Below are positions 1 through 64,000 of a DNA stretch of 64,000 nucleotides, one piece after another. Every line of letters starts with the position of its first letter. Position 1 is the first letter of the stretch. Origin of the DNA: Sinorhizobium glycinis (GTDB taxonomy: Bacteria; Pseudomonadota; Alphaproteobacteria; Rhizobiales; Rhizobiaceae); the NCBI RefSeq assembly GCF_001651865.1, contig NZ_LPUX01000061.1, positions 186,001 through 250,000 of the forward strand, in the 5' to 3' direction. Below the pieces are notes generated by a model that was not told where the DNA came from, made no database searches, and was given only the letters and a program-made list of their open reading frames with translations. The position numbers were made by a program, and so were the translations under genes.

Positions 1-360
1 ACCCTCAGCTATTCCTCGCTGGCGCTCGGCCTGCTCTCCGGCGCGATCGGACCGGAGCGGGTCTTTTCCGGCGACGACCAGCGCAAGGACAATCCGCGCT
101 TTTCCGTCGCAAACCGGCAGAAGGCCAGGGATTTCGCCGAGACGACCCGGGCCGTCGCAGAGCGCCACGGCGCCAGCGTCGCGCAGACGGTCATCGCCTG
201 GACGCTGAAGCAGCCAGGCGTGACCTTTGCCCTCTGTGGCGCGCGGAACCCGGCGCAGGCGCTCGACAATGCGCGGGCCGGCACGCTGCGGCTCTCCGCT
301 GAAGATATGGCAGCCATCGAAACGGCCGTTTCGGCGAAGCTGGCGAACATGGACGGATAA
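1..360 (+). CDS. aldo/keto reductase, C-terminal part (cut by window start)
   Basis: Frame 1 is open from the first base to TAA at 358-360 and encodes the last 119 residues of an aldo/keto reductase. The stretch 'SLALGLLSG' followed by the 'VAQTVIAWTLKQPGVT' helix and a late 'GARNPAQALDNA' segment is typical of the C-terminal NAD(P)H-binding end of this (beta/alpha)8 family. The active-site Asp/Tyr/Lys/His lie upstream, outside the window. It ends 10 bases before the GlpD-like gene and probably belongs to the same sugar/polyol operon. The substrate cannot be inferred. Confidence 0.8.
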   Translation, partial: TLSYSSLALGLLSGAIGPERVFSGDDQRKDNPRFSVANRQKARDFAETTRAVAERHGASVAQTVIAWTLKQPGVTFALCGARNPAQALDNARAGTLRLSAEDMAAIETAVSAKLANMDG

Positions 361-370
361 CGGACCCATC

Positions 371-2119
371 ATGAACCGGAAAGACACTTTGGACGGGCTC
401 CGCCAAAGCCCGAAGGTGGACGTGTGCGTCCTCGGAGGCGGCATCAACGGTATCAGCGTCTTTCGCGAGCTTGCGTTGCAGGGCGTCAATGTGCTGCTAG
501 CCGAGAAGGGCGACTATTGCTCGGGCGCGAGCGCTGCCCTCTCGCGAATGGTCCATGGCGGTCTGCGCTATCTCGAGAATGGTGAGTTCAGCCTGGTTCG
601 GGAGTCGCTCGTCGAGCGCGACCGGCTGCTGCGCAACGCCCCGCACTATGTCGCCCCGTTGCCGACCACGGTGCCGGTCTTCGATGTCTTCTCCGGTCTC
701 GCCAACGGCATCGTGCGCTTTCTCGGCCTCACCCGCCGCCCCAGCCGTCGTGGTGCCGTCGCCATCAAGGGGGGCCTCGGCATTTACGATTTCCTGACGC
801 GCAAGCGGGCGCTGATGCCGCGACACGAGTTCCGCGGCCGCAAGTCGACGCTGGGAAAATGGCCGGCGCTCAATCCGGCAATCCTGGGCTCGGCGACCTA
901 TCACGATGCCTGGGTCAGCCATCCCGAACGCATCGGCATCGAGCTGTTGCGCGACGCTCTGTCAGCCGGGGCGAATGCCGGCGCCCTGAACTACGCGACG
1001 CTCGAAGAGGCCGATGCCGGGGAATTCCTGCTGCATGACAAGCTTTCCGGAGAAAAATTCCCGATACGGCCGCGACTGGTCGTCAATGCCACCGGCGGCT
1101 GGATCGATACGGCAAACGCAACGCTGTTTCCTGCAGACGACCGACCCGCTCCGCTGATGGGGGGTACGAAGGGCTCGCACCTGATCATCGACAATCCGGC
1201 ACTCCACGACATGCTCGATGGGCACATGATCTACTACGAGAACGAGGACGGCCGCATCTGCATTCTGTTTCCCTATCTCGGAAAGGTGCTGGTTGGCTCG
1301 ACGGATATCCGCGTCGAAGATCCCGATACGGTGCGGTGCGAACCCGAAGAGCGGAACTATATCCTGCAATCGCTCGCCTTCGTACTGCCGGGCGTGCGCA
1401 TCCGCCCGAAAGAGATCGTCTTTCAGTTCGCCGGCGTGCGACCGCTACCGGCCAGCAAGGATAGCTTCACCGGCCGCATCCCGCGCGACCATTTCTGCAC
1501 CGTGCTCGAAGGCCGCGACGGCGGGCCGCCGGTGCTCTGCATGATCGGCGGCAAGTGGACGACTTTCCGATCCTTCGGCGAGCTCGCCGCAGACATGGCG
1601 TTGGAACGGCTGGGCCATAGCCGCCGCGTGAACACAGCCGATCGCCCTTTTGGCGGCGGACGGGAATTTCCGAAAGACCGTGCCGGATGGGTCCGGGACC
1701 TGTCGGAATCGACGAGCCTTTCCCCGGGTCGCGCCGCAACGCTGTTCGAGCGCTACGGGACAGATGCGGAGGGCGTCGTCAGCTTCACGGCGGCGGGGCC
1801 GGACCGCCTCTTGCCCCATGCCGGCTATAGCGCTCGTGAACTCCTGTATCTCATCCGCGAGGAGGCGGTCGAGCATCTGGACGACCTGCTCCTCCGGCGC
1901 ACGACACTTGCCATCACCGGCGAGCTTTCGCTTGCCATGGCCGAAGCCGCGCTCGACCTGCTTGCCGCCGAAAAGGGCTGGCCGGAGCAGCGCAGGGCCG
2001 AGGAATTGAGCCGTTTTTTCAGCCTCATGCGCGAGCGCCACGGCGTCGCGGAGGAAACCCTTTCCGCAAGGAACGAACATAGGAGTGAATTATGCGAGAC
2101 AACCGCAAGGTCCGGATGA
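371..2119 (+). CDS. GlpD-like FAD-dependent glycerol-3-phosphate dehydrogenase family protein
   Basis: 582 aa. The N-terminal dinucleotide-binding motif GGGING (residues 22-27) and the following 'SGASAALSRMVHGGLRYLE' segment are classic for the GlpD family, which oxidises a polyol phosphate and passes electrons to quinone at the inner membrane. A C-terminal helical GlpD domain follows. The ATG at 371 is chosen because residues upstream of it overlap the preceding gene and do not look like GlpD. The last 28 bases overlap the aldolase gene, so the two are translationally linked. With an FGGY kinase and aldolase next door it may oxidise a phosphorylated polyol other than glycerol phosphate (as EryB does in erythritol use); this is inference. 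Confidence 0.85.
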   Translation: MNRKDTLDGLRQSPKVDVCVLGGGINGISVFRELALQGVNVLLAEKGDYCSGASAALSRMVHGGLRYLENGEFSLVRESLVERDRLLRNAPHYVAPLPTTVPVFDVFSGLANGIVRFLGLTRRPSRRGAVAIKGGLGIYDFLTRKRALMPRHEFRGRKSTLGKWPALNPAILGSATYHDAWVSHPERIGIELLRDALSAGANAGALNYATLEEADAGEFLLHDKLSGEKFPIRPRLVVNATGGWIDTANATLFPADDRPAPLMGGTKGSHLIIDNPALHDMLDGHMIYYENEDGRICILFPYLGKVLVGSTDIRVEDPDTVRCEPEERNYILQSLAFVLPGVRIRPKEIVFQFAGVRPLPASKDSFTGRIPRDHFCTVLEGRDGGPPVLCMIGGKWTTFRSFGELAADMALERLGHSRRVNTADRPFGGGREFPKDRAGWVRDLSESTSLSPGRAATLFERYGTDAEGVVSFTAAGPDRLLPHAGYSARELLYLIREEAVEHLDDLLLRRTTLAITGELSLAMAEAALDLLAAEKGWPEQRRAEELSRFFSLMRERHGVAEETLSARNEHRSELCETTARSG

Positions 2120-2934
2120 ACCGGCTGTTCGGCAACGGCCGTTGCCTTGACGTGGCGATCGATCACGGCGTGTGCAACGAGCCGTCCTTCCTCGATGGGC
2201 TGGAGAACATGCCAGCCGTCGTAAAGGCGCTGGTCGAGGCCAGACCTGACGCGATCCAGATGAACTACGGCCAGGCCGAGCTGTTGCAGGACATTCCCGG
2301 TAAGGACAAGCCGGCGCTGGTCATGCGTATCGACATGGGCAATCCCTATAACCGCATCCGCCATCGCGACATGTGGGCGGTATTGCAGAACGAGGCCGAG
2401 CCGCTGGTCGGTGCGTTGCAAATGGATGCCGCCTGCGTGGTGGTCAACCTCTTCATGCTGCCCGACGAACCCGATCTCTTCCGCCAATGCGTCCAGAACA
2501 TTTCGTGCGTGCGGGCAGACTGCGAACGATACGGCATGCCGCTGATGATCGAACCGCTGGTCATGCAACCGGTGACGGAACGCGGCGGCTACATGGTCGA
2601 TGGCGATGCCGAAAAGATCGTCACGTTGACGCGGCTTGCCCGCGAAATGGGGGCCGATATCGTCAAGGCGGACCCGACGACCAATGCGGAAGATTTTCAC
2701 CGTGTCGTCGAGGCGGCGCGCTGCCCGGTTCTGGTGCGCGGCGGCGGCAAGGAGGATCTTCGCGCCGTCTTCGACAAGTCAGCCGCCTTGATGCGGCAGG
2801 GCGCCATGGGCATGGTCTATGGGCGCAACATCTATCAGCATGCCAATCCCAGCGCCGTGGTGCGCGGGCTGATGGCGATCGTGCACGCGGATGCGAGCGG
2901 CGAGGACGCCTTCGCGCTCTATCACCAGGGGTGA
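2092..2934 (+). CDS. class I aldolase, DeoC/LacD/FbaB-like
   Basis: 280 aa. It has the TIM-barrel features of DhnA-type class I aldolases: 'LDVAIDHGV' near the start, and 'GADIVKADPT' around residues 184-193, where the Lys is the likely Schiff-base residue. 'VLVRGGGK' and 'GMVYGRNIYQH' near the end form the phosphate-binding loops. An AGGAG ribosome site lies just before ATG 2092, inside the end of the GlpD-like gene. It probably cleaves a ketose- or keto-acid-phosphate made by the neighbouring kinase and dehydrogenase. The exact substrate is unknown. Confidence 0.8.
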   Translation: MRDNRKVRMNRLFGNGRCLDVAIDHGVCNEPSFLDGLENMPAVVKALVEARPDAIQMNYGQAELLQDIPGKDKPALVMRIDMGNPYNRIRHRDMWAVLQNEAEPLVGALQMDAACVVVNLFMLPDEPDLFRQCVQNISCVRADCERYGMPLMIEPLVMQPVTERGGYMVDGDAEKIVTLTRLAREMGADIVKADPTTNAEDFHRVVEAARCPVLVRGGGKEDLRAVFDKSAALMRQGAMGMVYGRNIYQHANPSAVVRGLMAIVHADASGEDAFALYHQG

Positions 2935-2965
2935 GGGCGTAAACGAACCTTGGGAGGGGTTCCGA

Positions 2966-4495
2966 ATGGGAGACTATCTTTTGGGGATCGACGCCGGCAA
3001 CACTGTCATCAAGGCGGTGATCTTCGACCGGACCGGCCGGGAACTGGCGCATGCGGGGGAGGAGGGCCACAGCCGCATGCCATGCCCCGGCCATGTCGAG
3101 CGCGATCTCGACGAACTCTGGACGAATGCCAAGCATGTCATCCGCACCTGCCTCGACGAGGCGGGAATCGCGGCGAGCGATATTGCCGCGATCGGCTGTG
3201 CCGGCCACGGCAACGGCCTCTACGCACTCGATCGGGACGGCGAACCGCTCCTCGGCATACAGTCGCTCGACACGCGGGCGACCGGCCTCGTCGAGCAATG
3301 GGCGGCGGAAGGCGTGGGCGACCGCACCTATCCAATCGGCCGCCAGCGCCCCTGGCCCTCACAGACGCCGACGCTTCTTGCCTGGCTGAAGCGACACCGG
3401 CCGGAGGTCTTCAAGCACATCGGCACGGTGTTCTTCTCCAAGGATTTCGTCGTCAACCGCCTGACCGGCCGGCGCATCAGCGAGGTGTCGGACATGTCCG
3501 GCGCCGGCCTGCTCGACCTCGCCGCCCGCAGCTATGACAGGACGCTCATGGACGCCTATGGGCTCGCCGATTGCATGGACCTGTTGCCGCCGCTCATCGA
3601 AAGCGCCGACATCGCCGGCACAGTTGCGGAGAGGGTGGCGCAGGAAACCGGGCTTGCCGCCGGCACACCGGTAATCGGGGGACTCTTCGACGTCGTCGCC
3701 TCGGCGCTCGGTTCCGGCGTCTCGCGCACCGGCAGCGCCTCGATCATCGCGGGCACATGGAGCATCAACCAAGTCATCATAGACGGTCCCGACCTCGACG
3801 GCCCCGTATTCATGTCTTCGACCTTTGACCGCACCTGCTACATGGCGATGGAAAATAGCGCCACCTCCGCTGTCAATCTCGAATGGCTGGTGCGTGAGTT
3901 CTTCGAGGGCGAGCATGCGGAGAGTGTATCGCCCTTCGACGCCTGCTGCGCGCTGGCAGCTGCTGTCGAACCCGCTGCGGACGATCCCCTCTACCACCCA
4001 TATCTTTATGGCGCGCAGCAGGACGGCCACGCTCGGGCAGGCTTCTACGGGATCGCGGGCTGGCATAGCAAGGGGCATCTGATCCGTGCGCTGCTCGAAG
4101 GCGTCGCCTTCGGCCACCGCCAACATATTGAGACGATCCGCAAGGCGGGGGCCAGATTCGACGAGGCGGTCCTGTCGGGTGGCGGTTCGCGCAGCCAATT
4201 GTGGCCGCAGATCTTTGCCGATGTGCTCGGCGTGCCGGTCTCCGTCGCGGCTTCGCGGGAAACTGGGGCGCTGGGTGCCGCGATCGCCGCGGGAACGGGC
4301 GTCGGTCTCTTCGCCGATTTCACCGACGGCGCGGCCGCGATGGTGCGTGTCGAACGAGAATACAGGCCGAACGGTAGCCTCTCCGCTCACTATAATCAGC
4401 GCTACGCTTTGTACAGGGACATCACGGATGCCATGACGCCGATCTGGCGGCGGCTTTCGGCGCCGGCAAAAAAGTCAGCGGGAGTTGCGGCGTGA
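2966..4495 (+). CDS. FGGY-family carbohydrate kinase
   Basis: 509 aa, the usual FGGY length. The N-terminal phosphate-1 motif '[15 protein letters not shown]' and the C-terminal adenosine motif '[19 protein letters not shown]' are both visible; '[14 protein letters not shown]' in the middle fits the sugar/phosphate-2 region. The start ATG 2966 follows a strong GGGAGGGG at 2952-2959. It should phosphorylate a sugar or polyol in the cytosol. Its stop overlaps the GTG start of the GMC gene (GTGA), so the order is dehydrogenase-aldolase-kinase-oxidoreductase. Substrates such as L-xylulose or a tetritol are possible, but the sequence does not settle this. Confidence 0.88.
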
Positions 4496-6117
4496 CCGTG
4501 CCCATGACGGAAACTGCGGTTGACGAAGGAACCTACGATTTCATTATCGTCGGCGCGGGCTCGGCGGGATGCGTCCTGGCGAACAGGCTCTCGGCCGATC
4601 CGAGGATCCGGGTTCTGCTGCTCGAAGCGGGCGGTTCGGACCGCTATCCCTGGGTGCATGTGCCGATCGGCTATCTCTACTGCATGGGCAATCCGCGCAC
4701 CGACTGGCTTATGAAGACGGCACCCGAAGCCGGCCTCAACGGCCGTGCATTGAACTATCCGCGCGGAAAGGTTCTCGGCGGCTGCTCGTCGATCAACGGG
4801 ATGATCTACATGCGCGGCCAGGCTGCCGACTATGACGGCTGGCGACAGGCGGGCAATGCCGGCTGGGGCTGGGACGACGTGTTGCCCTACTTCCTGAAGT
4901 CGGAGGACAATTACCGCGGAAAATCGGCGATGCATGGGGCAGGCGGCGAGTGGCGCGTCGAGCGCCAGCGCCTCTCCTGGCCGATCCTCGACGCATTCCG
5001 CGACGCGGCGGAAGAGCTCGGCATTCCGAAGACCGACGACTTCAACGACGGCGACAACGAAGGCTCCGGTTATTTCGAGGTCAACCAGCGCGGCGGCGTG
5101 CGCTGGAACACGACAAAAGCCTTTCTGCGACCTGCAATGAACCGCAAGAATTTGCGCGTCCTGACCGGAGCCGAGACCGAAAGGCTGGAATTAAACGGAA
5201 AGATGGTCACCGGCGTGCGTTTCCGCCTCGGCGGCCGGCTCTGCATCGCTCATGCTTCGCGCGAAGTGTTGTTGTCTGCTGGTGCCATCAACTCGCCAAA
5301 AATACTGGAGCTGTCGGGCATCGGTCGACCGGACCTGCTGTCCGCCCTCGACATTCCCGTCCACCATGAACTTCAAGGCGTCGGTGAGAACCTGCAGGAC
5401 CACCTGCAGATCCGCACCGTTTTCAAGATCGAAGGCGCGCGCACACTGAACCAACTCTATCACAACCTCTTCAGCCGCGCCGGCATGGGTCTGCAATACG
5501 CCATCAGCCGATCCGGCCCGCTCTCAATGGCGCCGAGCCAGCTCGGGATCTTCGCCAAGAGCGATCCGGCCGTGGCGACGGCCGATCTCGAATATCACGT
5601 TCAGCCGCTCAGCACGGACCGGCTCGGAGAGCCGTTGCATCGCTATCCCGCCGTCACCGTATCCGTCTGCAATCTCCGGCCGGAGAGCCGCGGCACGGTG
5701 CACGTCACCGCGCGTGATGCGACACGGCCACCTGAAATACGCCCAAACTATCTCTCCACCGCCGGCGACCGTTTGCTTGCGGCGAGGTCCATTCGCCACG
5801 CCCGCAGCCTCATGGAAACGAAGGCGCTCGCGCAATTCCGGCCGCAGGAAATGCTTCCCGGTCGCGAGCACGACAGCGACGAGGATCTGATCCGCCGCGC
5901 CGGGGACATTGCGACGACCATCTTCCACCCCGTCGGTACCTGCAAGATGGGAAGTGACCCTATGGCCGTGGTGGACGCGGAACTGCGCGTGCACGGCATC
6001 GAACGACTGCGCGTCGTCGACGCGTCCATGATGCCGACGATCGTCTCCGGCAACACGAACTCGCCGGTGATCATGATCGCGGAGAAGGCATCAGAAGCCA
6101 TTCTGAAGCGGTTATGA
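4492..6117 (+). CDS. GMC-family FAD oxidoreductase (choline-dehydrogenase-like)
   Basis: 541 aa. The Rossmann motif '[18 protein letters not shown]' starts near residue 14. GMC signature 1 ('[18 protein letters not shown]') and signature 2 ('[15 protein letters not shown]') are intact, as is the C-terminal catalytic region 'HPVGTCKMG' and '[17 protein letters not shown]'. GMC enzymes oxidise primary or secondary alcohols. The GTG start at 4492 overlaps the kinase stop. BetA would match the length, but the sugar-catabolic context argues for a polyol rather than choline as substrate. It is the last gene of the operon. Confidence 0.85.
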
Positions 6118-6899
6118 AAAATTACTCGAAACGTGCTTGCTTGGAGGCGACTTGGAGCACAGCCACGGGGCTGGAGTGCACCTCCGAGGATCGACTAGAC
6201 CGTAGATCGATTCAGGCCGCTGATCAGAAACTGGGACTGCTCTTGGCGTGTCGTGCTCGTTTAGCTTCCATCGTCAGATTTCCGGATTCCACCTAAGCGG
6301 GCCGCTCCCTTCCAACGATTCGATGTCGTGCGTCATTGCCGACAAAACGGTAAACCGCCCTGGCCGAAGACCGTGCTTTCGCTGTTCATGGGCCAGATGA
6401 TCTGGGTGGCTATCGGCTGGTCCAGTCAAAGTCGGCCCGCGAATAGATTGTGAGCTTGCCATGCTGATGTGCAGCTGCACCCGATGGGAAGGTTAGATAC
6501 TGGAATAACAACAAGAGAAGACTTAAACGCCCTGGACCCACTCACAGTCTAATCCACCGCGCTGCCGCCCGACCCGCATTGCTACAGGGCCCGGGAAAGA
6601 ACCTAAGGCCAGGGGTGCTTCTGGCGACACGGGTCGGCTTCGAGCACTAAGGGCGCTTTCTACCGACCCCTTATATAGGCGTGAGGGACCATCCTACAAT
6701 GCTTTCCCTTTCGGCCGAGTATCGATTTTGGGATTATGCGGCCGCGAGCGCGAAAAGCGGCCGGTCGAAATTTTGAGGAGGCCAGGATAGACCCGCATCC
6801 GAACACTCAGCCACACACGGGTCTGCTTTGCGCAACGAATTTGGAAGTTCCGGGCGCCAGCGGCCAATGTCCGCAGTGGGCTCAAACGAGCCATTCCGG
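6118..6899. other. gene-poor stretch without a supportable gene
   Basis: After the GMC stop I see no ORF with recognisable content for about 780 bases. Short open frames exist on both strands but have no clear ribosome sites or family features. Around 6820-6905 the sequence resembles a common rhizobial intergenic filler ('GCGGCCAATGTCCGCAGTGG'). I read this as decayed accessory DNA leading into the rearranged helix-turn-helix remnant. Confidence 0.5.
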
Positions 6900-7040
6900 G
6901 TCCTCGTCCCGTACGTCGGCAAGGGGTTGTACTACCGTCCCCGGCCCGGTGAGAAGAACCTGCCCAATATCATCCGTATCATCAATAAGGAGTGGCTTGC
7001 TTGGATCAATCGCGGACCGCCCCCTTTGCGCGCGGCCATA
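6900..7040 (+). pseudogene. 3' remnant of rhizobial helix-turn-helix protein, plus orientation
   Basis: On the plus strand a frame reads 'RPRPGEKNLPNIIRIINKEW' followed by 'LAWINRGP'. From memory this is the C-terminal signature of a small rhizobial HTH protein whose N-terminal part lies just downstream on the opposite strand (7060-7333). The central HTH that should join them is missing. No start codon or ribosome site serves this fragment. I call it a broken gene; the edges are approximate. Confidence 0.45.
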
Positions 7041-7059
7041 GGGTTCAATTTGTTCCACC

Positions 7060-7333
7060 CCACGGCGAGCAAAGCGGCGCGCTCGCCCTCTGTATACATC
7101 TGACGAAATTCAGCCGGCATCGCACCGCAACCTCCGAATGTTCGCTTGCGCTTCCAGGACAGTTCGCGATCTGGTGATGATTGCCATTTGCGGGACTTGA
7201 AGCCTTTCCGCTTAGCCGCGGGCGTGGCCCCCTTGCCGTCGAGCTGGCGCTGATACTCGCGTGGATTTGATACTGCTTCTCGCACGAGCCTTGTATTCAG
7301 AAGTCCATTGCTGATGGGAATGGAGGCGCTCAT
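7060..7333 (-). pseudogene. 5' remnant of rhizobial helix-turn-helix protein, minus orientation
   Basis: From 7333 leftward the minus strand encodes 'SNGLLNTRLVREAVSNPREY' and later 'GGCGAMPAEFRQMYTEGERA'. This is the N-terminal signature of small HTH proteins common on rhizobial accessory DNA. After 'GERAAL' the expected HTH core ('DKIAALAGV...'-like) is absent and the frame runs into the inverted 3' fragment. The start overlaps the stop of the next minus-strand ORF by four bases, suggesting an ancestral two-gene unit. It is likely non-functional. Confidence 0.5.
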
Positions 7334-7520
7334 AACGAACCCCCATTCGCCATCCGAATGGCAAGGCAGACTTGGAGCGGGGAGAGTTCGAACTTTCGCC
7401 TCAGCGTCAAGACAACCGGACGAGGGCAGCTATCTCGATTTATCGAGTACCATTCGGCCGCTCGCATCACCGTCGATTCGGCATCGCGGAACCAATTCTC
7501 GTTGAGATTTTCGTTTGATT
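7330..7520 (-). pseudogene. small rhizobial hypothetical protein, probably degraded at its start
   Basis: The minus strand encodes 'FRDAESTVMRAAEWYSINRD' then a basic 'PVVLTLRRKFELSPLQ' stretch ending in an 'AIR.AN' motif. This layout resembles short conserved rhizobial proteins found next to the HTH gene that follows it. No convincing ATG or ribosome site precedes the conserved part; the open frame runs on to 7671 through AT-rich, unconserved sequence. It may be a remnant, or it may start at the internal ATG within 'VMRAAEW'. Function unknown. Confidence 0.4.
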
Positions 7521-7536
7521 CTTGGACCTGATTGAG

Positions 7537-7591
7537 TGAGACACCTCGGTTTAAACCGCATTGTTTCTGTTTGCCAAATTGAAGTGTCTCA
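7537..7591. repeat. 8-bp inverted repeat TGAGACAC/GTGTCTCA in AT-rich spacer
   Basis: TGAGACAC at 7537-7544 is the exact inverse of GTGTCTCA at 7584-7591, separated by 39 bases in a locally AT-rich stretch. It lies at the outer edge of the degraded HTH region. It could be an operator or a relic of a mobile element end. No matching copy was seen elsewhere in the window. Confidence 0.4.
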
Positions 7592-7729
7592 GTTTGCGAG
7601 ATGTTGTTGATTTTATTTACTAGTGGAGGGGCCTCCGGGCCCACCGGCCGCCTGGGCGATCGCCGCTCCACCGTGTCTTCGTGGAAATGAAATCCTTGAG
7701 ATCAAAAACGCTCGGTTCGGGCGAGCGGG

Positions 7730-8577
7730 TCAGAACGCCAGGCGGTTGTTGGACCAGACAGGGCCGAGGCGCTCTTCCTCCCGCAGGGTTGCCGAGCCAT
7801 AGGAGAAGCGCAAGCCGCCGAAGATCGTGCTCGTGTCGCCGGAAAGCGCCTCGCGGAAACCGGAGAGCTCTTCGTTCACGTATTTGTAGCCGGCGAAGAG
7901 CGTGACGGGGAAGGCCTCGGGCCGGTAGTTGGCCGTCAGCTTCAGGGTACGCAGATCGTAATCGATGTCGCTTTCCGAGATGCGGTTATGGGAGCCGTCG
8001 ATATCGAAGCGGATGTTGTCGGTCGCGTATATGCGTGCGCCGAGCGCGCCCATGTAGTGGTCGGCGCCGATGCTTTCCATCCGCGCCTGGCCGTAGCCAA
8101 GCGTCCCGTGCAGGGTCCAGGTGTCGAGGAAATAGGCGCCCTCGAGGCCGCCGAGGTAATCGTTGACATGGGTGTCGATGCCCGGATCGAGACGTGCCGC
8201 CTGCAGGAAGACGCCGGCTGCATAGGTGTTGTCGCGGTAGTAGCCGTGGAGCGCGCCATCGTAGCTGTTCGTGTCGAGATCCTCGTACGAAGCGCGGGTG
8301 TAGCCCAGGTCGACCTGCAGGTTCATGCCGGAGCCGGCGTCGAAGTTCACCGCGCCTCTCAGTTCCCAGCTATCCGTATCGATATCGCCGGGCGCATCGA
8401 CTGCGGCGCCATAGGAGCCTTCCATATAACCGGCGACGCCGCCGGAAGATTGTTCGACCGGCACCTCATAGCCATCCCCGGGCCCGACCAGCGGCCCGTC
8501 GATATCAGCCGCCGCCGAGAGCCGCGCACCTGAAAGAAGAAAAACGAGAAGACTGCCGGCCCGGATGATTGCCCCAT
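7730..8577 (-). pseudogene. outer-membrane beta-barrel (porin-like) gene with a start-proximal frameshift
   Basis: The minus strand carries about 280 codons of alternating beta-strand sequence ('GYMEGSYGAAV', 'LQVDLGYTRASY', 'VTLFAGYKY', 'TIFGGLRFSYGSA'), typical of an outer-membrane barrel. A clear signal peptide (hydrophobic 'AGSLLVFLLSG' ending 'LSAAA') is in frame with the barrel but has no ATG. An ATG with an AAAGGGA ribosome site lies at 8577, one base out of frame. A fifth G in the GGGG run (8572-8575, plus strand CCCC) would give M-G-A-I-I-R and restore the whole protein. As written, only a GTG at 8464 could start it, without a signal peptide. A real frameshift or a homopolymer sequencing error are both possible. 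Confidence 0.6.
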
Positions 8578-8692
8578 TCCCTTTGCAAACCCGCGAGGAA
8601 CGTAAACGAGTATGGTTAATGCAATCTCTACGCGTAAACCCGGGCGTGTAGACCGGCTTCGAATTCGGCCGGCACGCAACCGGCTACCACCA

Positions 8693-8890
8693 ATGGCGCC
8701 GAGCGATCCCACGGTGTCGATCGCTCTTGCTGCAGTGATTGTTCTTTTCGCGGCTCTTATGATTGGAATAGTGTTCGCCTGGCCGCCCCACATAGATAGG
8801 ACCTCGCCCGTCAAAGTCCGTGTTGCTGCCGAGCCATCGGCGACGCCAACTTGCGTGCCGAGGCAGCAATGGAGAATTCTTCCATTCTAA
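8693..8890 (+). CDS. possible small single-pass membrane protein
   Basis: 65 aa with one strong membrane segment near residues 7-27 ('VSIALAAVIVLFAALMIGIV'), followed by a short basic and proline-containing tail. It lies divergently upstream of the barrel gene. There is no strong ribosome site and no family I recognise, so this may be a chance frame. Confidence 0.3.
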   Translation: MAPSDPTVSIALAAVIVLFAALMIGIVFAWPPHIDRTSPVKVRVAAEPSATPTCVPRQQWRILPF

Positions 8891-9034
8891 TATGATCACA
8901 ACATCAGCAGTCGTTGCGCGAGACCCTTTTCCTGCGAACTTCATTCATTCTTCAAAGGCTCGTTTCACGGCACAAATATATAGTTCTCACGCCGTCGCCG
9001 CGAGCACGTGTCATTTGCCGCCTTTGTTCTTGTT

Positions 9035-9059
9035 GGAACCTAAATCACTCCTGTGAGTT
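9035..9059 (+). promoter_or_regulatory. candidate EcfG/RpoE2-type general stress promoter
   Basis: GGAAC at 9035-9039 is followed after 16 bases by AGTT (9056-9059). This is close to the alphaproteobacterial EcfG consensus GGAAC-N16/17-CGTT. It sits about 34 bases before the start of the small membrane protein gene at 9093. The match is by eye. Confidence 0.45.
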
Positions 9060-9092
9060 TTTGCCACAGCATTAAGAATAAGGAGATTTTAG

Positions 9093-9386
9093 ATGGCTGA
9101 TAGAGGACCAACGGTGGTAAATACTGGCAGCGGTGGCGCTTGGGCCGTCGCTATAGTTCTCGTTCTGCTGGTTGTCGGCGCCTTGTTCCTGTTTGGCGGC
9201 GACCTCTTCGACGGTGCGGGCGGCGGCGGTGACACGGATGTGAATGTCAACGCGCCGAGCGTCGAAGCTCCGGCCGGGGGCGGCGGAGACACAACGCAAC
9301 AGGCGCCGGCAGGCGGGCAAGCCACAGAACCGGCTCCCTCGGGTGGACAAGGCACGCAGCCAGCCCCGTCGGGAGGTACCCAGTAA
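9093..9386 (+). CDS. small membrane protein with Gly/Pro/Ala-rich tail
   Basis: 97 aa. A short N-terminal cytosolic part precedes one membrane helix (about residues 16-36, 'AWAVAIVLVLLVVGALFLFG'). An acidic Gly/Asp segment and a low-complexity tail of repeated 'APSGG'-like units follow. An AAGGAG ribosome site lies 9-14 bases upstream, and a hairpin follows the stop. The preceding sequence resembles a general-stress promoter. Proteins of this shape are common in rhizobia, but I know no assigned function. Confidence 0.75.
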   Translation: MADRGPTVVNTGSGGAWAVAIVLVLLVVGALFLFGGDLFDGAGGGGDTDVNVNAPSVEAPAGGGGDTTQQAPAGGQATEPAPSGGQGTQPAPSGGTQ

Positions 9387-9392
9387 CGAACG

Positions 9393-9416
9393 AGCCGTCG
9401 CTTACGAGCGACGGCT
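9393..9416 (+). terminator. hairpin terminator after the small membrane protein
   Basis: AGCCGTCGCT (9393-9402) and AGCGACGGCT (9407-9416) form a perfect 10-bp stem with a 4-base loop. A short TT follows. It lies just after the stop of the 9093 gene and separates it from the nuo operon. Confidence 0.65.
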
Positions 9417-9661
9417 TTGCCCATCCCTTGCTTCAAGGTGTGAAACGGCTGCCACTACCGCAGCTTTGCTCCGTGATCCACCGTGATCCACGGCGGGCCG
9501 CGTCGGTTATCCTACCGGACCACGTCCCGCCCACGCCGACAATATTCTTGTGAAAAATCGGAGACTAGGGCACAATTTGTGAACGCATCTGAAGTGCGGC
9601 GCTACCTCAAATCTGGCCACCTCGCGCCGAGTGACAGTTCGCGTGGGAGGGGTCGGCGTCG

Positions 9662-10162
9662 ATGGATCAGGGCTTCTTTCTTCTGTTCGCCACGGTAGCT
9701 GTGATCACTGCCCTGACTGTGGTGCTGGCCCGCAATCCGGTTCACAGCGCTTTGGCACTGATGGCCTGTTTCCTGCAGATCTCGGCCGTTTTCGTCCTGC
9801 TCGAGGCGCCCTTGCTCGCCGTCGTCCAGATCTTCGTCTATGTCGGCGCGATCATGGTGCTGTTCCTCTTCGTGATCATGATGATCGATGTGCGCGAAGC
9901 GGTGTTGCAACGGTTCCTGCCGGGCGGCAACCTGCCGGCCCTGGTGCTGCTGGTCCTGCTCGGCGTCGAGATGCTTGTGCTGGTGCTCTGGAGCGACCGC
10001 TTTGCGGTCACTGAGCCCGCTGCGATCCGCGGCGGCGACCAGATCAGGTCGCTCAGCACGACGCTTTTCGCCGATTATCTCCTGCCGTTCGAAGTCGTCT
10101 CCGTCATCCTGCTGGCGGCGCTCGTCGGAGCAATCGTCTTGGCGCGGAAGGAGTCGGGGTGA
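9662..10162 (+). CDS. nuoJ: NADH-quinone oxidoreductase subunit J
   Basis: 166 aa with about five membrane helices. The conserved third helix region '[20 protein letters not shown]', which forms the flexible pi-bulge helix of complex I, is intact. NuoJ is part of the membrane arm that transmits redox energy to the antiporter subunits. It is the first gene of the plus-strand nuo operon, preceded by a GGGAGGGG-type ribosome site. Its TGA overlaps the nuoK start by one base. Confidence 0.92.
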
Positions 10163-10464
10163 TGGTGCCGCTCTGGTGGTTTGTTTTGCTTGGAGTGGTC
10201 CTGTTCGTGATCGGGGCTGCGGGCGTGCTGGTCAGGCGCAACATTCTGATCGTGCTGATGTCGCTGGAGCTGCTGCTCAATTCGGTCAATATCAATTTCA
10301 TCGCTTTCGGGCGTTACTACGCCGATTTCCGCGGGCAGATCTTCGCGATCTTCGTCATCGCGATCACGGCCGCGGAGGTCGCCGTCGCGCTCGGCATCCT
10401 GGTTGCCCTCGTGCGGAACAAGTCCACCCTCAAGGTCGACGACGTGACCGTGATGAAAGGATAG
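10162..10464 (+). CDS. nuoK: NADH-quinone oxidoreductase subunit K
   Basis: 100 aa with three membrane helices, the normal NuoK size. It carries the two buried glutamates used in proton transfer: '[19 protein letters not shown]' holds the first and '[17 protein letters not shown]' the second. ATG 10162 overlaps the nuoJ stop; a GTG at 10159 is the alternative start. Confidence 0.93.
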
Positions 10465-10468
10465 CGGC

Positions 10469-11932
10469 TTGGATCCGGTGACCTCCATCCGGCCCCTACT
10501 TGCCGTCGCCGTCGCAGGCCTGGCGGCCCTTGCAGTTCTCCTTCTCAACAAGCGCGAAAAGCTCCGCGATCTCGTCTCGCCGCTCGCCGCGATCGTCATG
10601 TTCGCGATCGTCGCCTCGATGGCGCCGACGGTGCTTTCGGGCGGCACGGTCGAGTTGCGGCTGTTCGAGATCTTGCCGGGAATCGACTTCGCTTTCCGGG
10701 TCGATGCGCTCGGCATGGTGTTTGCCACCGTCTCGTCGCTGCTGTGGATCCTCGCGGCAATCTATTCCATCGGATACATGCGGCACCTGAAGGAGCACGC
10801 GCAGACCCGCTTCTTCGCCTGCTTCGCCACCAGTCTCGCGGCGGCCGTCGGCGGCGCCTTCGCCGCCAATCTGTTCACGCTGGTGATCTTCTACGAGGTG
10901 CTGAGCCTCGTCACCTATCCGCTGGTCTACCACCACGAGGACGAGGAGGGGTGGGCGGGCAGCCGCAAATACCTCGTCTATCTGATGGGCGCGTCGAAGA
11001 GCGTGCTTCTCGCGGCGCTGGCGCTCACCTATCACGTTGCCGGGTCGCTCGACTTCGTGCCCGGAGGGCTGCTGGCGAAGGCCGATGCCTCGGCGGCGCT
11101 GCTGACGGTCGTCTATTTCTGCTATCTCTTCGGCTTCGCCAAGGCCGCGGTGATGCCGATGCATGCCTGGCTGCCTGCCGCGATGGTGGCGCCGACGCCG
11201 GTCAGCGCGCTGCTGCATGCCGTGGCGGTCGTCAAGATGGGCGTCTTCTGCGTGCTCAGGGTGGTGTTCCATGTCTTCGGCACGGAGCTGATGGGCGGAC
11301 TGGGGCTCGGCATTGCCACGGCCTATCTGGTCTCCTTCACGATCCTGATGGCGTCGATCTATGCGTTGACGCGGGACGACCTGAAGGCGCGGCTTGCCTA
11401 TTCTACGGTCAGCCAGCTCTCCTATGTGGTGCTGGGCGCGGTTCTGCTCTCGCCGGTTGCGATGGTCGGCGGCATCATCCACATCGCCGCGCACGCCTTC
11501 TCCAAGATCACGCTGTTCTTCTGTGCCGGGTCGATCTATTGCGCCTCCGGCAAGCGCAATATCAGCGACATGGCCGGCATCGGCCGCAGGCTCCCCTGGA
11601 CGATGGGGGCATTCTTCGTCGCCTCGCTCAGCATGATCGGCGTGCCGCCGACCGCGGGCTTCGTCAGCAAATGGTATCTGACGCTTGGCTCGGTCCAGGC
11701 GGGGGAGATGGCGTTCCTGATCGTGCTTCTGGCAAGCTCGGTGCTGAACGCCGCCTATTTCCTGCCGGTCAGTTATGTCGCCTTTTTCGGGGCGGGCACG
11801 ACGGAAAGCCCCGCGACGGTCCGCGAAATTCCGCTGGTGACGGTGCCGTTGGTCGCGACCGCCATCCTGTCGGTGTTGATGGGCATCTTTCCCGGCTATT
11901 TCCTTGCTCTGGCGGAAGGAGTAGTCCGATGA
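10469..11932 (+). CDS. MrpD-like antiporter-type subunit replacing NuoL (first copy)
   Basis: 487 aa, about 14 membrane helices, proton-conducting antiporter family (NuoL/M/N, MrpA/D). The conserved 'FYEVLSLVTYPLV' Glu helix and the Lys helix within 'FGFAKAAVMPMHAWLPAAM' are present, as are 'APTPVSALLHAVAVVKMG' and 'AHAFSKITLFFCAG'. At 487 residues it lacks the long C-terminal lateral helix that gives a normal NuoL about 600+ residues, and it reads more like MrpD. The TTG start at 10469 follows an AAAGGA site. It sits where nuoL would be and is followed, via an 84-aa gene, by a second MrpD-like gene. It should pump protons as part of complex I. Confidence 0.85.
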   Translation: MDPVTSIRPLLAVAVAGLAALAVLLLNKREKLRDLVSPLAAIVMFAIVASMAPTVLSGGTVELRLFEILPGIDFAFRVDALGMVFATVSSLLWILAAIYSIGYMRHLKEHAQTRFFACFATSLAAAVGGAFAANLFTLVIFYEVLSLVTYPLVYHHEDEEGWAGSRKYLVYLMGASKSVLLAALALTYHVAGSLDFVPGGLLAKADASAALLTVVYFCYLFGFAKAAVMPMHAWLPAAMVAPTPVSALLHAVAVVKMGVFCVLRVVFHVFGTELMGGLGLGIATAYLVSFTILMASIYALTRDDLKARLAYSTVSQLSYVVLGAVLLSPVAMVGGIIHIAAHAFSKITLFFCAGSIYCASGKRNISDMAGIGRRLPWTMGAFFVASLSMIGVPPTAGFVSKWYLTLGSVQAGEMAFLIVLLASSVLNAAYFLPVSYVAFFGAGTTESPATVREIPLVTVPLVATAILSVLMGIFPGYFLALAEGVVR

Positions 11933-12183
11933 TCAAGCGGATCGTCGATTTCTTCGGAGGTGAAGCCTATGCGCGGCAGCGGCGACGGCTGTTCTACCTG
12001 GTACTCGTGCTGATCGTCGTCGCCGACTTTATCGTTCGCCGCGAACATGCCGAATATCTGTGGGAGCGCGTGCCTGGCTGGTCGGCCGTCTACGGCTTCG
12101 GTTCCTGCGTGCTTTTGATTTTCGTCTCCAAGTTCCTCGGCCATCAGGGCGGGCTCATGCGGCGCGAGGACTATTATGACTGA
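11929..12183 (+). CDS. small two-helix membrane protein between the two MrpD-like genes
   Basis: 84 aa. It starts with a basic amphipathic segment, then a helix near residues 21-36 ('LFYLVLVLIVVADFIV'), a loop with 'WERVPGWSAVYGF', a second helix and the ending 'REDYYD'. Small proteins with this 'P-G-W/F-x-A-x-Y-G-F' loop and 'EDYYD' tail are, to my knowledge, found beside MrpD-like genes in Mrp- and complex-I-like clusters, but have no assigned role. It overlaps the upstream gene by ATGA and the downstream gene by 8 bases, so it is firmly in the operon and may be a structural partner of the paired antiporter subunits. Confidence 0.8.
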   Translation: MIKRIVDFFGGEAYARQRRRLFYLVLVLIVVADFIVRREHAEYLWERVPGWSAVYGFGSCVLLIFVSKFLGHQGGLMRREDYYD

Positions 12184-13936
12184 GTTCGTCCATCCGGCCC
12201 TGCTGTTCATTCTTGGCGCCTTGCCGATCCCCTTCCTGCAGGGAGCGATCCGCAAGGTGTATCTGCTCTCGATCCCGGTCCTGGCGATCCTCGCGGTGCT
12301 TGCGATGCAGCCGGGAAGCTATGGTGCGGCACAGTTCATCGGCCAGGATATTCTCGTCGCCAAGGTCGACAAGCTGAGCATCGTCTTTGCCACGGTTTTC
12401 ACGCTCATGGCGCTGATCGGCATGGTCTATGCGCTGCACCTGACCGAGGCTGGCCAGCACGTCGCGGCGTTCGTCTATGTCGGCAGCGCTCTTGGCGTAG
12501 TGTTCGCCGGCGACTACCTGACGCTTTACCTGTTCTGGGAGGGCATGGCGTTCGCCTCCGCCTATCTGGTGTTCGCGCAAGGGGGCGAGAAGGCGATCCG
12601 CGCCGCGTTTCGCTACCTGATGGTCCATGTCACCGGTGGTGTCGTGCTGCTCGGCGGCATCGTCCTGCACGGGATTGCCAGCGGCTCGTTTCTCTTCGGA
12701 CCCATCGAGGCGGGGATGGGCCCCGGCACCTACCTGATCCTTGCCGGCTTCCTGCTCAATGCCGCGGTGCCGCCGCTCAACGCCTGGCTGACCGATGCCT
12801 ATCCCGAGGCGACTGTCACCGGGGCGGTGTTCATGAGCGCCTTCACCACCAAGACGGCCGTCTATGTGCTGGCGCGGGCCTTTCCGGGAACCGAGCTCCT
12901 GGTCTGGCTCGGCACGGCGATGGCGATCTACGGCGTCATCTACGCGGTGCTGGAGAACGACTGCCGGCGGCTGCTCGCCTATCACATCGTCAGCCAGGTG
13001 GGGTACATGGTGGCGGGAGTCGGCATCGGCACCGAGATGGCCGTGAACGGAGCCACCAGCCATGCCTTCGCCCACATCCTCTACAAGGCGCTGCTGTTTA
13101 TGGGGGCGGGGGCGGTGATCTACGTCACCGGTCGGCGCAAGCTCACTGAGCTCGGCGGGCTGTACAGGACCATGCCGCTCACAGTGGCGCTCTACATGAT
13201 CGGCGCCTTCGCCATTTCGGCCTTTCCGTTCTTCTCGGGTTTCGTCACCAAGTCGATGGTGGTGGCCGCCGCCGGGGGAGATCACCGCGCGCTGGTCACG
13301 CTGGCGCTGACGATGGCGTCGTCGGGGACGTTCCTGCATACCGGACTCAAGCTTCCATACTACATGTTCTTCGGCACCGACCGGGGGCTGGAGGCGCGGG
13401 AGCCGCCCGGCAACATGCTGGCCGCGATGGCCATGGCGGCGACGCTCTGCATTGCGATCGGGGTATTTCCAGGACCGCTCTATGCGCTTCTTCCCTATCC
13501 AGTGGATTTCGAACCCTATACCGGCGTGCATATCACCGAGAGCCTCGGCGTTCTGATGTTCACCGCCCTCGGCTTCGTCATTTTCCTCAGGGCGCTCGAC
13601 CCGGAGAACACGATCAGCATCGACACCGACTGGTTCTACCGCAAGGGGGCGCGGGCCTTCATGTGGTTCGCCGAGCAACCGCTGGCCCGTTACGAGAAGG
13701 CGGTGAGCGACGTCTCGGAGACGGCGGCACTTCCCTTGCTGCACGGGACGGCACGGACCGGGCTTCGGGTCGACCTCCACGGCGTGGATGCAATGGTCAA
13801 CGGCGTGGCGCATGCGATCCTTGACGGCGGCGGGGTGCTGCGGCGGCTGCAGACCGGCGTTGTGACACACTACGCGCTGGCGATGATCGCCGGTCTGATC
13901 GCCGCCATCTCCGTCTTCGCCGTCGTCTGGCAATAG
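12176..13936 (+). CDS. MrpD-like antiporter-type subunit (second copy)
   Basis: 586 aa, about 14-16 membrane helices. The antiporter core is visible: 'LYLFWEGMAFASAYLVF' (Glu helix), 'PPLNAWLTDAYPEATVTGAV', 'SAFTTKTAVYVLAR' (Lys helix) and 'SHAFAHILYKALLFMGAG'. About 100 residues at the C-terminus extend beyond the first MrpD-like subunit and include a membrane helix at the very end. It could provide the lateral helix or a spacer between pumping units. It starts inside the 84-aa gene and is followed by nuoM. Together with NuoM and NuoN this gives four antiporter-like subunits instead of three. Confidence 0.85.
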   Translation: MTEFVHPALLFILGALPIPFLQGAIRKVYLLSIPVLAILAVLAMQPGSYGAAQFIGQDILVAKVDKLSIVFATVFTLMALIGMVYALHLTEAGQHVAAFVYVGSALGVVFAGDYLTLYLFWEGMAFASAYLVFAQGGEKAIRAAFRYLMVHVTGGVVLLGGIVLHGIASGSFLFGPIEAGMGPGTYLILAGFLLNAAVPPLNAWLTDAYPEATVTGAVFMSAFTTKTAVYVLARAFPGTELLVWLGTAMAIYGVIYAVLENDCRRLLAYHIVSQVGYMVAGVGIGTEMAVNGATSHAFAHILYKALLFMGAGAVIYVTGRRKLTELGGLYRTMPLTVALYMIGAFAISAFPFFSGFVTKSMVVAAAGGDHRALVTLALTMASSGTFLHTGLKLPYYMFFGTDRGLEAREPPGNMLAAMAMAATLCIAIGVFPGPLYALLPYPVDFEPYTGVHITESLGVLMFTALGFVIFLRALDPENTISIDTDWFYRKGARAFMWFAEQPLARYEKAVSDVSETAALPLLHGTARTGLRVDLHGVDAMVNGVAHAILDGGGVLRRLQTGVVTHYALAMIAGLIAAISVFAVVWQ

Positions 13937-13944
13937 GGGGTACA

Positions 13945-15420
13945 ATGACGTTCCCGCTGCTCAGCCTCATCGTCTTCCTGCCCGCGGTCGGGGCAGCGGT
14001 CCTGATGTGTCTGCGCAACGACGATGCGGTGCGCTGGACGGCGCTCGGTTTCACCGTGGTTGACCTCGCGCTCACGATTGCGATGCTGGCCGCCTTCGAC
14101 ACCACGACCCACGAGATGCAGTTCACCGAAAGGCGCCCCTGGGTGCCGGCGATCGGCATCACCTATGCGCTCGGCGTCGACGGCATCAGCGCGCTCTTCG
14201 TGTTCCTGACCGCGCTGCTCGGCTGGATCTCAGTGCTCGCCTCGTGGGTGGCGATCGACCGCAAGGTGAAGGAATTCATGGTCGCCCTGCTTTTGATGCA
14301 GGCGCTGATGCTGGGCGTATTCTCAGCGATGGACCTGTTCCTGTTCTATGTCTGCTGGGAGGCGATGCTAATCCCGATGTACCTGATCATCGGCGTCTGG
14401 GGCGGCGATGGCCGGGTCTATGCGGCCTTCAAGTTCTTCCTCTACACGCTGGCGGGCAGCCTCCTGTTCCTGATCGGCGTCATCGTGCTCTATTTCCATG
14501 GCGGCGAGACCTTCGACATCCTCGCCTTGACGGCGCAGGACTTGCCGTTCGATGTGCAGTCCTGGCTGTTCTTCGCCTTCCTGATCGCCTTCGCCGTCAA
14601 GGTGCCGATGGTCCCGGTCCATACCTGGCTGCCGGACGCCCACGTCCAGGCGCCGACGGCGGGCAGCATCATCCTCGCCGGCGTACTCCTGAAGATGGGC
14701 GCCTATGGGTTCCTTCGCTTCTCCCTGCCGATGCTGCCGGAGGCGTCGGTGTATTACTCGACGCTGATGCTGGCGCTTTCGGCGCTTGCGATCGTCTATG
14801 GCGGTCTGCTTGCGCTCGCGCAGGACGATCTGAAGAAGCTGGTGGCCTATTCCAGCATCAGTCATATGGGCTTCGTGACGATGGGGATTTTCGCGCTCAA
14901 TCTCCGCGGGCTCGAAGGCGGCATCCTGCAGATGTTCAATCATGGCGTGACGACGGGCGCGCTGTTCCTGTTCGTCGGGGTGATCTACGAGCGGACCCAT
15001 ACGCGCAGCATCGCCGATTATGGCGGGTTGATGAAGGTGGCGCCGGTCTATACCGGTTTTCTCGCGCTGTTCACCCTGTCATCGATGGCGCTGCCGGGCA
15101 CAAATTCGTTCGTCGGCGAACTGCTGGTGCTGTCGGGCGGGTTTGGCGCCAACATGGCCGTCGGTACCGCCGCCGTTGTCGGGGCGTTGCTCAGCGCGGC
15201 CTATCTGCTTGGCATGTATCGCAAGGTCGCACTTGGCCCGGCAAGCGTCGGCGCCCGATACCAGATCCGCGACGTGAACGCCCGCGAGATGGCGGCAATC
15301 CTGCCGCTGGCGATCTTCGTGCTCTGGGTCGGACTCTACCCGAAACCCTTCCTCAACGTTATCGACGCGTCGGTAAAGCATTTGCTGATTGAGGTGGACG
15401 GAAAGGGCAGCGGACAATGA
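13945..15420 (+). CDS. nuoM: NADH-quinone oxidoreductase subunit M
   Basis: 491 aa, the normal NuoM length, with about 14 helices. 'FYVCWEAMLIPMYLIIGVWG' carries the key Glu, and 'FAVKVPMVPVHTWLPDAHVQ' plus 'AGVLLKMGAYGFLRF' the key Lys residues. 'YSSISHMGFVTMGIF' and 'GTNSFVGELLVLSG' are also typical of NuoM. It forms one of the proton channels of the membrane arm. Its ATGA overlaps nuoN. Confidence 0.95.
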   Translation: MTFPLLSLIVFLPAVGAAVLMCLRNDDAVRWTALGFTVVDLALTIAMLAAFDTTTHEMQFTERRPWVPAIGITYALGVDGISALFVFLTALLGWISVLASWVAIDRKVKEFMVALLLMQALMLGVFSAMDLFLFYVCWEAMLIPMYLIIGVWGGDGRVYAAFKFFLYTLAGSLLFLIGVIVLYFHGGETFDILALTAQDLPFDVQSWLFFAFLIAFAVKVPMVPVHTWLPDAHVQAPTAGSIILAGVLLKMGAYGFLRFSLPMLPEASVYYSTLMLALSALAIVYGGLLALAQDDLKKLVAYSSISHMGFVTMGIFALNLRGLEGGILQMFNHGVTTGALFLFVGVIYERTHTRSIADYGGLMKVAPVYTGFLALFTLSSMALPGTNSFVGELLVLSGGFGANMAVGTAAVVGALLSAAYLLGMYRKVALGPASVGARYQIRDVNAREMAAILPLAIFVLWVGLYPKPFLNVIDASVKHLLIEVDGKGSGQ

Positions 15421-16856
15421 CCGCCGCCGTGCTCTTCCAGTGGATGCTGGCAAGCCTGCCCGAGGTCATCGTGATCACCGGCGCCTGCATCCTCCTGATC
15501 CTGGGACAATTGATACGGCAAGATCAGGAACAGCTGCTCGTCTGGGCTTCCGTCGCGGTGGTGCTGATGGCCGCTGTCGCAACGCTCATGCTGGCGGGCG
15601 AGGTGCGGCCGGCCTATTCGGGCATGTTCGTTGCCGATCGCTTCTCGGTCTTCTTCAAGTTCGTCTTCTATCTCGCCACCGTCCTGACCTTCCTCCTTTC
15701 GCGGAAATATGCCGATATCGAAGGGATCGGGAGCAGCGAATACTATGTCATGCTGCTCTTCGCGCTTTCGGGCATGATGATCATGGCTTCGGCGACCGAT
15801 CTCCTGTCGATCTATGTGGGCCTCGAACTGATGGTGCTCTGCACCTATGTGCTGACCGGGTTCCTCAGGCATGAGCGGCGATCGAACGAAGCGGCGCTGA
15901 AATATGTGATCCTGGGCGCCGTCTCGACCGGCATTTTCCTCTACGGTGTTTCGCTGGTCTATGGGCTGACCGGTACGACTCAACTGGACGCGATGGCCGC
16001 TGCCGTGAGCGGCGATCCGCTCGATCCGGGATTGCTGCTGGCGGTTGTCTTCATCGTCGCGGGGCTGGTCTTCAAGGTCGGCGCGGTGCCGTTCCATATG
16101 TGGGTGCCGGACGTCTATGAGGGCGCGCCGACGACGGTCACCGCATTCATGTCGGTGGGGCCGAAGGCAGCGGGGTTCGCGGTGATCCTCAGGGTCTTCC
16201 TCAATCCCTTGGTCGCAGGCTCGGACGTCTGGATCATCGTCGCGGTCATTGCTGTGGTGACGGCGGCGCTCGGCAGTTTCGTGGCCCTGGTGCAGGATAA
16301 TTTCAAGCGGCTGCTCGCCTATTCGAGCATCGCCCATGCCGGGTTCGCGACGTTCGGCGTGGTGGCCGGCGGGGCGGACGGGATCGCCAGCGTGATGCTC
16401 TATCTGCTGATCTACGCCTTCATGAATCTCGGCATTTTCGGTGCCGTCATCATGATGCGCAATGGCGATTTCTCGGGCGAGGTCATCGAAGACTATGCCG
16501 GCTTCGCCAAGTCGCATCCGGGGCTGGCGCTTCTCATGCTCATCTACCTGTTTTCGCTCGCCGGCATTCCGCCGACGGCCGGGTTTTTCGCCAAGTTCTA
16601 CGTGCTCACCGCGCTCGTCGAGCGAGGTTTCGTCTTACTGGCGGTGGTCGCCGTGCTCCTGAGCGCTGTTGCCGCCTACTTCTACATCCGCATCGTCATG
16701 GTGATCTATATGCGCGAGCCGGAGAGAGCGTTCGAGCCGGCGCTGACGCCCCTGGTACGCGCCACGCTCGCCTGCACCGCCGCAGGCACCATCGGCATCG
16801 GCCTGTTTCCGGGGTGGTTTCTGAAGCTTGCCCAGGAGTCGGTGTTTGGCGGTTGA
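15417..16856 (+). CDS. nuoN: NADH-quinone oxidoreductase subunit N
   Basis: 479 aa with about 14 helices. 'LLSIYVGLELMVLCTYVLTG' and 'KVGAVPFHMWVPDVYEGAPT' are the NuoN/ND2 signatures, with 'VQDNFKRLLAYSSIAHAGF' and 'AGIPPTAGFFAKFYV' later. This subunit is the antiporter-like channel nearest the NuoH/J/K/A end. The stop at 16856 is followed by a 139-base gap before nuoA with no gene in it, the largest break in the plus-strand nuo cluster. Confidence 0.95.
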   Translation: MTAAVLFQWMLASLPEVIVITGACILLILGQLIRQDQEQLLVWASVAVVLMAAVATLMLAGEVRPAYSGMFVADRFSVFFKFVFYLATVLTFLLSRKYADIEGIGSSEYYVMLLFALSGMMIMASATDLLSIYVGLELMVLCTYVLTGFLRHERRSNEAALKYVILGAVSTGIFLYGVSLVYGLTGTTQLDAMAAAVSGDPLDPGLLLAVVFIVAGLVFKVGAVPFHMWVPDVYEGAPTTVTAFMSVGPKAAGFAVILRVFLNPLVAGSDVWIIVAVIAVVTAALGSFVALVQDNFKRLLAYSSIAHAGFATFGVVAGGADGIASVMLYLLIYAFMNLGIFGAVIMMRNGDFSGEVIEDYAGFAKSHPGLALLMLIYLFSLAGIPPTAGFFAKFYVLTALVERGFVLLAVVAVLLSAVAAYFYIRIVMVIYMREPERAFEPALTPLVRATLACTAAGTIGIGLFPGWFLKLAQESVFGG

Positions 16857-16995
16857 TTTATTTGCAATGGCCCGCTCGACGGAATAGACTGCAAGTTCAA
16901 GAAAGAATTGCTCAATTCGCTTCCAGGGCGAGCACTTTTTTGACCCGGCATGGGGTCGCCCTGACGAAGGCCCTCGATGAACGGGGCAATGCGAG

Positions 16996-17361
16996 ATGAC
17001 TGCGATCGAATTTCTGCCGGTTCTTGTCATGATCGCCGGAATTGTTCTGGTGGTCGGGGCGACGCTGTTTGTCTCGTCGCTGCTGCGCCCCTCCAATCCC
17101 TATCCCGAAAAGAACATGCCCTATGAGTGCGGCATGGACCCCGCCGGCGAGGCCGCCGGGGGCCGCTTCAGGGTGCAGTTCTATATTCTCGCGATCCTGC
17201 TGGTCGTCTTCGATGTCGAGACGATGTTCCTGTTTCCGTGGGCCGTCGTCCTGAAAGAAATCGGGCTGGTCGGCTTTGTCGAGATGTTCGTCTTCATCGT
17301 GCTGCTTCTCGTGGGCTTCGCCTACGCCTGGCTGAAGGGGGCGCTGGAATGGGAGGCGTAG
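16996..17361 (+). CDS. nuoA: NADH-quinone oxidoreductase subunit A
   Basis: 121 aa with three membrane helices. The conserved loop '[17 protein letters not shown]' between helices 1 and 2 and '[20 protein letters not shown]' are diagnostic of NuoA/ND3. The loop Cys corresponds to the one exposed in the deactive form of mitochondrial complex I. The last 13 bases overlap nuoB. Confidence 0.94.
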
Positions 17362-17852
17362 GGAATGCGTTCCGCGACAGTGTGCTGTTTACCACCGCCG
17401 ACAGCGTCATCAGCTGGAGCCGCAGGTCGGCGCTATGGCCCGAGACCTTCGGAATTGCCTGCTGCGCCATCGAGATGATCTCGGCAGGCTGCGCCCGCTA
17501 CGATCTCGACCGGTTCGGCGTGGTGTTCCGGCCGTCGCCCCGCCAGTCCGACGTGATGATCATCGCCGGTACAGTGACGCGGAAGTTCGCGCCTGTGGTG
17601 CGCCGGCTCTATGACCAGATGCCGGAGCCCCGCTGGGTCATCGCCATGGGCACCTGCGCCATCTCGGGCGGGGTCTACAACACCTATGCGGTGGTGCAGG
17701 GGGCGGAAACATTCGTACCGGTGGACGTCCATGTGCCCGGCTGTCCGCCGCGACCCGAGGCGCTGATGCACGGCTTCCTGCTGCTTCAGGAGAAGATCAG
17801 GAAGGCCAGGGCGCTCGCCGGGACGCCACTGGACCGGATCGCCGCATCATGA
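17349..17852 (+). CDS. nuoB: NADH-quinone oxidoreductase subunit B
   Basis: 167 aa. All four ligands of cluster N2 are visible: the adjacent Cys pair in '[11 protein letters not shown]', the Cys in 'MGTCAISGG' and that in '[11 protein letters not shown]'. NuoB sits at the junction of hydrophilic and membrane arms and passes electrons from N2 to quinone. The ATG at 17349 lies inside nuoA; starting further upstream in the open frame would only add antisense-like residues. The stop overlaps nuoC by ATGA. Confidence 0.94.
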
Positions 17853-18430
17853 GCGTAGAGACGTCGGTTATCAGCACCCTTATCGCGGAACATTTCGGAG
17901 AGGCAATCGAGGAGCTCGGCTTCTCGCATGGGGTTCACGCATACGCTGCTCCGCCCGACAGGCTCGTCGAGCTTTGCCGATTGCTGAAGGAGCATCCGGC
18001 CCTGCGGTTCGACTTCCTGTCCGACATTTGCGGGGTCGATCTTTACCCCGAGACACCGCGCTACGAGGCGGTCTACCATCTCTATTCGCTGCCGAACAAA
18101 TGGCGCGTCCGGATCAAGTGCCGCCTCGCCGATCCGCCGCAGGTTCCCTCGGTGACGGGAGTCTGGCGCACGGCCAACTGGCATGAGCGCGAGGCCTGGG
18201 ACATGTACGGGATCAAGTTCGAGGGCCACCCCGACTTGCGGCGGATCTACATGTGGGAGGGCTTCGAGGGCTTCCCGCAGCGCAAGGACTTTCCGCTCCG
18301 GGGCTACAAGGACGAACTGAATCCGTTCGGCGCCGAAGGGCCGCCGCCGCACCAGCCGGACCTTGCCACCAGGGACATTCCATCAGGAGGCCGCTCGACA
18401 CCGGACACGTCAGATGACCGAAGTCACTGA
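17849..18430 (+). CDS. nuoC: NADH-quinone oxidoreductase subunit C
   Basis: 193 aa. It shows the 30-kDa subunit pattern: '[16 protein letters not shown]', '[16 protein letters not shown]' and '[20 protein letters not shown]', with '[12 protein letters not shown]' near the end. C and D are separate genes here, unlike the fused nuoCD of enterobacteria. The last 17 bases overlap nuoD. Confidence 0.93.
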
Positions 18431-19628
18431 GCTCATGAGGCCTGAAGGCGAAGCGCTCGACACCAAGGAGGTGCTTCTCAATCTCGGCCCGCAGCATCCC
18501 AGCACGCATGGGGTGCTGAGGCTCGTACTCGAGCTCGACGGCGAGTATGTCGCCCGCGTCGATCCGCATATCGGCTATCTGCACCGCGGCACGGAAAAAC
18601 TCGCGGAGAGCTTCACCTACACCCAGATATTTCCGCTGACGGATCGGCTCGATTATGTCTGCCCACCCTCGAACAATCTCGCCTTTGCGCTGGCGGTGGA
18701 GAAGCTCCTCGGGATCGAGGCGCCGATCCGCGCGCAATATATCCGCGTGCTGATGGCCGAACTGGCGCGGATCTCCGGCCATCTCCTGATCACCGGCGCA
18801 CTGCCGATGGATCTCGGTGCCATGACCGCGCTGCTTTACGCCATGCGCGAGCGCGAGATGATCATGGACTTGTTGGAAATGATCACCGGGGCGCGGATGC
18901 ATACCTCCTTCTGCCGGGTGGGCGGCGTGCGCGAGGACCTGCCCGACGGCTTCTTCCCCAAGATCAGGGAGTTCTGCGATATTTTCCCGAACCGGATCCG
19001 CGATTACGAACGGCTGATCGAGGACAACCGGGTGTTCCTGAAGCGAACCCAGGGGATCGGCGTGATCTCCGCCGAGGACGGCATCGACCTCGGCCTCAGC
19101 GGTCCGAACCTCCGGGCTTCCGGAGTCGACTGGGACATCCGCCGCGACGAACCCTACGAGATCTACGATCGGCTCGACTTCAATGTCATTACCCGCGAGG
19201 AGGGCGATTGCTATGCGCGCTGGCAGTGCCGGGTCGAGGAGATGCGCGAGAGCGTCCGGATCATCGAGCAATGCCTCGACCAGATGCCCGAGGGGCCGTT
19301 CCAGGTCGATATGCCGACGATCGCCTTCCCGATGGACAAGGATCGGGTGCACTGTTCGATGGAGGCGCTGATCCAGCATTTCGACCTGTCCGCCTACGGC
19401 TTCGAGGTGCCGAAAGGCGAGGTCTATTCGGCGATCGAGGCGCCAAAGGGCGAGCTCGGCTTCTACATCATCAGCGACGGGTCGCCGAAACCTTTCCGCA
19501 TGAAGGTCAGGGCACCCTCGTTCGTCAACCTGCAGGGACTCTTCGGGGTCACCAATGCCCGCTATCTCGCGGACATGATCGCCGTTCTCGGCAGCCTCGA
19601 TCCGGTGATGGCGGAGGTGGACAAGTAG
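18414..19628 (+). CDS. nuoD: NADH-quinone oxidoreductase subunit D
   Basis: 404 aa. 'LNLGPQHPSTHGVLRLVLEL' carries the quinone-contacting His of the 49-kDa subunit; 'HIGYLHRGTEKLAE' and 'DRLDYVCPPSNNLAF' follow. The end, 'GVTNARYLADMIAVLGSLDPVMAEVDK', is the usual C-terminal pattern of this family with a truncated 'DR' tail. ATG 18414 is preferred to an earlier ATG at 18363 because the conserved protein begins there. Confidence 0.94.
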   Translation: MTEVTELMRPEGEALDTKEVLLNLGPQHPSTHGVLRLVLELDGEYVARVDPHIGYLHRGTEKLAESFTYTQIFPLTDRLDYVCPPSNNLAFALAVEKLLGIEAPIRAQYIRVLMAELARISGHLLITGALPMDLGAMTALLYAMREREMIMDLLEMITGARMHTSFCRVGGVREDLPDGFFPKIREFCDIFPNRIRDYERLIEDNRVFLKRTQGIGVISAEDGIDLGLSGPNLRASGVDWDIRRDEPYEIYDRLDFNVITREEGDCYARWQCRVEEMRESVRIIEQCLDQMPEGPFQVDMPTIAFPMDKDRVHCSMEALIQHFDLSAYGFEVPKGEVYSAIEAPKGELGFYIISDGSPKPFRMKVRAPSFVNLQGLFGVTNARYLADMIAVLGSLDPVMAEVDK

Positions 19629-19645
19629 CAGGAGCTTTGGACGCG

Positions 19646-20158
19646 ATGAGCATGCGCGAAAAGATCGAGGAAGCGGCGGCGCGGTATCCGGACCAGCGCT
19701 CGGCGATCATGCCCGCACTGCTCATCGCGCAGCAGGAACATGGTCATCTGCCCGGCCCGGTGCTGGAAGAGGTCGCCGATATCCTCGGTGTCGAGCGGAT
19801 CTGGGTCTACGAGCTGGCGACGTTCTACACCCTCTTCCACACCGTCCCCGTGGGGATGTTCCACCTGGAACTCTGCGACAACGTCTCCTGCATGCTGTGC
19901 GGATCCGAGGCGCTGCTGAAGCATCTGGAGGAGGTGCTGGGGATCGAGAAGGGTAGCACGACGCCGGACGGGCTGTTCACGCTCTCGACCGTCGAGTGCC
20001 TCGGCGCTTGCGAGATGGCTCCGGTCATGCAGGTCGGCGACGACTATCACGGCAACCTCGATGTCGGTCGGCTCGACGCGCTTCTCGCCAGGCTGCGCGC
20101 TGAGGCGGGGCAAGCCCCGGGCGACGATATAGCTGCCGCGGCACCGCCGGGAGAATAG
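19646..20158 (+). CDS. nuoE: NADH-quinone oxidoreductase subunit E
   Basis: 170 aa, thioredoxin-like 2Fe-2S subunit (24 kDa). 'LCDNVSC' with a further 'STVECLGACEMAPV' provides the four Cys ligands of cluster N1a. The N-terminal helical part contains 'RSAIMPALLIAQQEHG'. A GGAG at 19631-19634 precedes ATG 19646; a second ATG two codons later is also possible. The last 15 residues are a loose acidic/Ala/Pro tail. nuoF follows after four bases. Confidence 0.92.
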   Translation: MSMREKIEEAAARYPDQRSAIMPALLIAQQEHGHLPGPVLEEVADILGVERIWVYELATFYTLFHTVPVGMFHLELCDNVSCMLCGSEALLKHLEEVLGIEKGSTTPDGLFTLSTVECLGACEMAPVMQVGDDYHGNLDVGRLDALLARLRAEAGQAPGDDIAAAAPPGE

Positions 20159-20162
20159 CCTC

Positions 20163-21428
20163 ATGTTCGAACCGGTTCTCCTCAAGAATATCGACGTCCC
20201 CGATGGCCACCTGCTCGCCACCTACGAGGCCGGCGGCGGCTACCAGGCGTTGGCGAAAGCGCTTCGCGAGCACACGCCCGACGAGGTCGTCGAGCTCGTC
20301 AAACAGTCCAATTTGCGCGGCCGCGGCGGTGCCGGCTTCCCCACGGGGATGAAATGGGGTTTCGTGCCGAAGCGGGGCGACAAGCCGAAATATCTCTGTT
20401 GCAACGCCGATGAGGGTGAGCCCGGGACCTTCAAGGACCGGATCATCATGGAGCGCGATCCGCATCAACTCGTCGAGGGGCTGGCGGTCAGCGCCTACGC
20501 GATCGGGGCCGAAACCGCCTATGTCTATGTCCGCGGCGAATATGTGAAGGCCATTCGTCGCCTGGAGCAGGCGATCGCCGAGGCACGCGAGAAAGGCTAT
20601 CTCGGAGACGGCGTCCTCGGATCGGATTTCAACTTCACCATTCACATCCACTGCGGCGCCGGCGCCTATATCTGCGGCGAGGAGACCGCCATGCTCGAGT
20701 CGCTCGAGGGTAAGCGGGCGCAGCCGCGATTGAAGCCGCCGTTTCCGGCCGTCGCCGGGCTCTATGCCAGCCCGACCGTTATCAACAATGTCGAGACGCT
20801 CGCTTGCGTGCCGCATATCGTGATGCGCGGGCCGCACTGGTTCCGGGCGATCGGCCCGGACAAGAGCCCCGGCCCGAAGCTCTACTGCGTCAGCGGGCAG
20901 GTGAAGAAACCCGGCCTCTACGAACTGCCGATGGGCATACCGCTGCGCGAACTGGTCGAGGACCATGCCGGCGGCCCGCTGCCGGGACGCGGGATCAAGG
21001 CAGTGATCCCGGGCGGCGTTTCGGCCCCAATCATCCCGCGGGATGGTCTTGATGTCGGCATGGACTTCGACTCGCTGGCCGCTGCCGGCTCGATGCTCGG
21101 CTCGGCCGGGGTGATCGTCGTCGACGACTCGACCTGCATGGTCAAGGTCGCCACCCGTATCATCGAGTTCTTCCACCACGAGTCCTGCGGCAAGTGCACG
21201 CCATGCCGGGAAGGCCTGAACTGGGCCGTCAAGGTGCTGCGGCGGATCGAGGCCGGGGAGGGCGCTCCGGGCGACCTCGAGCAGCTGGATAAGCTCTGCA
21301 AGGGTATATTCGGCAATACGTTTTGTGCCTTGGGGGATGGCGCGGCGATGGGCCTGCGGGCGGCACTCGCGCATTTCCGCGATGAGTTCGCCGCTCATAT
21401 CGACGAGCGGAGGTGCCCGTTCCACTAG
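20163..21428 (+). CDS. nuoF: NADH-quinone oxidoreductase subunit F
   Basis: 421 aa, the NADH- and FMN-binding subunit (51 kDa). 'LRGRGGAGFPTGMKWGFVP' is the FMN/NADH glycine loop, 'GAGAYICGEETAMLESLEG' the second nucleotide site, and 'ESCGKCTPCREG' plus a later Cys ('GNTFCALGDGAA') bind 4Fe-4S cluster N3. This is where NADH delivers electrons. It lies between nuoE and nuoG as usual. Confidence 0.95.
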   Translation: MFEPVLLKNIDVPDGHLLATYEAGGGYQALAKALREHTPDEVVELVKQSNLRGRGGAGFPTGMKWGFVPKRGDKPKYLCCNADEGEPGTFKDRIIMERDPHQLVEGLAVSAYAIGAETAYVYVRGEYVKAIRRLEQAIAEAREKGYLGDGVLGSDFNFTIHIHCGAGAYICGEETAMLESLEGKRAQPRLKPPFPAVAGLYASPTVINNVETLACVPHIVMRGPHWFRAIGPDKSPGPKLYCVSGQVKKPGLYELPMGIPLRELVEDHAGGPLPGRGIKAVIPGGVSAPIIPRDGLDVGMDFDSLAAAGSMLGSAGVIVVDDSTCMVKVATRIIEFFHHESCGKCTPCREGLNWAVKVLRRIEAGEGAPGDLEQLDKLCKGIFGNTFCALGDGAAMGLRAALAHFRDEFAAHIDERRCPFH

Positions 21429-21458
21429 GAAGTTCGCTGGACAGGGCTGTGAGGAAGC

Positions 21459-24065
21459 ATGGTTAGCATCACGATCGATGGACAAACCCTGGAAGTTGAG
21501 GCTGGCTCGACGGTGCTGCAGGCCGCCGAGCGTTTGGGCATCGACATCCCAACCTTCTGCTACCTGAAGCGGCTGCCGCCGCTGGCGTCGTGCCGCATGT
21601 GCCTGGTGGAAATCGAAGGTCTGCGACGGTTGCAGCCGTCCTGCGCCACGGCGGTCACCGACGGCATGGTGGTGCGGACGAACACGCCGCTGATCGAGGA
21701 GACTCGTTCTTCCATGCTCGACATGCTGCTCGCCAACCATCCACTTGACTGCCCGATCTGCGACAAGGGCGGCGAGTGCGAGCTGCAGGACATGGTGATG
21801 GCCTATGGCCCCCGCAAAAGTGAGTTCCGCGATCCCAAGCGCGTGTTCCACTCCCGGGATATTCGCCTCAGCCCGGTTGTCATCATGAACGTCAACCGCT
21901 GCATCCAGTGCCAGCGCTGCGTGCGGATGTGCGAGGAAGTGGTTGGCGCGGTCGCCTTGGGGACTGTCGAGAAAGGCATGGATACTGCGGTCACGGGCTT
22001 CGAGGGCAGCCTTGCGACTTGCGACCAATGCGGCAACTGCATCGAGGTGTGCCCGGTCGGCGCGCTGATGAGCTTTCCCTATCGCTATAAGGCGCGCCCG
22101 TGGGACCTGGCCGAGACCGATACGATCTGCCCGCATTGCGGCACGGGCTGCCAGCTCACTGTCGGGGCGCGCAAGGGCGAGTTCATGCGGGTGCGATCCA
22201 AGGAAGAGCACGGAGTCAACCGGGAGACGCTCTGCGTGCGGGGGCGCTTCGGCCTGGACTTCGTCGAAAGCCGCGACCGGATCAAGCGGCCGATGGTCCG
22301 CCGGGATGGCGCTCTCGTCCCGGTATCCTGGGAGGAGGCCGGGGACTATCTGCGCCGACGCCTGGCGGCCGTCGAGAACAAGGCCGCGGGCGGGCTCGCC
22401 TCTGCGTGCCTGCCCAATGAGGTGCTCTATCAGTTCCAGAAGCTGATGCGGACGGTATTCCGGACCAACAACATCGATTGCTCGTCGCGCTGGTCCGTGC
22501 CCTTCGATATGCTCGGCCCGCTCCTGACTGGCTTCTATACGCGCGCTTCGCTGCACGAAGTGATCGGCAACGACTGTGTGCTCGTGGTCGGCGGCAACGT
22601 GACGGAGGAAAATCCGGTTACGGAATACCTGCTGCGCGACGCCGCGCGGCGGCGGCAAACGGCACTGCTCATGCTCTCGGCGCGGCCGTCGCGTCTCGAC
22701 GCCGATGCCCGGGTAGCGCTTCGCGTGCCGCCGGGGGGAGAAGCGCCGGGTCTTGCGGCGGTGGTGGGGGGGCTCGCGGCAAGGGCCGGCCGGGAATTGC
22801 CGGACGACGCCTTCGCGACAATCGGCAGATCGGCGGTGAGCTTTGGCAGTGAAGGGTCGGACCGTCTGGTCGCGGCGCTCAAGGAAGGCCGAAGTGCCAC
22901 CCTGCTTGTCAGCATCGGCCTGCTGAGATCACCGGAAGCGCGCGCCACGCTGCAGCAGCTCAACAACCTGCTGCAGGTTCTCCGTCTGCTCGGCAAGGAC
23001 GTGGCGATGCAGTTCCTCTTCGACCGCGCCAACCAGATGGGCGCCTGGGACATGGGGGTTCTGCCGGAAGCTCTGCCGGGGCTGCTTCCCGCCACCGACG
23101 ACGATGCGGCGCGTGCAGCTCTAGGGCGCGCCTGGGGCGCCGAGATCCCGTCTGAACCGGGCGCGAATTTCGACGCCATGCTGGAGCTTTGTGATGTGGG
23201 GCGAATGGGCGCGCTCTATATCGTCGGGAGCGACCCCCTGATGACCTATCCGGACCGGAGGATCGTACAGATGGCGCTTGGCGCTGCCGATCTCCTGATC
23301 GTGCAGGACGCGTTCCTCACGGATACCGCCGGCCTCGCCGATGTGGTGCTACCGGCTGCGAGTTATGGAGAGGAAGCGGGCACTTTTACCAACAATGAAG
23401 GCCGCGCCCAAAAACTCCGCAAATTCCGCAACCCCGCCTTCGAGGCGAGAGGCAATCTGGAGATCTTCGACTTCGTCGCGGCGCTCCGCCATCAAACGCT
23501 ACAGCCATCGACGCAAGGCGAGATTTTTGGCGAGATTGCCCGGGTGGTCCCAACTTATCAGGGGCTGACGCAGGACGGGCTGGGCGCCGACGGCGCATTT
23601 ACCAAAGCGGCCTCGCCGCCGCCCGCTGGCGCGTTCTTCGCGCCGCCGCCGACCCCAAAGGTCTACGACGGGCTCATGCTGGTGACCGGCGACTGCCTGT
23701 TCCACAACGGATATCTTTCCGAGCGCTCGGAGATCCTGAATACGGTCGCGGATGACCCCTATGTCGAGATGAGCACGCAGGATGCCGGGCAACTTGACGT
23801 TTCGGATGGCGATCAGGTGATCGTGCGTTCCGCTCAGGGCGAGCTGAAGGCGAAGCTCAAGGTCAACAGGCGCTTTCCCGGCGGCCTCGTTTTCGTACCG
23901 GAGAACTACAGGGCCTTGCGCCTCAACAGCCTGATGCGGCGGGGTGAATATCCATGTCCGGTGGAAGTTCTAAAGGCGCATGATACTTTTGAGATCGCCC
24001 CTGGCTCCGGCCCGCCGGCGAGCCCCGAGGATCTCGGCCAAGGCATGGCCGGTGGTTCGCCCTGA
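21459..24065 (+). CDS. nuoG: NADH-quinone oxidoreductase subunit G
   Basis: 868 aa. The N-terminus has a 2Fe-2S ferredoxin domain ('FCYLKRLPPLASCRMCLVEI', about residues 30-55) and the His/Cys site 'HPLDCPICDKGGECELQD'. A 4Fe-4S pair ('CIQCQRCVRMCEE', 'CDQCGNCIEVCPVGAL') follows. Then comes 'CPHCGTGC' plus a later Cys near residue 258, the extra N7-type cluster found in some bacterial NuoG. The rest is a molybdopterin-oxidoreductase-like domain without evident cofactor function, closed by a C-terminal beta-barrel. It is the last gene of the plus-strand operon and ends facing the CBS gene. Confidence 0.94.
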   Translation: MVSITIDGQTLEVEAGSTVLQAAERLGIDIPTFCYLKRLPPLASCRMCLVEIEGLRRLQPSCATAVTDGMVVRTNTPLIEETRSSMLDMLLANHPLDCPICDKGGECELQDMVMAYGPRKSEFRDPKRVFHSRDIRLSPVVIMNVNRCIQCQRCVRMCEEVVGAVALGTVEKGMDTAVTGFEGSLATCDQCGNCIEVCPVGALMSFPYRYKARPWDLAETDTICPHCGTGCQLTVGARKGEFMRVRSKEEHGVNRETLCVRGRFGLDFVESRDRIKRPMVRRDGALVPVSWEEAGDYLRRRLAAVENKAAGGLASACLPNEVLYQFQKLMRTVFRTNNIDCSSRWSVPFDMLGPLLTGFYTRASLHEVIGNDCVLVVGGNVTEENPVTEYLLRDAARRRQTALLMLSARPSRLDADARVALRVPPGGEAPGLAAVVGGLAARAGRELPDDAFATIGRSAVSFGSEGSDRLVAALKEGRSATLLVSIGLLRSPEARATLQQLNNLLQVLRLLGKDVAMQFLFDRANQMGAWDMGVLPEALPGLLPATDDDAARAALGRAWGAEIPSEPGANFDAMLELCDVGRMGALYIVGSDPLMTYPDRRIVQMALGAADLLIVQDAFLTDTAGLADVVLPAASYGEEAGTFTNNEGRAQKLRKFRNPAFEARGNLEIFDFVAALRHQTLQPSTQGEIFGEIARVVPTYQGLTQDGLGADGAFTKAASPPPAGAFFAPPPTPKVYDGLMLVTGDCLFHNGYLSERSEILNTVADDPYVEMSTQDAGQLDVSDGDQVIVRSAQGELKAKLKVNRRFPGGLVFVPENYRALRLNSLMRRGEYPCPVEVLKAHDTFEIAPGSGPPASPEDLGQGMAGGSP

Positions 24066-24128
24066 ACCTTGATCGCACCTGAAAGCGCGTCGCATTGCGT
24101 ATTCATGCGAAGCGCATTAGGTCATCTG

Positions 24129-24176
24129 TGCATGCCGTTGTCCAAAAAACCGCTACACACTTTTGGGCGACATGCA
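24129..24176. terminator. imperfect long hairpin between nuoG and the convergent CBS gene
   Basis: TGCATGCCGTTGTCCAAAA (24129-24147) pairs with TTTTGGGCGACATGCA (24161-24176), with a small bulge and a 13-base loop. Similar hairpins recur between genes in rhizobial genomes. Here it could terminate transcripts from both sides of the convergent pair. Confidence 0.55.
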
Positions 24177-24195
24177 TTGGCGATCGCAGGTCCCG

Positions 24196-24636
24196 TCAGT
24201 GATAGTGGGTCCCGCGAATATAATCGTGCAGGTCCTGCTCCGTGCGCTGCGCTTCGTCGAGCCGGTGCTTGACCACGTCGCCGATGCTGACCACGCCGAC
24301 GACGTCTTCGCCCTCCATCACCAACACGTGGCGGGTGCGCCGCTGGGTCATGATCGCCATCACAAAAGGCAGCAGATCCTCTGTCGAGCAGCTCGCCACG
24401 CTTCGGTTCATGATGTCGGCGACCCGCATCATCGCCGCCTCGGCACCGTACTCGGCCATTGCATTGCAGCAATCCCGTTCCGACAGCGTGCCCAAAAATT
24501 CCCCGGCCGACCGGCTGACGACCACGAAGCCGATGTTGTTGTCGCGAAACAGCCGCAGGACCTCCACCATCGGCTGATCGGGAGTGACCGCGATGACTCC
24601 GACACCCTTGTTCTTCACGATTTCGCCGACAAACAT
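24196..24636 (-). CDS. CBS-domain pair protein
   Basis: 146 aa made of two CBS domains (about residues 8-65 and 76-135): 'VTPDQPMVEVLRLFRDNNIG', 'GTLSERDC' and 'TRHVLVMEGEDVVGVVSIGD' are typical. CBS pairs bind adenine nucleotides or NAD(H) and sense energy state. The ATG at 24636 has 'GAGAGGAGGATC' just upstream. It lies downstream of nuoI on the same strand and inside the complex I locus, so a role in tuning this enzyme is possible, though such genes also occur alone in rhizobia. Confidence 0.85.
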   Translation of the reverse strand: MFVGEIVKNKGVGVIAVTPDQPMVEVLRLFRDNNIGFVVVSRSAGEFLGTLSERDCCNAMAEYGAEAAMMRVADIMNRSVASCSTEDLLPFVMAIMTQRRTRHVLVMEGEDVVGVVSIGDVVKHRLDEAQRTEQDLHDYIRGTHYH

Positions 24637-24653
24637 CTGGATCCTCCTCTCCC

Positions 24654-24748
24654 ACAGCGCGTGCGTTCGGGCGCAAAAAGCTCGCCGTAGCACCTTGAAT
24701 TGCCTTAATGTTTCCTTCAGTCTGCTCCGAACCCAAGGAAACGTGCAG
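24654..24748. repeat. rhizobial intergenic palindromic element, type B (copy 1, diverged)
   Basis: The core 'CGTAGCACCTTGAATTGC' followed by an arm 'TTAATGTTTCCTT' and a later 'AAGGAAACGTGCAG' matches the elements at 32178-32280 and 49872-49974. It lies in the gap between nuoI and the CBS gene. This copy has lost part of its first stem. Confidence 0.6.
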
Positions 24749-24778
24749 CGGCACTCCGGCCTGACCGCTGGCGCGCTT

Positions 24779-25345
24779 TCACGTTCTCCGTATATTCCGC
24801 CACCAGTTGTAGCCCCGCGTCTCGCTCGTCTCGACCAGCACGTCCTTCTTTGTGTCCAGCCGCGCGGCAACCACGCCGCCGCCCATTGCGGCCTTGCCCG
24901 GTTTGGCCAGCAGGTCGTCGCGCCCGATCACCAGGTCCCGCGAGGAAAAACTTGAGAATTCGTATTGCTGGCCGAGTGCGATCGCATCCGCGGGGCAGGC
25001 GTCCTCGCACAGCCCGCAGAACAGGCAGCGGGCCGTGTCGATCTCGAATTTCAGCGGGCGACGATTGCCCTTCTCGTCCTCGTAGGGGACGACTTCGATG
25101 CAGTAGCAGGGGCAGATCCGCGCGCAGAGTTCGCAGGCCACACACTTGATCTCGCCCTCTTCGTCACGCTTCAGGAAGTGATGGCCGCGATAACGCGAGT
25201 AGGGGAGCCATTTCTCCTTGTCCGGATACTGCATGGTCACGGATCTGGAAAACATGTAGCCGAAGGTCAGCGCCAAGCCATTCGCCAGGTCGGCGAAGAA
25301 CGTCCAGCCGATCCATGTTCCGATGCTGTTCTGCGTCCGCGACAT
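24779..25345 (-). CDS. nuoI: NADH-quinone oxidoreductase subunit I
   Basis: 188 aa, the two-4Fe-4S ferredoxin subunit (clusters N6a/N6b). Two CxxCxxCxxxC motifs are present: 'CVACELCARICP' and 'CLFCGLCEDACP'. Right after the first, 'CPCYCIEVVP' has two extra Cys where most NuoI have 'CPAQAITI'-like residues. An N-terminal amphipathic segment and a C-terminal extension of about 50 residues are present. It follows nuoH by 32 bases on the minus strand, separate from and convergent with the rest of the operon. Confidence 0.93.
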   Translation of the reverse strand: MSRTQNSIGTWIGWTFFADLANGLALTFGYMFSRSVTMQYPDKEKWLPYSRYRGHHFLKRDEEGEIKCVACELCARICPCYCIEVVPYEDEKGNRRPLKFEIDTARCLFCGLCEDACPADAIALGQQYEFSSFSSRDLVIGRDDLLAKPGKAAMGGGVVAARLDTKKDVLVETSETRGYNWWRNIRRT

Positions 25346-25377
25346 CGCCGCCCCGCTATGGACCCGGTGAGGGCCCC

Positions 25378-26364
25378 TCAAGAGAAAGCAATACCAGTAA
25401 TAATTATGTTCGCCATCGACAGAGGAAGCAAGACTTTCCATCCGATCGCCATCAGCTGGTCGTAGCGGTAACGGGGGAAAGTAAAGCGGAACCACATGAA
25501 CAAATAGACGAAGAACGCCACCTTGAGCGCGAACCAGAGGAGCGGCGGCAAGGGGACCAGCACGCCATTCCAGCCGCCGAAGAACAGGATCACCGCCAGC
25601 ACCGACACCAAAAGCATGATGACGTATTCGCTGACCATGAAGAATGCGAAGCGGATGCCGCTATATTCGGTATGGAAGCCAGCCCCAAGATCGCCTTCCG
25701 CTTCCGCGAGGTCGAAGGGGATGCGCTGCGCTTCGGCGAGCCCCGCGACGAAGAATACGAAGAACCCGATCGGCTGGTAAACGATGTTCCAGACATCGGC
25801 CTGCGCCCGCACGATGTCGAGCAGGCTCATCGATTGCGCCAGCATGACCACGCCGATGACCGCAAACCCCATCGGAATCTCGTAGCTGATCATCTGCGCG
25901 CAGGTCCTGAGGCTGCCGAGGACCGCGTATTTGCTGTTCGCCGCCCAGCCGCCGAAGATGACGCCATAGACTTCCAGTCCGATCACCGCGAACACGAACA
26001 GGAGCGCCACGTTCATGTTGGAAACGTAGAGCGTGATCTCGTTGCCGAGCACCGAGACGGACTCGCCGAAGGGGATGGCGACGAACACCACAAACGGCGG
26101 CGCAAGTGCCAGGATTGGTGCCAGTTTGAACAGGAAGTGGTCGGCCTCGGCCGGGATATGGTCTTCCTTGGTCAGGAGCTTGATCCCGTCTGCCACCGGC
26201 TGCAGCAGCCCGTGCCACCCGACGCGCATCGGTCCCAGCCGCTGCTGGATGTGCCCGGCGATCTTGCGTTCCACCCAGGTCAGCGGCAAGGGCAAGAGCA
26301 GCAGGAACGCGATCAGCAACGCGACCTTGAATACGATCAGGCCAAGGGCGACGACAAGCTCCAT
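25378..26364 (-). CDS. nuoH: NADH-quinone oxidoreductase subunit H
   Basis: 328 aa with eight or so membrane helices. 'LPLTWVERKIAGHIQQRLGP' and 'GLLQPVADGIKLLTKEDHIP' are ND1 signatures, and 'AEAQRIPFDLAEAEGDLGAG' carries the conserved acidic quinone-channel residues (family consensus usually 'EAESELVAGF'). NuoH links quinone chemistry to the proton channels. It starts the minus-strand nuoH-nuoI unit, whose promoter should lie in 26365-26744. Confidence 0.94.
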   Translation of the reverse strand: MELVVALGLIVFKVALLIAFLLLLPLPLTWVERKIAGHIQQRLGPMRVGWHGLLQPVADGIKLLTKEDHIPAEADHFLFKLAPILALAPPFVVFVAIPFGESVSVLGNEITLYVSNMNVALLFVFAVIGLEVYGVIFGGWAANSKYAVLGSLRTCAQMISYEIPMGFAVIGVVMLAQSMSLLDIVRAQADVWNIVYQPIGFFVFFVAGLAEAQRIPFDLAEAEGDLGAGFHTEYSGIRFAFFMVSEYVIMLLVSVLAVILFFGGWNGVLVPLPPLLWFALKVAFFVYLFMWFRFTFPRYRYDQLMAIGWKVLLPLSMANIIITGIAFS

Positions 26365-26744
26365 CCGCGGCTACTTCTTCGAAGGGTTGAAAGGCGCGAC
26401 CGGACTATGCCTCAACTATACACTAGGCCAAGGACCTATTGAATTCGTCCATTTTGCTGTCTGTGAATGGGTGACTGTTCGTTCGAGCTGTCGCATTATT
26501 GCCGCTGGACGCTGCGGTGAGACTTGCGAAGGCTCAGCAAGATCTTTTTTCGGAGCGAACGGCTGCCCACCCGAAGGAGACCCGGGGCGGATGGGCGTTT
26601 CGAATTGGGTCTCCGTACTTGCCCTGTAAATGCGCAAAGACGGGGTTTCGTTCCTGTCGGGCTGGCCATTTCCCAAGCCCAAATGAACCAAATGGCCCGG
26701 TCGCGAGTTTCCCCGACAGGCAGTCACAGCCTGGAGGAAATGGC
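26365..26744. other. intergenic region, divergent promoters for nuoHI and csbD
   Basis: 380 bases between two divergent genes with no supportable ORF. It should hold the promoter of the minus-strand nuoH-nuoI unit. For csbD, TGAAC at 26684-26688 and AGTT at 26706-26709 (17-base spacing) weakly resemble an EcfG stress promoter. I see no FNR/FixK-type TTGAT-N4-ATCAA box. Confidence 0.35.
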
Positions 26745-26951
26745 ATGGATTGGAATCGTGTCGAAGGTAACTGGAAACAGGTGAAGGGCAAGATCAAGGA
26801 ACAGTGGGGCAGATTGACCGACGATGATCTTGACCAGATCGACGGTAACATGGATCAGCTCGAGGGCAAGATCCAGGAGCGGTACGGCATCGAAAAGGAC
26901 CGGGTCAGACGGGATCTCGATGACTGGTACAACCGACAAACCTGGAACTGA
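26745..26951 (+). CDS. CsbD family stress protein
   Basis: 68 aa. 'MDWNRVEGNWKQVKGKIKEQ' followed by 'WGRLTDDDLDQIDG' and 'LEGKIQERYG' is the complete CsbD/UPF0337 pattern, a small, highly charged helical protein associated with general stress. A GGAGG site lies just upstream. The molecular function of the family is not known. Confidence 0.92.
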   Translation: MDWNRVEGNWKQVKGKIKEQWGRLTDDDLDQIDGNMDQLEGKIQERYGIEKDRVRRDLDDWYNRQTWN

Positions 26952-26976
26952 TCCCCAAGACCTAACCCCCGCTTCT

Positions 26977-27019
26977 GAACTGCCCCCGAAACTGGATGTC
27001 CTACCTTCGGGGGCAGTTC
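26977..27019 (+). terminator. perfect 14-bp hairpin after csbD
   Basis: GAACTGCCCCCGAA (26977-26990) is exactly complementary to TTCGGGGGCAGTTC (27006-27019), with a 15-base loop. 'GTTCTGTTTCTTC' follows. It lies 26 bases after the csbD stop and is a good intrinsic terminator candidate for csbD, and possibly a two-way boundary with tfuA. Confidence 0.75.
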
Positions 27020-27124
27020 GTTCTGTTTCTTCGGATATCGCGTCAGCCGTCGTTAATGCTTCATTGATTTCCCGGTCAGCCGGCGCAACACGCTTTCGGA
27101 TCGGGCGAAGCGATCAACATGTAT

Positions 27125-27835
27125 TCAACGAGACGGAAAAACGGCTTCCCAGACGCTCGTTTTTTCGAAACGCCAACCGGGTCTCGGCAGGTTGCGTGTA
27201 TTGGGCGTGTCAATCACCGTTTCGATAAGCATTTCTGCATCGCGAAGCTTCTGATTGAGGTTGTTTTCAAGCAGTATTGCAAGCACCTCGCTCGCCCTAC
27301 CTCGATCGGTTATCGCGGCCGATGCCAAGCTCTTGTAAGTTCGATCCTTGAAGAAGATCGCCTGCGCGGTCGTGAGCAAATGGTCATGTTCCGCAGACGT
27401 GATGAGTTCCAAATGCAAGCAGCGAGCCAGCGTCGCCCGGACATTCACGAGTGGCTCGCTCAATGGGAGAAAACCTAGCTCGGAGGGTCCATGAGATTGC
27501 GCGACTTCCGCATCATCCTCCAGCACGCCGTCCGCGAAGTCCTGGTAAATCTTTCCAATACCCACCATCCCAAACGCCGCACATTCCACCGCCCTCAGCG
27601 CCCCCATGCTAGCAGCGCCGTAGATGCAGACGCCTTGGCTAAGCCCGAACAAGATCTCCTTGTGCCAGATGGCCGGTACGTACTCGTAAATACCGTCGAT
27701 CAGTCCAATGACAGTCGCCCCGCCTTGAATCGCTTCATGGAAGTCTCCCTGCTTGGCAGGCGGGCGCAACTCGTAGTCAGGGCTGGGTGGCAAGCGCGCG
27801 CCGTAAAGGGTCGGGCCACCGAAAATCACTTTCAT
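27125..27835 (-). CDS. tfuA: TfuA-like protein, YcaO partner
   Basis: 236 aa. It begins with the 'VIFGGPTL' strand motif and carries the TfuA core 'DGIYEYVPAIWHKEILFGL' then 'GAASMGALRAVE' (residues 73-84) and 'YQDFADGVLEDDAEVA'. TfuA was named from the trifolitoxin locus of Rhizobium; in methanogens YcaO with TfuA installs thioamides, TfuA helping sulfur delivery. The ycaO gene is 2.7 kb away on the other strand, across two regulator genes. The GC content here looks lower than in the flanking genes. The ribosome site is weak, and a 20-codon ORF ends on this start codon (ATGA). Confidence 0.88.
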   Translation of the reverse strand: MKVIFGGPTLYGARLPPSPDYELRPPAKQGDFHEAIQGGATVIGLIDGIYEYVPAIWHKEILFGLSQGVCIYGAASMGALRAVECAAFGMVGIGKIYQDFADGVLEDDAEVAQSHGPSELGFLPLSEPLVNVRATLARCLHLELITSAEHDHLLTTAQAIFFKDRTYKSLASAAITDRGRASEVLAILLENNLNQKLRDAEMLIETVIDTPNTRNLPRPGWRFEKTSVWEAVFPSR

Positions 27836-27894
27836 CTTGTTCTCAATATTCTCTTCAACGCGCGAGGGGGTGGTGGATAAGAGTATCGTTGCAT
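27832..27894 (-). CDS. possible 20-aa leader ORF coupled to tfuA
   Basis: ATG at 27894 opens a 20-codon frame with 'YSYPPPPRALKRIL' whose TGA overlaps the tfuA ATG (ATGA). No ribosome site is evident. It may be a chance frame or a short coupling leader. Confidence 0.2.
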   Translation of the reverse strand: MQRYSYPPPPRALKRILRTR

Positions 27895-28127
27895 CGGCGA
27901 GTCACCATTACAACCCGTAACGCACGGAACAAGCGTTGCTCCTATCGCAACCGGCAAGCTGCGAACCCCTAAATTAGATCGCCCGATCGAGGTTCGAATT
28001 CATAACTCCCCCGCAGCCTGAACCGTACGTGAATCCTGTTCATGAAATGAAGCTTCGGGTTGCGTAGTCCCTGCTTTTCAAGCATCTTTGCAAAAGCAGC
28101 CAAGCGGATCGCGCGGGGGGGCGATAG

Positions 28128-28502
28128 ATGGGGCGCTCGCTCAGTGTCATCGACGTTTTCGTCGGTCGTCGCCTTCGCCTTGGCCGCGAAGCGCGTGGGA
28201 TGGACGAGGGGGAGTTCGCCGCGGCTCTGGGCGTGTCTGCCGGGCAGGTCCGCAGATACGAGAAGGGGGCGGATCGGGTGTGTGCGCATCGTCTGCAGGT
28301 AATGGCAAATCTTCTGCAGGTGCATTTTTCGTTTTTCTTCGAGGATGCGCCATCCTCGTCGGGCGATGGCTCGCCGAAGGCGGCTGAGGCGGGAGCGGAG
28401 ATCACCGCGACGTCGGTGTTCCCATCGAGAATTGTTCGGAGTCGGCGTGCCGTCGGGGCCACCCTCTGGGGCGGCCGCACCTTAGGCGTTTCGGTCGGTT
28501 GA
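28128..28502 (+). CDS. XRE-family helix-turn-helix regulator
   Basis: 124 aa. Residues about 13-67 form a Cro/CI-type HTH ('RLRLGREARGMDEGEFAAAL' then 'GVSAGQVRRYEKGADRV' and 'LQVMANLLQVHFSFFFED'). The rest is a Ser/Ala-rich tail without recognisable structure. Its TGA is separated by one base from the GTG of the TPR regulator, so the two are co-translated. It probably controls this operon and perhaps the divergent tfuA. This layout is inference. Confidence 0.82.
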   Translation: MGRSLSVIDVFVGRRLRLGREARGMDEGEFAAALGVSAGQVRRYEKGADRVCAHRLQVMANLLQVHFSFFFEDAPSSSGDGSPKAAEAGAEITATSVFPSRIVRSRRAVGATLWGGRTLGVSVG

Positions 28503-28503
28503 G

Positions 28504-30306
28504 GTGGTCGTGACGGGGGCCGGCTATCACCTCAGGACCTTCGGGGAGTTGCGGCTGACCGATGCCACCGGCGGCACAGTAGCCTGTCCGGAGCGCGGCC
28601 TCCTGATCCTCGCCTATCTTGTCGCGTCCGGGCAGAAGGTCGCCACCCGCGAAAAGGTCGCGACAATGGTCTGGCCGGACAGGGAAAAAAGCGTCGCGTT
28701 CAAGAATCTGCGCTCAACGCTCTGGCGCATGCAGCACCTGGTCACGCCCGCGGGTGCGGTTCTGTCCGCCACGGAGATGGAAGTCGCACTGGGGCCGGTC
28801 TCCTGCGATGTCTCCGATTTCGAGAGCATAAACGGCTCCGAAGAGAGTTTTTGCAATGCCCTCTCACTCTGGCGCGATACGTTCCTATCGTCGGCGGATC
28901 TGCCGCCCGGACGTTACGCGGCCTGGGTGATGGAAAAGCGACGTAGTTTCACGGAAGTACTGCGGAGCGGGCTCATCAAAGCGGAGCAGCGGTCCGCCGA
29001 CCGGTCGAAGCTGCGCGCCGCCTGTGCGCACTTCCTGGAGCACGATCCGGCGGATACCACCGTTCGTGAAATCCTGCAACGCGTCAGCTACGGCCCGCTG
29101 CTGAGTGTCAGACCGCCGGCCGTGGCCGTAAAGCAAGCTGAAGCGAACGCTCCGCAAGCGGTTCAGCTACCGCGCGTCGCACTGCTTCCACCGGCTGCCT
29201 TCGGCAGCGACCCGATGCTCCACGCCGTGAGCGTGGCGGTGATCGAGGATATAACGATCGGGCTCTGTGCTCTGCGCTCGATGACCGTTGTTGCGCCTTA
29301 TACAGCCGAGCGTATCCGCGAGGCGGATGATAAGGCAACGATACTCGAGAGGCACGGCGTCACCTATGCGCTTGATTGCCGTATGTCTGATCAAGGGCTT
29401 TTCACCCAACTGATCTACCTGCCTTCCGACCAGATCGTCTGGGCCGATCGCTTTCTGATCTCGCCCGCCGGCCTCCTCAAGCAGCGTCAAGAGATCGCCT
29501 ACCACGTCGCACGGGCCGTTACCCAGCAGGTGGAGACCGGGCGGGCGGAGCACCTCGACTACCTGGCGCATCCGGAAGCTTATTACGCCTATCTTGGCGG
29601 GCTCAGACACCTCTCTGGTCTCGGCTTGCCGGATGTTCGCAGGGCGCGCCATGAGTTTCGGGATGCGCTGAAGCACAAGCACGATTTTGCGCAGGCGCTG
29701 AGCGGCATGGCACGTACCTATGTCACCGAGTGGCTGCTGACCGCACGGGCGGATGATGAACTCCTGTCCGTGGCGGAGCGGCATGCCAAGGACGCGATCG
29801 GGAGCAACGAGGCCCTGCCCACGGCACATCGCGAAATTGGTGTCGTCAAGCTTTATCAGGGCGACCTCGACGAAAGCCTGGCGGCGCTGGATCGCGCCGA
29901 GCAATTGGGTCCCCACTATGCCGATGTTCTCTACAGCCACGCCGATACGCTCGTTCATGCCTCCCGTCCCGGCGAGGCCTTGGAAAAGCTTGGCAACGCG
30001 ATCTCCCTCAATCCGCTGGCGCCCGACGCCTATCTATGGAGTGCAGCGGGGGCCAGCTACTTCCTCGGGGAATACGAGCAGGCCATAGGCTTTGCCCACG
30101 ACATGAAGGACAAGTCGCCGGCAGACAGGATCGTTGCCGCGAGCTGGGCAATGTTGGGCGACCGCAAGAAGGCTCGCCAGCACAGGATACGGGCATTGAA
30201 GGCCAATCCGACTTTCGACGTCGACAAATGGCTCGCCGTTATTCCTTTCAAGGAGCAGTGGCAGAAAGATCTCTATCGTGAGGGCCTGAAAAAGGCTGGT
30301 TTTTAA
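28504..30306 (+). CDS. OmpR/SARP-type winged-helix regulator with TolB-like and TPR regions
   Basis: 600 aa. The N-terminal ~95 residues resemble the OmpR/SARP DNA-binding winged helix ('RTFGELRLTDATGG', 'LLILAYLVASGQKVATREKV', 'NLRSTLWRMQHLV'). A BTAD-like helical segment follows to about residue 200. Residues about 220-345 resemble the TolB-like domain of CadC-type and adenylate-cyclase-linked regulators ('VALLPPAAF', 'QLIYLPSDQIVWADRF'). The C-terminal half contains TPR-like helix pairs ('HREIGVVKLYQGDLDESLAA', 'YSHADTLVHASRPGEALEKL'). There is no membrane segment. GTG 28504 is used; GTG 28510 is possible. It is followed after 19 bases by the 71-aa gene. Confidence 0.82.
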   Translation: MVVTGAGYHLRTFGELRLTDATGGTVACPERGLLILAYLVASGQKVATREKVATMVWPDREKSVAFKNLRSTLWRMQHLVTPAGAVLSATEMEVALGPVSCDVSDFESINGSEESFCNALSLWRDTFLSSADLPPGRYAAWVMEKRRSFTEVLRSGLIKAEQRSADRSKLRAACAHFLEHDPADTTVREILQRVSYGPLLSVRPPAVAVKQAEANAPQAVQLPRVALLPPAAFGSDPMLHAVSVAVIEDITIGLCALRSMTVVAPYTAERIREADDKATILERHGVTYALDCRMSDQGLFTQLIYLPSDQIVWADRFLISPAGLLKQRQEIAYHVARAVTQQVETGRAEHLDYLAHPEAYYAYLGGLRHLSGLGLPDVRRARHEFRDALKHKHDFAQALSGMARTYVTEWLLTARADDELLSVAERHAKDAIGSNEALPTAHREIGVVKLYQGDLDESLAALDRAEQLGPHYADVLYSHADTLVHASRPGEALEKLGNAISLNPLAPDAYLWSAAGASYFLGEYEQAIGFAHDMKDKSPADRIVAASWAMLGDRKKARQHRIRALKANPTFDVDKWLAVIPFKEQWQKDLYREGLKKAGF

Positions 30307-30325
30307 TCTGGCTGGGGGAACCAAT

Positions 30326-30541
30326 ATGAGCAAAGTGGTTGTGATCGGAATTCCGGGGGAACCGGGCTTGTGGATGGCTGATCTTGGAAACGGAACGGTA
30401 ACACCGCTCAACGAGGTGACGGGCGATCTGGCGACTGTAAATGGCTTTCGAAAGCTGGGAAGCACCTTCGTCAACAACATCGATCTAGCCATCGCAGTGA
30501 CGTCGGTCGAGGACGTCTTTGCAGGTCACGTGGACAGTTGA
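30326..30541 (+). CDS. 71-aa peptide overlapping ycaO, candidate YcaO substrate
   Basis: 71 aa, preceded by GGGGGA nine bases before ATG 30326. It has no Cys, nine Gly, six Thr and four Ser. The N-terminus 'MSKVVVIGIPGEPGLWMADL' is hydrophobic with Gly turns; the C-terminus is acidic and ends 'AGHVDS'. I do not recognise the family. Its TGA overlaps the TTG start of ycaO (TTGA), so the two proteins are made in coupled amounts. A small gene right before a YcaO is the usual place for a RiPP precursor, but it could instead be a small folded accessory protein, since no leader/core cleavage site (GG or similar near the C-terminus) is clear. Confidence 0.7.
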   Translation: MSKVVVIGIPGEPGLWMADLGNGTVTPLNEVTGDLATVNGFRKLGSTFVNNIDLAIAVTSVEDVFAGHVDS

Positions 30542-31752
30542 TCTGCCACGACATCAGAGAGCGGGCGAGCCTGGGCAACGCTTACTCCGACAGGGTGTGC
30601 GACCCAGCGGAAACATTCGATCGCGTTCGGCCTCACCTTGCCGCTTTTGGCGTGACGCGCGTCGCCCGGCATACGGGGCTCGACAAGGTCGGGATCCCGG
30701 TCTGGTGCGCCTACACGCCGAATTCGCGGTCGATCGTCGTGGCCCAGGGAAAGGGGCTGACGGACGCTGATGCCCGGACCTCGGCGGCGATGGAGGCGCT
30801 GGAGCGTGCCGTCGCCGGCGAGCCCGCCATCGAGAGCTTCATCGAAACGGCAGAAAACTTGCGTGCCGCCGGTCGGGCCTTCGATCCGCTGAACGGGCTG
30901 ATCGCCGCCGGCCAGGGCGATATCCGTCCGGACGAGGAAATCGAATGGGTCCGCGGCGCCGACCTGGCCTCCGGTCGGGACGTCTTCGTGCCGCTCGAAG
31001 CGGTGCTTCTCGACCGCACGAGACGATCGCGTTTCTGGATGTCGTCGGATGGGCTCGCGTCGGGGAACATCATGGAGGAGGCGATCCTGCACGGCCTGCT
31101 CGAGCGTGTCGAACGCGACGCACACATTCTCTGGCGCGTGTCCAGTCAGGAAGCCCGCCACCGGGCATGCGTCGTGGCGGAGGATCTCGATGACCCGGCA
31201 CTCGACGCGCTCGTCGCCCGCATCGGGGAGGCGGAACTCGAATTGCGGCTTTTCGACATCACCAGCGACACCGGCATTCCGTGCTTCCTCGCGCTTCTCG
31301 GTCCGCGCGGCGCGGCGACCGCCAGCAATATCCGCTACGTCGAGGTCACGAGCGGTTGTGGGGCGCACCCTTCCGCCGTCCGGGCCGCGATCCGGGCGGT
31401 GACGGAGGCGGCGCAGTCGCGGCTCACCTATATCGGTGGCGCCCGCGATGACGTCTACGCGGAAACCTTCGACCGGCCATTGCCGGAATCGACGCGGCGC
31501 GCCTTTCTCGCAACGCCGCGACCGATCACGACCCCGCTCGCCCGCGCCGGCACGCATGTCGAGGCATTGCTGAGCCGCGCCATCTCCTGCGTGACGAAGG
31601 CGGGTGTACGGTCCGTCGTCGCGGTTCCCCTCTCTCGCGACGATCTGCCCTTCGCTGTCGTCAAGGTGCTCGTCCCGGACCTTGAGAATCCGGACGGCGA
31701 GCGAGCGCGTCGCTTCGGGCCTCGCGCGCTGTCGAAGGCGATTTCGACCTGA
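30538..31752 (+). CDS. ycaO: YcaO-domain protein (TfuA-associated)
   Basis: 404 aa. YcaO family features are clear: 'GKGLTDADARTSAAMEALER' (ATP-binding Glu helix, about residues 75-95), 'SDGLASGNIMEEAILHGLLE', 'ERVERDAHILW', and 'SGCGAHPSAVRAAIRAVTEA' later. YcaO enzymes use ATP to phosphorylate a peptide amide, giving azolines with Cys/Ser/Thr side chains or thioamides with external sulfide. The C-terminus ends 'ALSKAIST' and lacks the PxPxP tail of azoline-forming cyclodehydratases; no E1-like or ocin-ThiF partner is nearby. With tfuA beside it, thioamidation or a related backbone change is the better guess. TTG 30538 overlaps the stop of the 71-aa gene. Confidence 0.9.
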   Translation: MICHDIRERASLGNAYSDRVCDPAETFDRVRPHLAAFGVTRVARHTGLDKVGIPVWCAYTPNSRSIVVAQGKGLTDADARTSAAMEALERAVAGEPAIESFIETAENLRAAGRAFDPLNGLIAAGQGDIRPDEEIEWVRGADLASGRDVFVPLEAVLLDRTRRSRFWMSSDGLASGNIMEEAILHGLLERVERDAHILWRVSSQEARHRACVVAEDLDDPALDALVARIGEAELELRLFDITSDTGIPCFLALLGPRGAATASNIRYVEVTSGCGAHPSAVRAAIRAVTEAAQSRLTYIGGARDDVYAETFDRPLPESTRRAFLATPRPITTPLARAGTHVEALLSRAISCVTKAGVRSVVAVPLSRDDLPFAVVKVLVPDLENPDGERARRFGPRALSKAIST

Positions 31753-31949
31753 GGCAGCGCTGCGCTCGAAGTCTCCTGTGCCGAAGGGAACTGCACCGCG
31801 GGGCGAACGGGGGTACGTTTTCCTGAGCCCAGATCGGTGAAATTTGTCGCGTATCACCACTGATGGATGTGCAACGCTTGTGCAACGCGCGCGAACGGAA
31901 ATTTCATCTATAGTCCCTTGCGAGGGTAGTAAACGCAATGGGGGTTCGA

Positions 31950-32171
31950 ATGACTCATTCTGTCTCGGCAGCCGCCGAACATGAAGCGGAACTTGCGAGC
32001 ATTGCCAGAATGCTGGCCCATATCCGCGACAGTGCCCGCGCACTAGATGCGCAAGCCCTGGAATATTGCATCGACATGGCGCTTCAGGCTGTCGCCAACG
32101 AACTGCGCGATCGGCGCGACTTCGCCGGCACAGGAGCCGATCTGGCCGGCGGCTGTCGTCTGCTGCAGTGA
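31950..32171 (+). CDS. small conserved rhizobial-type hypothetical protein
   Basis: 73 aa, mostly helical: 'ELASIARMLAHIRDSARALD' and 'LEYCIDMALQAVANELRD' predict two amphipathic helices. A GGGG run at 31941-31944 precedes ATG 31950. It lies 197 bases after ycaO, too far to be sure of co-transcription, and is followed by a palindromic element. I know similar small rhizobial proteins but no function for them. Confidence 0.65.
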   Translation: MTHSVSAAAEHEAELASIARMLAHIRDSARALDAQALEYCIDMALQAVANELRDRRDFAGTGADLAGGCRLLQ

Positions 32172-32177
32172 ACATTT

Positions 32178-32280
32178 ACAGCGCCGTGCGTCTTTGTTAG
32201 ACGCACAAAGGTCGCTGTAGCACTTTGAATTGCTGCATGTTTTGATCCTTAAATCGGCCGATTTAAGGAAACATGCAGTA
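32178..32280. repeat. rhizobial intergenic palindromic element, type B (copy 2)
   Basis: Two stem-loops joined by 'CTGTAGCACTTTGAATTGC'. The first stem is formed by GTGCGTCT and AGACGCAC. The second pairs CATGTTT..CCTTAAATCGG with CCGATTTAAGG..AAACATG. The same layout appears at 49872-49974 and, diverged, at 24654-24748. It lies between the 73-aa gene and the convergent DUF1194 gene and may act as a terminator. Confidence 0.75.
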
Positions 32281-32305
32281 GGATGGAGCCGCCTGCGGCC
32301 TACCG

Positions 32306-33112
32306 CTAACGATCCAGTTCCGGGTAGACCCTGTCCAGGAAGCCCGGCCGAAGCTTTTCGCCAATCATGCAATCTGCCGCCGTTTCCACAGCGGCGAGGC
32401 TGAGCGTCGGGGGAAGCGTCACGCCGCTCACCTCGAGGATCAGCTTCTGCCGGATCGCGATTGCGAAATCCTCGGCCTCATGCACCGGAAGAACAAATGA
32501 GCCCGGGCCGCCGATCACGCACTCCGCATAATACTGGTCCAGCGGACCGGTAGACACGGAGGGGCGGATCAGGATTGCAAGCCCATTGATTATGATGCCG
32601 CGTCCTACGGCGTCGTTGCGGGCGGGGGCGACGGGCGGCCCGGTATTGTTGGGGCCGTCGCCGGAAATGTCGATGACGCGGCGCGCGCCCGAAAAGGCGT
32701 TCGTGTCGATCAGGCTCGTACCAAAGATGATCGCATTCGAAATCGATGTGCCGCGCCGCGTTCCGATCGGCCGCGCCTCGATCTTGGCCGCGAAGTCTTC
32801 GGCATCAGCGACGCCTTCGATCACCTGCCAGGTCACGACCGAAGCCTCGTTCACCATGCCCGCCCATTCGAAATAGCCGATGGCAATGCGGCCGAGATAT
32901 CCGCCCTTGACGGCGTTGATGAAATCCGGGTGCCTGAGCGCCTGCACGTAGCCGGAACGCTGTACCCGCGCTTCCTCCATGTCCATCGAGCCGGACATGT
33001 CTACAGCAAGAACCAGTTCCACATCGACATTCGGGGGCGTGGCAGCCGTCTGCACCGGGCTGCCACTGAGTGCCATGATCAATGCCAGCATGCTCAACAT
33101 CGCATCCGCCAA
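32306..33112 (-). CDS. DUF1194 protein, von Willebrand A-like domain, secreted
   Basis: 268 aa. An N-terminal hydrophobic segment (about residues 3-23) is a likely signal peptide. 'VELVLAVDMSGSMDMEEARV' holds the metal-binding DxSxS motif of a vWA fold, and 'RRVIDISGDGPNN' the later Asp site. 'GTRRGTSISNAI' provides the central Thr. This is the whole DUF1194 pattern; the function is unknown, probably periplasmic protein-protein or metal-dependent binding. It lies alone on the minus strand. Confidence 0.85.
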   Translation of the reverse strand: MADAMLSMLALIMALSGSPVQTAATPPNVDVELVLAVDMSGSMDMEEARVQRSGYVQALRHPDFINAVKGGYLGRIAIGYFEWAGMVNEASVVTWQVIEGVADAEDFAAKIEARPIGTRRGTSISNAIIFGTSLIDTNAFSGARRVIDISGDGPNNTGPPVAPARNDAVGRGIIINGLAILIRPSVSTGPLDQYYAECVIGGPGSFVLPVHEAEDFAIAIRQKLILEVSGVTLPPTLSLAAVETAADCMIGEKLRPGFLDRVYPELDR

Positions 33113-33362
33113 TCGTCATGATCTACAGTCGGGACCGTCCGAGCCTCGTGTCAGTGCGGGGCTCCACAACAGGAATGTATCACAGGATTGCAAATCGGGG
33201 ACTGACGCGGCCGGACGCGATTACAATATTTGTTGATCGCGATGCCTGAGAGAGAAAAAGCGGCTTAGAATGGGCGTCATGCGATGAAGATGGCCCAGGT
33301 TTTTGCAGCACTGCCGTTGGGCTGCTTGCACCCGAACTGATCATGATTCTCAGAACCCCGTT

Positions 33363-34670
33363 ATGCTTCACTCCGCGCCGAACAAGGACATCGCCCTGAT
33401 CGACCGGTTGCAACGCGCCGCCTTCGACTATTTTCCTGATCATTCCGATGCGCGGACCGGTCTCGTCGCCGACACGTCGAGGCAGGGATCGCCGTCGAGC
33501 ATAGCCGCCACCGGCTTCGGGCTGTCCTGCTATCCCGTCGCCGTCGAGCGCGGCTGGTTGAGGCGTCCAGATGCGGCGCGCCGCGTACTCACCACTTTGC
33601 GCTTCTTCAACGGCAGCCGGCAGGGGAGCGATAGGCACGCAACGGGATACCGCGGCCACTACTACCATTTTCTGGACATGCGAACGGGCGAGCGCGCCTG
33701 GAGCAGCGAACTTTCGACCATCGACACGGCGCTGCTCCTGGCCGGCGTCCTGACGGCTGCCGCCTATTTTACCGGGCGCGATCCAAGCGAGGCGGAGATC
33801 CGGAGCCTTGCCGCGCGTCTTGATGAACGGGCGGATTGGACCTGGGCACTCAACCGCGGCGAAACGGTGGCGATGGGCTGGAGGCCGCCCGGGCGCTTTC
33901 TGAAGCACCGCTGGCGCGGCTATAGCGAGGCGCTGCTTCTCTACGTGCTGGCACTCGGCTCGTCGAACCGGCCCATCGCGCCGGAAAACTACGGTGCATA
34001 CGCGGCGGCACACGAATGGCTGACGATCGGCGGGGCGCCGCACCTCCATGCTGGTGAACTGTTCATCCATCTCTTTCCGCACGCATGGATCGACTTCCGT
34101 GGAATAAGCGACACGGGAATGCGGGCGGCAAGAAGCGACTATTTTGCGAATACGTGCCGCGCGATCGCCCTACAGCGCGCCCACGCGGAAGAAAATCCCC
34201 ACGGTTTTTCGGGCTATTGCCGCGACCTCTGGGGCCTCAGCGCCTGCCATGCGCCGAAGGGTTGGCTGCAACTGCGTGATGGTCGGCGGCAGAAGCTGTT
34301 GGGCTATGCGGCGCGCGGTGCTCCATTTGGTGCCGATGACGGGACCCTGGTCCCGTGGGCGTCCGTTGCCGGCTTGCCTTTCGCGCCGGACGACTGCCTG
34401 AGCGGCCTTTTCCATCTGATGGCGCACTATCCGGCGCTGCTTCGCGACGGCCGCCTTCCGGGTGGCTTCAATCCGAGTTTGCCGGGAGCGGGGCGCGAGG
34501 GCTGGGTCGATGACAGGATTGTCGGGCTTGACCAGGGGCTGGCAGTCATGATGATCGAGAACTGGAGAAGCGGCCTCATTTGGGAGCTCACACGCAGCAT
34601 CCCGATCTTCAGCCGAGGACTGAAACGGGCCGGCTTCGATGGCGGATGGCTGACGCCGGGCGTGTTCTGA
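33363..34670 (+). CDS. glycoamylase-like / GH144-type beta-1,2-glucanase family protein
   Basis: 435 aa. It carries the glycoamylase-like (PF10091-type) pattern: 'YRGHYYHFLDMRTGERAW', 'SELSTIDTALLLAGVL', 'LFPHAWIDFRG', and 'PWASVAGLPFAPDDCLSGLF'. Members include endo-beta-1,2-glucanases (GH144) and the glycoamylase-like domain of NdvB, the cyclic beta-1,2-glucan synthase of rhizobia. No signal peptide is visible from ATG 33363, so action in the cytosol on beta-glucan fragments is possible. Its TGA overlaps the ATG of the FhuF-like gene (TGATG). Confidence 0.8.
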   Translation: MLHSAPNKDIALIDRLQRAAFDYFPDHSDARTGLVADTSRQGSPSSIAATGFGLSCYPVAVERGWLRRPDAARRVLTTLRFFNGSRQGSDRHATGYRGHYYHFLDMRTGERAWSSELSTIDTALLLAGVLTAAAYFTGRDPSEAEIRSLAARLDERADWTWALNRGETVAMGWRPPGRFLKHRWRGYSEALLLYVLALGSSNRPIAPENYGAYAAAHEWLTIGGAPHLHAGELFIHLFPHAWIDFRGISDTGMRAARSDYFANTCRAIALQRAHAEENPHGFSGYCRDLWGLSACHAPKGWLQLRDGRRQKLLGYAARGAPFGADDGTLVPWASVAGLPFAPDDCLSGLFHLMAHYPALLRDGRLPGGFNPSLPGAGREGWVDDRIVGLDQGLAVMMIENWRSGLIWELTRSIPIFSRGLKRAGFDGGWLTPGVF

Positions 34671-35518
34671 TGGATGAGCGAATGGGGCAGGGACAGCATC
34701 AGGAAAGCGCGGCCGGCAGGGAGGCGGCGGCCGCGATCGCGTGGCTCGCGGCCGTTCGCCCCGAAGTCGCCTGTTCGGTTGCGAGCTCCAATGCACACTC
34801 CAAATCTCCAGACGGTTTCTGGTCGGAGTCGGCAAACGTCGAAACATGTCTTGCCTATCAGGATCGCTTTGCGTCGGGCATGGACGACAAGGTCAGGGCG
34901 GCGCATCTGATCGCCTTCTACAGTCACCAGTTCAGCCTTGCCGCGGGGGCGATTTCTCTCGCCAGCGGCCTTGTCCCGATCGTCTCGGGGCTGCGGTTCG
35001 AAACCTATTCACGTCCCTGCGACGGGCGGACGCTCACGGCCGGCCGCTTTCATTTCCTCGTCGAGCTTTCGCCGGGCGAGAGTGAGATGGAGCGGGAGGC
35101 CTGGGCCAAGAGCTTCCACGACGCCTTCGTTGCCCATCTGAAGCCGGTGATCTCGATCCTGAAACGGCGATGCGGCCTATCGGTCCGCGCGCAATGGCGA
35201 CTTGCCGCAGACAGTCTCGCCGGCGCTTTCCTGGAGATCGGGCGCCGGCGGGGAGAAGAGGAAACAGCGATCGAGCACGCGCTGGGGATCGTCAAGCGCG
35301 CTCACTCGCCGCTCGCGTCGCGGCAGCTTCATTACGAAAGAATCACCGTGTTCAGCAGCGGTGGAGGAGAGGTGCGTTCCAGGACCTACCGGATACGCGG
35401 CGGCTGTTGCCTCTTTTATCGCGCCGATGGCGGCAGCTACTGCGATACCTGCGTGCTGCTGGAGCCTGAGCTTCGACGGGAGAGGCTCCGGGCCCACCTG
35501 CTCGACAGCAAAGTCTGA
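34670..35518 (+). CDS. FhuF-like ferric-siderophore reductase family protein
   Basis: 282 aa. The C-terminus contains 'CCLFYRADGGSYCDTC', exactly the CC-x10-C-x2-C 2Fe-2S motif of FhuF-type siderophore-iron reductases. The rest is the poorly conserved IucA/FhuF-like N-terminal domain with 'AAHLIAFYSHQFSLAAGAIS'. It should reduce ferric siderophore in the cytosol. I see no IRO box or transporter beside it, and the overlap with a glucanase gene is odd. A hairpin terminator follows. Confidence 0.72.
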   Translation: MDERMGQGQHQESAAGREAAAAIAWLAAVRPEVACSVASSNAHSKSPDGFWSESANVETCLAYQDRFASGMDDKVRAAHLIAFYSHQFSLAAGAISLASGLVPIVSGLRFETYSRPCDGRTLTAGRFHFLVELSPGESEMEREAWAKSFHDAFVAHLKPVISILKRRCGLSVRAQWRLAADSLAGAFLEIGRRRGEEETAIEHALGIVKRAHSPLASRQLHYERITVFSSGGGEVRSRTYRIRGGCCLFYRADGGSYCDTCVLLEPELRRERLRAHLLDSKV

Positions 35519-35537
35519 AGCGGCCCCATTTCCGCTA

Positions 35538-35574
35538 CCTTCTCCACGCATGCGGCGCGCAAGCGTGGAGAAGG
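35538..35574. terminator. bidirectional terminator between FhuF-like gene and cbtA
   Basis: CCTTCTCCACGC (35538-35549) and GCGTGGAGAAGG (35563-35574) form a perfect 12-bp stem with a 13-base loop; GGAAAAA follows on the plus strand. It lies between two convergent genes. Confidence 0.75.
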
Positions 35575-35601
35575 GAAAAAGCGCGGCCGCACACGTGCGG
35601 G

Positions 35602-36393
35602 TTAATTCGCCGTCAGAAACCGGTCGTTGATGAAACCGGAGACGATGCCGAGCACGATCCAGAAAGCGAGCGTCGTTGCAAGCGCGGCGACGGCGAACTC
35701 GGCGCCGAGCACGGCCGGGACGTTGCTGGAAATGTCGAGCGGCTGCGGCGCGCCGTAGAGGTGGGGAGCAGCGACAAGGGCAAGACCGGCCAGCTTGGCG
35801 ACGATTTCGCGGCGGAGTGCCAACAGGTAAAGGCCGGCGGCCGAGAGCAGGACCGTCGCCCCCCACCAGGCCTGGCGGTCGCCAAGCTCGGCGGCCGGAA
35901 ATCCCGGCAGCTCCGGTGGCAGGCCGATTGCGGGCAGCAGGTGTACCGCGAGCCAACCGAAGGCGCCCCAGAGCGCGCCATTGGCAAGCGTGAGCGGATA
36001 GCCGATCACCAGGCTGATGCCGGCTAGAAGCAGCGAGAAACCGGCGCCGGTCACCAGGTTGGCGGCAAGCGTGCCGGAGAAGCGGCTCATGCCGAACATG
36101 ATGCCGCCTTCCTCGTGTTCGCCCTCATGCTCGTGGGCGTAGGCGGGGGTGATCGGCGAAAGTGCGCTGAGCATGGCAGCGAAGGTCGGAGCGCCGCTCA
36201 GCGACGAATGCTGCTGATGATCAGGGGTCGCCGGCTGTTCGGCGGCGGGCTGTTCGGTTGCAGCCGGTGCTTCGCCCTCGAATTCTTCCGCATGCAGGAT
36301 CAGCGGCGTGATGCGCCATTCCTGGGCGGCGGTCATGAAGACGCCGGCGATCAGCCCGGCCACGATCGCGGCCAGAAGTGTCTTGACGATCAT
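35602..36393 (-). CDS. cbtA: CbtA, predicted cobalt transporter subunit
   Basis: 263 aa with about six to seven membrane helices. The N-terminal helix 'LLAAIVAGLIAGVFMTAAQ' and a His-rich loop ('HEHEGEHEE') after a proline/glutamine-rich segment match CbtA, a predicted cobalt permease partner of CbtB. The start ATG overlaps the stop of the 56-aa ORF (ATGA). Control by the upstream cobalamin riboswitch supports cobalt uptake for B12. Confidence 0.88.
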   Translation of the reverse strand: MIVKTLLAAIVAGLIAGVFMTAAQEWRITPLILHAEEFEGEAPAATEQPAAEQPATPDHQQHSSLSGAPTFAAMLSALSPITPAYAHEHEGEHEEGGIMFGMSRFSGTLAANLVTGAGFSLLLAGISLVIGYPLTLANGALWGAFGWLAVHLLPAIGLPPELPGFPAAELGDRQAWWGATVLLSAAGLYLLALRREIVAKLAGLALVAAPHLYGAPQPLDISSNVPAVLGAEFAVAALATTLAFWIVLGIVSGFINDRFLTAN

Positions 36394-36560
36394 TGTCGAT
36401 TTTCCTCAGCGGGCGCGCTCGCCTTGTGGCGCAGCCGGCCCGGTTCCATGGACGCAACCAGCCGCTCGCAGCCGCGTATGCGTGCCAGCCGCACGACGCG
36501 CGCTCCGAGCGCCTGGAGGTCGATCGTTTCGTTCGAAGCGGAACGCGGCAAGCGTTCCAT
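36390..36560 (-). CDS. 56-aa ORF between cbtB and cbtA
   Basis: ATG 36560 lies 8 bases after the cbtB stop and the TGA overlaps the cbtA ATG (ATGA), the layout of a true operon member. The protein is basic, 'ARVVRLARIRGCERLVASME' in the middle, with no membrane segment. I do not recognise it. It could be a small regulator, or a frame that only couples translation of cbtA to cbtB. Confidence 0.45.
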   Translation of the reverse strand: MERLPRSASNETIDLQALGARVVRLARIRGCERLVASMEPGRLRHKASAPAEENRQ

Positions 36561-36568
36561 GGCTTCGC

Positions 36569-36745
36569 CTAGTGGCAGGGGAAGCCGTAGGAATGACGCG
36601 TGTCGTGCGCAGTATCATGCAGCACGGCCGAATTCGCCAGGCCTGCACCGAAGACGAGGAAGGCGCCGATCATCAGGGCGATGATGCCCGCGGTCAGACG
36701 ATCGCTAAGGGAGAGCGGAATGCTCGAAACTGTAGACGTAGCCAT
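36569..36745 (-). CDS. cbtB: CbtB, predicted cobalt transporter subunit
   Basis: 58 aa with one membrane helix ('LTAGIIALMIGAFLVFGAGL') and a His-rich C-terminus ('HDTAHDTRHSYGFPCH'), the CbtB signature. It is the first gene after the cobalamin riboswitch; GGAGG lies just before its ATG. CbtB and CbtA together are predicted to import cobalt. Confidence 0.9.
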   Translation of the reverse strand: MATSTVSSIPLSLSDRLTAGIIALMIGAFLVFGAGLANSAVLHDTAHDTRHSYGFPCH

Positions 36746-36799
36746 GACAACCTCCGTGATGGCAGTGGGATATTCCCCTTGGGCACTATGCTCGCATCG

Positions 36800-36995
36800 C
36801 TTGGCAGGTTTCCTGGCTCGCAGCGTCAGGTGCCCAGACAGGCACCAGGGATTTGCCTCGCCTTCCCAGTTCGCACCGCTCTCGCGGTTCTTGCCAGTGG
36901 CTTTTTCCGGATCGCTCCGGAACGGCGAATTCACGCTGCTCTACAGTCGCGGGGTCGGCCGTGATTAAGATGCCCAGCTTGGGTCCATCCTTCAC
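36800..36995 (-). promoter_or_regulatory. cobalamin (B12) riboswitch upstream of cbtB
   Basis: Read on the minus strand, the element contains 'CCCCGCGACTGTAGAG', then 'GCCACTGG', 'CTGGGAAGGCGAG' and finally the B12 box 'GAGCCAGGAAACCTGCC', in the standard order. The B12 box ends about 55 bases before the cbtB start. High adenosylcobalamin should switch off cbtB-cbtA. The 5' edge is approximate. Confidence 0.93.
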
Positions 36996-37241
36996 ATTCC
37001 CGTTTACTCCCGAAACGCGTTCGCATTCCGGGAACCAACCGATCAGCGATGATTAGGTGGGGACAGAGACGATGTCAATCGAGCCGCGGCGGAAAGTGTG
37101 GGAGGGCTTTGCGCGCTCCTGAAGGGGCCGCTGCACATGCCACAACCCTTGAGGACTATGTCCCTTCGGTCGGCTATCTGTTCGGGGCGTCCGGCTTACG
37201 TCCGCAACATGGCTGCAAACCCGTATCTGGAGTCCCGCGCA

Positions 37242-37718
37242 ATGACTGCCCTCGTGCCCGCATTGGCATTTGCCGCTGTCATAGGGTCCGGCCTGATGGC
37301 TGGTCTCTTCTTCGTCTTCTCGGTCTGTGTCATGCAGGCGCTGTCGCGGCTGCCCCCGGAACAGGGGATTGCCGCCATGAACTCGATCAATGTGGTGATC
37401 CAGAACCCGCTGTTCCTCGCGGCCTTCATGGGCCCGGCGCTTCTCGGCCTGGTGCTTATCGCTGCCGCCTTCATCTGGGGCGGGCAGGGGAGCTACCTGC
37501 TGGCAGCAGGTGGGCTTGTCTATCTGCTCGGCACGCTCATGGTGACGATCGTCTTCAACGTTCCCTTGAACGACGCGCTTGCGGCCGCTCGCGGCGAGGC
37601 CGCCACGGAACTCTGGCAAAAGCGCTATTTGACGGATTGGGTCTGGTGGAACCACGTTCGCACAATCGCCTCGGTCGGGTCGCTTGGCCTTTTCGTGCTC
37701 GGCTTCGCGCGAAGCTGA
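37242..37718 (+). CDS. DUF1772 family membrane protein
   Basis: 158 aa with four membrane helices ('AFAAVIGSGLMAGLFFVFSV', 'PLFLAAFMGPALLGLVLIAA', 'YLLGTLMVTIVFNVPLNDAL', 'TIASVGSLGLFVLGF'). 'FNVPLNDAL' and the late 'W..WN..R' pattern are typical of DUF1772. ATG 37242 gives the usual family length; the open frame further upstream lacks family features. Function unknown. It stands alone between the riboswitch and a convergent PLP enzyme gene. Confidence 0.75.
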   Translation: MTALVPALAFAAVIGSGLMAGLFFVFSVCVMQALSRLPPEQGIAAMNSINVVIQNPLFLAAFMGPALLGLVLIAAAFIWGGQGSYLLAAGGLVYLLGTLMVTIVFNVPLNDALAAARGEAATELWQKRYLTDWVWWNHVRTIASVGSLGLFVLGFARS

Positions 37719-37787
37719 TGGGCCCGGACCAGCTTCCGCGGCGCCCCTCAAAAAGGCTCTGTGCGAAAGCTGGTTGGGCGCAATGGA

Positions 37788-39071
37788 TCACACGGTCGTC
37801 AGCGCATTCGCGACGTCGGCGATCAGATCGTCCGGATGTTCGATACCGATCGACAGGCGGATGGTGGACTCGAGCACGCCGATCCGGCGCCGCACCTCGA
37901 TCGGCACGCCCGAGTGAGTCATGGCGGCGGGGTGGCTGGCGAGCGACTCCGTGCCCCCGAGGCTGACGGCGAGCTTGAAGATCTGCAGGGCGTTAAGGAA
38001 GCGGAAGGCTGCGTCCTGGCCGCCGGCGATGTCGAAGGAGAAGGTCGAGCCGGCGCCGCTGCATTGCGCGGCGAAGACACGGCCCACCGGCGAAGCTTCG
38101 TCGTGGAAGGGCAGGTAGTGGATGCGTTCGACCTTCGGATGGTCGCGCAGGAACTCGGCGACGATGCGGGCGTTTTCGTTCGCCTTCTCCATCCGGACAG
38201 ACAGCGTTTCGAGCGAGCGGCCGATCATCCAGCAGGAATGTGGGTCGAGCTGCGTGCCGATCGAGCCGCGAAGCGCCTTCACCTGCTTGATGAGCGCCTT
38301 GGACCCGAGGACGGCACCGGCGATCAGATCGGAATGGCCACCGACATATTTGGTGAGCGAATAAAGTGACAGATCGGCGCCGTGCTCGATCGGGTGCTGG
38401 AAGACCGGGCCGAGCAGGGTGTTGTCACAGGCAACCATCGGTCGTTGTCCCTGCCTTTCGCCGATCTTCTCGGCGATGCGGCGGATCATTGCGACGTCAA
38501 CGAGGCTGTTGGTGGGGTTCGCCGGCGTTTCGACGAGGACCGCGGCAACCCGTCCCTTGCTCATCGCCTCCTCGGCTGCGGCACTGACGGCCGCTTCTTC
38601 GGTGCCATCGGCAAAGCCGACGGCGTGTATTCCGAGATTGAGGAAGGTCTTGGCAAGCAGGGTCTCGGTGCCGCCGTAGAGCGGCTGCGAATGCAGGATC
38701 GCATCTCCCGGCCGCACGAAGGCAAGCAGCGTCGTGGCGACGGCCGACATGCCGGAGGAAAACAGCGCTCCGGCCTCGGCCCGCTCGAACACGGCAAGCC
38801 GATCTTCGACGATTTCGCTGTTCGGGTGATTGAAGCGGGAATAGACGAGCCCGGCGCCGACACCTGCCGGCGGTTCGCGCCGTCCCGAGACGAAATCGAA
38901 GAAGTCACGGCCTTCCTCGGCGGAGTGGAAGACGAAAGTCGAGGTCAGGAACACCGGCGGCTTGACGGCGCCTTCCGAAAGCTCGGGGTCGTAACCATAG
39001 TTCAGCATCAGCGTTTCGGGATGCAGTTTGTGGTTGCCGATATGGGTCTTCGACGGATGCGGCGCGGTCAT
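37788..39071 (-). CDS. Cys/Met-metabolism PLP enzyme (methionine gamma-lyase / cystathionine gamma-synthase family)
   Basis: 427 aa. The PLP-binding Lys lies in '[20 protein letters not shown]'; '[19 protein letters not shown]' and '[18 protein letters not shown]' are family motifs. '[13 protein letters not shown]' holds the stacking Tyr. Members split methionine or cystathionine or make homocysteine derivatives; the sequence alone does not separate these. It is divergent from an Lrp-type regulator, a common arrangement in which the regulator responds to the amino acid substrate. No other sulfur gene is adjacent. Confidence 0.85.
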
Positions 39072-39197
39072 GATTTCTCTCCTGGGCGCGAGCGGACTCG
39101 ACTGTCCGCCAATTTATATCAAACGCCTGGGTCGGTCCTTGCTATTTGCGATCACTTCGTTTTGATGGACGCAAGTTTTTGCCGAGGTTCTGGCGAT

Positions 39198-39656
39198 ATG
39201 ACGCAGAAAATTGCCGACGAGATGGATCGCCGCATCCTGAGGGAACTGGTTTCTGACGCCCGGATCACCAACAATGAACTGGCCGAGCGCGTCGGCCTCT
39301 CGCCTTCGCCCTGCCTCAGGCGGCTCAGGCGCCTGGAGGAAACCGGCGTCATCCGCGGCTACACGGCCCTCGTCGATCCTGCGATCGAAGGCTGGACGAT
39401 GACCGCGATCGCCACGGTCCGCCTCAGCCGCCAGCACGAGGACGAGATCGTGATGTTCGAGGAGGCGATCCGCGGCTGGGACGAGGTACTCGAATGCCAC
39501 CTCGTCACCGGTTCGCGCGATTATGTGCTGAAGGTGATGAGCACTGGCCTCGACCACTACGAGCGGTTCATCAAGGACAAGATCGCCCGACTCAAATGCG
39601 TCGCTTCGATCGAGACGAGCTTCGTGATGAACACCATCAAGGAGCGGAGGATCTAG
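39198..39656 (+). CDS. Lrp/AsnC-family transcriptional regulator
   Basis: 152 aa. N-terminal HTH ('LDRRILRELV'-like segment 'MDRRILRELVSDARITNNEL', then 'VGLSPSPCLRRLRRLEETGV') and a C-terminal RAM/ligand domain ('HLVTGSRDYVLKVMSTGLDH'). Lrp regulators bind amino acids. It is transcribed away from the gamma-lyase gene with 126 bases between starts, so it likely controls that gene. Confidence 0.92.
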   Translation: MTQKIADEMDRRILRELVSDARITNNELAERVGLSPSPCLRRLRRLEETGVIRGYTALVDPAIEGWTMTAIATVRLSRQHEDEIVMFEEAIRGWDEVLECHLVTGSRDYVLKVMSTGLDHYERFIKDKIARLKCVASIETSFVMNTIKERRI

Positions 39657-39789
39657 CGCCTTACTGCGCGGCTATGGCGCATCTTCGGGTTGCGCCGATT
39701 GACTGTGCGGGGGCGGAAGGCGACATTGCCGCCGATGCGTCGCTCGCCTCGGGCGACTAGGTGACAACGCCGCAGAGTGGAGGCCCGCA

Positions 39790-41469
39790 ATGGAACACCT
39801 TCAACAGCCGGACCTGTCGCGGCCATTGCCGTTCTATCTTGCGAACCTCTTGCGTTCCCTTTCCACGAGCGGCCTGCTTGTCGGCGTCATCTTCTTCGCG
39901 GTGTCGCTGACGCCGAGCCTCATTCCTCGTCCCTACCTGATCCAGGCGGTGATTTCGGGGGCTTCGCTGGCCGCCGGCTACGCGATCGGCGTATTGCTGC
40001 GCTGGCTCTGGTCGTTTTTCGAATTGCCCGAACCGACGTCCAGACGGACGCGCACGCTGAAGATCGCCGCCGCTATCGTCTGCATAGCGGCGGCTGCCGT
40101 ATTTCTCTGGCAGGTGGCGGGGTGGCAGAATACCGTCCGTAACATCATGGGTCTCGAGCCCATCGAGAGCGCCGAGCCTGTCAGGCTCGGCCTCATTGCC
40201 GCACTCATGTTCGTTGTACTTATCTTTCTGGCGCGGCTGTTCCGTTTTACCTTCCGCGTTGTTTCTCGATGGCTGCAATATTTCCTGACGCGGCCGATTG
40301 CCAATGCCCTTGGCGGACTGATTGCCCTGGCGCTCTTCTGGTCGGTGGCAAATGGGGTGATCTTCAAGTTCGCGCTTCGTGCGGCCGACAGTTCTTTCCA
40401 GCAACTCGATGCGCTGATCGATCCCGATATCGCGCCCCCGACCGATCCCGCCAAGACCGGCAGCGCGGCGTCGCTCGTGCGCTGGGATGAGCTTGGGCGG
40501 CAGGGGCGGCAGTTCATTGCCTCCGGCCCGACGGCCGCCGAAATCGGCGCTTTCTTCGGCGGCGCGGCACCAGACCCTATCCGGGTCTATGTCGGCCTGA
40601 ATTCCGCCGACACGGCGCGGCAACGGGCGAGGCTGGCGCTGGAGGAACTGAAACGTGCCGGGGGCTTCGAGCGCAAGTCGCTGATCGTCGTCGTGCCGAC
40701 CGGCACCGGCTGGATCGACCCGGAGGCGCTCGATCCGCTTGAGTATCTGCTGCACGGTGATGTCGCGAGCGTCGCGGTGCAATATTCCTATCTCACCAGC
40801 TGGCTGTCGCTTCTCGTCGAGCCGGGGTACGGTGCGGACGCGGCAAACGCGCTCTTCGACGAGGTCTACGGCTATTGGACGACACTGCCGAAGGACCGGC
40901 GCCCAAAGCTCTATCTGCATGGCTTGAGCCTCGGGGCCATGAATTCGCAAGGGTCGGTCGATCTCTTCGATATCATCAGCGACCCCTTCCAGGGTGCGCT
41001 CTGGAGCGGGCCACCCTTTCAGAGCGGGCTCTGGCGTTCGGTGACGGCAGACCGTGTCCCGGGCTCGCCCGCCTGGCTGCCGCGCTACCGCGACAGTTCC
41101 GTCATCCGCTTCACCAATCAGGAGAATGCGCTCGACATTCCCGGTGCGCATTGGGGCGCCATGCGGATCGTCTATCTGCAGTATGCGAGCGACCCGGTGA
41201 CCTTCTTCGATCCGCGCGCCTTCTACCGCGAACCGGACTGGATGAGGGTGCCGCGCGGGCCCGATGTTTCTCCGGCGCTGAAATGGTTTCCAGTCGTGAC
41301 TGGGCTACAACTCCTCGCCGACATGGCGATGGCAACCACGTCGCCGATGGGCCACGGCCATGTCTATGCGCCGGACGACTATATTGACGCTTGGGTGGCG
41401 GTCACGGAGCCGCAGGGCGTGACGCAAGAGGATTTGATGCGGCTGAAGGAGTGGTTCAAAGAGCGTTGA
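39790..41469 (+). CDS. membrane-anchored alpha/beta-hydrolase (Abhydrolase_9 type)
   Basis: 559 aa. About five membrane helices occupy residues 25-200 ('VGVIFFAVSLTPSLIPRPYL', 'IAAAIVCIAAAAVFLWQVAG', 'LGLIAALMFVVLIFLARLF'). The C-terminal half is the catalytic domain with 'LYLHGLSLGAMNSQGS', the G-x-S-x-G nucleophile elbow. This two-part layout fits the Abhydrolase_9 family with its N-terminal membrane domain. A GGAGG site precedes ATG 39790. Substrate unknown; lipids or esters at the inner membrane are plausible. Confidence 0.82.
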   Translation: MEHLQQPDLSRPLPFYLANLLRSLSTSGLLVGVIFFAVSLTPSLIPRPYLIQAVISGASLAAGYAIGVLLRWLWSFFELPEPTSRRTRTLKIAAAIVCIAAAAVFLWQVAGWQNTVRNIMGLEPIESAEPVRLGLIAALMFVVLIFLARLFRFTFRVVSRWLQYFLTRPIANALGGLIALALFWSVANGVIFKFALRAADSSFQQLDALIDPDIAPPTDPAKTGSAASLVRWDELGRQGRQFIASGPTAAEIGAFFGGAAPDPIRVYVGLNSADTARQRARLALEELKRAGGFERKSLIVVVPTGTGWIDPEALDPLEYLLHGDVASVAVQYSYLTSWLSLLVEPGYGADAANALFDEVYGYWTTLPKDRRPKLYLHGLSLGAMNSQGSVDLFDIISDPFQGALWSGPPFQSGLWRSVTADRVPGSPAWLPRYRDSSVIRFTNQENALDIPGAHWGAMRIVYLQYASDPVTFFDPRAFYREPDWMRVPRGPDVSPALKWFPVVTGLQLLADMAMATTSPMGHGHVYAPDDYIDAWVAVTEPQGVTQEDLMRLKEWFKER

Positions 41470-41490
41470 CGGGGCGGCGTTTCTGCAGCG

Positions 41491-41600
41491 CCCCTCGTCC
41501 GCCTGCCGGCACCTTCTCCCCGCAGGCGGGGCGAAGGGGCGATGCCGCGCCCGCCCAAGTCACTCGCCCCGCTTGCGGGGAGAGGGCTAGCGTGAGGGGC
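41491..41600. repeat. rhizobial mosaic palindromic element (RIME-like), copy A1
   Basis: 'CCCCTCGTCCGCCTGCCGGC' followed by 'ACCTTCTCCCCGCAGGCGGGGCGAAGG' type stem and a second hairpin around 'CCCCGCTTGCGGGGAGAGGG', closing with GTGAGGGGC. It fills the gap between two convergent genes. The same modules recur at 47524, 49262, 56564 and 60432. Confidence 0.8.
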
Positions 41601-41620
41601 AGTTTCGGCAAGCTGCGGCG

Positions 41621-42472
41621 CTACAGGCCAAACAGTAGCCCGTCCATTGCGCCGATGATCTTGCGGTGCTGATGGGCATGTCGGGTGCGCAGGCTCGTTG
41701 CCGCGTAGACCGCCTGCGGGATAATAGGTGCGTCGCCGATCACGACCGCCACGCCCTCGTCGGAGAACCGCTGCGCTGTAGCCTTCGTAACATATGCTGC
41801 ACCGCCGAGTGTGCGGAGGAAACCGGTGATCGCCATGTTCTGCCCGGCAGAAAGCGAGGCTGCCGAAAGATGCGGCAGCGCCAGGCGATGGGCGCGGTCG
41901 AAGGCGGGCGAATAGCTGGAGCGGATATAGGTCTCGGGCTTCACGCCGGCCATGTCGCGAGCCTTGGTGCTGACAAGCACGTAATGCAGTTCGCCGATCC
42001 TTTCATAGTGGAGGTCGGGCAGGTAGTGCGGCGTGTAGAGGATCGCCAGGTCGAGTTCTCCGGCGGCGAGATCGCGGTTCATCTGGTTGGAATAATCCGC
42101 CTCCATATAGATCTCGGTCGCCGGCAATTCCCGCCGGATTGCCGCCACCCATTGCCCGGCAAAAGCCTCCGCCAGATCGTGTTGAATGCCGAGCCGCATC
42201 GAGCGCTCCAAAGCGCCGGCGCTCGCCACGGCGCGGGTCGCCTCATGCCACTGATTTTGCAGCGCTTTCGCATAGTCGAGAAAGCGAAGCCCCGAGGCGG
42301 TCGGAACCGTGCCGCCCTTGTTGCGGGCGAAGAGCTTGCGGCTGAACTGCGCCTCAAGCGCCTTGATGCGATGGGAAACGGTCGACTGCGTGATGTTCAG
42401 CCGCTCGGCGGTGCGGTTGAAACTCCGTGTCTCCATCAGATCCAGAAAGGTCTCGATCAGGTCGACTTGCAT
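41621..42472 (-). CDS. LysR-family transcriptional regulator
   Basis: 283 aa. The N-terminal HTH reads 'LIETFLDLMETRSFNRTAER' then 'LNITQSTVSHRIKALE', a standard LysR winged helix, with a C-terminal effector domain. ATG 42472 is chosen because the LysR fold begins there; an upstream ATG at 42520 adds 16 unrelated residues. It is divergent from the demethylating-dehydrogenase operon and probably its activator. Confidence 0.87.
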   Translation of the reverse strand: MQVDLIETFLDLMETRSFNRTAERLNITQSTVSHRIKALEAQFSRKLFARNKGGTVPTASGLRFLDYAKALQNQWHEATRAVASAGALERSMRLGIQHDLAEAFAGQWVAAIRRELPATEIYMEADYSNQMNRDLAAGELDLAILYTPHYLPDLHYERIGELHYVLVSTKARDMAGVKPETYIRSSYSPAFDRAHRLALPHLSAASLSAGQNMAITGFLRTLGGAAYVTKATAQRFSDEGVAVVIGDAPIIPQAVYAATSLRTRHAHQHRKIIGAMDGLLFGL

Positions 42473-42599
42473 CTTGGGGCTGCTCCTTACGCGTGCTGCA
42501 ATCAATCTAATCGAAAACATCGATCAATAAAGCCTGATCTCTCCGCTTGATGGCCTCGGTCTCCTCGTCAAATATCGCGACAAAACCAGGGAACCACGC

Positions 42600-45047
42600 A
42601 TGTCGATTTTGCCGTCTCACGCACGTGTCGTCATCATCGGTGGGGGAGCGGTCGGCGCCTCCTCGCTCTACCACCTGGCCAAGGCCGGCTGGACCGACTG
42701 CGTGCTCCTGGAGAAGAACGAACTCACCGCCGGCTCGACCTGGCATGCGGCCGGCAACGTGCCGACCTTCTCCTCGTCCTGGTCGATCATGAACATGCAG
42801 CGCTATTCGGCCTCGCTTTATCGCGAGCTCGGGCAGCGTGTCGACTACCCGATGAACTATCACGTGACGGGCTCGATCCGCCTCGGCCATTCCAAAGAGC
42901 GGCTGCAGGAATTCAAGCGCGTTGTCGGCATGGGTCGCTACCAGGGCATGGACCTCGACATCCTGGCGACCGATGAGATGCGCGGCCGCTATCCCTTCCT
43001 CGAAACGCATGACCTGACCGGCGCTCTCTACGATCCCTACGACGGCGACATCGACCCGGCGCAGCTTACCCAGGCGCTCGCCAAGGGTGCGCGCGACATG
43101 GGTGCGAAGATCATCCGCTTCTGTCCGGTGACGGGCGCCCGGCGCGAGAACGACGAATGGGTGATCGTCACGCCAAAGGGCGAGATCCGCTGCGAGTATG
43201 TCGTCAATGCCGCCGGCTACTATGCCCGCGAGGTGGGCAAGATGTTCGGCCGCGACGTGCCGATGATGGTGATGAGCCATCAATATATTCTCTTCGACGA
43301 GATCCCGGAGCTTGCCGCCTGGTCGAAGGAGGCGGGGCACAAGCTGCCGCTCTTACGCGATGTCGATTCCTCCTATTATCTTCGTCAGGAGAAGTACGGC
43401 ATGAATCTCGGCCCCTACGAGCGGAATTGCCGGGCGCACTGGACGACGCCCGACGATCCGATGCCGGAGGATTTCTCCTTCCAGCTCTTCCCTGACGATC
43501 TCGAACGGCTCGAATGGTACCTGAATGACGCCGTGGAGCGCGTGCCGATCCTCGGCACCGCAGGCCTGTCGCGCGTCATCAACGGCCCCATTCCCTATGC
43601 GCCGGACGGCAACCCGCTGATCGGTCCGATGCCGGGCGTGCCGAACGCGTTCGAAGCCTGCGTCTTCACCTTCGGCATCTGCCAGGCGGGTGGCGCCGGC
43701 AAGGTGCTGGCCGAGTGGATCACCGAGGGCCAGACGGAATGGGATATGTGGTCCTGCGATCCGCGCCGCTACACCGACTATACCGACCAGGATTATTGCA
43801 TCGCCAAGGGCAAGGAGATCTATGGCCACGAATATGCGATGCATTTCCCGAAGCACTATTGGCCGGCGGGACGCAACAAAAAGCTCTCGCCGATCCATGA
43901 CCGAATTGCGGCGCTCGGCGCGCAGTTCAAGCCCTATAACGGCTGGGAGCGCGCCATGTGGTATGCGAAGCCCGGCGACGACACATCCGAAGAGGCTACG
44001 CAGACCTGGGAACGGGAAGGGTCCTGGGCAAAGCGGATCGAGGAGGAGTGCCTGGCAGTGCGCGATGCCGCCGGCATCCTCGACCTGCCGGGCTTCTCGC
44101 GCTTCCGGCTGAAGGGCGAGGGGGCGCGTGAATGGCTCTCCGGTCTCATCACCGGCCGAGTCCCGAAACCAGGCCGCATCGGCCTTGCCTATTTCGCCGA
44201 CGACAAGGGCCGCATCGTCACGGAAATGTCGGTGATGGCGATCGAGGAGGACTTCTTCTTCCTGATCACCGCGGCGACGGCGCAATGGCACGACTTCGAG
44301 TGGCTGCAGAAGCACCGGCCTGCCGGTGCCAAGTTCACCCTTGAGGACGTGACCGCGAATTTTGCCTGCCAGATTCTCAGCGGACCGAAGTCACGCGCGA
44401 TCCTGGCTGAGGTGTCTGACGCCGATCTTTCGAAGGGCTGGCTGACACATCAGACGGCGCAGATTGCCGGGCGCTATTGCCAATTCGTGCGGGTCTCCTT
44501 CGCGGGCGAACTCGGCTGGGAAATCCACACCAGGGTGGAGGACACCGCGGCGATCTTCGATGCCGTCTGGGAGGCCGGGGAGAAGCATGGCCTCAGGCCC
44601 TTCGGCATGGAGGCGCTCGACAGCCTGCGCATCGAGAAGGGTTATCATGCCTGGAAGGGCGATTTGTCGACCGACTACACGGTCCTTCAGGGCGGGCTCG
44701 AACGCTTCGTCGACTGGTCGAAGCCGAGCTTCAAGGGCAAGGCGGCGCTGGAGCGCGAGAAGCAACAGGGTGTGACCAAGCGCTTCGTGACGCTCACCGT
44801 CGAGGCCGGTGCGTGCGACGCGCCCTACATGTCGACGCTCTGGTCGGGTGGCGAGGTCGTCGGCGAGACGACCTCAGGAAACTGGGGTTATCGCGTTGGC
44901 AAGTCGATCGCACTCGGCATGCTGCGCGCCGATCTCGCCGTGCCCGGCCGGGAGATCGAGGTCGAGATCTTCGGCGATCGATTCAAGGCCACCGTTCAGC
45001 CCGACCAGCCGCTCTGGGATCCCTCGAATGAAAGACTGAAGGCATGA
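42600..45047 (+). CDS. dimethylglycine/sarcosine dehydrogenase-like FAD-GcvT fusion (first)
   Basis: 815 aa. An N-terminal FAD oxidoreductase (about 1-420) has 'RVVIIGGGAVGASSLYHLAK' and 'TAGSTWHAAGN', whose His is the residue that binds FAD covalently in dimethylglycine oxidases. The C-terminal half is a GcvT-type folate-binding aminomethyltransferase domain ('LPGFSRFRLKGEGAREWLSG', 'FAGELGWEIH', 'KGYHAWKGDL'). Such enzymes remove N-methyl groups and hand them to tetrahydrofolate. It overlaps the next, equally long paralogue by ATGA. Confidence 0.88.
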   Translation: MSILPSHARVVIIGGGAVGASSLYHLAKAGWTDCVLLEKNELTAGSTWHAAGNVPTFSSSWSIMNMQRYSASLYRELGQRVDYPMNYHVTGSIRLGHSKERLQEFKRVVGMGRYQGMDLDILATDEMRGRYPFLETHDLTGALYDPYDGDIDPAQLTQALAKGARDMGAKIIRFCPVTGARRENDEWVIVTPKGEIRCEYVVNAAGYYAREVGKMFGRDVPMMVMSHQYILFDEIPELAAWSKEAGHKLPLLRDVDSSYYLRQEKYGMNLGPYERNCRAHWTTPDDPMPEDFSFQLFPDDLERLEWYLNDAVERVPILGTAGLSRVINGPIPYAPDGNPLIGPMPGVPNAFEACVFTFGICQAGGAGKVLAEWITEGQTEWDMWSCDPRRYTDYTDQDYCIAKGKEIYGHEYAMHFPKHYWPAGRNKKLSPIHDRIAALGAQFKPYNGWERAMWYAKPGDDTSEEATQTWEREGSWAKRIEEECLAVRDAAGILDLPGFSRFRLKGEGAREWLSGLITGRVPKPGRIGLAYFADDKGRIVTEMSVMAIEEDFFFLITAATAQWHDFEWLQKHRPAGAKFTLEDVTANFACQILSGPKSRAILAEVSDADLSKGWLTHQTAQIAGRYCQFVRVSFAGELGWEIHTRVEDTAAIFDAVWEAGEKHGLRPFGMEALDSLRIEKGYHAWKGDLSTDYTVLQGGLERFVDWSKPSFKGKAALEREKQQGVTKRFVTLTVEAGACDAPYMSTLWSGGEVVGETTSGNWGYRVGKSIALGMLRADLAVPGREIEVEIFGDRFKATVQPDQPLWDPSNERLKA

Positions 45048-47491
45048 CGAAGCCCATCCCTCAAAAGGCGCGCGTGGTGATCATCGGCGGCGGTATTTCC
45101 GGCTGCTCGGTCGCCTATCATCTCTCGAAGCTCGGCTGGACCGACGTCGTGCTGCTCGAGCGCAAGCAATTGACCTCAGGCACCACCTGGCATGCGGCCG
45201 GCCTGATCGGACAGCTCCGGGCTTCGCAGAACATGACGCGGCTCGCGAAATATTCGGCCGACCTCTATGTCAAGCTGGAGGCCGAGACCGGCATTTCGAC
45301 CGGCATGCGCCAGAACGGCTCGATTACCGTGGCGCTGACGGAAGAGCGCAAGGAGGAGATCTACCGGCAGGCTTCGCTCGCCCGCGCTTTCAATGTCGAT
45401 GTGCGCGAGATCACGCCGGACGAGGTCAAGGCGATGTATCCGCATCTCAACGTCTCGGACGTGAGGGCCGCGGTGCATCTGCCGCTCGACGGCCAATGCG
45501 ATCCGGCCAATATCGCCATGGCGCTTGCCAAAGGTGCGCGGCAGAACGGCGCGACGATCATCGAAGGCGTGAAGGTCACGTCTGTCATGAAGAAGGACGG
45601 GCGCGTCGCCGGCGTCACCTGCGAGCGGAACGGCGAGAGCTTCACGATCGAGACGGAGAATGTCGTCAACTGCGCCGGCATGTGGGGCAGGGAACTGGCA
45701 CGCCAGTCGGGCGTCACCGTGCCGCTTCATGCCTGCGAGCATTTCTATATCGTCACCGAGGCGATCCCCGGATTGAACCGCCTGCCGGTCCTGCGCGTGC
45801 CGGACGAGTGCACCTATTACAAGGAGGATGCCGGCAAGATGCTGGTCGGCGCATTCGAGCCGAAGGCCAAGCCCTGGGGCATGGAGGGTATCCGCGAGGA
45901 CTTCTGCTTCGACCAGCTTCCGGAGGATTTCGACCATTTCGCCCCGATCCTCGAAATGGCGGTCAACCGCATGCCGATGCTGGAGACGGCGGGCATCCAT
46001 ACCTTCTTCAACGGTCCGGAAAGCTTCACGCCCGACGACCGCTACTATCTCGGCGAGGCGCCCGAGTTCAAAGGCTACTGGGTCGCGACCGGCTACAATT
46101 CGATCGGCATCGTTTCGTCCGGCGGCGCCGGCATGGCGCTGGCACAATGGATGGACGATGGCGAGCCGCCTTTCGACCTCTGGGAGGTCGATATCCGCCG
46201 CGCCCAGCCGTTCCAGAAGAACCGCTCCTATCTGAAGGAGCGTGTTTCGGAAACGCTTGGGCTGCTCTATGCCGATCATTTCCCCTATCGCCAGATGGCG
46301 ACGGCGCGGGGCGTCCGCCGCTCGCCGCTGCACGAACATTTGAAGGCCCGCGGCGCCGTCTTCGGCGAGGTGGCCGGCTGGGAGCGCGCCAACTGGTTCG
46401 CAAAAGACGGCCAGGAACGCGAATACCGCTATTCGTGGAAGCGGCAGAACTGGTTCGAGAACCAGCGCGACGAGCATCTCGCCGTCCGTAATGGCGTCGG
46501 CCTCTTCGACATGACGTCCTTCGGCAAGGTCCGCGTGGAGGGGCGCGATGCGCTCGCCTTCCTGCAGCGCCTTTGCGCCAACGAGATGAATGTCGACGCC
46601 GGCCGCATCGTCTATACGCAGATGCTCAACGCTCGGGGCGGCATCGAGAGCGACCTGACCGTCACGCGTCTTTCGGAAACTGCATTCTTGCTCGTCGTGC
46701 CAGGCGCGACCCTGCAGCGCGATCTCGCCTGGCTGCGCAAGCATCTCCGCGACGAGTTCGTGGTGATCACCGACGTAACCGCCGCGGAAAGCGTGCTCTG
46801 CGTCATGGGGCCCAAGGCGCGCGAGCTGATGCAAAAGGTGAGTCCGAACGATCTCTCCAATGAGGCCCATCCTTTCGGTACGGCGCGCGAAATAGAGATC
46901 GGCATGGGCCTCGCCCGCGCTCACCGCGTCACCTATGTCGGCGAACTCGGTTGGGAGCTATACGTCTCCACTGACCAGGCGGCCCATGTCTTCGAGACGC
47001 TGGAGGCGGCGGGAAATGATGTCGGGCTCAAGCTCTGCGGTCTTCACACGCTCGACAGTTGCCGCATCGAGAAGGCGTTCCGCCACTTCGGCCATGACAT
47101 CACCGATGAGGATCATGTCCTCGAAGCGGGGCTCGGCTTCGCGGTGAAGGTCGACAAGGGTGATTTCATCGGCCGCGAGGCGGTGCTGGCCAAGCAAGCT
47201 AAGGGCCTGTCACGCCGGCTGGTGCAGTTCCGGCTCCCCGATCCGGAGCCGCTGCTCTTCCACAACGAGGCGATTGTCCGCGACGGCGAGATCGTCGGCA
47301 CGATTACGTCCGGGAATTACGGGCATTTTCTCAGGGGTGCGATCGGGCTCGGATACGTGCCCTGTAAGGGCGAGAGCGCTGCCGACGTGCTGGCGTCGAG
47401 TTACGAGATTGAAATTGCTGGAGCACGTGTCAAGGCCGAGGCTTCGCTGAGGCCGATGTACGACCCGAGGGCGGAGCGGGTGCGGGCGTAA
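45044..47491 (+). CDS. dimethylglycine/sarcosine dehydrogenase-like FAD-GcvT fusion (second)
   Basis: 815 aa, the same two-domain layout as the gene before it: 'RVVIIGGGISGCSVAYHLSK', 'TSGTTWHAAGLIGQLRASQN' and, in the GcvT half, 'LFDMTSFGKVRVEGRDALAF' and 'YVGELGWELYVS'. This copy is closer to the dimethylglycine-oxidase consensus at the covalent-FAD His. The pair may act on successive methylated substrates (for example dimethylglycine then sarcosine). A mosaic repeat separates it from the MttB-like gene. Confidence 0.88.
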   Translation: MTKPIPQKARVVIIGGGISGCSVAYHLSKLGWTDVVLLERKQLTSGTTWHAAGLIGQLRASQNMTRLAKYSADLYVKLEAETGISTGMRQNGSITVALTEERKEEIYRQASLARAFNVDVREITPDEVKAMYPHLNVSDVRAAVHLPLDGQCDPANIAMALAKGARQNGATIIEGVKVTSVMKKDGRVAGVTCERNGESFTIETENVVNCAGMWGRELARQSGVTVPLHACEHFYIVTEAIPGLNRLPVLRVPDECTYYKEDAGKMLVGAFEPKAKPWGMEGIREDFCFDQLPEDFDHFAPILEMAVNRMPMLETAGIHTFFNGPESFTPDDRYYLGEAPEFKGYWVATGYNSIGIVSSGGAGMALAQWMDDGEPPFDLWEVDIRRAQPFQKNRSYLKERVSETLGLLYADHFPYRQMATARGVRRSPLHEHLKARGAVFGEVAGWERANWFAKDGQEREYRYSWKRQNWFENQRDEHLAVRNGVGLFDMTSFGKVRVEGRDALAFLQRLCANEMNVDAGRIVYTQMLNARGGIESDLTVTRLSETAFLLVVPGATLQRDLAWLRKHLRDEFVVITDVTAAESVLCVMGPKARELMQKVSPNDLSNEAHPFGTAREIEIGMGLARAHRVTYVGELGWELYVSTDQAAHVFETLEAAGNDVGLKLCGLHTLDSCRIEKAFRHFGHDITDEDHVLEAGLGFAVKVDKGDFIGREAVLAKQAKGLSRRLVQFRLPDPEPLLFHNEAIVRDGEIVGTITSGNYGHFLRGAIGLGYVPCKGESAADVLASSYEIEIAGARVKAEASLRPMYDPRAERVRA

Positions 47492-47523
47492 CTTCGTGTC
47501 GGACATACGCGGCAAATGATTCG

Positions 47524-47635
47524 CCCCTCATCCGCCTGCCGGCACCTTCTCCCCGTCTTGACGGGGAGAAGGGGAGACGCGGCGCCGTCTTGGTCCCCTC
47601 TCCCCGCGTGCGGGGAGAGGGTTAGGGTGAGGGGC
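47524..47635. repeat. rhizobial mosaic palindromic element (RIME-like), copy A2
   Basis: 'CCCCTCATCCGCCTGCCGGC' then hairpin 'CTTCTCCCCGTCTTGACGGGG' type and a second hairpin 'CTCTCCCCGCGTGCGGGGAG', closing 'GGGTGAGGGGC'. It sits between the second dehydrogenase and the MttB-like gene. Confidence 0.82.
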
Positions 47636-47685
47636 AATTGCGGGCCGGGGTGAGGGACAAAGAGCTACAGTGCCACTGGGAGACG

Positions 47686-49233
47686 ATGATGGCTGAGGAA
47701 TGCGTAATTACGGCTTCGAGGCGATCCGGAGGGCGGGCGGCGCGAGTTGCGCTCCGCTCGGCACCGCTCGCGGAGAATATCCGGCCGGTTCGCCCCGGCC
47801 TTTCGGGCGGGCAGTACAAGCCGCTGACCGACGCGGGTGTCAAACGCATCCACGAGGCGGCGCTCGATGCGCTCGAGCAGATCGGCCTTGCCAATGCACC
47901 GAAGTCCGGCATCGAGGTCATGACCGGCGCCGGCGCCATTCTCGGCGACGACGGGCGCATCCGCTTTCCCCGAGCGCTTGTCGACGACATGCTGGCGATC
48001 GCCGCGCGTGACATAACCCTTCACGCCCGCGACCCGAAGCAGGATCTCGAGCTCAGCGGCACGCGCGTCTATTACGGCACTGCCGGCGCCGCCGTGCATG
48101 TCGTTGATGTCGAGAAGCGGGAATATCGCGAGTCGACGTCGAAGGACCTGCTGAACGCCGCCCAGCTCGTCCAACATCTCGACAACGTCCACTTCTTCCA
48201 GCGCGCGATGGTCTGCCGGGATATTCCCGACAACTTCCTGATGGACATCAACACGCTCTATGCCTGCTGCGCCGGTACCACCAAGCATGTCGGCACCAGC
48301 TTTTCCGATCCGTCGCATGTGGAGGGCTGCTTCGACCTGATCCACATGATCGCCGGCGGGGAGGACAAGTGGCGGGCGCGGCCCTTCGTCTCGAATTCCA
48401 ACTGCTTCGTCGTGCCGCCGATGAAGTTTGCGGAAGAGAGCTGCATCACCATGGAGAAGTGCATTCGCGGCGGCATGCCGATCCTGCTGCTTTCCGCCGG
48501 GCAGGCGGGCGCCACAGCCCCGGCGCCGCTCGCAACCGCAATCGTGCAGGCGGTGGCTGAATGCCTGGCCGGCGTCGTCTACGTCAATGCGCTGTCCCCC
48601 GGCCATCCGGCCGTCTTCGGAACCTGGCCGTTCGTTTCGGACTTAAGGACCGGTGCGATGTCCGGCGGCTCCGGCGAACAGGCGCTGCTGACGGCCGGCT
48701 GCGCGCAGATGCACCAGTTCTACCGCCTGCCGGGCGGCGCGGCGGCCGGCATCGCGGATGCGAAGCTGCCGGATATGCAGGCCGGCTGGGAACAGGCGAT
48801 CTCCAATGTCATGGCTGGGCTCTCGGGTCTTAACATGGTCTATGAAGCGGTCGGCATGCATGCATCGCTCCTCGGCTTCTGCCTCGAGTCGCTGGTGCTC
48901 GGCGACGACCTGCTAGGTCAGGTGCAGCGCTGCATCCGCGGCATCGACGTGACCGAGGATTCGGTCTCGCTCGACACCATGCGCTCCGTCTGCCTCGATG
49001 GTCCCGGCCACTATCTCGGCCATCCCCAGACTCTCGGACTGATGCAGACCGAATACGTCTATCCGGCCGTGGCCGACCGGACGAGCCCGAAGGAATGGGC
49101 CGAGATCGGCAGGCCGGATCTCGTCGCGAAGGCAATAGACAGGAAGAATCGCATCCTCGCGGACGCTGCACCCTCCGTCATCGCGCCGGAGATCGATCGG
49201 GCAATCCGGGGCAAGTTCAGGATCTATTGCTGA
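47686..49233 (+). CDS. trimethylamine methyltransferase (MttB) family protein, non-pyrrolysine
   Basis: 515 aa. 'HEAALDALEQIGLANAPKSG' and 'GTWPFVSDLRTGAMSGGSGE' are typical of the MttB superfamily. The frame has no internal TAG, so it is a non-pyrrolysine member; characterised ones demethylate quaternary amines such as glycine betaine, passing methyl to a corrinoid protein. No corrinoid-protein gene is seen here. The dehydrogenases upstream could finish demethylation of the product. ATG 47686 or 47689 may be the start. Confidence 0.85.
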   Translation: MMAEECVITASRRSGGRAARVALRSAPLAENIRPVRPGLSGGQYKPLTDAGVKRIHEAALDALEQIGLANAPKSGIEVMTGAGAILGDDGRIRFPRALVDDMLAIAARDITLHARDPKQDLELSGTRVYYGTAGAAVHVVDVEKREYRESTSKDLLNAAQLVQHLDNVHFFQRAMVCRDIPDNFLMDINTLYACCAGTTKHVGTSFSDPSHVEGCFDLIHMIAGGEDKWRARPFVSNSNCFVVPPMKFAEESCITMEKCIRGGMPILLLSAGQAGATAPAPLATAIVQAVAECLAGVVYVNALSPGHPAVFGTWPFVSDLRTGAMSGGSGEQALLTAGCAQMHQFYRLPGGAAAGIADAKLPDMQAGWEQAISNVMAGLSGLNMVYEAVGMHASLLGFCLESLVLGDDLLGQVQRCIRGIDVTEDSVSLDTMRSVCLDGPGHYLGHPQTLGLMQTEYVYPAVADRTSPKEWAEIGRPDLVAKAIDRKNRILADAAPSVIAPEIDRAIRGKFRIYC

Positions 49234-49261
49234 GGCCGAGCGTTAAGCGGGCCGGGATTCG

Positions 49262-49319
49262 CCCCTCTCCTCGATTTAACCCGAGGACTGGCCCTCTCCG
49301 CGCGAGCGGGGAGAGGATT
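49262..49319. repeat. mosaic palindromic element, copy A3 (short form)
   Basis: CCCCTCTCCTCGATTTAACC leads into the CCTCG/CGAGG palindrome, then a hairpin around 'CTCTCCGCGCGAGCGGGGAGAG'. It is shorter than the other copies and lies between convergent genes. Confidence 0.7.
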
Positions 49320-49341
49320 GGAAGGGCGCCGCTTGTAAACT

Positions 49342-49860
49342 TCACTGGCGCGTCGCGCCCCTCACCTCGCTCACCGTGTAGCTCCATTTCGGTGCGGTCG
49401 GCGCTTCATCCGCTCGATAGGGATAGGTGAGAAACGTCTCGAAGGGACGGGTCTCTCCGCCCGGGACCCGCACCAGCACCAGCGCCGTGTCGTCGCCGAT
49501 CCGCCTGCAGGAGCCTTCCGGGCAATCCTCCAGCGTGACCGTCAGGCGGAAATATTCCAGCGTGATTGCCGAAGTGTTCCTGGCAGTTCCACGGAGGCGG
49601 TAGCTGCGCTCCGACTGGTTTCGCTCGAAGGCGAGATTCTCGAGGACGATGTCTGAAGGGGCGAGCCCGGCTGGGGGCGGGGAGGGGGCGGGTGCAGGCG
49701 GTTCGGGTGTGCTTTCGCTGAGCCAGATCAGAAAGGCGGCGGCAAGCCCCACGGCCACCGCAATGGAAAGGACCGGCTCTACCCAGCTACGAAAGCGGCC
49801 ATAGCGGGCCGCGAGATACACGATTGCCAAGCCCAGGAATAACGCAATCACCCACAGCAT
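49342..49860 (-). CDS. hypothetical membrane-anchored protein
   Basis: 172 aa. Two hydrophobic segments at the N-terminus ('LWVIALFLGLAIVYLAARYG', 'VLSIAVAVGLAAAFLIWL') are followed by a proline-rich linker ('PEPPAPAPSPPPAG') and a soluble beta-rich domain ('LRGTARNTSAITLEYFRLTV') that looks like an FxLYD/immunoglobulin-like fold. The second half probably faces the periplasm. The family is unknown to me. ATG 49860 is chosen because the membrane segment begins there. Confidence 0.65.
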   Translation of the reverse strand: MLWVIALFLGLAIVYLAARYGRFRSWVEPVLSIAVAVGLAAAFLIWLSESTPEPPAPAPSPPPAGLAPSDIVLENLAFERNQSERSYRLRGTARNTSAITLEYFRLTVTLEDCPEGSCRRIGDDTALVLVRVPGGETRPFETFLTYPYRADEAPTAPKWSYTVSEVRGATRQ

Positions 49861-49871
49861 AAAGATCCTCC

Positions 49872-49974
49872 TACAGCGCCGCGCCTCCAACAGGCGCGCA
49901 AGGGTCGCTGTAGCGCCTTGAATTACTGCATGATTTTTCCCTGAAATCGATACCGGGCAAAGGGATGATGCAGT
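49872..49974. repeat. rhizobial intergenic palindromic element, type B (copy 3)
   Basis: 'CTACAGCGCCGCGCCTCCAA' then a GCGCG stem, the core 'CTGTAGCGCCTTGAATTACT', and a second arm 'GCATGATTTTTCCCTG...GGGATGATGC'. It matches the copy at 32178. It lies just upstream of the 172-aa gene. Confidence 0.7.
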
Positions 49975-50080
49975 GGAGGAATCTTATAGGGGCTCGCGCA
50001 AAGCTGGCAATTGCCACCGGCGCAGTTCCTCGCGCCGCGAAGATCGATGCAATGGGCTTTCATTCAGCTTTCGGCGAGGC

Positions 50081-51214
50081 TCATTTCTTCAGGCTGATCC
50101 AGTAGGCGCCCTTGAAGGGAACGGCCGCGAAGCGTTCATTGATCTCGGTCATGGTCCTGGCCGGATCGACGTCGGGAAAGAGGTCCGGCCGCAGCCAGGC
50201 GGCGAAGGCTTCCGCGGCGACGATGTTCAGCGGGATGGCATTGAAGAAATTCCACAGTCCGTGGACGCGGCCGTTGCGGACCGCCGCGATACTCGCCATC
50301 ACCGGCGTGTCGACCGACTTTGCCAATGTCTGCTCGGCCTCTTCGGTACTGATGCCGGGCCCGATGGAAAACCCGCTGTACTTGCCGCCCGGCGACGAGG
50401 TGGCGATATAGACTTCGGGATTCTCCGCCATGACCGCTTCCGCATTCATCATGCCACCCGGCCGCGGCAGCTTGCCTTCGGCGATGTTGCGGCTGCCGGT
50501 CAGGCCGATGAATTCGCCGAGGCCGCCGATGCCATAGGCCCAACAACAGCGGTCCGCACCGGGAAAGGCTTCCATCAGCACGGTTGGTCCAGGCCCCGGA
50601 TGCTTGCGGACCCGGTCGCGGATGCGGGCAAGGCGCTCCTCGTAGAAGCGGGCGAATTCTTCGGCCTTTTCCTCGCGCTCGAAGATCTTGCCGAGCAGGC
50701 GCATGGTGTCCGGCGTGCGCGTGAGCACGTCGTCGTTGAAGTTCAAGACGACTACCGGGACGCCGACTCCTGAGAGAAATTCGATGGCGCGCTGGCCGGC
50801 TTCGGTATCCGCCTGCCAATTTGCGAGCAGCGCCAGATCGGCCTTGAGCGTCAGGATCGTCTCGAAGGAAAGGCCGGGCCCGCTGCCGTCGTCGATCAGC
50901 GGCACCTCGGCAAGTCTCGGGAATTTGCTTCGGAAGCTCTCATAGATTTCCGGATTGTCGCCCTTCATGTCGCCGGACCAGCCGGCCAGCAGGCTCACCG
51001 GGTCAGGGTGGATGAGCGACAGCGCGATGAGATTGAAACCGCTGCCGAGCAGGACGGCCTGGGGCCGCGACGCTATCGTGACCTCCCGTCCCGCCCCATC
51101 GGTGACCGTCATCGGCCATTGCGTTTCCGCCCGGGTGGTAAAGGCGGACAGGAGGATCAAAAGCGATGTCACCGTTCCAACGACGGCCAAGCGGATGTTC
51201 CGGACGAGGGACAA
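50081..51214 (-). CDS. fhuP: hydroxamate-siderophore ABC substrate-binding protein (FhuP-like)
   Basis: 377 aa. A signal peptide ('LAVVGTVTSLLILLSAFTTR') precedes a periplasmic binding-protein fold with 'VTDGAGREVTIASRPQAVLL' near the mature N-terminus, typical of the FhuD/BtuF class. The TTG start at 51214 has AAAGGAA upstream and lies one base after the fhuF stop. In S. meliloti an FhuF reductase and FhuP binding protein pair serves ferrichrome and ferrioxamine B; this gene pair has that layout. The permease and ATPase are not in the window. Confidence 0.8.
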   Translation of the reverse strand: MSLVRNIRLAVVGTVTSLLILLSAFTTRAETQWPMTVTDGAGREVTIASRPQAVLLGSGFNLIALSLIHPDPVSLLAGWSGDMKGDNPEIYESFRSKFPRLAEVPLIDDGSGPGLSFETILTLKADLALLANWQADTEAGQRAIEFLSGVGVPVVVLNFNDDVLTRTPDTMRLLGKIFEREEKAEEFARFYEERLARIRDRVRKHPGPGPTVLMEAFPGADRCCWAYGIGGLGEFIGLTGSRNIAEGKLPRPGGMMNAEAVMAENPEVYIATSSPGGKYSGFSIGPGISTEEAEQTLAKSVDTPVMASIAAVRNGRVHGLWNFFNAIPLNIVAAEAFAAWLRPDLFPDVDPARTMTEINERFAAVPFKGAYWISLKK

Positions 51215-51215
51215 T

Positions 51216-51971
51216 TTATTGATTCCTTTGGCTAGGAAGCGCGCAGAGGCTGCCGCAGCTCGGAATCCCCGGAAGAAGATAACGGAGGCAGCAGATCTTG
51301 CGCCGGCAGACACGCGCCCCGTCCTCTTCCTCGTGGCGCAGGCAGTCGAAGAAGGGGTTGGGTGTGCCGTTCGGCATCAGGCGCGCGCTCGTCATCGCAT
51401 CGGCCTGATCGCTCAAAGGCTCGGTGCCGGCGCTACGCAGCGCGTAGTCGATGTAGACCGCGGCGTTGTTCCAGGCGAGCTTCGGCGATATGCCGCCCAC
51501 TGTCTTGAGATGGCCAATGACCCTGACGAGGTGCTCGTCCATAAGGGGTTGAAGGGCGGAGAAAATCTCCTGCCCATCCTCGTCGCTCCAATCGCCAGGC
51601 GCGGCAACTCCGAGGGCACGCGGCAAGCCGTCCGCCGAAAGCGCCACCGTCATCTCGTCGAAAGCAACGGGCAGCACCTGGCGCTCCAGCGCCCAGGCGA
51701 CGACATACGGAATGGTAAGGCTGGACAAATAGAAGAGCGACCACATGGAAGCGACGGCCCGCCGATCGCTGCCCTCGAATGTTGCCGCATAGGTCGAAAG
51801 TGCCTGGTCGAAGGCGCCGGAGGCGAAGAATTCGCTGAGCGGGATGCCGTCGGCAAGATCGGCCGACAGCAGCATCTTTTCGTTGCACCACGCATGCGGA
51901 CCGGCAAAGGCCACCGACAGGCCTGTCGGTCCCCCGGTATTTGCCACGCTGTTGGATGTGCCCGTCGTCAT
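51216..51971 (-). CDS. fhuF: siderophore-iron reductase FhuF
   Basis: 251 aa. 'FFDCLRHEEEDGARVCRRKI' leads into a C-terminal Cys cluster reading CC-x10-C-x3-C ('CCLRYLLPGIPSCGSLC'); the FhuF consensus is CC-x10-C-x2-C, so one residue is inserted before the last Cys. The N-terminal half has the FhuF/IucA-like helices ('VASMWSLFYLSSLTIPYVVA'). It reduces ferric hydroxamates in the cytosol. Two IRO boxes lie 117-174 bases upstream of ATG 51971, so iron control by RirA is likely. It is followed at once by fhuP. Confidence 0.85.
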   Translation of the reverse strand: MTTGTSNSVANTGGPTGLSVAFAGPHAWCNEKMLLSADLADGIPLSEFFASGAFDQALSTYAATFEGSDRRAVASMWSLFYLSSLTIPYVVAWALERQVLPVAFDEMTVALSADGLPRALGVAAPGDWSDEDGQEIFSALQPLMDEHLVRVIGHLKTVGGISPKLAWNNAAVYIDYALRSAGTEPLSDQADAMTSARLMPNGTPNPFFDCLRHEEEDGARVCRRKICCLRYLLPGIPSCGSLCALPSQRNQ

Positions 51972-52087
51972 GGTGCTACCTGTTCTCGCGCATGGGGCCA
52001 ATGACTACATGACCGCGGTCGAAGCAGAGGCGGATGGCGAGTCTGGGCATTGCGATTGCAGCTTTCTGGACGGTGAGCTTTTTAAGA

Positions 52088-52102
52088 TGAGCTATTCACT
52101 CA
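52088..52102. promoter_or_regulatory. IRO box 1 (RirA-type iron operator)
   Basis: TGAGCTATTCACTCA fits TGA-N9-TCA, the iron-responsive operator recognised by RirA in rhizobia. It lies 117 bases upstream of fhuF, within a locally AT-richer stretch. Confidence 0.7.
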
Positions 52103-52130
52103 TGATTACGCTGCGCGCAACAAGATTTTA

Positions 52131-52145
52131 TGAGCGCGCTACTCA
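52131..52145. promoter_or_regulatory. IRO box 2 (RirA-type iron operator)
   Basis: TGAGCGCGCTACTCA again fits TGA-N9-TCA, 43 bases from the first box centre to centre. Two boxes in tandem upstream of a siderophore reductase make chance less likely. The rest of 51972-52337 holds no supportable gene. Confidence 0.7.
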
Positions 52146-52246
52146 TGTTTATATGCTTGTGGGAAAAGTGCAACAACACGCTGCGCGGGTGGCAAAAGCG
52201 CTGCCGCTGGGTATCGCCGATTTGCTCTCATGAATGAAAACGCCCG

Positions 52247-52267
52247 CCGCCGGAAAGTGACCGGCGG
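52247..52267 (-). terminator. terminator of the polyamine operon
   Basis: CCGCCGG (52247-52253) and CCGGCGG (52261-52267) form a perfect 7-bp GC stem with a 7-base loop. Read on the minus strand it is followed by GCGGGCGTTTTC, about 70 bases after the aldehyde dehydrogenase stop. Confidence 0.55.
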
Positions 52268-52337
52268 AATGGCGAGCGATTTTCCCTCAATCTGGCTGCC
52301 GGTGTCAGCAGCGAAGCGATGAGGGAGGAACGTGGTC

Positions 52338-53765
52338 TTAGCCGTGGTTGATCATGATGTGGCGGACAGCGGTGTAGTCCTCCAACGCGTAGACGGACAT
52401 GTCCTTGCCGTAGCCCGACTGCTTGACGCCGCCATGCGGCATTTCATTGGTCAGCATGAAATGCGTGTTGATCCAGGTGCAGCCGTATTGCAGTCGGGAG
52501 GCCGCCCTCATCGCCTTGCTGATGTCCCTGGTCCAGACGGAGGAGGCGAGGCCGTAATCGCTGTCGTTCGCCCAGCCAACGACATCGTCCTTGGCGGAGA
52601 AGCGTGTGACCGAGACGACCGGTCCAAAAACCTCGCGGCGGACGATCTCGTCCTCCTGCGTCGCGCCGGCAACGACCGTCGGCTGGAAGAAGAAACCCTC
52701 TGTGCTGCCCGTGCGGCCGCCGGTGGTGATGTCGATATGCTTCTGGTCCGCTGCCCGCTCGACAAAGCTCGCGACTCGATCGCGCTGGCGCTTCGAGATT
52801 AGCGGACCGATCTCGTTCTCGGTGTCGTCGGCAAGATTGTAGCGGATCGTGGAGACGGCGGTTGTGAGATCGGCGACGAGCTTCTCGTAGATGCCCCCCT
52901 CGGCGTAGACGCGGCAGGCGGCGGTGCAGTCCTGGCCGGCATTGTAATAACCGAAGGTGCGGACGCCGTTGACGACGGCCTCGATATCGGCGTCGTCATA
53001 GACGATGACCGGCGCCTTGCCGCCGAGTTCGAGATGGGTGCGCTTCACCGTCTTGGCGGCGGCGGCGAGCACCTTCTTGCCGGTGGCGATATCGCCGGTG
53101 ATCGACACCATCGAGATCTTGGGATGATTGATCAGTGCATTGCCGACCGTTTCGCCGCGACCGGTGATGACGTTGACGACGCCCTCGGGAAGAATATCGG
53201 CCAAGAGCCGCGCGAGCTTCAGCGCAGTCAGCGGCGTCTGCTCCGACGGCTTGAAGACGACCGTATTGCCGCCGGCGATCGCCGGCGCCAACTTCCAGGC
53301 CATCATCATCAGCGGATAGTTCCAGGGGGCGATCGAGCCGACGATGCCGATCGGGTCGCGGCGGATCATCGAGGTGTGGCCCGGCAGATATTCGCCTGCC
53401 GCCGGGCCATGCAGGTTGCGCACCGCACCGGCAAAGAAGCGCCAGCAATCGATGATCGCCGGCAGTTCGTCGTTCTTCACCGCATTGATCGGCTTGCCGC
53501 AGTTCAGGGCTTCGAGCGCGGCGAAGTCGTGGGCGTTCTTCTCGATCGCATCGGCGATCTTCAGGAGATGATTCGAGCGTTCGGCGGGCGTCGTCTGCGA
53601 CCAGGTGATGAACGCGCGCTCGGCGGCGTCGACGGCGGCGTCGATCTGCGTATGGGAGGCTTCGGCGAGGTCAATGATCCTGCCGCCGGTGCGCGGGTTC
53701 AGGATGTGCTCCTCGGCCTCGGTTCCGGCCTCGAAGCGCGATCCGATCAGGAGTTGGGTGTCCAT
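52338..53765 (-). CDS. gamma-aminobutyraldehyde dehydrogenase-like NAD-dependent aldehyde dehydrogenase
   Basis: 475 aa, the length of PatD/YdcW-type enzymes. '[20 protein letters not shown]' holds the general-base Glu, '[17 protein letters not shown]' the catalytic Cys, and '[20 protein letters not shown]' the cofactor loop. It should oxidise 4-aminobutanal (from putrescine) or a related amino-aldehyde such as betaine aldehyde. ATG 53765 begins the conserved protein; the frame stays open far upstream through the permease gene, but that part is antisense-like. It is the last gene of the PotABCD-like operon, which supports polyamine use. Confidence 0.88.
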
Positions 53766-53791
53766 GTCTGTTCTCCCTTTTGTGTTCGATG

Positions 53792-54607
53792 TCATTTGCC
53801 GGCGCCGGCGATCTGGTCGCCGTCGCGGGTGAGGTAGTAGGCGCCGAGGATCGGCAGGAAGGTGACAATGACCACGATCATCGCGACGACATTGGTCACC
53901 GGCCGCTGGCGCGGGCGGATCAGTTCCTCGAGCATCCAGATCGGGAGGGTCGACTGCTGTCCGGCCGTAAAGGTCGTGACGATCACCTCGTCGAAGGAGA
54001 GCGCGAAGGCGAGCATGCCTCCTGCGAGCAGTGCCGTGCCGATGTTCGGCAGGATCACGTAGCGGAAGGTCTGGAAGCCGTCGGCGCCGAGATCCAGCGA
54101 CGCCTCGATCAGCGAGCCGGAGATGCGGCGGAAGCGGGCCACCGCGTTGTTGTAGACGACGACGATGCAGAAGGTCGCGTGGCCGAGGACGATCGTCCAG
54201 AACGAGAACGGGATGTCCGCCATCGAGAAGGCCGAGCGCAGCGCGATGCCGGTGATGATGCCGGGCAGCGCGATCGGCAGGATGACCAGCAGCGACACTG
54301 TCTCGCGGCCAAAGAAGCGCGTCTGGCTGACGGCGGCAGCGCAAAGCGTCCCGAGGACGAGCGCGGCGGCTGTGGCTATCGCAGCGACCTTGACGGACAG
54401 GGTGAGGGCGGCCCAGACGTCCGGTCGGTTCCAGGCGACGGCGAACCATTGCGTCGTCAGCCCTGGCGGCGGGAATTGATAGGTCTTTTCCTCCGTCGTG
54501 AAGGCGTAGAGAAAGATCAGCAGGATCGGCAGGTGCATGAAGGCAAGACCCGCGGCTGCGGCGATCTTCAGGCCAAGGGGCGCGCGATTTGTCTTTTCAG
54601 AGCGCAT
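53792..54607 (-). CDS. polyamine-type ABC transporter permease (PotC-like)
   Basis: 271 aa with six membrane helices. The permease loop '[20 protein letters not shown]' and '[20 protein letters not shown]' are PotC signatures. ATG 54607 is chosen because it begins the family match and overlaps the PotB-like gene by 11 bases. It works with the PotA, PotB and PotD-like proteins encoded upstream. Confidence 0.88.
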
Positions 54608-55547
54608 CGAAGGCCCCCATGCGTTTGGCCATCCAGAGATAGGCGCCCATGATGACGATCGGCACGACGGTGAAGGCGGCGGCGAGCGGAATGTTGCCGG
54701 CCGTGCCCTGCTGGGCATAGACGGCCTGGCCGATGAACAGCCGCGACGAGCCGATGATCTGCGGGATGATGTAGTCGCCGAGCGTCAGCGAGAAGGTAAA
54801 GATCGAGCCGGCGACGATGCCGGGCAGCGCCAGTGGGAAAAGCACATGGCGGAAGGTTTGTGCCGGCGTGCCGCCGAGGTCGGACGAGGCTTCGATGAGA
54901 TTTGCCGGCACGCGTTCCAGCGCCGCCTGTACCGGCAGGATCATGAAGGGCATCCAGACATAGACGAAGACGATGAAGGTGCCGGTGTAGCTGACCGAGA
55001 GCGAGTTGCCGCCGACGATGGGCAGGGCCAGCCAGGCGTCGAGCAGCCAGATGAGGTTCAGCTTCTCGAAGACCCAGGTCAGGATGCCTTCCTTGGCGAG
55101 GATCAGCTTCCAGGCATAGACCTTGACGAGATAGCTCGACCAGAGCGGCAGCATGACGGCGAGATAGAAGAGCGCCTTCCATTTGCCGCGCGCGTAGCGG
55201 GCCGCGTAATAGGCGATCGGGAAGGCGATGAAGGCCGAGACGAGCGTCACCAGCGCCGCCATCGCGACGGTACGCAGGATGATGTCGAGATTGGCTTCGC
55301 TCAGAAGTTGCCGGTAGGTCGCAAGCGTGAACTCGTAATTGATGAGGCCGGAAAACTCGTCGATCGAAAAGAAGCTCTGGAGGAGCAGCGCGAAGAGCGA
55401 GCCGAGATAGACGATGCCGAGCCACAGCAAGGGCGGCCCGAGCAGTACCGTCAGGAGCACGCGCGGGTGCCGCCAGAAGAAGTCCGAAAGACGCCCGGCC
55501 GTGCTGCGGCGTTCCGGAAGGACAAGGCTCTCGGCGACGACAGTCAT
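54597..55547 (-). CDS. polyamine-type ABC transporter permease (PotB-like)
   Basis: 316 aa with six membrane helices. '[20 protein letters not shown]' is the EAA-type loop that contacts the ATPase, and '[20 protein letters not shown]'-like sequence follows. Its ATG at 55547 overlaps the stop of the ATPase gene by four bases. Confidence 0.88.
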
Positions 55548-56542
55548 GCGTCCTCCATCGGATGAAGGTCGCGGGTGGCGAAACTCAGGGTAACAGGGCT
55601 CCCGATCTCGGGCACAGCTTGCGCGGCGGGGCTGGCGACGGCGATGCGGCTGCCCTCCACATCGACGACGATGCGGTTGGTCGCCCCGAGGAAGCTGCGG
55701 CCGGCGACGGTGCCCGACAGGCTGAGCGCGCCGTCCGAGGCGGGCGCGATCGCCACCGCCTCCGGCCTCAGGCTGGCATAGGATGCGGTCAGTCCGAGTT
55801 TCTGGCAGAGCTTGGACGAGAGCACGTTAGAGGAACCGACGAAATCGGCGACGAAGCGGGTCTTCGGCCGGTTGTAGACGTCTTCCGGCCGGCCAAGCTG
55901 CTGGATCCTGCCTTCGTTGAAGACGGCGATCCTGTCGGCCATCGACAGGGCTTCGCCCTGGTCGTGGGTGACGAAGACGAATGTGATGCCGAGCGATTTC
56001 TGCAGGCTCTTCAGTTCCTCCTGCATCTGCTCGCGCAGCTTCAGATCGAGCGCGCCGAGCGGTTCGTCGAGCAGAAGCACCTTGGGCTTGTTGACGAGCG
56101 CCCGGGCAAGCGCGACGCGTTGCCGCTGGCCGCCGGAAAGCTGGCCGGGCCGGCGCGCGCCATAGCCGGGGAGCTTGACCATGGCGAGCGCATCTCCCGC
56201 GGCCTTCCGTCTTTCCTCCCGACCAATCCCCTTGACCATCAGCCCATAGGCAACATTGTCGAGAATGGAGAGATGCGGAAAGAGGGCGTAGTCCTGGAAG
56301 ACGGTGTTGACGCTGCGGCGGTAGGGTGGCACGCCTTCTGCCGTCTCACCGAAAATCTCGATGTGTCCTGCGGACGGTTGCTCGAAGCCCGCCATAAGTC
56401 TCAGGCACGTCGTCTTGCCCGAGCCCGACGGGCCGAGCATCGCGAAGAACTCGCCCTCGGTGATCGAGAGGTTGACGCGATCGACGGCGCGCACCGCACC
56501 GAAATGGCGGGAGACGTTATCGAAGAGGACGGCGGTGGTCAT
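55544..56542 (-). CDS. polyamine-type ABC transporter ATP-binding protein (PotA-like)
   Basis: 332 aa. Walker A 'GPSGSGKTTCLRLMAG', signature 'LSGGQRQRVALARALV', Walker B 'VLLLDEPLGALD' and the switch 'THDQGEAL' are intact, with a C-terminal TOBE domain. The start ATG 56542 begins the conserved protein; the open frame further upstream is only the palindromic repeat read as codons. The long repeat-filled gap to the binding-protein gene suggests a processing or attenuation point in the operon. Confidence 0.9.
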   Translation of the reverse strand: MTTAVLFDNVSRHFGAVRAVDRVNLSITEGEFFAMLGPSGSGKTTCLRLMAGFEQPSAGHIEIFGETAEGVPPYRRSVNTVFQDYALFPHLSILDNVAYGLMVKGIGREERRKAAGDALAMVKLPGYGARRPGQLSGGQRQRVALARALVNKPKVLLLDEPLGALDLKLREQMQEELKSLQKSLGITFVFVTHDQGEALSMADRIAVFNEGRIQQLGRPEDVYNRPKTRFVADFVGSSNVLSSKLCQKLGLTASYASLRPEAVAIAPASDGALSLSGTVAGRSFLGATNRIVVDVEGSRIAVASPAAQAVPEIGSPVTLSFATRDLHPMEDA

Positions 56543-56563
56543 GGAAGAATGCTCCGGAATTTG

Positions 56564-56719
56564 CCCCTCATCCGCCTGCCGGCACCTTCTCCCCGCTTGC
56601 GGGGAGAAGGGACTCGCGGCGGCGCCTCGCCCAAGATCACGCAAGGGCTTTGCCGCAGGCGTTCCCTCTCCCCGCGAGCGGGGAGAGGGTTAGTCCTCGG
56701 GTTAAACCCGAGGAGAGGG
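56564..56719. repeat. mosaic palindromic element, copy A4 (long form)
   Basis: 'CCCCTCATCCGCCTGCCGGC', then the 'CTTCTCCCCGCTTGCGGGGA' hairpin, a spacer, a second hairpin 'CTCTCCCCGCGAGCGGGGAG', and the palindrome TCCTCGGGTTAAACCCGAGG. It lies inside an operon, between the binding-protein and ATPase genes, so its hairpins may protect or separate the two messages. Confidence 0.82.
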
Positions 56720-56745
56720 TCGATGCTTGCGATGCGTTGGCCGGC

Positions 56746-57906
56746 TTACCGTCCGCCGATCACGCCGATATAGTCGGAGACCCAGCGGTGATAGGGCACG
56801 CATTCGCTCTGGCTCGCGCATTTGGCCACCGGTGTCTTCCAGAACTTGACCTTGTCGAAGTCGTTGTAGCCGTTGGTGGCGCAGCCCTGGTCGGTCAGGA
56901 GCTCATTGCCCTTGCAGGCGGCGCCCACCGAGGGGTTGGCGCCGAACCAGGCGGAGACGTCGCCCTGCACCTTTGGAGACAGCGTATGCTCCATCCACAT
57001 ATAGGCGCAGTTCGGATGCTCGCTTTCGGCATGCAGCATCGTCGTGTCGGCCCAGCCCGTCACCCCTTCTTCCGGTATGATCGAGGAGATCGGCTGTTTC
57101 TCGGCCTGCATCAGATTGACCTGGAAAGGCCAGGAGCCGGAGGCGACCACGCCTTCGTTCTTGAAGTCGTCGATCTGGATCATCGCATCGTGCCAGTAGC
57201 GGCCGACCAGCGTGCGCTGTACGCGAAGGAGATCGAGGGCTGCCTTGTACTGGTCTTCGTTGAGCTCGTAAGGATCCTTGATGCCGAGCTCGGGCTTGTG
57301 CGCCATCAGATAGTTGGCCGCGTCGGCGACATGGATAGGGCCGTCATAGGCCTGGATGCGGCCCTTGTTCGACTTGCCGTCCGGCAGCGTCATCTCCTCG
57401 AAGACGACGTTCCAGCTCTTCGGCGGCTGGCCCTTGAAGGCTTCCGTGTTGTACATCAGGACGTTCGGACCCCAGACGTAGGGCGTGCCGTAATGGACGT
57501 CGTTGGCGGTATGCCAGGGTGCGTTCTGCATGCGCTCGTCGATCGTTTTCCAGCTCGGAATGAGGGCGGTGTTGATCGGCTGGACGCGCTTGCCGGCCAC
57601 CAGCCGAAGCGAGGCGTCGCCCGAGGCGGTGACGAGGTCGAAGCCGCCTTCGTTCATCAGCGCGACCATTTCATCGGAGGTGGCGGCGGTTTTCACGCTG
57701 ACCTTGCAGCCCGTCTTCTTTTCGAATTCGGTGACCCAGTCGTAGTTCTTGTCGGTTTCGCCGCGCTCGATATAGCCCGGCCAGGCGACGATCGAGAGTT
57801 GACCTTCGCCCTTGCCGAGTTCCTTCAGCGGCTCCTGCGCAAGCGCAGGGGCGGCAAGGCCGAGTGAAAGGGTAAGCGCCGTGCAGGATTTCAACATCTG
57901 CTTCAT
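56746..57906 (-). CDS. polyamine-type ABC transporter substrate-binding protein (PotD-like)
   Basis: 386 aa. A signal peptide ('TALTLSLGLAAPALAQEPLK') precedes a type 2 periplasmic-binding fold: 'GQLSIVAWPGYIERGETD', 'WVTEFEKKTGCKVSVKTAAT', and later 'WADTTMLHAESEHPNCAYMW'. It would bind a polyamine or a related cation in the periplasm. It is the first gene of the transport operon. Confidence 0.88.
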   Translation of the reverse strand: MKQMLKSCTALTLSLGLAAPALAQEPLKELGKGEGQLSIVAWPGYIERGETDKNYDWVTEFEKKTGCKVSVKTAATSDEMVALMNEGGFDLVTASGDASLRLVAGKRVQPINTALIPSWKTIDERMQNAPWHTANDVHYGTPYVWGPNVLMYNTEAFKGQPPKSWNVVFEEMTLPDGKSNKGRIQAYDGPIHVADAANYLMAHKPELGIKDPYELNEDQYKAALDLLRVQRTLVGRYWHDAMIQIDDFKNEGVVASGSWPFQVNLMQAEKQPISSIIPEEGVTGWADTTMLHAESEHPNCAYMWMEHTLSPKVQGDVSAWFGANPSVGAACKGNELLTDQGCATNGYNDFDKVKFWKTPVAKCASQSECVPYHRWVSDYIGVIGGR

Positions 57907-58051
57907 CGAAGTCTCCCCAGTTGATGCCGCGTTCGGCGGACTTGTTCCCTGAGATGAAGCGTGCCTCTATTTCTCCGTATTCGCAAATTCATTAATCAGA
58001 ATGCCGCAATCGGTTTTTCCGATATGGGCATCGCGGAGTAGAAGAAGGCAT

Positions 58052-58960
58052 TCAGCGGGGACGCGCGCTGCGCAAGGCCTCGGCGATACCGACAAAATCG
58101 CGCGCCGACTGTGGCAGGCTCGAGCCTTTGCGCCACACCATGCCGACCTGAACGACAGGCAGCGCGCCGGAGACATCGCGGCTCTCGATACGGTCGCCTT
58201 CAAGCGACCACGGCCGATAGACGAGATCGGGCAGGAGGGCGATGCCCGCGCCGGTAGCGACCAGGCTCCTGACCGCCTCGACCGAACGGGTGCGGAAGGC
58301 GACATGGGGGCGGGCGCCGAGCGCCGTCAGCAGCTTGCCGGTGTTCTCCTCAATCTCGTCCACCGTCAGCATGATCAGCGGTTCCCTGGCTATATCCTCG
58401 ACCGAGATGATATCGGCGCTGACGAGCGGGTGGCCGATCGGCAGCCAGAGCCGGTAGGGCGAGGTTTCGAGGATTTCCGCCTGCAGCGCCATGCGGTCGC
58501 GCAGGTTCGAGATCACCATCACGGCGACGTCGAGCTCGCCACCGATCAGCAGATGTTCGAGATAGGAGCCGTTGTCCTCGAGGGCGCTCACCTCGACGCC
58601 CGGGCAGGCTCGGCGATAGCGGGCGAGCAGGTCCGAGAGCACATAGCCGGCGACGAGCGAGGTGACGCCGAGATTGAGCCTCCCGCCGCGTTCCTCACGG
58701 CTATCGGAGAAACTGCGTCGCGCATCCGAAACATCGGCGAGGATCTTCGTCGCATGCCTGAGAAACTGGTGGCCGTTATGGGTGATGGAAAGGCCGCGGG
58801 GGTGACGGTCAAAAAGCGCGACGCCGAGATCGCTCTCCAGTTCCTTGATCGCTTCGGTGATCGAGGATTGCGAGATCGACAGGTTCTGCGCCGCCCGGGT
58901 GACCGAGCCTTGCTCGGCGACGGCGACGAAATATTGCAATTGCCGGAGCGTGAATGCCAT
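58052..58960 (-). CDS. LysR-family transcriptional regulator
   Basis: 302 aa. 'LRQLQYFVAVAEQGSVTRAA' and 'LSISQSSITEAIKELESDLG' make the HTH; an effector-binding domain follows. It lies upstream of the PotD-like gene on the same strand with a 145-base gap and divergent from the alpha/beta hydrolase. It may control either neighbour. Confidence 0.88.
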   Translation of the reverse strand: MAFTLRQLQYFVAVAEQGSVTRAAQNLSISQSSITEAIKELESDLGVALFDRHPRGLSITHNGHQFLRHATKILADVSDARRSFSDSREERGGRLNLGVTSLVAGYVLSDLLARYRRACPGVEVSALEDNGSYLEHLLIGGELDVAVMVISNLRDRMALQAEILETSPYRLWLPIGHPLVSADIISVEDIAREPLIMLTVDEIEENTGKLLTALGARPHVAFRTRSVEAVRSLVATGAGIALLPDLVYRPWSLEGDRIESRDVSGALPVVQVGMVWRKGSSLPQSARDFVGIAEALRSARPR

Positions 58961-59082
58961 GAGCGAATTAACACCGGACCGTAAGGAGATGGCAAGTCAG
59001 GCGGGAGCGCACGCCATGGGTTGGCGCATTTGGTCGTGCGTGACAGTGGGACGATGCTAAGGTGCGCTCAAGGGAGCACAAG

Positions 59083-60006
59083 ATGGATTCGAGACGAACA
59101 AACCAGATGCCGACGGAGCCCGGAATCCTGGCGTTTCACGAGCGCTGCGAGGCGTTCTACCCGGCCGACGCCGTGAATGCTTGCATCGGACAACAGCGGC
59201 AGTGGTACGATGCGCTTTGTGCCGAGTTCGACACCCCTTCGCCGGAAGGGCTGACAAGGCGCGACGAGCTTGTGGCGGGACGCATTGCCATCCGGCGCTA
59301 CCGGCCGGTGGAGATCGCGACCGGGACGCGGATTTTCTATATCCATGGCGGCGGCTTCGTTCTCGGCTCGCTCGAAAGTCACGATGCGATCTGCGCCGAG
59401 CTCGCGCATGGAGCGCGGGCCGAGCTGATCTCGGTCGACTATCGGCTGGCGCCCGAGCATGTCTGGCCGGCGGCTTTAGATGACTGTTTTGCGGTACTCG
59501 AAAGCCTGCTTGCCGATGGTCGGCCGCTCGTCGCTGTCGGCGACAGCGCCGGCGGCAACCTCGCCGCAGGCATCGTACTCAAGGCCAAGGCCGAGGGGCT
59601 TGCCGGCATAGTTGGACAGGTGCTGATCTATCCCGGCCTCGGTGGCGATCTCGTCAGCGGTTCCTATGCCGAGATGGCGGCGGCACCGGGACTTTCGACA
59701 AAAGACGTTGCCTATTACCGAGAGATGCTGAAGGCGCCGGCCGACGACCCCTTCGCCTATCCGTTGAAGGCTCCGGATCTTTCCGGTCTTCCGTCCGCCT
59801 ATATCACCGGGGCTTGTTTCGATCCGCTGCGCGACGACGCGCGGACCTATGCCGCCCGGCTTGCGCTGGCGGGCGTGGACGTCACCTATCGCGAAGAGCC
59901 GCAAATGATCCATGCCTGGCTGCGGGCGCGGCACATGAGTCCGGGGGCGCGCGAAGGGTTTGCCCATCTCGTTCATGGCGTGGCGCGGCTGGTCGGCACA
60001 GCTTGA
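59083..60006 (+). CDS. alpha/beta hydrolase, hormone-sensitive-lipase type
   Basis: 307 aa. 'FYIHGGGFVLGSLESH' carries the HGGG oxyanion motif, 'VAVGDSAGGNLAAGIVLKAK' the Ser nucleophile, and 'QMIHAWLRAR' the His. This is the HSL group of carboxylesterases. A strong AAGGGAG precedes ATG 59083. It is 7 bases from the ACT-domain gene. Substrate unknown. Confidence 0.88.
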   Translation: MDSRRTNQMPTEPGILAFHERCEAFYPADAVNACIGQQRQWYDALCAEFDTPSPEGLTRRDELVAGRIAIRRYRPVEIATGTRIFYIHGGGFVLGSLESHDAICAELAHGARAELISVDYRLAPEHVWPAALDDCFAVLESLLADGRPLVAVGDSAGGNLAAGIVLKAKAEGLAGIVGQVLIYPGLGGDLVSGSYAEMAAAPGLSTKDVAYYREMLKAPADDPFAYPLKAPDLSGLPSAYITGACFDPLRDDARTYAARLALAGVDVTYREEPQMIHAWLRARHMSPGAREGFAHLVHGVARLVGTA

Positions 60007-60013
60007 GGGTGCG

Positions 60014-60427
60014 ATGAGCGGAGAGACCGATCTTCAGCGGCTGCTCAGTGAGATGAAGCCGACCCTGGGCGAAGCCGAGTATGTCTACTGCACAGTCGAG
60101 GGCGACGCCGCGTCCTGGCTTGCCCTTGAGCCGATCGGCACGTTTCGCGAAGCGGAGGGGCTGACGCTGATCCTCGAACGGTCAACGGCGGATGCGGCCG
60201 GGTTTTCCTATGGCCCGGTGCTGCGGCTGATCACGCTCGGCGTTCATTCCGCACTTGAGGCGGTGGGCCTGACGGCGGCTGTGTCTGCAGCGCTCACCCG
60301 CGCGAAGATCAGCGCCAATGTGGTCGCGGCCTTTTACCACGACCACATCTTCGTGCCGGCGGCAGATGCGGAGCGGGCGCTCAGGGTGTTGCGGGAACTG
60401 AGCAGCGGGGACAATAGAACTGCGTGA
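60014..60427 (+). CDS. ACT-domain protein
   Basis: 137 aa. Two ACT-like halves are visible: 'LGEAEYVYCTVEGDA' with 'EAEGLTLILERSTA', and 'ALTRAKISANVVAAFYHDHI' with 'ADAERALRVLREL'. ACT domains bind amino acids. It is co-transcribed with the esterase gene. No enzymatic domain is attached, so it may be a small-molecule sensor. Confidence 0.8.
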   Translation: MSGETDLQRLLSEMKPTLGEAEYVYCTVEGDAASWLALEPIGTFREAEGLTLILERSTADAAGFSYGPVLRLITLGVHSALEAVGLTAAVSAALTRAKISANVVAAFYHDHIFVPAADAERALRVLRELSSGDNRTA

Positions 60428-60431
60428 CTTG

Positions 60432-60689
60432 CCCCTCTCCTCGGGTTTAACCCGAGGACTAGCCCCGTTCTGACGGGGAGAGGGGACACCGTCGCGGTCG
60501 GACGCCTCGTCAGCGTTCCCATCGATGGTCGTCCTCCTATTCGCATCAGAAGCAGTCCAGCGGTTCCGCGAGTCCGTTCTCTCCGCCCGTGGCCGCGCGT
60601 GGAGAGGGAGTGAGTGCGCGCGGCAAATCCCTTCTCCCCGCCTGTGGACCGCCTGCGGCGAGAAGGTCGCGGCAGCGGGATGAGGGGCG
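60432..60689. repeat. mosaic palindromic element, copy A5 (longest form)
   Basis: It starts CCCCTCTCC followed by the palindrome TCCTCGGGTTTAACCCGAGG, then a hairpin 'CCCCGTTCTGACGGGG', a spacer and two further hairpins, ending TGAGGGGC. It fills the whole gap between two convergent genes. Confidence 0.75.
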
Positions 60690-60703
60690 TTCCGCCCGAC
60701 CAT

Positions 60704-62698
60704 TCACATGAAGTCTCGCCGGACACGCTTCTCGAAAGCCTTCTCAAAGATTTTCGTTTCGCCCTCGAAGGCCTCGACCTTGGCCGAGGTGATCCACTCG
60801 GTCCCGGTGCAGTCAAGCCGGGAGGTCGACACGGTCTTGAGAGACTGCTCGCCGCGCTTTGCTATGCAGGTCCAGGTGGAGACGCCCGTCATCGAATGCG
60901 GATCGCCGGGTGCGATCGACCAGGTTTCGTCCCGGATGTCCTGCGTCGCATTGCCCGTGCCGGGATGTTCGACGAGGCCGGTGTCCTCGTGGATCCGGTA
61001 ATGCGTCACGCCCTTTGTCATGTCGCGCTCGACGCTGCGGCGCGTTTTCGCCGGCGAATGCTCTATGTAGCTGGGCAGCGGATTGGGATCGGCCGGCTGC
61101 GGCACGACGATCTCGCGATGCTCGCCGAGGAGCGGCAGCGACAGTGAGAGCGTCTCGGTGTCAATCGTCAGCCCCGAGTCGGTCGGCGGAGGCAGGATCA
61201 TCGGCCAGTAGGACGTCGAGAGCGACAATCGGATGCGATGGCCGGAGCGGAAGCGGTAGCCGCAGGCGTCGAGCTTGAGCGTGACGCGCGTCTTGTGGTT
61301 CTTCTGCATCGGCTGCGGCCTGGCATTGCCGTCGCGGTGAGCGAGGTTGACGACCCCGAAAGAGACGCGCGTCGCCGTGCCGTCGGGATGAATATCGACG
61401 AGACGCGCGATGAGGTTGGCGGTCGCGGCACTGCAGGAGACATCGAGCGCCAGAAGCGGCTCTCCGAGATAGTCCTCGGCGACGAGCAGCGGACGGGTCT
61501 CGAAGGTCAGAGAGCCCGCATCGTCCATGCGCTGGTCGCCTGCCATCTCGGCGTCCGGCTTCAACGTGAAATATTCGCCGGCGGCCGTACCGGTATCGAG
61601 CGGCGAACGGATGTAGATATCGCCAACCCCTTTTCCCGACGAACCGGTCGCCAGGCTGCCGTCGCTCGAAATCGTCAGCGTTCGCATCTCTGGTGCGTTC
61701 CAGGCGTCCTTGGCGATCCATCGGCCAGGATCTTCGTTGCGCCGCAATGCCGGCTTCGGGCCGTCGAGGATATAGGCCCGCATCTGCGGCAGCTTTTCGG
61801 CATCGTTCTTTTCACTGCGCAGCCACCGATTCCACCAGCGGATCGCCTCGCTGTGAAAATCCGCGCGCGGCTTCGGCCAGGCGAAATGCGGGTATTTGTG
61901 GACCCACGGGCCAATCAGCGCCTTGGCCTTGCCGCCGAGACCCTCGATCGCCTTGATCGGCGTGTTGCGGTAGCCGTCGGCCCAGCCGGCGATGACGAGC
62001 GCCGGGATCGGAAAGCCGTCGAAATCCTCCGAGATCGAGCCGTGACGCCAGAAGTCGTCGCGACGCTGATGTTCGAGCCATTCCTCCAGGAAAAAGGGTT
62101 CGTTCTCCAGTCGCTCGAGCCACATTTCCTTCCAGCGCTCGCCGACGAGTTCCGGATCGGGCGAACGCGACTGATAGGCGAGCATGGTGGCCGCCCAGGA
62201 GAGCTGCGCCGAAAGATGACAGCCGTTCTTGTAGTGGATGTCGTCATTATAGCGGTCGACGGTCGAGGCGATCGAAATGACCGCCTTGAGCGCCGGCGGC
62301 TTCAGAGCGGCCACCTGCAGGCAGTTGAAGCCGCCCCAGGAGATGCCCATCATGCCGACCTTGCCGTTCGACCAGGGCTGCGCGGCGATCCATTCGATGA
62401 TCTCGCAGCCGTCGGAGAGTTCGCGCGGCGTATATTCGCCGTCGATCACCCCTTCGGATTCGCCGCAGCCGCGGATGTCGACGCGAACGCCGGCAATGCC
62501 CGCCGCCGCGAACACAGGGTAGGTGGACTCGTCACGGGCGCAGGTTCCGTCGCGCTTGCGATAGGGCAGATATTCGAGCACCGCCGGCACCGGGTTCTGC
62601 TCGGTGCCCTCCGGCATCCAGATGCGCGCCGCCAGCCGCGTCCCATCTTTCAGCGTGATCCACTCGTTCTCGATGACGGTGAAGTTGCGATCGGACAC
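60704..62698 (-). CDS. CocE/NonD family hydrolase
   Basis: 664 aa. 'GKVGMMGISWGGFNCLQVAA' is the G-x-S-x-G nucleophile; 'VDIRGCGESEGVIDGEY' and the following 'WIAAQPWSNGKVG' are typical of the CocE/X-prolyl dipeptidyl-peptidase S15 group. The C-terminal half is the jelly-roll domain ('GYRFRSGHRIRLSLSTSYWP'). These enzymes hydrolyse esters or Xaa-Pro peptides. It is followed upstream by the peptide-type ABC ATPase gene on the same strand, which fits peptide use. No signal peptide seen. Confidence 0.86.
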   Translation of the reverse strand: MSDRNFTVIENEWITLKDGTRLAARIWMPEGTEQNPVPAVLEYLPYRKRDGTCARDESTYPVFAAAGIAGVRVDIRGCGESEGVIDGEYTPRELSDGCEIIEWIAAQPWSNGKVGMMGISWGGFNCLQVAALKPPALKAVISIASTVDRYNDDIHYKNGCHLSAQLSWAATMLAYQSRSPDPELVGERWKEMWLERLENEPFFLEEWLEHQRRDDFWRHGSISEDFDGFPIPALVIAGWADGYRNTPIKAIEGLGGKAKALIGPWVHKYPHFAWPKPRADFHSEAIRWWNRWLRSEKNDAEKLPQMRAYILDGPKPALRRNEDPGRWIAKDAWNAPEMRTLTISSDGSLATGSSGKGVGDIYIRSPLDTGTAAGEYFTLKPDAEMAGDQRMDDAGSLTFETRPLLVAEDYLGEPLLALDVSCSAATANLIARLVDIHPDGTATRVSFGVVNLAHRDGNARPQPMQKNHKTRVTLKLDACGYRFRSGHRIRLSLSTSYWPMILPPPTDSGLTIDTETLSLSLPLLGEHREIVVPQPADPNPLPSYIEHSPAKTRRSVERDMTKGVTHYRIHEDTGLVEHPGTGNATQDIRDETWSIAPGDPHSMTGVSTWTCIAKRGEQSLKTVSTSRLDCTGTEWITSAKVEAFEGETKIFEKAFEKRVRRDFM

Positions 62699-62783
62699 GA
62701 TTGTTTTCTCCTGATTTTTCTTGCGCGTGAGCGATCAACAGCGGATTGGAACGAGAGCGGGGCGGAGGCGCCCCGCTCCAGGG

Positions 62784-64000
62784 TCAATTCCCCGCACTCT
62801 CCATGCGCCTGGTCTTCAGCACCCGTTCCAGCCAGCCGATTTCCATTTCCGGCACCGACTTCAGGAGCAGGTCCGTGTAGTCGTCGAAGGGCGGCGAGAG
62901 CACCTTCGACTTCGGCCCGAAGCGCACCAGTCGGCCGCGGTGCATCACCGCGACGCTGTCGGCGATCGCCCGGACGATGGCGATGTCGTGGGTGATAAAT
63001 ACATAGGAAACAGCGGTTTCTTCCTGGAGCTTCATAAGCAGATTCAGGATACCCTCCGCCACCAGCGGGTCGAGCGCCGAGGTCGGCTCGTCGCAGAGGA
63101 TGAGCTCCGGCTTGGCGGCGAGAGCCCGGGCGATCGCGACGCGTTGCTTCTGGCCGCCCGACAATTCGGCCGGATAGCGGTCGACGAAACGCGTTCCCAT
63201 CTCGATCTGGTCGAGCAGTTCCTTGACGCGTTCAGTTTTCCTGGCGCCGTGCATGCCGAAATAGAAGGATAGCGGCCGGCCGATGATGTCGCGCACCGTC
63301 TGGCGCGGATTCATGGCCGTGTCCGCCATCTGGTAGATCATCTGGATGCGGCGCAGTTCCTCGTTCGTGCGGCCCTTGAGCGCCTTCGGCAGGTCCTTGC
63401 CGTCGAAGGTGATGCGGCCCTCCGTCGGCGGCAACAGCCCGGTGATGACCCGGGCGAGGGTGGATTTGCCGGAGCCGGACTCGCCGACGATCGCCAGCGT
63501 CTGGCCCTTCGACAGGTGCATTGACACGTCGTGCAGCACCTTGAAGCCATTGCCGTAAGCGGCATGGACATGCTCGATCTTGAGGAGCGTGCCGGACTGG
63601 TCCGGGGCTTCGTCGCGCTTCGTCTGACGGACGCTGACGAGCGCCCTTGTATAGTCCTCCTTCGGCGCTTCGATCACCTGCTTGGTGGTGCCGTATTCGA
63701 CGGTCTTGCCGTGGCGGAGCACCATGATGTCGTCGGAGATCTGGGCGACGACGGCGAGATCGTGGGTGATATAGAGCGCCGCCGTATGCGTCTCCTCGAT
63801 GGCGTGCTTGATCGCCGCCAGCACGTCGATCTGCGTGGTGACATCGAGCGCCGTCGTCGGCTCGTCGAAGACGATCAGTTCCGGGTTGGGGCAGAGGGCC
63901 ATGGCAGTCATGGCGCGCTGCAGTTGGCCGCCCGAAACCTGGTGCGGATAGCGCTCGCCGAAGGTCTCCGGATTGGGGAGCCCGAGCACCCGGAAGAGAT
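62784..64000 (-). CDS. fused dipeptide/oligopeptide ABC ATPase (DppD-DppF type), 5' end cut by window
   Basis: 405 residues are visible; the first part lies beyond the window edge. The visible start contains the signature and Walker B of a first ATPase domain ('HQVSGGQLQRAMTAMALCPN', 'LIVFDEPTTALD'). A complete second domain follows with Walker A 'GESGSGKSTLARVITG', 'ELSGGQKQRVAIARALAAKP' and 'ELILCDEPTSALD'. Two ATPases in one chain is common for rhizobial peptide/opine importers. It is likely co-transcribed with the CocE-like gene. Confidence 0.9.
   Translation of the reverse strand, partial: LFRVLGLPNPETFGERYPHQVSGGQLQRAMTAMALCPNPELIVFDEPTTALDVTTQIDVLAAIKHAIEETHTAALYITHDLAVVAQISDDIMVLRHGKTVEYGTTKQVIEAPKEDYTRALVSVRQTKRDEAPDQSGTLLKIEHVHAAYGNGFKVLHDVSMHLSKGQTLAIVGESGSGKSTLARVITGLLPPTEGRITFDGKDLPKALKGRTNEELRRIQMIYQMADTAMNPRQTVRDIIGRPLSFYFGMHGARKTERVKELLDQIEMGTRFVDRYPAELSGGQKQRVAIARALAAKPELILCDEPTSALDPLVAEGILNLLMKLQEETAVSYVFITHDIAIVRAIADSVAVMHRGRLVRFGPKSKVLSPPFDDYTDLLLKSVPEMEIGWLERVLKTRRMESAGN

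Follow-up and report, generated by a model that had tools for sequence, protein, structure and literature searches.

The window analysed here, a 64,000-nucleotide stretch of Sinorhizobium glycinis DNA (contig NZ_LPUX01000061.1), contains one copy of a conserved cassette that encodes an XRE-family regulator, a SARP/BTAD-like TPR regulator, a 71-aa peptide, YcaO, TfuA and a 77-aa protein. The cassette is very probably a RiPP system in which the 71-aa precursor is thioamidated by YcaO-TfuA and a tail peptide is released. The evidence consists of gene content, co-occurrence, the leader-core anatomy of the peptide, the repetition of its core and the covariation of that core with YcaO. The chemistry is probably an exchange of oxygen for sulphur in the peptide backbone, the thioamide being inferred. 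The features, in window positions, are:

27125-27835, minus strand: tfuA (236 aa; Pfam TfuA, 7.2e-42)
27835-27975, minus strand: probable remnant of a ycaO 3' end, just upstream of tfuA (47 codons; tblastn)
28128-28502, plus strand: XRE-family regulator (124 aa; Pfam HTH_3, 1.2e-7)
28504-30306, plus strand: SARP/BTAD-like TPR regulator (600 aa; weak Pfam TPR matches)
30326-30541, plus strand: small putative precursor peptide (71 aa; no Pfam match)
30538-31752, plus strand: ycaO (404 aa, TTG start; Pfam YcaO, 5.8e-67)
31938-32171, plus strand: sixth cassette gene (77 aa; no Pfam or NCBIfam family)

All genes, coordinates and spacings named in a preliminary description of the locus were confirmed in the window: the XRE and TPR regulator genes are 1 base apart, 19 bases separate the TPR regulator gene from the peptide gene, and the TTG start of ycaO overlaps the stop of the peptide gene by 4 bases. 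The sixth gene is an addition to that description. Neighbours within about 5 kb encode complex I subunits and CBS, CsbD, DUF1194, glycoamylase-like and FhuF-like proteins; among those scanned we saw no azoline dehydrogenase, protease or exporter, and no dehydrogenase or E1-like protein apart from the respiratory complex I subunits. The YcaO C-terminus has no PxPxP. The earlier statements on the missing tail and neighbours are thus borne out, and the proposal of a regulated YcaO-TfuA system distinct from a standard azole cluster is supported. For the peptide, YcaO, the TPR regulator and the 77-aa downstream gene, comparison with five Sinorhizobium/Ensifer relatives gave dN values well under dS; in one of these relatives (L067) the peptide's dS is saturated.

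The window YcaO matches the whole Pfam YcaO profile, and the nearest solved structure is MJ1094 (PDB 6pe3, E 6.8e-30), with which it aligns through conserved Glu/Arg stretches that we take to hold the ATP-binding residues. Its best NCBIfam match is the McrA-glycine thioamidation YcaO TIGR03266 (202.2 bits, cut-off 365), and the window TfuA scores 171.7 bits against NF033432 (cut-off 235.2); as both fall below the NCBIfam cut-offs, we did not assign the pair to the McrA-glycine thioamidation equivalogs. Assignment to the E. coli-type, uL16-thioamidating YcaO was rejected on a score of 12.2 bits against a cut-off of 700 and on the presence of TfuA and a peptide gene.

TfuA matches PDB 6xp8 (E 7e-36) and groups in a TfuA tree with the proteins of G919, G920, G933 and G936 (SH-aLRT 99). 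It is a cassette-type TfuA and the partner of YcaO, and its named homologues point to a putative role in sulphur delivery. The divergent orientation of tfuA in the window is exceptional, as the gene lies on the peptide's strand in 55 of 71 peptide loci. Minus-strand bases 27835-27975 resemble the YcaO C-terminus of loci L167 and L168 (40% over 47 columns, E 0.007-0.008 by tblastn with a 600-base subject), and L168 has a like arrangement, with a 4-base overlap between ycaO and tfuA. From sequence comparison, this segment is probably a deletion scar, the vestige of another ycaO of which part of the 3' end is left.

The peptide family combines a conserved leader with a short C-terminal core of the form [SAG]-G-x-hydrophobic-[D/E]; in the 71-aa peptide the leader covers about residues 1-58 and the C-terminal core is FAGHVDS. 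In several relatives the core is repeated two to about seven times, with a lineage-specific sequence (L027, L028, L029, L073, L075, L080, L081, L022/L024-L026, L030, L031, L167 and L168), and the second peptides of L116 and L118 also carry core repeats; two motif copies counted for L093, L094 and L097 are regex overlaps and no true repeats. The motif, which was defined post hoc from the data and is also present in 25 of 83 leaders, occurs in the tails of 72 of 83 split peptides, versus a mean of 8.1 and a maximum of 17 in 1000 tail shuffles; the tails of the other 11 lack it. This count leaves out nine of 92 distinct peptides for which the boundary pattern failed, seven of them with the motif at the end by eye and two being truncated forms of the repeat-bearing peptides of L167/L168. 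Of 99 motif occurrences, 49 have Ser and 48 have Gly or Ala just before the core Gly, and only 2 of 1652 tail residues are Cys. Azoles are disfavoured because of this scarcity of Cys and the variable residue before Gly, and a linear azol(in)e peptide (TOMM) was rejected on these grounds together with the lack of PxPxP and of genes for an E1-like/C protein or azoline dehydrogenase among the window neighbours scanned. Metal binding by the core was also rejected, as the His of FAGHVDS is conserved as His in only 29 of 99 occurrences.

The 71-aa peptide has no match in Pfam or NCBIfam, and a PDB profile search returned chance-like matches only, to designed proteins and others. Its structure model has a beta-beta-beta-alpha N-terminus; a Foldseek search with this model gave nothing significant, RiPP recognition elements being among the top matches at E 1.2-1.7, and with matches at E 1.2 and above we do not regard an RRE-like fold as evidenced. 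No secretion signal was seen in the leader by eye.

Within the family, 49 of 297 genomes have the peptide, and each of these 49 encodes YcaO at E<=1e-60. YcaO is present in 52 of the 297; the extra three, from one genus, carry a divergent YcaO. In these and in four second copies from another genus, the order regulator-YcaO-TfuA comes with a different small peptide, so that the peptide slot is exchanged in all seven divergent loci (42-47 aa when counted from the probable start codon, in open frames of 42-65 aa). Three further families of the order have the cassette too; a draw from the class (337 genomes) returned the window's own genome only and one from the phylum (299) own-family genomes only, both being limited samples of occurrence outside the order.

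The 71 peptide loci, a count in which some genomes appear twice (contigs L063-L068 overlap G-handle genomes), bear on the expectation that the peptide and both regulators always travel together with ycaO. For the TPR regulator this held without exception, its gene directly preceding that of the peptide in all 71; it did not hold throughout for YcaO, downstream of the peptide in 66, or for an XRE gene on the peptide's strand, found in 56. All five genes are collinear in 46, and one locus (L031) stops at a contig end, with ycaO and tfuA on another contig of its genome. Loci with ycaO and tfuA and without the peptide and regulators, named in the preliminary description as evidence against its proposal, were encountered in part: besides the seven with a different peptide, four have ycaO and no adjacent peptide (L208, L209, L225 and L226), the peptide being elsewhere in their genomes. 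Seven loci carry the regulator-peptide pair without ycaO, and here ycaO and tfuA are elsewhere in the genome. In the loci lacking ycaO or an adjacent peptide, therefore, enzyme and substrate meet in trans or the peptides are unmodified.

Each of the 33 Sinorhizobium genomes searched encodes the peptide, YcaO and one cassette-type TfuA (E<=7e-53), never more than one. TfuA lies apart from ycaO in 17 of the 33 and is another allele in 5 more. Every genome retains its one TfuA, including those in which the gene has been relocated or exchanged, a pattern that suggests a function under maintenance more than the occasional production of an antibiotic.

Clustering the flanking ORFs of 68 loci (25 largest clusters, built from longest ORFs, a choice that may miss genes in GC-rich DNA) revealed no exporter or protease as part of the cassette. 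Apart from cassette genes, this gave antisense shadow ORFs as well as a single loose cluster that spans 20 of the 68 loci. The 10 of its 24 members that were scanned are all ABC-transporter ATPases (MalK-like, oligopeptide, SbmA/BacA-related and others) at scattered positions and on either strand, with no exporter at a fixed place; we took them as ordinary neighbours rather than a cassette exporter, while a general exporter may be involved.

The AlphaFold2 model of the TPR regulator (mean pLDDT 70, pTM 0.43) divides into a winged HTH (about residues 8-101), BTAD-like helices (104-196), an alpha/beta domain (224-317) and a TPR superhelix (324-597). Foldseek returned TPR matches (best E 1.7e-8); the other domain names are readings of the predicted model, not database matches, and the same model suggests an HTH of winged rather than XRE type. 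An iterated profile search found a homologue of the sixth gene in 84 of 102 loci, mostly directly 3' of tfuA or ycaO and about 4 kb off in L078 and L221; judged from its sequence, the 77-aa protein appears helical.

The core sequence covaries with YcaO, whereas TfuA and the TPR domain show no such covariation. Across 47 loci the correlation of core with YcaO, given TPR and TfuA, was r=0.29 (0 of 1000 permutations), versus -0.01 for TfuA and r=0.05 for TPR (143 of 1000), and across 65 loci the correlation of core with TPR controlled for YcaO was r=0.02 (585 of 2000); these tests used raw distances, ignoring kinship, and left out L063-L068 and motif-less peptides.

In the pathway we propose, the XRE and SARP/TPR proteins would control expression of the cassette. 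The N-terminal leader of the precursor would be folded in part and its short C-terminal core, FAGHVDS in the window, disordered; YcaO would bind both. Using ATP and sulphur delivered with the help of TfuA, YcaO would then turn a backbone amide into a thioamide, most likely at or beside the core glycine, and housekeeping proteases would free a peptide of about 5-8 residues.

A different role for the small peptide has to be considered, as a pheromone-like, RRNPP-style ligand of the TPR regulator, modified or not, which is compatible with the thioamidated precursor and which we consider unlikely. In RRNPP operons a TPR receptor gene is followed by the gene for a small protein whose C-terminus is the signal. 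The cassette resembles this layout, the unbroken association of TPR regulator and peptide genes fits it, and the seven loci that lack ycaO still have both genes together. However, the covariation of core with TPR is gone once YcaO is controlled for, the leader has no visible secretion signal, no exporter occupies a constant position across loci, and regulators often adjoin biosynthetic genes without binding the product. We likewise hold it doubtful that the whole forms a circuit, Sinorhizobium-wide and scattered through Hyphomicrobiales, in which a thioamidated 5-8-residue peptide, cut from the leader-core precursor, is read by the upstream TPR regulator, the parts being dispersed in Sinorhizobium and a single YcaO and a single TfuA acting in trans for enzyme-less regulator-peptide pairs.

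Formation of an azoline or amidine in the core, as in the stand-alone-YcaO systems of trifolitoxin or bottromycin, is improbable. It would suit the Ser that precedes the core Gly in about half of the motif occurrences, TfuA has been implicated in making trifolitoxin, and D proteins can be active in the absence of a C protein (both PMC4603692), but Gly or Ala is nearly as frequent at that position, Cys is nearly absent, the scanned neighbours offer no dehydrogenase or E1-like protein beyond complex I, and the best family match is of the thioamide-forming type. More improbable still is that YcaO-TfuA thioamidates a distant cellular protein such as McrA or uL16, with the small peptide as adaptor or recognition element. 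The McrA-glycine thioamidation proteins are the nearest match for both enzymes, uL16 is a substrate of E. coli YcaO (PMC13063428), and the beta-beta-beta-alpha N-terminus of the peptide model could befit an adaptor. Against this, C-terminal repeats that differ between lineages, exchange of the peptide slot, second peptides and core-YcaO covariation are precursor traits, the RRE-like matches of the peptide model are non-significant, the window YcaO scores only 12 bits against the 700 of the E. coli-type model, and E. coli ycaO has no nearby small ORF in the account given in PMC13063428. The preliminary description had left the choice between the 71-aa product and a distant protein; the former is supported as the likely substrate, and the latter becomes less likely in view of the leader of the coupled peptide and of its repeated core, which tracks YcaO.

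As a system, the cassette has a gene layout that would fit an RRNPP operon, an HTH-TPR protein gene followed by a small gene; the regulator HTH looks winged in the model and core-TPR covariation is absent. The McrA glycine thioamidation YcaO-TfuA of methanogens provides the nearest curated families for both enzymes (TIGR03266 and NF033432), but the rhizobial enzymes stay under both equivalog cut-offs and have a small peptide encoded alongside them. For trifolitoxin, tfuA is reportedly unlinked to the tfx operon, and we take the tfx precursor to be unrelated to the cassette peptide. The likeness lies in a rhizobial peptide (Rhizobium anhuiense T24), a YcaO-type enzyme and the implication of TfuA (PMC4603692).

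With a YcaO enzyme, a tfuA gene in the genome and an adjacent leader-core precursor gene, the cassette probably belongs with the YcaO-TfuA thioamidated RiPP clusters, and with the TfuA-related clusters of Rhizobium, Agrobacterium and Sinorhizobium in PMC8120280. That survey catalogued the YcaO-TfuA clusters of Rhizobium and Sinorhizobium as a class in 2021, reporting over 500 TfuA-related clusters in Rhizobium and some Sinorhizobium clusters with a heme-oxygenase-like gene; by its account all YcaO-TfuA thioamidated RiPPs known by then came from Actinobacteria. Its Results text has no mention of this precursor family, the repeated core, the two regulators together, the sixth gene or a tfuA lying apart from ycaO, and one of its 797 precursor families may be that of the 71-aa peptide. 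The earlier label of an undescribed system thus stands for the precursor family and the cassette only, within the literature searched, and not for the class. Every genome searched of Sinorhizobium, a genetically tractable genus, carries this compact cassette, for which one particular substrate and core are predicted; part of the long rhizobial list of TfuA clusters can thereby be tested directly in a model strain.

A close parallel in composition is thiovarsolin of Streptomyces varsoviensis, which needs only precursor, YcaO and TfuA and is described with no protease in its cluster (PMC6511847). The same three components form a set in both, and thiovarsolin precursors likewise range from a single, very short core up to several imperfect repeats (PMC6511847). 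The thiovarsolin core is however APR/GPR, from another phylum, and var clusters contain heme oxygenase and in some cases an amidinotransferase and an ATP-grasp ligase (PMC6511847); var accessory genes such as heme oxygenase were absent from the window neighbours scanned and were not seen recurring in the general clustering of 68 loci. The rhizobial cassette instead brings SARP/TPR and XRE regulators and the 77-aa protein, and differs from var in precursor, host group and regulation.

All five genes of the preliminary description are present in the window sequence, at exactly the positions it gave, and the cassette has a sixth member:

27125-27835, minus strand, tfuA
28128-28502, plus strand, XRE regulator
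28504-30306, plus strand, SARP/TPR regulator
30326-30541, plus strand, 71-aa peptide
30538-31752, plus strand, ycaO
31938-32171, window copy of the sixth cassette gene

Four of the five proteins match Pfam families (TfuA, YcaO, HTH_3 and TPR) and the 71-aa product matches none; like it, the sixth protein has no family in Pfam or NCBIfam. The NCBIfam families nearest to the window YcaO and TfuA are the two McrA-glycine thioamidation proteins, both scoring under the curated cut-offs; among solved structures, MJ1094 is nearest in sequence to YcaO and 6xp8, a TfuA-domain protein, to TfuA. The named relatives of YcaO come from Sinorhizobium/Ensifer (up to 87% identity), and dN is below dS for the peptide, YcaO, the regulator and the sixth protein. 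Complex I subunits and CBS, CsbD, DUF1194, glycoamylase-like and FhuF-like proteins are encoded within ~5 kb. Public annotations at L206 and L207 and in S. meliloti records are misleading: 'adenylate cyclase' and 'peptide antibiotic resistance protein' are names given to the TPR regulator, some TfuA proteins appear as 'antibiotic resistance protein' and the peptide as 'hypothetical'.

With the 71-aa peptide as the query, 15/297 genomes drawn from the order gave a match; they belong to the window's family and to three further families. A profile built from 11 peptides matched 49/297 genomes of the family and 33/33 of the genus Sinorhizobium; peptide matches in the class draw (n = 337) came from the window's own genome only and those in the phylum draw (n = 299) were confined to its family. 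Among 71 peptide loci, in which some genomes are counted twice, the SARP/TPR regulator lies directly upstream of the peptide on the same strand in all 71, YcaO follows downstream in 66, XRE and TfuA share the peptide's strand in 56 and 55, respectively, and all five genes are collinear in 46. The commonest order is XRE - SARP/TPR - peptide - ycaO - tfuA. The sixth gene, encoding a protein of ~77 aa, is present at 84/102 loci, mostly directly 3' of tfuA or ycaO. One peptide match (G937:C21:27840-28051) is split into two overlapping pieces and may be a decaying extra copy.

Peptide and YcaO occur together. Counted in one same draw of 297 family genomes, with a YcaO threshold of E<=1e-60, 52 have YcaO and 49 have the peptide, and every peptide-bearing genome also has YcaO. 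The three remaining genomes belong to one genus, and their YcaO is 43-44% identical. In these, and in four second copies from another genus, a different peptide sits between regulator and ycaO:

L228, 6314-6442, exchanged tiny peptide
L231, 5954-6097, exchanged tiny peptide
(equivalents in L210, L229, L230, L232 and L233)

These peptides, chosen by eye among the open reading frames of the regulator-ycaO gap, have 42-47 aa when counted from their probable start, within open frames of 42-65 aa, and share a conserved C-terminus, NATSNIVHAVRFR / ENLTHALKFR; the XRE gene is convergent at these loci. At these loci the slot between regulator and ycaO is occupied, and its content is exchangeable.

The peptide itself has a leader of ~50-58 residues with a conserved pattern and a short C-terminal motif, [SAG]-G-x-hydrophobic-[D/E]. 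A slightly wider pattern, picked post hoc with the data already seen and with 9 of 92 peptides outside the count, is present in 72/83 tails, whereas after shuffling of the tails 8.1 of 83 have it on average and 17 at most; it is also present in 25/83 leaders. Cysteine accounts for 2 of 1652 tail residues. An AlphaFold2 model (nine sequences, mean pLDDT 63) predicts a beta-beta-beta-alpha N-terminus at pLDDT ~70-82, falling below 50 from residue 49. In several lineages the motif is repeated in a lineage-specific version: L029 has six units plus part of a seventh, L027, L028 and L073 have four, L075, L080, L081 and L167 have three, L030, L031 and L168 have two, and L022 and L024-L026 have two to three looser units. 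Two loci carry a second peptide downstream of the first, with a different core and a leader start related to that of the first:

L116, 7646-8014, unit like DGRSDPSDRAFSF four times
L118, 6674-7102, unit like DGRSDPSDRAFSF five times plus a partial one

The core, the short C-terminal part, might be a substrate of YcaO and might also be a ligand of the TPR regulator, and covariation bears on both. Using raw distances that ignore kinship of the loci, core and YcaO distances at 47 loci correlate when TPR and TfuA are controlled (r=0.29, reached by 0/1000 permutations), and the core correlates with neither TfuA (-0.01) nor TPR (0.05); the leader is weakly correlated with YcaO, TfuA and TPR alike (0.17-0.22). 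At 65 loci, treated in the same way, the core correlates with YcaO given TPR at 0.36 (0/2000) and with TPR given YcaO at 0.02 (585/2000). The core tracks YcaO and not TPR, a pattern compatible with YcaO being the enzyme that acts on it; a role of the core as ligand of TPR is not supported by covariation.

Within the genus, each of 33 genomes has at least one cassette YcaO and peptide and exactly one TfuA at E<=7e-53 (next best match 1.5e-45); the presence of the cassette in every searched genome suggests that its product has a maintained role. By coordinates, tfuA directly follows ycaO in 11/33, whereas in 17/33 the two genes are on separate contigs or no less than 1.4 Mb apart, with tfuA adjoining an XRE gene in all 11 of these 17 that were examined; the other five, including the window's genome, carry a different tfuA allele. 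Many S. meliloti records place TfuA on a replicon whose size is mostly 1.57-1.70 Mb. The record CP090106.1 (L206) is labelled pSymB at 3.7 Mb and may be a mislabelled chromosome. In a TfuA tree computed by a 'quick' method, the window tfuA groups with G919, G920, G933 and G936 (SH-aLRT 99), separately from the type in the remaining genus genomes. At L168 the regulators and peptide lie on one strand, with peptide-ycaO-tfuA back to back on the other. Because tfuA of the window is preceded by a 47-codon stretch resembling the 3' end of a second ycaO of this kind, the divergent tfuA is best read as the remnant of a second unit. Seven loci (L021, L092, L110, L111, L170, L223 and L227) have regulator and peptide without ycaO, with ycaO and tfuA elsewhere in all seven genomes, and four (L208, L209, L225 and L226) have ycaO without an adjoining peptide, which is found elsewhere in those genomes; therefore, either the cassette parts are able to function in trans, or the peptides of ycaO-less loci are unmodified.

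The window's genome also has a distant ycaO-tfuA pair, at which the peptide profile found no match:

L032 (C61), 6395-12761, second ycaO-tfuA pair

Its YcaO is 32% identical to that of the window and its TfuA falls in a separate clade; upstream lies a gene for a protein of 1022 aa that has a guanylate-cyclase and an AAA_16 domain, and downstream one for a 413-aa protein without a Pfam match.

In the parts covered of the literature on YcaO-TfuA, rhizobial thioamides and trifolitoxin, we recognised no published description of the precursor family or the cassette, which the supplements of a 2021 survey (PMC8120280) may contain. The precedent is thiovarsolin, for which, according to the sections available of PMC6511847, precursor, YcaO and TfuA are sufficient, the core is repeated and the cluster has no protease. 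By analogy with it, the cassette probably makes a thioamidated RiPP. The thioamide would be placed at the core glycine, and TfuA may act as in the available portion of PMC13063428, where it is described as a hydrolase helping sulphide delivery.
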